From Desulfoplanes sp. (GTDB taxonomy: Bacteria > Desulfobacterota > Desulfovibrionia > Desulfovibrionales > Desulfomicrobiaceae): a stretch of 17,393 nt of DNA. The stretch spans positions 1 through 17,393 of the forward strand of contig JAQVZR010000008.1 in NCBI GenBank assembly GCA_028708105.1, given 5' to 3'. Below are positions 1 through 17,393 of the stretch, in pieces. A program made the position numbers and the translations under genes. Within the stretch, counting starts at the first letter, position 1. Every line of letters begins with the position of its first letter. The notes below the pieces were generated by a model. It saw nothing but the letters and a program-made list of their open reading frames with translations. It ran no database searches and was not told where the DNA came from.

Positions 1-641
1 TCCTTGATTTGCAGGGAGGCGATCATCTGGTATTTCATCTCAGGATGACCGGAAGACTTTGGGTCGTTCCTCCGAAAGAAGACGTGCAGCAGTACGATCG
101 TCTGTTATTTTTTTTGGATGTGGGAGTTTTGCTTGCCTTTCAGGATCAACGCAGATTCGGGTATGCAGGGGTTTTTTCTGATCAAGAACTTGAACGATGG
201 CCGTTTTACAAGAATCTCGGGCCTGAACCCTTTGAAATGGACGTGGAGGCATTCCGAGGGATTCTTTTGGCTCCCCGGGCGCGGATAAAGGCCGTGCTTC
301 TCGACCAGCAGCGCATTGCGGGTATCGGGAATATCTATGCCGACGAGTCCCTGTTCAGGGCAGGAGTCCATCCCATGACGCCTGCCTGCATGCTGACCAT
401 GCAGCAGGCTACCTGCCTTTTTGCGTCTCTGCTGGAGGTGCTGCAGGAATCCATCGCTGCCGGGGGAAGCTCCATCCGGGATTATCGAAATGCCAAAGGA
501 GAAAAGGGCTTTTTCCAAAATACCTTTGCCGTATATGGCCGCAGGGGACGTCCATGCCTGTCCTGTGGTGCGGTACTGGAGACGGTGAAAGTGGCAGGCA
601 GGACATCTACCTATTGTCCTTGTTGTCAACCTGTACTTTGA
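1..641 (+). CDS. mutM: Formamidopyrimidine-DNA glycosylase (Fpg/MutM), 3' part
   Basis: Base-excision-repair glycosylase/AP lyase that removes oxidised purines such as 8-oxoguanine. The gene is cut by the left window edge: the reading frame is already open at base 3, and the catalytic N-terminal Pro-Glu region lies outside, so the TTG at position 9 is not the true start. Visible Fpg hallmarks are HLRMTGRL near the beginning, the helix-two-turn-helix region (QQRIAGIGNIYADE, with LFRAGVHP), and a C-terminal zinc finger with two Cys pairs (CLSC and CPCC) ending the protein as expected. About 213 residues of a usual 270-280 are present. The stop is TGA at 639-641. A 212-base gap separates it from the next gene on the same strand; it holds only short inverted repeats (for example TACGC/GCGTA at 684-696) and no clear terminator. 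Family assignment is secure. Confidence 0.95.
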   Translation, partial: LDLQGGDHLVFHLRMTGRLWVVPPKEDVQQYDRLLFFLDVGVLLAFQDQRRFGYAGVFSDQELERWPFYKNLGPEPFEMDVEAFRGILLAPRARIKAVLLDQQRIAGIGNIYADESLFRAGVHPMTPACMLTMQQATCLFASLLEVLQESIAAGGSSIRDYRNAKGEKGFFQNTFAVYGRRGRPCLSCGAVLETVKVAGRTSTYCPCCQPVL

Positions 642-853
642 TCCGGGTACAGTGCTCTCATGGTTTCGCTGCCATCATTGTCATACGCATTGCGTAAAAC
701 GTGTTTTATGGGGGATGAGAACCTTTTTAACCAGAAGAATATGGGGAGAGCGGGCCCCGGACCCGCGCCTGGCGATGGCAGGGTTGTTTCGTATCCGGAA
801 GTATGCCTGAGCACGCATGCCGCTGTCAGGTACCCGTCTCCCATGGAGAAATA

Positions 854-1999
854 ATGGAAAAGGATTATCCCATACAGAATGCTGTTGGCATACGCAGAAA
901 ACGTATCCTGGTGGTGGATGATGAAATCATAAACTGTCAGCTTATAAAGGGGATCATTGAGACTTTTGGGTATGAGGTGATTATCGCGACCAGTGGTGCC
1001 ATGGCTCTTGACCTTTTGGATACCTCTTTTGATCTTGCTCTGCTTGATGTGCTGATGCCGGAAATGGACGGGCTTACTTTGGTCAGAAAAATCAGAGAGC
1101 GTTCAGATATCAGGCATATTCCCATTATCATGGTCACCGGGCTTGCAAATAAAAAATGCCGCCTTGAAGCAGTGGAAGCCGGGGCCAACGATTTTGTGTC
1201 CAAGCCCATTGATACAACGGAATTGCATGTCAGGATGCGGTCGTTACTCAAGATGAAGGAGGCTCTGGATGGGATTAAGGAATACCAGGTACGCCTTGAA
1301 GAGATGGTGCGGGTGCGGACCAGGACTTTAATCTCCACAGTTGAAAGCCTTTCTCTTGCCCGGCGTACCACGCAGGAAGCACATCGGAAGACCATCCGTT
1401 GTTTGGCCATGGCCGCTGAGTACCGTAATGTGGGTGTGGCCAATCATATTTTGCGCATGAGCGAGTATTCGGCCCTTATCGCTCGCAACCTCGGGTTGCC
1501 GGATAACGAGGTGGAGATGATTCTGGAGGCGAGTCCCATGCATGATATCGGCAAGATCGGGATTGCGGATGCCATTCTGCTCAAACCGGGGAAACTGAGC
1601 CCGAGCGAATGGGGGGAAATGAAGGAACATGCTTGTATTGGTGCTCATATTCTGGAAGCCTCGTCATCTGAGCTGATCCAGACCGGGAGTCTCATTGCCA
1701 TGACGCATCATGAAAAATGGGATGGCAGTGGATATCCAAGGGGCATTTCCGGAAAGAATATTCCTCTTCTCGGCCGGATTTGTGCGGTGGCTGATGTTTT
1801 TGATGCTTTGACCACGGCTCGGCCCTATAAAAAGGCTTTTTCTGTAAAGGATGCCCTGACAATCATGCACGCAGTACGGGGCAAACATTTTGATGTGCGG
1901 GTTTTTGATGCCTTTACTCACGGCATGAAAGAGGTGCGTTTTATCTATCAATGCTATCAGAAAAAAGCAGGTCACCGCATTCCGACAGGCAATTGTTGA
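854..1999 (+). CDS. Response regulator with HD-GYP domain (c-di-GMP phosphodiesterase)
   Basis: 381-aa cytosolic two-domain regulator. Residues about 17-135 form a REC receiver domain with the acidic pair D22/D23, phospho-acceptor D65 in LLDVLMPEMDG, and K117. A helical linker (about 136-175) leads to an HD-GYP domain (about 176-370) with H198, the HD pair H230-D231 in MHDIGKIGI, H285-H286, and the GYP signature in DGSGYPRG (293-295). All metal-ligand positions I can recognise are present, so it should be active in hydrolysing cyclic di-GMP, as in the RpfG family. The ATG at 854 is preferred over an in-frame ATG at 803 because a GGAG lies about 5 bases before 854 and the extra 17 residues do not look domain-like. 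No partner kinase is adjacent. Its output (motility, biofilm or other) cannot be told from the sequence. Confidence 0.93.
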   Translation: MEKDYPIQNAVGIRRKRILVVDDEIINCQLIKGIIETFGYEVIIATSGAMALDLLDTSFDLALLDVLMPEMDGLTLVRKIRERSDIRHIPIIMVTGLANKKCRLEAVEAGANDFVSKPIDTTELHVRMRSLLKMKEALDGIKEYQVRLEEMVRVRTRTLISTVESLSLARRTTQEAHRKTIRCLAMAAEYRNVGVANHILRMSEYSALIARNLGLPDNEVEMILEASPMHDIGKIGIADAILLKPGKLSPSEWGEMKEHACIGAHILEASSSELIQTGSLIAMTHHEKWDGSGYPRGISGKNIPLLGRICAVADVFDALTTARPYKKAFSVKDALTIMHAVRGKHFDVRVFDAFTHGMKEVRFIYQCYQKKAGHRIPTGNC

Positions 2000-2038
2000 G
2001 CGTTGGAGTCGGCTGGGTGAGGAGTTCTCGCAAAGGGG

Positions 2039-2072
2039 AAAAAATGGCATTGAGGCAGGGAGGATGCCTTTT
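2039..2072. terminator. Bidirectional rho-independent terminator between convergent genes
   Basis: A GGCAT/ATGCC stem (2046-2050 with 2064-2068) with a 13-base loop is flanked by AAAAAA (2039-2044) and TTTT (2069-2072). On the minus strand it lies directly after the aroE stop and is followed by one A and six T, a fair terminator. On the plus strand, after the HD-GYP gene, the T tract is only four bases. The stem is short (5 bp), so confidence is moderate. Confidence 0.5.
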
Positions 2073-2874
2073 AGCGGACGGCCAGGCGTGATGCTGCCAG
2101 GATTGCTGCGCCGTGGATGTCAAAATTTTGCCCTGTCCATAATCTGAACTGTGCATGTGCCTGGTGGATGAACATGGCCAGACCGGAGATGACTGATTTT
2201 CCCTGGGCGCTGGCCAGGTTCAGAAACGGGGTCATTTGCGGGGTGTACACCAGATCATAGCAGGTCTTGCAGCCCGTGAGCGGTCCTGTCCATGGCGATG
2301 CGTGCGCACTGGAGCCGTGCATACCCAGAGGTGTTGCGTTAATGAGTAATTCTGCGGCCACACGGGTCCTGTCATCCCAGGAAACGAATCCGGCATGCAG
2401 CTCCGTTGCAAGGAGTTCTCCACTCTTTGGGTTGCGACAGGTCAGAAAAATTTCTGTGCCCAGGGTTTTCAGCCCGTAAAGGGCCGCTCGTGCTGCGCCG
2501 CCTGCACCGAGTACCAAGGCTGTTTTGGGTTTTAGACCCTGGTAGATCAAAGGAGCCAAAAATCCTGTAATGTCCGTGTTTGTTCCGTGGAGGATTCCCT
2601 TGCGCTGGATCACGGTATTCACGGCACCGATATCACGGGCGATAGGGTCCAGACTGTCCAGCAGGGGCATGATCGTTTTTTTGTGCTGGATGGTGACACT
2701 TAACCCCCGGATACCGAGAGTACGGACGCAGGACATAAAATCAGGCAGTTTTTTCGGGGAGATATCCCATGCCTGGTAGATTTTTGGAAGTCCCTTGGAG
2801 GCAAAGGCCCAGTTATGGATCGTTGGGCTGAGGCTGTGCCCCACTGGATGTCCGATAATGCCGTAGCTGTCCAT
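2071..2874 (-). CDS. aroE: Shikimate dehydrogenase
   Basis: 267-aa cytosolic enzyme of the shikimate pathway that reduces 3-dehydroshikimate to shikimate with NADPH, on the way to chorismate and aromatic amino acids. The N-terminal substrate-binding domain has the family signature GHPVGHSLSPTIHN (8-21), the catalytic lysine region SVTIQHKK (K65) and the GTNTD segment (97-101). A Rossmann domain follows with GAGGAARA (123-130). Length fits the AroE family. The ATG at 2872-2874 is preceded by AAGGA on the minus strand. In many relatives the lysine motif reads NVT-P-HK; here it is SVTIQHK, a mild deviation. A strong terminator separates it from the oxidoreductase operon upstream, so it probably has its own promoter or relies on read-through. 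Confidence 0.95.
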   Translation of the reverse strand: MDSYGIIGHPVGHSLSPTIHNWAFASKGLPKIYQAWDISPKKLPDFMSCVRTLGIRGLSVTIQHKKTIMPLLDSLDPIARDIGAVNTVIQRKGILHGTNTDITGFLAPLIYQGLKPKTALVLGAGGAARAALYGLKTLGTEIFLTCRNPKSGELLATELHAGFVSWDDRTRVAAELLINATPLGMHGSSAHASPWTGPLTGCKTCYDLVYTPQMTPFLNLASAQGKSVISGLAMFIHQAHAQFRLWTGQNFDIHGAAILAASRLAVR

Positions 2875-2910
2875 GGGTGTGTCCTTGTGTGCCTGGTGTG
2901 AGGTACAAAC

Positions 2911-2942
2911 AAAAACGCCGGGTCCTGATGTGGGACCCGGCG
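2911..2942 (-). terminator. Strong rho-independent terminator after the oxidoreductase operon
   Basis: A perfect 10-bp GC-rich stem (2916-2925 with 2933-2942, CGCCGGGTCC/GGACCCGGCG) and a 7-base loop are followed on the minus strand by TTTTTGTTT. It starts 14 bases downstream of the gamma-subunit stop. On the plus strand it is followed by CTTTTGTT, so weak termination in that direction is possible too. Confidence 0.88.
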
Positions 2943-2956
2943 CTTTTGTTCGTTAT

Positions 2957-3517
2957 TTACAATGTGCCGTATTTGGCTGCATGGGCGGCACCCGCAGCAA
3001 TGGCTTCGCTGTTTTTGGGGATCAGGTGGGCATAATGAGGCGAGATGACCTTTGCCAGACACGCCTGTACCTGTTCCAAAGGCAGTACTCCGGTGGCCTG
3101 CACATACGCCCCGATGGCGACCATATTGGCCATCCGGGTATTGCCGAGACCATTGGCAATGTCGTTACAAGGAACGCCAAATGCCTGAACTCTGCCGGTG
3201 TCTGCCAGTTCCGCTTCGATTAAGGACGTGTTCATGATCATCACGCCCTGGTCCTGTATTCTGGGCTGAAATTTGTCCAGGGAAGGACGGTTCATGATGA
3301 TCAGGCTGACCGGACTTTGGATGATGGGAGATCCGATATCGTCATCGGAAATGACCACGGCGCAGTTGGCGGTCCCGCCGCGCATTTCAGGGCCGTAGAC
3401 CGGCATGTAGGTGACGTTCAGGCCCGCCTCCATGGCTGAATAGGCCAGCAGATTGCCGATCAGCATGACGCCCTGACCGCCAAAACCGGCGATGACAACA
3501 TCCTTGTATATGCTCAT
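2957..3517 (-). CDS. 2-oxoacid:ferredoxin oxidoreductase, gamma subunit
   Basis: 186-aa gamma-type subunit of a 2-oxoacid:ferredoxin oxidoreductase, the anaerobic complex that oxidatively decarboxylates 2-oxoacids to acyl-CoA and passes electrons to ferredoxin. The N-terminus carries the family glycine motif GFGGQGVM (about 11-18), followed by the characteristic [15 protein letters not shown] stretch. Its ATG overlaps the TGA of the upstream TPP subunit by 4 bases (ATGA at 3514-3517), with GGAGG just ahead, so the two are translationally coupled. It is the last gene of the ferredoxin/alpha/beta/gamma operon and is followed by a strong terminator. Substrate (2-oxoglutarate, branched-chain 2-oxoacids or another) is set by the other subunits and is not certain. 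Confidence 0.92.
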
Positions 3518-4269
3518 TTCGCCTCCACGGTCTTGTCTTTGAAGGTCCCCAGGGGGAAGGTGGGAATCATTTCCTTGGCTATCCGTTCATTGGCTTGAAC
3601 GGGTGTCATCTTCCAGTTGGTGGGACAGGTTGACAGCAGTTCCACAAATCCGAATCCGGTTTTGTCGATCTGGCACTGGAAAGCCTTGCGGATGGCTTTT
3701 TTGGCCGCCATGAGATGTTTGATGCTGTCCACGGCAACCCGTGCTGAATAGGCCGTTGTACCGAGACCACCGATGATTTCAGCCATCTTCAGAGGCAATC
3801 CTTCCAGTTCTTCACAGCGACCCGCAGGACAGGTGGTGGCCTGCTGGCCGATGAGGGTGGTAGGGGCCATCTGACCGCCTGTCATGCCGTAGACCGTATT
3901 GTTGACAAAAACCACGGAAACGTTTTCGCCCCGGTTGGCGCAGTGCATGATTTCGGCAAGGCCGATGGAGGCCAGATCGCCGTCTCCTTGATAGGTGAAA
4001 ACAAAATTGTCGGGCCTGGCGCGTTTGACTCCTGTGGCTACTGCCGGTGCCCGGCCATGCGGGGCCTCGACCGTATCCAGGTTGAGATAGTTATAGATAA
4101 ATACCGAGCAACCGATGGAGCCGATGCAGATGGTTTTTTCTACCACGCCAAGATCAATAAGAGCCTCGGCTACCAGTTTATGGATGATACCGTGATGACA
4201 TCCAGGGCAATAGTGCGTGGCCCGGTCGGCTACGACATCTGGTCGGGTATATACGAGTTCTTCTTCCAT
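3514..4269 (-). CDS. 2-oxoacid:ferredoxin oxidoreductase, beta (TPP-binding) subunit
   Basis: 251-aa thiamine-pyrophosphate subunit. HYCPGCHHG near the N-terminus (19-27) is typical of KorB/VorA-type subunits. The TPP/Mg site is visible as GDGDLASIG (95-103) followed by NNTVYGMTGGQ (123-133). The ATG at 4267-4269 is chosen because it follows GGAGG by six bases and sits one base after the stop of the upstream subunit. The longer open frame (to 4386) only shadows that upstream gene. The TGA overlaps the start of the gamma subunit. The subunit is of the short class that uses a separate ferredoxin protein, consistent with the dicluster ferredoxin at the head of the operon. Confidence 0.93.
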   Translation of the reverse strand: MEEELVYTRPDVVADRATHYCPGCHHGIIHKLVAEALIDLGVVEKTICIGSIGCSVFIYNYLNLDTVEAPHGRAPAVATGVKRARPDNFVFTYQGDGDLASIGLAEIMHCANRGENVSVVFVNNTVYGMTGGQMAPTTLIGQQATTCPAGRCEELEGLPLKMAEIIGGLGTTAYSARVAVDSIKHLMAAKKAIRKAFQCQIDKTGFGFVELLSTCPTNWKMTPVQANERIAKEMIPTFPLGTFKDKTVEAK

Positions 4270-4270
4270 G

Positions 4271-5338
4271 TTATCCCTCCAGTGCCTTGAGAATAGGTTC
4301 TTCGAAATCATCGGGAGTCGGCAGATTGCCTGGCAGACAGCTATAGAAGTCTGAGTCGGTAATGGTCCGTATGGCCAGACGGACATCTTCCACCATCTGT
4401 CCCATATTGTGTTCGATGGTCAGGAATTTTTTTCCCTGTTCCGCAAGGGTCTTGAGGATCTCTGAAGGATAAGGATACACCGTGATGGGCCGGATGAGAC
4501 CGACTTTTTTTCCTGTGGATCTGATCTTGCGGATGGTAGATTTGGCAATCCGTCCGATGGAGCCAAAGGCCACAACAATGATATCGGCATCTTCGACCAT
4601 AAAGGATTCGTAGTCGATTTCAGCCTTCATGGCCTCATATTTTTCTTGCAAATGGCGATTTTGCTGCGCGAGTTCGCCTTCCTGGAGGAAGAGGGACTTG
4701 TGCAGGCGGGGTTGACGGCCTTTGGCACCGTCCAGACGCCAGTCAGCGGCCTCGTCAGGATCAAGATTGTCAGGAATCCAGGGCGCAATGGGCTCCTTCA
4801 TCTGGCCCAGGATGGCATCTCCTAGAATCATGACCGGATTACGGTATTTGAAGGCCAGATCAAAGGCTTTGATGGTCAGGTCGTAGGCTTCCTGTCCCGA
4901 GGCCGGAGCCAGGACCAGAAGACGGTAGTCACCGTGACCTCCCCCGCGTGTGGATTGGAAATAGTCACCCTGCGAAGGGCCAATATCCCCTAGACCTGGA
5001 CCTCCCCGGACCATATTTACAACAACACCGGGAAGTTCACTGCCTGCCATATAAGAAAGGGCTTCTTGTTTTAATGAGATGCCCGGGCTGGAGGAGGATG
5101 TCATGGCCCGAATACCGCACGCCGTTGCTCCAAGGACCATGTTGGCCGCAGCGATTTCGCTTTCTGCCTGGACAAACTGGCCCCCTGCATCGCGGATGGC
5201 TTGGGACATGAATTCCGGAATATCATTCTGGGGGGTGATGGGGTAGCCAAAATAGCATTTACAACCGGCTGCCAGAGCCCCACGGGCAATGGCTTCGTTA
5301 CCTTTGACAAAGATACGCTTGGGTGTCTGTTCTGTCAT
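4271..5338 (-). CDS. vorB: 2-oxoacid:ferredoxin oxidoreductase, alpha subunit (VorB-like)
   Basis: 355-aa large subunit resembling VorB/KorA of 2-ketoisovalerate or 2-oxoglutarate:ferredoxin oxidoreductases. Diagnostic stretches are GYPITPQNDIPEFM, the SSSSPGISLKQEALSYMAG segment, and MVRGGPGLGDIGPSQGD. The C-terminal third is the transketolase-C-like domain (VVAFGSIGRIAKS, IRPITVYPYP). These blocks match what databases usually name '3-methyl-2-oxobutanoate dehydrogenase subunit VorB', but that label covers enzymes of mixed or untested substrate, so only the class is secure. The start codon overlaps the ferredoxin stop by one base (TAATG at 5336-5340) and the stop lies one base before the beta-subunit start. 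This tight packing implies co-translation. Confidence 0.93.
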   Translation of the reverse strand: MTEQTPKRIFVKGNEAIARGALAAGCKCYFGYPITPQNDIPEFMSQAIRDAGGQFVQAESEIAAANMVLGATACGIRAMTSSSSPGISLKQEALSYMAGSELPGVVVNMVRGGPGLGDIGPSQGDYFQSTRGGGHGDYRLLVLAPASGQEAYDLTIKAFDLAFKYRNPVMILGDAILGQMKEPIAPWIPDNLDPDEAADWRLDGAKGRQPRLHKSLFLQEGELAQQNRHLQEKYEAMKAEIDYESFMVEDADIIVVAFGSIGRIAKSTIRKIRSTGKKVGLIRPITVYPYPSEILKTLAEQGKKFLTIEHNMGQMVEDVRLAIRTITDSDFYSCLPGNLPTPDDFEEPILKALEG

Positions 5339-5577
5339 TATTCTTCTCCTTTATCGGGAGACTTCTTGGTCCGAAAGACGGTGATTGCGTAGTCGGGACA
5401 GATCTCGGCACAGAAGGCACACCCTTTACAAAGGTTCATTTTTCCCTCGGGGATCTCGACTACTTTGTAGCCCTGCTGGTTGAAGCGGTTCGAGGGGGCA
5501 ATGATGTTTGTAGGGCAGACCTGAGTACAGAGCAGACATCCCTTGCACCGGTCTTCCTGAATCACGATTCTGGACAT
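5338..5577 (-). CDS. Dicluster 4Fe-4S ferredoxin subunit of the oxidoreductase
   Basis: 79-aa ferredoxin-type (delta) subunit. It has two full cluster motifs, CKGCLLCTQVCP and CKGCAFCAEICP, spaced as in bacterial 2[4Fe-4S] ferredoxins. It probably takes electrons from the TPP subunit and hands them to free ferredoxin. The ATG at 5575-5577 is preferred over one at 5614-5616 because GAGG lies about five bases before it and the extra 13 residues are not ferredoxin-like. It is the first gene of the four-gene operon; 139 bases separate it from the queA stop. That gap contains a CCGG..GGGA/TCCC..CGG hairpin (5647-5668) without a T tract and no promoter I can defend. Confidence 0.93.
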   Translation of the reverse strand: MSRIVIQEDRCKGCLLCTQVCPTNIIAPSNRFNQQGYKVVEIPEGKMNLCKGCAFCAEICPDYAITVFRTKKSPDKGEE

Positions 5578-5716
5578 GGAATCCTCTTTTGGTGGTTGGG
5601 GTTGCATGGAGTGCATACGTGCATCGGTGACACGCTATGCTACGTGCCGGAGGGAAACAAATCCCCGGAGGGAGGAGGGCCGAGATGATGGTCAATGGTC
5701 ATCCACGTGGCTCGGG

Positions 5717-6823
5717 TCAAAGAATCAGCATTGCGTCACCGTACGAAAAAAAACGAAAATCGTGTTCAAGGGCAACGGAGTATGCTTCCTTGATTTTTTG
5801 CCTGCCGGCAAGTGCGGATACAAGAATGATAAGTGACGAGGCCGGCAAGTGAAAGTTTGTGATTAAATGGTCAATCACCTGAAATCGGTAGCCCGGAGTG
5901 ATGAATATGTCGGTCCAGCCACGGAAGGGATGGATGCCTCCAGTGAGGGTGTACATGGATTCCAGGGTCCGCACCGTGGTTGTTCCCAGGGCCACCACAG
6001 GACGACCCGCATCCTTGGCTTCCTGGATCAAGGTTGCGGTTTCAGGTGAAATTTCGATATATTCGGAATGCATTTTGTGCTGGCGGATATCCCGGCAGCG
6101 CAGGGGGCTGAAGGTTCCATAGCCAACATAAAGGGTTATCTCTGCCCAGGCGATGGATTTTTGGGTCAGTCCCTGTCTGGTTTCTTTGGTGAAGTGAAGG
6201 CCTGCCGTAGGTGCAGCCACGGAACCAAGTTTGTCTTCCCTGGCAAATATCGTCTGGTAGCGTTCCTTGTCCTCATCCCTGTCTTCTCTGTGGATATATG
6301 GGGGGAGAGGAATATGACCGATGCGTAAAAACTGTTCAGTAAGGTCTCCTTGCCAGTGGAGTATGACTTTGGCCTGACCAAAGTCTCCTCTGTGGATTAC
6401 TTCCAGGTGAAGGGTGTCGTTGAAAACGACCCGAGATCCGGGTTTGGGAGCTTTGGATGCACGCAACAGCCCGTCAACTTCGGCTTTATTCCAGCCACGA
6501 GCATCGGGAGCGGGTACGATGAGCACCAGAGGGGTGAGCAGAAGAAATTCCACCTTGCCCCCGGAATCTTTGTGCCCAAGAAGGCGGGCAGGCAGCACTT
6601 TGGTGTTATTGGCCACAACTAGTGCATTCTCAGGAAGGTAGTCAGCTATGTTCCTGAAATTGGATGGGGTTATCTTTCCCGTGCGGCGTTCAAGAACGAG
6701 AAGTTTAGAATCCTGGCGGTTTTTAGGCGGAGTCTGGGCAATGCGTCCTTCGTCGAGTTCATAGGTATAGGATTCGAGATCAAAATCTGCAGGGATATTC
6801 AACGTTGTTTCGTTAGGTTTCAT
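5717..6823 (-). CDS. queA: S-adenosylmethionine:tRNA ribosyltransferase-isomerase (QueA)
   Basis: 368-aa cytosolic enzyme of queuosine biosynthesis that transfers and isomerises the ribosyl group of S-adenosylmethionine onto 7-aminomethyl-7-deazaguanine in tRNA, forming epoxyqueuosine. Recognisable blocks are the start FDLESYTYELDEGRIAQTP, VVANNTKVLPARLLG, GRIAQTP-linked N-terminal fold, TAGLHFTKE, and LITNFHLPASSLI near the end. It is about 15-20 residues longer at the N-terminus than many QueA proteins. The ATG at 6821-6823 lacks a clear Shine-Dalgarno sequence, so the exact start is uncertain. Stop is TGA at 5717-5719. The gene lies upstream of the ferredoxin operon on the same strand but is functionally unrelated. 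Confidence 0.95.
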   Translation of the reverse strand: MKPNETTLNIPADFDLESYTYELDEGRIAQTPPKNRQDSKLLVLERRTGKITPSNFRNIADYLPENALVVANNTKVLPARLLGHKDSGGKVEFLLLTPLVLIVPAPDARGWNKAEVDGLLRASKAPKPGSRVVFNDTLHLEVIHRGDFGQAKVILHWQGDLTEQFLRIGHIPLPPYIHREDRDEDKERYQTIFAREDKLGSVAAPTAGLHFTKETRQGLTQKSIAWAEITLYVGYGTFSPLRCRDIRQHKMHSEYIEISPETATLIQEAKDAGRPVVALGTTTVRTLESMYTLTGGIHPFRGWTDIFITPGYRFQVIDHLITNFHLPASSLIILVSALAGRQKIKEAYSVALEHDFRFFSYGDAMLIL

Positions 6824-7182
6824 GGAAGAGTGGTCTGTATGTGTATTATGCTATATGGTAGTGTTGGCGATGAGCAGGAATATCACAGTATCGCGATAGA
6901 TGAGTGTTTTTCTTTTCACATCGTATTTTCGTTCAAGCACTTGGTAGGTACAAAATCGTCGGGTGGCAAGTCTGACAAATCCGGCTGAATATTCAAAGGT
7001 AAAGACTTGCTTTTTTTAGTGCCAAGGGGGTAGGTGATATTCCTGGGTTGCAGAGAGGTGAGGTGGTGTTCGGGTATGCCTCGTCGGTGATCCCTTCGAA
7101 AATATTTTAGATATATCCTGGCCCGGTTTTATCGGGAATTGTTCCGCTACAGATTTAGCCACAGGCTTTCAAGGAGGTCTTC
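6824..7182. other. Intergenic region between divergent queA and the His-rich gene
   Basis: 359 bases without a credible gene; it must hold the promoters for queA (leftward) and the small gene at 7183 (rightward). The part nearest 7183 is AT-rich (AAAATATTTTAGATATATCC at about 7099-7118), and an imperfect CCCGGT/ATCGGG inverted repeat lies at about 7122-7136. A good Shine-Dalgarno AAGGAGG (7171-7177) precedes the ATG at 7183. I could not place a convincing -35/-10 pair or a sigma-54 site. Confidence 0.5.
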
Positions 7183-7383
7183 ATGTGTAAAAATTGCGGG
7201 TGTGGATCACGTAAACCGTCCAAGTATGCAAAATTTATCAAAGAGCAGCTGCATGTCCACGATCATGAGCAGGATCATGATCATGCTGATCATCATCATG
7301 ATCCTGTAACAGGGGAAACCATTATGCACACGCACGAAGATGGGCATGCTCATGAACACGCTCACACGGGCACAACTGATTGA
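7183..7383 (+). CDS. Small His-rich, Cys-rich putative metal-binding protein
   Basis: 66-aa protein beginning MCKNCGCG, that is C2-x2-C5-G-C7-G, the same motif that opens many HypB hydrogenase-maturation GTPases, where it binds nickel. A basic helix-like stretch (10-23) follows, then a tail with 14 His among 66 residues, mostly as H-D, H-E and HHH. It has no GTPase domain: the frame ends at TGA 7381-7383 and no Walker motif occurs downstream on this strand, so it is either a free-standing metal chelator or a stripped relative of the HypB N-terminus. No signal peptide is seen, so it should be cytosolic. The strong AAGGAGG five bases before the ATG supports real expression. It stands alone between oppositely oriented genes. 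The nickel or zinc role is inferred from composition and the HypB-like motif only. Confidence 0.78.
   Translation: MCKNCGCGSRKPSKYAKFIKEQLHVHDHEQDHDHADHHHDPVTGETIMHTHEDGHAHEHAHTGTTD
7270..7306. repeat. Near-perfect inverted repeat inside the His-rich gene
   Basis: Arms 7270-7285 (CAGGATCATGATCATG) and 7291-7306 match as reverse complements at 15 of 16 positions, with a 5-base loop. It encodes the alternating His/Asp stretch. It may simply follow from GAT/CAT codon use, since those codons are mutually complementary. Confidence 0.7.
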
Positions 7384-7669
7384 GATGGTCTCGGCGCTGT
7401 TGCCGGAGTCTCTTCGGCGATGGTTTGCATGGTATGGTAATATAGGATGGGGCAGAACGAACCACGCTGCTTCATCCTACCTAATGTATATGGGTGTACA
7501 CACTCCTTTTTTCTCCCTTCTTCCTCCTTTTCCCGGGGGAACCCACCTGCTTTGACCTTGATTTTATCCCGCACATAGTGTGCTAGCGTGTCAATATCTG
7601 GCTTCCCATCGATGAGGGCAGTATCCATCTTTTTTTATGGGATGAAGCACGCCACGGATGAGCTATCAG
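7384..7669. other. Intergenic region between convergent genes, no clear gene
   Basis: 286 bases between the convergent His-rich gene and the sigma-54 regulator. It contains the 8-bp palindrome GTGTACAC (about 7495-7502) and a 32-base pure pyrimidine tract (7503-7534). An open frame on the minus strand (7628 to 7362) has no Shine-Dalgarno sequence, is low-complexity (Lys/Glu/Arg) over the tract and runs into the His-rich gene, so I do not call it. No clear terminator was found for either neighbour. Confidence 0.45.
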
Positions 7670-9028
7670 TTATTTGTAATGGTGTATTTCCAGCTTGTCG
7701 TAAAAAGTTCTGCGGCTGATGCCAAGTATCTTGGCTGCCTTGGAGCGGTTGCCTCCCGTTTCTTTCAACGCTTTGCGGATGGCAGCTATTTCTGCCTGTT
7801 CCACAGCCTCCTTCAGAGACAAGGGGGCGTCGATTTTCGGGGCCAGATAGGTGGTGACAGGCTGTGCCTGCGTACACAGGGAATCCAGGCCGATGACGGT
7901 ATCGTCGGTCAAAAGCACTGCTCGTTCAATGATATTTTCCAGCTCTCGGATATTACCTTTCCACGGTGAATCCATAATCATCTGCATGGCTCCGGGGTCC
8001 AGTGCTGTAACTTTTTTATTGTAGAGTTTGTTAAATTTGTGGATAAAATGGTCCACAAAAAAAACCAGATCTTCTTTACGTTCTCGTAGGGGCGGCAGAT
8101 TCAGAGGGATAACGGCCAGACGGTAATAAAGGTCCTTGCGGAAGCCGCCTTTTTCCACTTCTTCGTTTAAATTACGGCTGGTAGCTGAGATAAAGCGAAC
8201 ATCGATATGGATGGGAATATTACCCCCAACGGGTTTGATTTCTTTTTCCTGGATGGCCCGCAGGAGTTTGACCTGGGTTGAGGGAGAGAGTTCGCCGATT
8301 TCATCCAGGAAAATAGTTCCGCCCTGGGCTTCTTCCAGAAGTCCCCGTTTGGCGCGCACTGCTCCGGTAAAAGCACCTTTGGCATGGCCGAAAAGTTCGC
8401 TTTCCAGGAGGTGTTCAGACAGCGCCCCGCAGTCAATGGTAAAAAAGGGTTTGTTTTTGCGGGAGCCGATTTGATGGCAGTGCTTGGCAAACATGGATTT
8501 CCCGGTTCCGGTTTCTCCCTGGATGAGAATTGATGCCTCGGAATCAGCAATTTTTTCAATAGTGGAGAGCATTTGCCGGATCACGGGGTTGTTTCCGATG
8601 ACCATAGGGGTGGAAGCATTCTGCTTTTCGCGGGAATCATAGTCTTCCAGCCGACGGTGTAATTTGCCGTACTCAATGGCCCGTCCTGCGAGAAGCGCCA
8701 GCTCTTGTGTTTTAAAGGGCTTGGTAATGTAGTTGAAGGCCCCCATGCGCATGGCTTCCACTGCGCTTTCGATGCTTCCGGCTCCGGTCATGATAATGAA
8801 AGGCTGGTGATGGTCAACACTACGGATGCGTTGCAGTAATTCCAGACCATCCACCGGTTTCATGGCCTGATCGCTGATGACCAGATCAAACATGATTTCC
8901 GAAAGGGCGCTCCAGGCTTCTTCCCCGCTTTCGGCGGTCTGGACGGCATATCCTTGTCGGGTCAGGGATTTTTTTAGGATGCTCAGCAGGTCTTTTTCAT
9001 CATCCACCAGAAGAATTTTATCAGGCAT
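7670..9028 (-). CDS. NtrC-family sigma-54-dependent response regulator
   Basis: 452-aa cytosolic transcription activator with the classic three-part layout. REC domain (about 4-118) has the acidic pair D9-D10, phospho-acceptor D53 (ISDQAMKP) and K103. The AAA+ sigma-54 interaction domain (about 142-370) has Walker A GETGTGKS (171-178), the sigma-54 contact loop GAFTGA (218-223) and Walker B GGTIFLDEIGE. A Fis-type helix-turn-helix closes the protein (about 415-450, GGNRSKAAKILGISRRTFY). All key residues for phosphorylation, ATPase activity and sigma-54 contact are present. It starts 11 bases after the stop of the sensor kinase, with AAGGA ahead of the ATG, so it is the partner regulator in one operon. 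Target promoters are unknown; the secretory/redox operon upstream of the kinase is the obvious candidate by position, but I found no good -24/-12 site there. Confidence 0.95.
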   Translation of the reverse strand: MPDKILLVDDEKDLLSILKKSLTRQGYAVQTAESGEEAWSALSEIMFDLVISDQAMKPVDGLELLQRIRSVDHHQPFIIMTGAGSIESAVEAMRMGAFNYITKPFKTQELALLAGRAIEYGKLHRRLEDYDSREKQNASTPMVIGNNPVIRQMLSTIEKIADSEASILIQGETGTGKSMFAKHCHQIGSRKNKPFFTIDCGALSEHLLESELFGHAKGAFTGAVRAKRGLLEEAQGGTIFLDEIGELSPSTQVKLLRAIQEKEIKPVGGNIPIHIDVRFISATSRNLNEEVEKGGFRKDLYYRLAVIPLNLPPLRERKEDLVFFVDHFIHKFNKLYNKKVTALDPGAMQMIMDSPWKGNIRELENIIERAVLLTDDTVIGLDSLCTQAQPVTTYLAPKIDAPLSLKEAVEQAEIAAIRKALKETGGNRSKAAKILGISRRTFYDKLEIHHYK

Positions 9029-9039
9029 GCTACAGTTCC

Positions 9040-10971
9040 TTAGCCTTTGATGGCTGGAAATTCCAGAATCATGGCTGTCCCTTTGCCAGATTCCGATTCG
9101 GCATAAATCAGGCCGTTATTGCGTTCCACTATCCGTCTGGAGATAAACAGCCCCAGACCAAAACCACCCTTGCGGGAGGTGAAAAACGGTTCAAAAATCT
9201 GCCGCAGATTTTTTCGGACAATCCCTTGCCCCTGGTCTCTGACAACGATCTGGATGGTACTGTTTTCCCCAGTCCCTGTTTTGACCGCGGTCAAGGTGAT
9301 TTGTTTGTCAGAATCAGTATGTTCGAGAGCATTAAAAAGTAAATTCATGAAAACCTGTTGTAGGGAGCGGACATCTCCGTTGAAAAAGAGCGGGCCCGCA
9401 GTGACCTTGATGGTGATGGTATTTTTTTTGGCTTTGGGACTGACCAGCATGACACTTTGTTCAAGCAGGTCCTGAACATTTATTTTTTCTAGGCACAGGG
9501 CTTTGGGTGCGGACTGAGCCAGAACGCCACGGGTAATTTCTCCGGCCCGTTCAGCATTGCGCAAAATAGCCGAGAGGCCTTCTTTGATATCGGTGGTAAG
9601 GTGATCACTATACAGCAGTTCTTCGGCATTAGCTTGAATGATACTTAGGGGGTTATTGATTTCATGAGCTACGGAGGCAGCCATCTTGCCGATAATGGCC
9701 AGCCGTTCGGATTGGATGAGATCTTCCTCCATTTTATTGCGTTCGCTCACATCCCTGGCAAAGAGGCAGGCCATATCCTCGGCCTGTTCTTCCTCAATGG
9801 GCTGCCCGGCAATTTCAACCACTATTCTGTCCCCACCTCTTCCCCTCAAGGTAAATTCGTGTTTGCCATAGCCGTCATTGAAGAGCTTGTGCAGGAATGC
9901 TTTCATCCCGGGTACATCTTCTTTATCCATGATATGGTCGATAGGGATGTTCTGGTCAGGTTCAAGGGAGAGGGTTGTTTGTACCTGTTTGTTGGCATGC
10001 AGAATAGTGCCCTCTTCATTGACCAGGAAAATCATGTCCGGGGAAGATTCAATAAGCACCCTGTAGCGTTGTTCGGTGCGTCGTAAATCTTTGGTGATTT
10101 GAGCCACCTTATGTCGGAGCAGGAAACTCCAACCCATCGTTACTATAAGAAAAATCCCAAGCCCGCTCAGGGCAAAGAGCAGGCGTTGAGCATACCGTCC
10201 CAGACGGGATGTGTCCGTTATGGAGCGGCCGAACCATTTGTCCCGGAGTTGCTGCAGGGCTCCGATGCTTTTTAGATGTTCCACGGCCTTTTCGAGCTTC
10301 AGGGTCAGCTCCGGTTTGTCTGGAGGAATCATGATGCCTAAAGGTATCTCTCTGAGAGGCATGCCTTTTTTTAAAACATTTTTGAATTCCTGAGCCGCAA
10401 TGATATAATCTGCTTCTTTTTCTGAAGGGGCTATGAAGACATCCACAACCCCGTTATTCAGCATATTCAATGCCTCCAGCCCGGAAGGGACTTCAATGAC
10501 GTTGCGGAGTTTGTGTACTGCGGGATCATAATCGACACCTTGCATGATACTAATGCGTTTACGATGCAGGTCTTTCAGGCAGGTAACGGATGTACAGCTT
10601 TTGTTGACATAGAGATGTTGCTTCAGGCTGTAGTCGACCGGAATGAAGGTATAACCAAGTTCCTTGGCCAGTTCTCGTGTGCCGTGGGAGATAAAATGTA
10701 TTTTGCCGGCCTTAAGCAGTGTTTTGCGTTTGTTCAGGTCAGGAATCTGGATAAATTTGATATCCGCTTTGATGAATTTTCCGATCATCAGCCATTCATC
10801 AATGGTATACCCGCGGATAACCTGATTGCCGTTTTCGATGGACAGAAAAGAGAAGGGAGGAGAAATTGCCCGGACCCCGATTTTATAGACGGGGCGGCCC
10901 TGGGCAGGTCCCGGTAAAACAAGCAGCAGGGCGAGCATTGTCCAAAAGATATGAAGTCGTGTAGTGTGCAT
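9040..10971 (-). CDS. Sensor histidine kinase with periplasmic solute-binding domain and PAS
   Basis: 643-aa inner-membrane sensor. A signal peptide or N-terminal anchor (1-25, hydrophobic 9-20) leads to a family-3 solute-binding-protein domain (about 27-250) in the periplasm. Then come a transmembrane helix (about 264-285), a PAS domain (about 302-405), a HisKA dimerisation domain with phospho-acceptor H436 in AHEINNP, and a HATPase domain with an N box (NLLFNALEH), DQGQGI and GFGLGL. The ATG at 10969-10971 is chosen because it begins a good signal sequence; an in-frame TTG at 11067 would start inside a terminator hairpin. No Shine-Dalgarno sequence precedes it, which is odd. Such sensors bind small molecules (amino acids or other polar ligands) directly; the ligand here is unknown. 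It pairs with the sigma-54 regulator 11 bases downstream. Confidence 0.93.
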   Translation of the reverse strand: MHTTRLHIFWTMLALLLVLPGPAQGRPVYKIGVRAISPPFSFLSIENGNQVIRGYTIDEWLMIGKFIKADIKFIQIPDLNKRKTLLKAGKIHFISHGTRELAKELGYTFIPVDYSLKQHLYVNKSCTSVTCLKDLHRKRISIMQGVDYDPAVHKLRNVIEVPSGLEALNMLNNGVVDVFIAPSEKEADYIIAAQEFKNVLKKGMPLREIPLGIMIPPDKPELTLKLEKAVEHLKSIGALQQLRDKWFGRSITDTSRLGRYAQRLLFALSGLGIFLIVTMGWSFLLRHKVAQITKDLRRTEQRYRVLIESSPDMIFLVNEEGTILHANKQVQTTLSLEPDQNIPIDHIMDKEDVPGMKAFLHKLFNDGYGKHEFTLRGRGGDRIVVEIAGQPIEEEQAEDMACLFARDVSERNKMEEDLIQSERLAIIGKMAASVAHEINNPLSIIQANAEELLYSDHLTTDIKEGLSAILRNAERAGEITRGVLAQSAPKALCLEKINVQDLLEQSVMLVSPKAKKNTITIKVTAGPLFFNGDVRSLQQVFMNLLFNALEHTDSDKQITLTAVKTGTGENSTIQIVVRDQGQGIVRKNLRQIFEPFFTSRKGGFGLGLFISRRIVERNNGLIYAESESGKGTAMILEFPAIKG

Positions 10972-11010
10972 GGAGGCGTATATTGCGTATTCTGTTTTTC
11001 TGTGATCATA

Positions 11011-11065
11011 AAAAAAAGCCGGTTTCCTTTCCTGCACGAAGGTGCTGCAAGAGAGTGAAACCGGC
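11011..11065 (-). terminator. Rho-independent terminator after the seven-gene operon
   Basis: Arms GCCGGTTTC (11018-11026) and GAAACCGGC (11057-11065) pair perfectly over 9 bp. The enclosed 30 bases contain a smaller GCAC/GTGC hairpin. On the minus strand the stem is followed directly by seven T (11011-11017). It lies 25 bases after the stop of the selenoprotein gene and separates that operon from the kinase-regulator pair. Confidence 0.85.
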
Positions 11066-11090
11066 AATAAAGCAATGAAACGTTCCCATG

Positions 11091-11783
11091 TTATTTGGCT
11101 TTTCCTATGAGAACCGCTTTGTAACCTCTGCCGATGTCATTGCGAGCATCCGAATAAACCAAGACGATGTCAAGGAATCGTCCTGATTGAGTTGGACGTA
11201 GGGTAACCGGTACCGGGATTGTTTGGCCGGCCGGGATAACCAGGTTGCCTGTGAAGTAGGTGGTCTTGAATTTCATGGATTTGATGGCCGTGATAGTCAG
11301 AGGAGCGTCGCCTGTATTTTTGATTATGATCGGCACCGTGTTCTGACTGCCGGCCGTAAGTTCACCTGCATTGATCTTGCGTGGTGTAACCTCGATGACT
11401 CCCATGGGGATGGCTTTTACGAATCCCGAGATATGAATAATCTGCGCATTTTTTTTGCCGTCACCGGTGAAGACCGTCACTGTTTTGTCGAATTTTCCCG
11501 CATACTTGAATGTTCTGTAGGTAATCATCAGCGTGGTTTGTTCACCAGGTTTTAGACTACGCTTTCCAAGCGTAGTTGTCGTGCAGCTTCACGAGGTGGT
11601 GACATTGGTAATGGTCACTGCCTCGTTGCCGGTGTTGGACAGGGTCACCTTTTTTTGAGCGACCGGGCCTTCGATCAGGGTTCCAAAATCAATGGATGCG
11701 CTACTGGGCACAAGAGTTCCGGCTAAAGCCGGAAGAGCCAGGCAGCAAAGGAGCATGGACAGTACGAGTATTTTTTTGAACAT
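11091..11783 (-). CDS. DUF1573-like secreted selenoprotein, in-frame UGA decoded as Sec65
   Basis: 230-aa exported protein if the in-frame TGA at 11589-11591 is read as selenocysteine. A signal peptide (1-21, ending ALA-G) is followed by a first Ig-like DUF1573-type domain (FGTLIEGPVAQKKVTLSNTG, then KPGEQTTLMITY and GKFDKTVTVFTGD). A second, similar beta-sandwich follows (INAGELTAGSQNTVPIIIKN). DUF1573 proteins typically have S-C-G-C-T after the N-V-x-T strand; here the sequence is NVTTS-U65-S-C67-T, so TGA occupies the first Cys site and gives a U-x-C redox pair. The frame has no other stop and the homology runs straight across. A perfect SECIS-like hairpin follows. AAGGAA precedes the ATG, four bases after the cytochrome stop, so it is the last gene of the operon. 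Ordinary gene calling would give two fragments (11589-11783 and 11091-11528) or a pseudogene. Required selA/B/C/D genes are not in the window. Confidence 0.87.
11556..11576 (-). promoter_or_regulatory. Bacterial SECIS element
   Basis: In mRNA sense, the arm ACUACGCUU pairs perfectly with AAGCGUAGU (9 bp) around a GGA loop. It begins 12 bases after the UGA, so the loop is 21 bases from the UGA. Published bacterial SECIS rules ask for an apical loop 16-37 bases from UGA, a 4-16 bp upper stem and a G in the first two loop bases; all three are met. It lies inside the coding sequence, as bacterial SECIS elements do, and would bind SelB. Confidence 0.82.
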
Positions 11784-11786
11784 GGT

Positions 11787-12263
11787 TTATTCCTTATTTT
11801 TGCTGCAATGTTCACCATGCACGAGTTGTGCTTTGACTGCATAGTTGAAGTGTTTGTCCTGCCCTGGAGTGTGACAGGTCCTGCAGGAGGCCTCATCGGG
11901 ATGGCTGATGATATCTTTGGGGTCTTCACTTTGCACATGTCTGGCTCCGGGACCGTGGCAGGATTCACATTGCACGTTGATAAGTTCCGGGGTCAGATCC
12001 GTATCGATAAAACCACCGTCAGCCTCCATGGCCACCACATGGCATTTTACGCAGCCGGGAGTGGTTTGCTTTTCTTCGCCCTGATGGGCCAGGTCAGCGA
12101 AAGCGTGGGCATGGGGTGTTGTCAGCCAGCCTCTGGCTTGGGCTTCATGACAGTCCGCACAGGCCTTTTCCCCCACATAGTCTCCGAAGAGTTCCGCCTG
12201 TGCGGAAGAAATGATGTATAACGTGACAATCACAGCTCCCAAAAGAACGAAGAGACGGTTCAT
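11787..12263 (-). CDS. Secreted tetrahaem cytochrome c
   Basis: 158-aa periplasmic or extracellular multihaem cytochrome. A signal peptide (1-23, hydrophobic, ending AQA-E) is followed by four CxxCH haem-attachment sites: CADCH (35-39), CVKCH (71-75), CESCH (99-103) and CRTCH (127-131). Further His (H51, H53, H60, H109, H138, H149) could supply distal ligands. The YVGEKACADCHEAQ and NVQCESCHGPGARH stretches resemble the cytochrome c554/multihaem family. An extra Cys (C153) sits near the C-terminus. AAAGGAAAG precedes the ATG, and the stop lies four bases before the selenoprotein ATG, so the two are likely co-translated. In context it should carry electrons to or from the U-x-C protein or another operon product, which is inference. 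Confidence 0.92.
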   Translation of the reverse strand: MNRLFVLLGAVIVTLYIISSAQAELFGDYVGEKACADCHEAQARGWLTTPHAHAFADLAHQGEEKQTTPGCVKCHVVAMEADGGFIDTDLTPELINVQCESCHGPGARHVQSEDPKDIISHPDEASCRTCHTPGQDKHFNYAVKAQLVHGEHCSKNKE

Positions 12264-12283
12264 GATTCTTTCCTTTTGCCGGG

Positions 12284-12580
12284 TTAACAGTTGCAGCCGG
12301 AAGTGGCCTCAATATACAGATGCTGCTTAAGCTGGCGCAAGAGGCTGTTGTCGATGCCGTCCACGTCCAGCAGTTCATCCATATCAACGAATTCTCCGTT
12401 CTCGGTCCGGGCATCAATAATTTCTTGCGCCAGTTCCTGGCTGACCCCGGGGACGTTGGCAAGCTGTTCCACAGTAATGGCATTGAGATTAAGTTTTCCG
12501 TCGTGATCTTCAGCAAAGCCCGGAGTTGCAGCTACAAAAAGGGCAGTGATCAGTGCCAAAATGACTATGTATTTTTTCAT
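12284..12580 (-). CDS. Secreted ComEA-like helix-hairpin-helix protein with CNC tail
   Basis: 98-aa protein with a clear signal peptide (1-23, ending GFA-E) and a double helix-hairpin-helix domain (about 30-88: LNLNAITVEQLANVPGV, ending in a second hairpin with DVDGIDNSLLRQL). This fold in ComEA binds DNA in competence, but short exported forms are common and often of unknown role. The C-terminus is SGCNC, a C-x-C pair at the end that is not part of the fold and could be redox-active or bind metal. SD is AAGGAG before the ATG at 12578-12580. It sits between two small membrane proteins and the cytochrome, and no other competence gene is nearby, so DNA uptake seems unlikely here. Function not established. 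Confidence 0.85.
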   Translation of the reverse strand: MKKYIVILALITALFVAATPGFAEDHDGKLNLNAITVEQLANVPGVSQELAQEIIDARTENGEFVDMDELLDVDGIDNSLLRQLKQHLYIEATSGCNC

Positions 12581-12613
12581 CGTATATTCTCCTTTTGAGT
12601 GTTTATTGAGATG

Positions 12614-12817
12614 TTACCAGCCCAGACAGTGATGGCTGTACAAAAAGGACCAGGCCACCATGGAGAAGACTCCACTGGCAATCCCTGAAAATATTTTTTT
12701 AGAAAACGATGTGCTGGTATGGTCGGCCTTGAAGATACCCATATACAGGGCGGCCGTGGTTACAAGCATCAGAAAAACCATGAACAGCGGTTCCAGATAA
12801 TAATAGATTCCGTGCAT
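12614..12817 (-). CDS. Small membrane protein, two predicted TM segments
   Basis: 67-aa protein of no family I recognise. Two hydrophobic segments are visible, about 5-30 (LEPLFMVFLMLVTTAALYMG) and about 42-60 (IFSGIASGVFSMVAWSFLY), joined by a polar, Lys-containing loop, and the protein ends SHHCLGW, with two His and a Cys at the membrane face. GGAGGAA precedes the ATG at 12815-12817 by about four bases, strong support that it is translated. It lies nine bases after the stop of the 50-aa protein, with which it may form a membrane complex alongside the YeiH-like transporter. The His-His-Cys tail could bind metal or haem; this is speculation. Confidence 0.75.
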   Translation of the reverse strand: MHGIYYYLEPLFMVFLMLVTTAALYMGIFKADHTSTSFSKKIFSGIASGVFSMVAWSFLYSHHCLGW

Positions 12818-12826
12818 GTGTTCCTC

Positions 12827-12979
12827 CTAGAGCAGGCCAAGATACTGGCAAGCAGTTATAACGACAGTTATGGCCGAGGCCAGGAGAATACCGATCATAT
12901 CCCGGTCCTGTTCTTCCCGGCCGGCATTGGCCATAAAATCGAAGCCGTCCTGATCAGTGGTTTGTTTGTTGGTAGTCAT
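12827..12979 (-). CDS. Small single-TM membrane protein
   Basis: 50-aa protein with a polar, acidic N-terminal half (about 1-28) and one C-terminal hydrophobic helix (about 29-48, MIGILLASAITVVITACQYL), a tail-anchored layout. The ATG at 12977-12979 is chosen because AAGGAG lies about seven bases before it and ten bases separate it from the transporter stop; the longer open frame to 13066 lies inside the transporter gene. Stop is TAG. I do not recognise the family. Its place directly after a transporter and before another mini membrane protein suggests an accessory subunit, which is inferred from position only. Confidence 0.72.
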   Translation of the reverse strand: MTTNKQTTDQDGFDFMANAGREEQDRDMIGILLASAITVVITACQYLGLL

Positions 12980-12989
12980 GAGCAACTCC

Positions 12990-14147
12990 TTAGGCCGGAA
13001 GCAATCCGGTTTTGACACATAGAAGAATGGCAGCGAGCAACAGGACCATACGGATACATCCGGCAATGCAGGTCACGGCAAAGCATTTGATTCCGTCGTG
13101 GGCAATTTCACGTAAAGGCAGGCTTAACCCCAGGGCTGCAGCGGCCATGGAAAAATCCCATTGGACCATGTTGAAAATAGCGTGGGCTGCCGGCTGTCTG
13201 AACAGATGCAGGCAGGCCAGAGCCCAGAAGAAAATGAATACCATGAGCCAGATGGGGAATGTTTTGATATCCCCAGTGGCGTGGACGTTTGTATTCCCTT
13301 TGTTTTTGAGCTTGCGGATGAACATGACCACAAAGACATAGATGAAACCTGCGGGCATAATGACGTGCCGGCCAACGTCAAACCAGGTGGCATAGCGTCC
13401 TGCCTCGTAGCTCTGGCCAAAAGCCGCAAACAGGCTTTGGGCTCCGTTGCCTACGGTCGTAACTGCAGCCAGGCCGAAGTATTTGTCCGGGATGCCCACG
13501 AGGGGGCCGACCAGGGGCAGAATCAGCATGGCTATGATCCCGAAAAGAATCACGCAGGCTGAAGCCCCGACGACCTGTCCACCCTTGGCCTTGATCAGTG
13601 GCATGAGGATGACCCCGGCATGGGGGTCTCCCGTGGAGAGTCCGCCGGCAATGATGGACGTCTGACGATCATCGAGCTTGAGTAGTCTGCCGGTGTACAA
13701 CGTGACCGTTGCGGTGATGAACATGGCGGCCACGCAGATTAGGATGGGCATGAAACCCAGTTTGGAGGCATGACCGATCATGAAGTGGGGGGCCAGCATG
13801 ATGATGCCCAGGGGCATCATCAGATGGATATAGGAAAGACCACGTTTCCAGGCGTTGGGGACCCCGAAAAGATTGCCGATAATAAGGCCCATCAATAACG
13901 GATTCCAGACGAAGTTGGCATTCATAATCTGGAAGAAGGACTGGTGGTTAAGGGGGCCGATGACCCCATCCAGCCAGGCAAAGAGGTTTTGCAGAGTGAA
14001 AGGGTTGGGAACGCCGACCAGGTTGTTGCTGAAAATGGCAATGAAGAACATGGCCAGCAATCCTGGCAGAGCGGCTTTCAGACTGTACAGGGTACTAAAG
14101 ATGGAGCTTCTGTTCATGTCGTATGTGGCGGTTGATATTGTATTCAT
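12990..14147 (-). CDS. Divergent YeiH-like (putative sulfate exporter family) transporter
   Basis: 385-aa polytopic inner-membrane protein with about ten hydrophobic segments. Its layout matches the YeiH/UPF0324 family: an early WNPLLMGLIIGNLFG block, a central LLKLDDRQTSIIAGGLST stretch followed by PLIKAKGGQV and LFGIIAMLILPLVG, and a late MAAAALGLSLPLREI block. In typical YeiH proteins the central loop reads T-S-I-C-G-A-S-A; here it is L-S-T-G-D-P-H-A (170-177), so the signature is replaced and substrate may differ. The family's link to sulfate is itself only putative. AAGGA precedes the ATG at 14145-14147, 15 bases after the upstream stop. It is the only transporter in the operon and probably moves the compound that the secreted proteins act on or produce. 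Confidence 0.78.
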   Translation of the reverse strand: MNTISTATYDMNRSSIFSTLYSLKAALPGLLAMFFIAIFSNNLVGVPNPFTLQNLFAWLDGVIGPLNHQSFFQIMNANFVWNPLLMGLIIGNLFGVPNAWKRGLSYIHLMMPLGIIMLAPHFMIGHASKLGFMPILICVAAMFITATVTLYTGRLLKLDDRQTSIIAGGLSTGDPHAGVILMPLIKAKGGQVVGASACVILFGIIAMLILPLVGPLVGIPDKYFGLAAVTTVGNGAQSLFAAFGQSYEAGRYATWFDVGRHVIMPAGFIYVFVVMFIRKLKNKGNTNVHATGDIKTFPIWLMVFIFFWALACLHLFRQPAAHAIFNMVQWDFSMAAAALGLSLPLREIAHDGIKCFAVTCIAGCIRMVLLLAAILLCVKTGLLPA

Positions 14148-14162
14148 TATCTGAGTCCTTTC

Positions 14163-17069
14163 TTATCTGCGGATGTGGGCGGAACCGCCGGTGTTGACTG
14201 CGCCGCTGATGCTTCCAGCCGGAGCGGATTGTCCGGTTCTCCAGGCTTCCCGGAAGGCCAGCCTGGGCAGCATGGATAGGCGCAGAAAACCTTCTGTGGT
14301 GCCGTTGATACCCAGCAGCACGTCCACATTGTTCCGTGGTCTGAATGCCAGATTGTCGGTCCTGCATGTTTTGCCGTGATGATGGCCTTCGATATGCCAG
14401 GCCATGATCATTTCCCCGTCAAAACTGTCGATGACAAGGGTAAATAGCGGTTGTCCTTGTGCATCTTTGGGGCCGTCATATGTTGGATGGTCCTTGTCCA
14501 GAACAATTGCCTGGGGGTTGTCCAGCAGCAGTTCGTTGAACTGATAGCAATGACCGCAGACATCAGGACGGACCATGAACCGTGGGTCATGTTTATACGG
14601 TGTATCCCGTTCTATATCTTCAATGCCGGTATAGGTGTAGAGTCGGGCTTTGCCTTGTTTGAAAGGCTTTTTAACGTCCATTTCCACCATCACGGAACCC
14701 AGACGCAGTTGCATGGTGCGGGCTGTTTCCATGTGCTGGGGCAACAGGGCGTTTGTATCGGCGTTGAGAGGACCTAAAACCTTGCTGGCCAGCACTGTCC
14801 CTGATGTATTGCTGATTTCCACGCGGACCGTTCCAAGCTGTGTATCCATGCCGGTGCAGCGCAGAATTTTATCACCGATATGAGCGGTATCGCCGGTTCC
14901 CAGCAGGACGCCTTGGGGGTTGTTCAGGGTGTAACTGATGGCATTGATGGATGGGGTGGCAAATTCTTTGATCCGTACATAGTTGGAGCCCACATAGTCC
15001 GGCACGATAAAGGTGGAACCTTCGGCAAAAATTTCGGGCATGTAGTAGCGATTGTACGGGTCCTTCTGATCAAAGCCCTGGGCAATAAAGAAATGTGAGC
15101 CCCAGCGGTTGCCGGAATATTTCATCAGGCTCAGGGAAGCCACCGGGCGGTCATCCAGATAGGTCATCCCCGTGTAGCGCAGTGCCTTGTTGCGCACGCC
15201 CAGGAGCTGATCCTGCCAGTACATGAGGTTGGTGTCGCCCATGGGCTGATTCTTCCAGAAATCCAGGTTCAGATTCTTGAGTACATACGTGCCGGACGTG
15301 AACGTGGTCAGATAGGCCTTTTCCCCGAGCATAAAAAAAGGTTCTGCAGCCAGAGAGCGGATGTTTCGGGCGTTTCTGGTGGTGTAGCACAGGCCCGCAG
15401 GAGGGATGACGATGCGGCCATGTTTGTAATCAACATAGCTGCCCCGGATGACCACTGCTTCCGCCGAAAGAAGCTTTTCATGATTGCGGTTGCGGAATAT
15501 TTTCCGGTCCAGGCCTTTAAAGCGGGCCACCAGCGGTGCGGTGTGGTCCGGTTCATAAAATTCACTACTGGAAACCACCTTCGGATACGAGGTAAAGTGC
15601 GACTCTTCGGTGATGGTCCCCAGTGAGGAATCCGCCAGACGTTGCAGGAAGCTGCGTTCAATCATGGGTTCCAGTACCGGAGAAGAACCCAGGAAAAAGT
15701 CCAGGTTTTCTTTGCCTTCTTTGGCCCACATGACCATATTATCCGTCCGCATGGCGTAATAGTCCCGCACATACAGGTTGTGCACGGTCTTTTTGTTGAA
15801 CCCGTTAGCCACAATTTTGAAGGCCGGGCGGTTCAAGATTTCTGAATATTTCACCGGGCCTTTGTAGGTGTCATGGGCATTATCGAGGGTGATGGTAGTG
15901 TTGTTTTCGAGGAGCAGACGCTGCAGCATTCCTGTTTGGGGGTTTGCTTCCAGAACGACATTATAGCGTTTGTCCAGGGGCCAGGGCTGATTGTTTTGTA
16001 CGGTGATCAGATTTCGGTAGATAACAAAGGACAGATTCCCGCTGCCGAAACCATGGGCCTTGCCCGTGGACCATGGGATGAAATCGGAATTTTTTAGAAA
16101 GGTCGGGTCAATGACGATTTCCACCCGCATGTCTTCCCCTGGTACATCCAGGGCATATTTTCCTTTTTCATCGTTCCGGTTTTTATAATTCTGGGCCGTA
16201 GCTGGTTGGATCAGTTTTTCTGCCAGAATCTTGCTGCCGGTAAGATTGGTGACCTTGACCAGAAAGCCATCCGGCTGGCGATAGGCGTAAATGCGCTTAT
16301 TCATATACAGGCGGTAATCTTCCTGGCGGACTTCCAGCGTCACCGGTCGTTCCATGGCAAATGTGGCGCTGGTGACTACGGGGAATGCAATGGAACTGAA
16401 GGTGGCCGTGTCGAAGCCAATGTCTTTGGCCACGTACCTGCTCGCCCCGAGATAATAGGTCTTGTCCATATAAAACTGGAGCAGTTGAGGGTTCAGACCT
16501 TTATTGAGTTCCAGTGTACGGGTATCTTCACGGTCTCCGAATTTGGAAGCTATGGGGAATTCCAGCGGCCAGCCCCCTGAAGGGGATATGACGGCAAATT
16601 CACCGTAAGGCTTTTGGTAATGGTCTGTGGAGTAATCGAACCAGAGGCGATACCCGGTTTTCCCAAGCTCTTGGCGTTCTCCTTTTGTAATGGAAATGTC
16701 TTTGAAAACGTTTTTGTCCGTATTCAGGTCCACTAGATACGCCTGTTCTCCCAGGAGCAGGAAGGGGTCGCGCATGAGAGGTCGGGCATCACCGGAGGTT
16801 TCGGAAATATAGAACAGACCGCCGGGATTGATCGTGGCCTGGCCGTCTTTGATTTCGCTCTGGCGCAGCACGATGGCCTCGGAAAGGTGTTTTGCTTGTC
16901 CGTCCCGGTTTTTGAAGACCTTGTTTCGTAATCCCGCTAAATGCGGCAGAAAGGTCATGTCGTTAGCCGGGGAAAGCCCATGCGGGTCAATTCCCGCGCA
17001 GATCCCGTTCGGTGTGAAGCCCACGATAAAGATCAGGGCCAGGACCAAAGATGTTAGTGTGTTTTTCAT
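14163..17069 (-). CDS. Large secreted protein of unknown function with two related halves
   Basis: 968-aa exported protein that I do not recognise as any named family. A signal peptide (1-25, ending ICA-G) has no lipobox. The mature part looks like an internal duplication: residues about 45-128 (RNKVFKNRDG, PFLLLGEQAYL) match about 516-601 (DRKIFRNRNH, PFFMLGEKAYL), and about 395-480 (DTYKGP, RTDNM) match about 856-942 (PTYDGP, RTDNL), an offset of about 460-470. It seems beta-rich, with no membrane helix after the signal. All mature Cys lie in the second half (C561, C738, C838, C841, C902); C838-GHC841 and EGHHHGKTC902 form a possible metal or thiol site that the first half lacks. AGGAAG precedes the ATG at 17067-17069. 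It is the first and largest gene of the operon, so it likely defines the system's substrate. Confidence 0.8.
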   Translation of the reverse strand: MKNTLTSLVLALIFIVGFTPNGICAGIDPHGLSPANDMTFLPHLAGLRNKVFKNRDGQAKHLSEAIVLRQSEIKDGQATINPGGLFYISETSGDARPLMRDPFLLLGEQAYLVDLNTDKNVFKDISITKGERQELGKTGYRLWFDYSTDHYQKPYGEFAVISPSGGWPLEFPIASKFGDREDTRTLELNKGLNPQLLQFYMDKTYYLGASRYVAKDIGFDTATFSSIAFPVVTSATFAMERPVTLEVRQEDYRLYMNKRIYAYRQPDGFLVKVTNLTGSKILAEKLIQPATAQNYKNRNDEKGKYALDVPGEDMRVEIVIDPTFLKNSDFIPWSTGKAHGFGSGNLSFVIYRNLITVQNNQPWPLDKRYNVVLEANPQTGMLQRLLLENNTTITLDNAHDTYKGPVKYSEILNRPAFKIVANGFNKKTVHNLYVRDYYAMRTDNMVMWAKEGKENLDFFLGSSPVLEPMIERSFLQRLADSSLGTITEESHFTSYPKVVSSSEFYEPDHTAPLVARFKGLDRKIFRNRNHEKLLSAEAVVIRGSYVDYKHGRIVIPPAGLCYTTRNARNIRSLAAEPFFMLGEKAYLTTFTSGTYVLKNLNLDFWKNQPMGDTNLMYWQDQLLGVRNKALRYTGMTYLDDRPVASLSLMKYSGNRWGSHFFIAQGFDQKDPYNRYYMPEIFAEGSTFIVPDYVGSNYVRIKEFATPSINAISYTLNNPQGVLLGTGDTAHIGDKILRCTGMDTQLGTVRVEISNTSGTVLASKVLGPLNADTNALLPQHMETARTMQLRLGSVMVEMDVKKPFKQGKARLYTYTGIEDIERDTPYKHDPRFMVRPDVCGHCYQFNELLLDNPQAIVLDKDHPTYDGPKDAQGQPLFTLVIDSFDGEMIMAWHIEGHHHGKTCRTDNLAFRPRNNVDVLLGINGTTEGFLRLSMLPRLAFREAWRTGQSAPAGSISGAVNTGGSAHIRR

Positions 17070-17096
17070 GTGTTGTTCTTCCTGCTGAAGTCAGAA

Positions 17097-17125
17097 TTTA
17101 TAAAAAGTCTATCCTGAACAAACAA
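17097..17125 (-). promoter_or_regulatory. Candidate sigma-70-type promoter for the seven-gene operon
   Basis: On the minus strand TTGTTT (17120-17125) and TATAAA (17097-17102) are separated by exactly 17 bases, about 30 bases upstream of the first gene. The -10 is good; the -35 matches the consensus at only three positions. The surrounding DNA is very AT-rich, so chance matches are likely. No sigma-54 -24/-12 pair with correct spacing was found here. Confidence 0.35.
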
Positions 17126-17180
17126 AAAATATGCCAAGGCGTTATTTGTTTTTTAACTATCTGAATTTAAAATATTATTT

Positions 17181-17192
17181 TTGTATATACAA
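17181..17192. promoter_or_regulatory. 12-bp perfect palindrome, possible operator
   Basis: TTGTATATACAA is its own reverse complement and lies about 112 bases upstream of the operon start, behind the candidate promoter. The position fits an activator or upstream regulator site, but short AT palindromes are common in AT-rich DNA and I recognise no specific regulator. Confidence 0.25.
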
Positions 17193-17248
17193 GGGCTCAT
17201 GCCTTAGAGATTGCTGTAGGTGTGTGAGTATCCGCACATCTTTTATCC

Positions 17249-17267
17249 CCGGAGTGCGGGACTCCGG
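17249..17267. repeat. GC-rich hairpin in the upstream region
   Basis: CCGGAGT (17249-17255) and ACTCCGG (17261-17267) pair perfectly around a GCGGG loop; flanking GTATCCG (17228-17234) and CGGATAC (17265-17271) can form an alternative pairing. On the plus strand it is followed after ATACC by TTTTT, a poor terminator; on the minus strand no T tract follows. It may end transcription from outside the window. Confidence 0.4.
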
Positions 17268-17393
17268 ATACCTTTTTGGGTTCAGCTGCATTTCACATGC
17301 GTCTTCATGCCCATGCTGTCGTTTTCATCTGTACCCGCGGGGAAGATACCTGATCTAGGGATACCTCCTCATTCCTCATCCCGTCTTGGCCGC

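Follow-up and report, generated by a model that had tools for sequence, protein, structure and literature searches.

Selenoproteins are already described in the DUF1573 family (PF07610), which two reviews (PMC9312934, PMC13188914) list with the motif UGC in their tables of selenoproteins. Two sequences of this kind, assigned to pfam07610 and carrying the motif UxC, were entered as OS_HP2 in a marine survey of 2008 (PMC2398784), and the NCBIfam model of the OS_HP2 (seleno)protein is NF041425. The hint in the initial annotation that DUF1573 could be new as a selenoprotein family was thus mistaken. The stretch of Desulfoplanes sp. DNA analysed here (the window, 17,393 nt) encodes a DUF1573 protein with selenocysteine (Sec) predicted where the C-x-C of the DUF1573 domain has its first Cys, as NF041425 specifies, but it scores 64.9 with this model, under the cut-off of 100. 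It is therefore placed among the DUF1573 selenoproteins, as a probable one, but not in OS_HP2 as delimited by the NF041425 model, whose cut-off is exceeded in 44 of 395 genomes of the phylum. Among 30 OS_HP2 loci that were printed, U-G-C occurs in 27 and Cys in two; one was extracted out of frame.

The DUF1573 gene (Table 1) is a single frame from the ATG at 11783 to the TAA at 11091, with one internal TGA; the two minus-strand ORFs that the initial annotation had joined across this codon do form one DUF1573 product. Read through, this product matches the Pfam profile PF07610 in two stretches with 103.9 bits, the gathering cut-off being 26.1, and its N terminus, judged by eye, resembles a signal peptide. 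The predicted structure (pLDDT 92.6) places residue U65 on a turn between strands 56–63 and 68–72 of the first Ig-like domain. As had been proposed, the TGA falls on the first Cys of the motif, where aligned homologues have Cys or TGA. The copies present in databases are fragments, with 154 aa in Desulfoplanes formicivorans and 146 aa in Pseudodesulfovibrio nedwellii. The comparative evidence for a selenoprotein gene, set out below, is strong, and the UGA at codon 65 very probably directs selenocysteine insertion.

Table 1. Coordinates of the features discussed; positions refer to the window unless a locus is named.
Feature	Position	Strand	Description
DUF1573 gene, predicted selenoprotein	11091..11783	minus	230 aa through TGA; two DUF1573 (Ig-like) domains
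In-frame TGA, predicted selenocysteine	11589..11591	minus	codon 65, motif TS-U-S-CT; 11 TGA genes, six Cys genes
Cys67 codon	11583..11585	minus	partner of residue 65 in U-x-C; sole other Cys of mature part
SECIS-like hairpin	11556..11576	minus	perfect 9-bp stem, GGA loop
Tetraheme cytochrome c554-like, exported	11787..12263	minus	PF13435, 63.2 bits; four CxxCH
Small exported helix-hairpin-helix (ComEA-like) protein	12284..12580	minus	PF12836, 63.8 bits; C terminus C-N-C
PF03601 membrane protein, YeiH-like, putative transporter	12990..14147	minus	102.5 bits
968-aa exported S-layer-like protein	14163..17069	minus	internally duplicated; relatives give weak S-layer matches
C838-G-H-C841 of the 968-aa protein	14547..14558	minus	neither Cys varies among 29 aligned proteins
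Histidine kinase	9040..11067	minus	solute-binding-protein-like sensor and PAS domain (profile scan); cassette member
NtrC-type response regulator	7670..9028	minus	named from sequence reading; cassette member
Half-length TGA relatives of the 968-aa protein	L124:1354-2853, L125:1369-2859, L126:904-2406, L127:1453-3024		

Among 297 genomes of the order, the two-domain protein was found at high score in 13, two belonging to the genus of the window and 11 to one other genus. These counts leave out four weak matches (G032, G033, G068, and G179; E 9.7e-6 to 3.7e-4) of the 17 matching genomes; one of the four, G032, has a TGA. A TGA gene is present in nine of the 13 genomes and a Cys gene in six, with both arranged in tandem in two (G173 and G231). 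The tandem Sec and Cys copies in two genomes are located at L077:8110-9638 and L079:7852-9380. A class sample of 348 genomes returned the same 13. Scanning of the phylum (395 genomes) yielded eight matches, including two further TGA genes, that of G393 and a divergent one in G659, and five genes without TGA, which were kept out of the hairpin set. The TGA occupies the identical codon in all 11 TGA genes, namely that of the window, eight others of the order and two elsewhere in the phylum, and the motif is U-S-C in nine and U-A-C in two. The mark of a bacterial selenoprotein gene, a TGA aligned to the Cys of homologues and kept across several species, is thus present. In a tree of 38 proteins the distribution of Sec requires six changes, at least five of them forced by well-supported branches. 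P0029, a Cys protein whose sister has Sec, keeps L-G-Q over the former loop like the Sec forms, which suggests a recent change from Sec to Cys.

The hairpin described in the initial annotation, beginning 12 nt past the TGA, was recovered in the same form, and its loop starts 21 nt past the TGA. The limits of the bSECIS model given in PMC13188914 are a loop of 3–9 nt, a stem of 4–16 bp, a G in loop positions 1–2, a distance of 16–37 nt from the UGA and an MFE of -7.5 or lower; with a loop of 3 nt reading GGA, a stem of 9 bp, a distance of 21 nt and -10.9 kcal/mol, the hairpin of the window lies within all of them. Across 11 sequences (10 distinct), 90% of the cells pair, and changes on both sides are seen in seven of the nine pairs (15 cells). 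The observed covariation was reached by none of 500 shuffles on four of five measures and by 82 of 500 on the fifth, that of further pair types, and sliding of the stem partners lowers pairing to 20–48%. Only three of the 10 distinct sequences retain the outermost of the nine pairs, which leaves a common stem of 8 bp; G231 and G393 each have one further broken pair. The hairpin is absent from the six Cys genes, with 37% pairing in its columns.

Stem length was also compared with a null in which the protein was fixed and the codons were redrawn synonymously 2000 times, with genes outside the genus using their own codon usage alone. For the window, an equally long stem arose in one of the 2000 draws; P lies between 0 and 0.043 in the 11 TGA genes and between 0.64 and 0.98 in the six Cys genes. 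The fold energy is less informative: on this null it is unremarkable for the window (P 0.19) and for several of the TGA genes (range 0.002 to 0.64), although that of the window is unusual against dinucleotide shuffles (z -3.3).

The source assembly (2.26 Mb in 392 contigs, 77.6% complete) contains selA, detected by profile search at 612 bits, and selB, the latter in two pieces at contig ends. The pieces share an exact 32-base overlap, as if the gene had been split during assembly. In this incomplete assembly, none of the 150 candidates scored, out of 230 from the first look, reached the tRNA-Sec cut-off, and the eight best of 11 weak matches are ordinary tRNAs according to ARAGORN. Both tRNA-Sec and selB are over the cut-off in the other 16 of the 17 genomes tested, including G017 of the same genus, in which selB is intact. 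Genomes with the Cys gene only and four genomes of the family that lack the gene also carry tRNA-Sec and selB; therefore, the machinery permits selenocysteine insertion but does not discriminate.

The DUF1573 gene is part of a seven-gene cassette that also encodes the 968-aa S-layer-like protein, the PF03601 protein, the ComEA-like protein, the cytochrome, the histidine kinase and the NtrC regulator. The cassette recurs in 13 of the 14 other loci, and the cytochrome adjoins DUF1573 in all 14. The genes for the histidine kinase and the NtrC regulator are on the opposite strand in G393, and just the cytochrome and DUF1573 are retained at the G659 locus. All 15 loci, the window included, have the four CxxCH motifs in the cytochrome, and two database proteins consist of the cytochrome fused to a Cys-form DUF1573. 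The C-N-C terminus of the ComEA-like protein is invariant in 14 of 14 cassettes, and this protein is a possible exported thiol carrier. The PF03601 protein scores 47.3 with TIGR00698, under the cut-off of 232.6.

The following scheme is proposed. SelB, acting with the hairpin just downstream, would decode the UGA at codon 65 as selenocysteine, giving a periplasmic selenoprotein with two Ig-like DUF1573 domains and the U-x-C motif on the turn of the first. There, U65 and C67 could form a selenenylsulfide that passes electrons to and from the tetraheme cytochrome encoded next to it. The targets could be paired thiols elsewhere in the cassette, namely those of the C-N-C tail in the ComEA-like protein and of the CxxC in the S-layer-like protein, or else a small compound of sulfur or selenium. 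The constant adjacency of the cytochrome, as well as its fusion to DUF1573, indicates electron transfer, and from this gene arrangement the link to the cytochrome is given an even chance. Such a relay is not obligatory, since in G373 and G630 the 968-aa protein, the transporter and the ComEA-like protein are present and neither the cytochrome nor DUF1573 was found within the 18–19 kb read.

A nonsense mutation or a sequencing error, making the gene a pseudogene or the TGA an artefact of assembly, might be suspected in a window that comes from a fragmented, incomplete assembly with no tRNA-Sec among the candidates scored. Against this, separate genomes supply ten more genes in which this codon is TGA, the hairpin co-varies, and the segment downstream of the TGA is under purifying selection (window and G017 compared, dN 0.143 and dS 0.90 after the TGA, 0.204 and 0.82 before it), which makes the explanation extremely improbable. 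Two proteins could also be made, with translation stopping at the TGA and restarting at a downstream start codon, which is where gene callers put the starts: 50 of the 120 database homologues listed begin only past the site, which is CxC in 67 others and W in three. The starts of these short entries, however, are spread over residues 72 to 106, as expected of annotation choices, the downstream piece would have no signal peptide and would lack part of an Ig domain, and a homologue with Cys is one protein of about 231 aa; two products are very improbable, and the 50 short entries have the appearance of misannotated Sec genes. Alignment A4 contains 53 proteins, 52 of them picked from the 120 listed. 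The W in P0052, P0055, and P0056 may be a TGA rendered as Trp by the gene caller. The selenoprotein gene put forward in the initial annotation therefore stands, given the alignment of TGA with Cys and the co-varying hairpin: selA and selB are encoded in the genome, the homologues carry Cys or TGA at the site, and the gene has not decayed past the TGA.

The use to which a selenocysteine at this site would be put is a separate matter. Motifs of the C-x-C and CxxC type often bind soft metals, and the U-x-C of the selenoprotein, with the C-N-C tail and the CxxC, might bind or hand on a metal or metalloid instead of performing redox chemistry. The recurrence of vicinal C-x-C and CxxC sites in the cassette beside a membrane transporter would suit such a role, while the tetraheme cytochrome that adjoins in every other locus, and is fused in two proteins, speaks against it; this role is considered rather unlikely. 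A redox-active U-x-C pair remains the preferred reading.

The cassette also led to a second candidate. Neither Pfam nor NCBIfam gave a match for the 968-aa protein itself; the alignment (A5) in which its CxxC was followed comprises 26 of 120 listed proteins, the query and two loci. Half-length relatives of this protein (about 500 aa), found in four genomes of one other family, have TGA precisely in place of the codon for the first of the two Cys in the CxxC. Among the 110 database relatives of the half-length protein listed, taken from the best 7994 candidates scored, 93 end at RPDT, RPET or RPDS, immediately before the site; Desulfitobacterium, Thermosinus, and Neomoorella are among the names. 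CxxC is present at the site in seven of the 18 database proteins that were aligned with the four loci (alignment A6, 18 of the 110). A hairpin 24 nt past the TGA, with a loop starting with GG, is fully paired in two of the four genes and contains mismatches in the other two. For two half-length proteins scanned, NCBIfam gave nothing but EstD at E 0.016 for one, and the sole Pfam hit was NosL, at E 0.032, in one of the two. Five further relatives were scanned, of which P0270 passes S_layer_N (27.7 vs 27) and the rest are under their S-layer cut-offs. In the 119-family table of PMC13188914, compared without its PTHR and cd models, no matching entry was seen. As judged from these sequences, the half-length relatives are a probable unrecognised selenoprotein family (RPDT-U-xx-C). 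A remote relative of the half-length protein (26% identity) is encoded by plasmid pFER4 of Paracoccus ferrooxidans (L137:3118-11332), amid genes for cysteine desulfurase, TusA, DsrE, selA, and trxB; these neighbours hint at sulfur or selenium handling.

The whole reading of a gene that is shortened in databases thus reveals a conserved, apparently exported redox cassette, not accounted for by any family name, and this cassette points in turn to a probable unrecognised selenoprotein family. The repeated exchange of Sec and Cys, together with the tandem copies in two genomes, offers a natural test of what selenium brings to an enzyme. An uncharacterised exported selenol/thiol system of anaerobes, of which the window would show one version, passing from the tetraheme cytochrome to the U-x-C DUF1573 protein and on to the C-N-C carrier and the CxxC S-layer-like protein, along with a widespread unrecognised RPDT-U-xx-C family, is put forward tentatively, as a picture that may well prove wrong.

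Comparison with known systems locates the new elements. In predicted fold, the DUF1573 protein resembles Ig domains of the ASH/HYDIN type and 2qsv of Porphyromonas gingivalis, and HYDIN chains are among its profile matches; the eukaryotic HYDIN-type matches are structural ciliary proteins and have no bearing on redox function. The UshA-like (seleno)protein NF041198 is another selenoprotein linked to the cytochrome type of the window, its C-terminal part (positions 402–519) matching the window cytochrome at E 1.1e-33. The window cytochrome differs in having no UshA domain, in scoring under the cut-off of that model (116.7 against 275) and in ending at a TAA, with no Sec seen. With OS_HP2 the window protein shares the Pfam family and the alignment of a predicted Sec with the first Cys of C-x-C; it differs in its U-S-C motif, its two DUF1573 domains and its location in the seven-gene cassette. 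The first domains of the two groups are split with an SH-aLRT of 98 in a quick tree that included 20 of the 30 OS_HP2 loci and gave long-branch warnings. On this comparison, what appears to be new is a distinct clade and its cassette, rather than the DUF1573 family as such.
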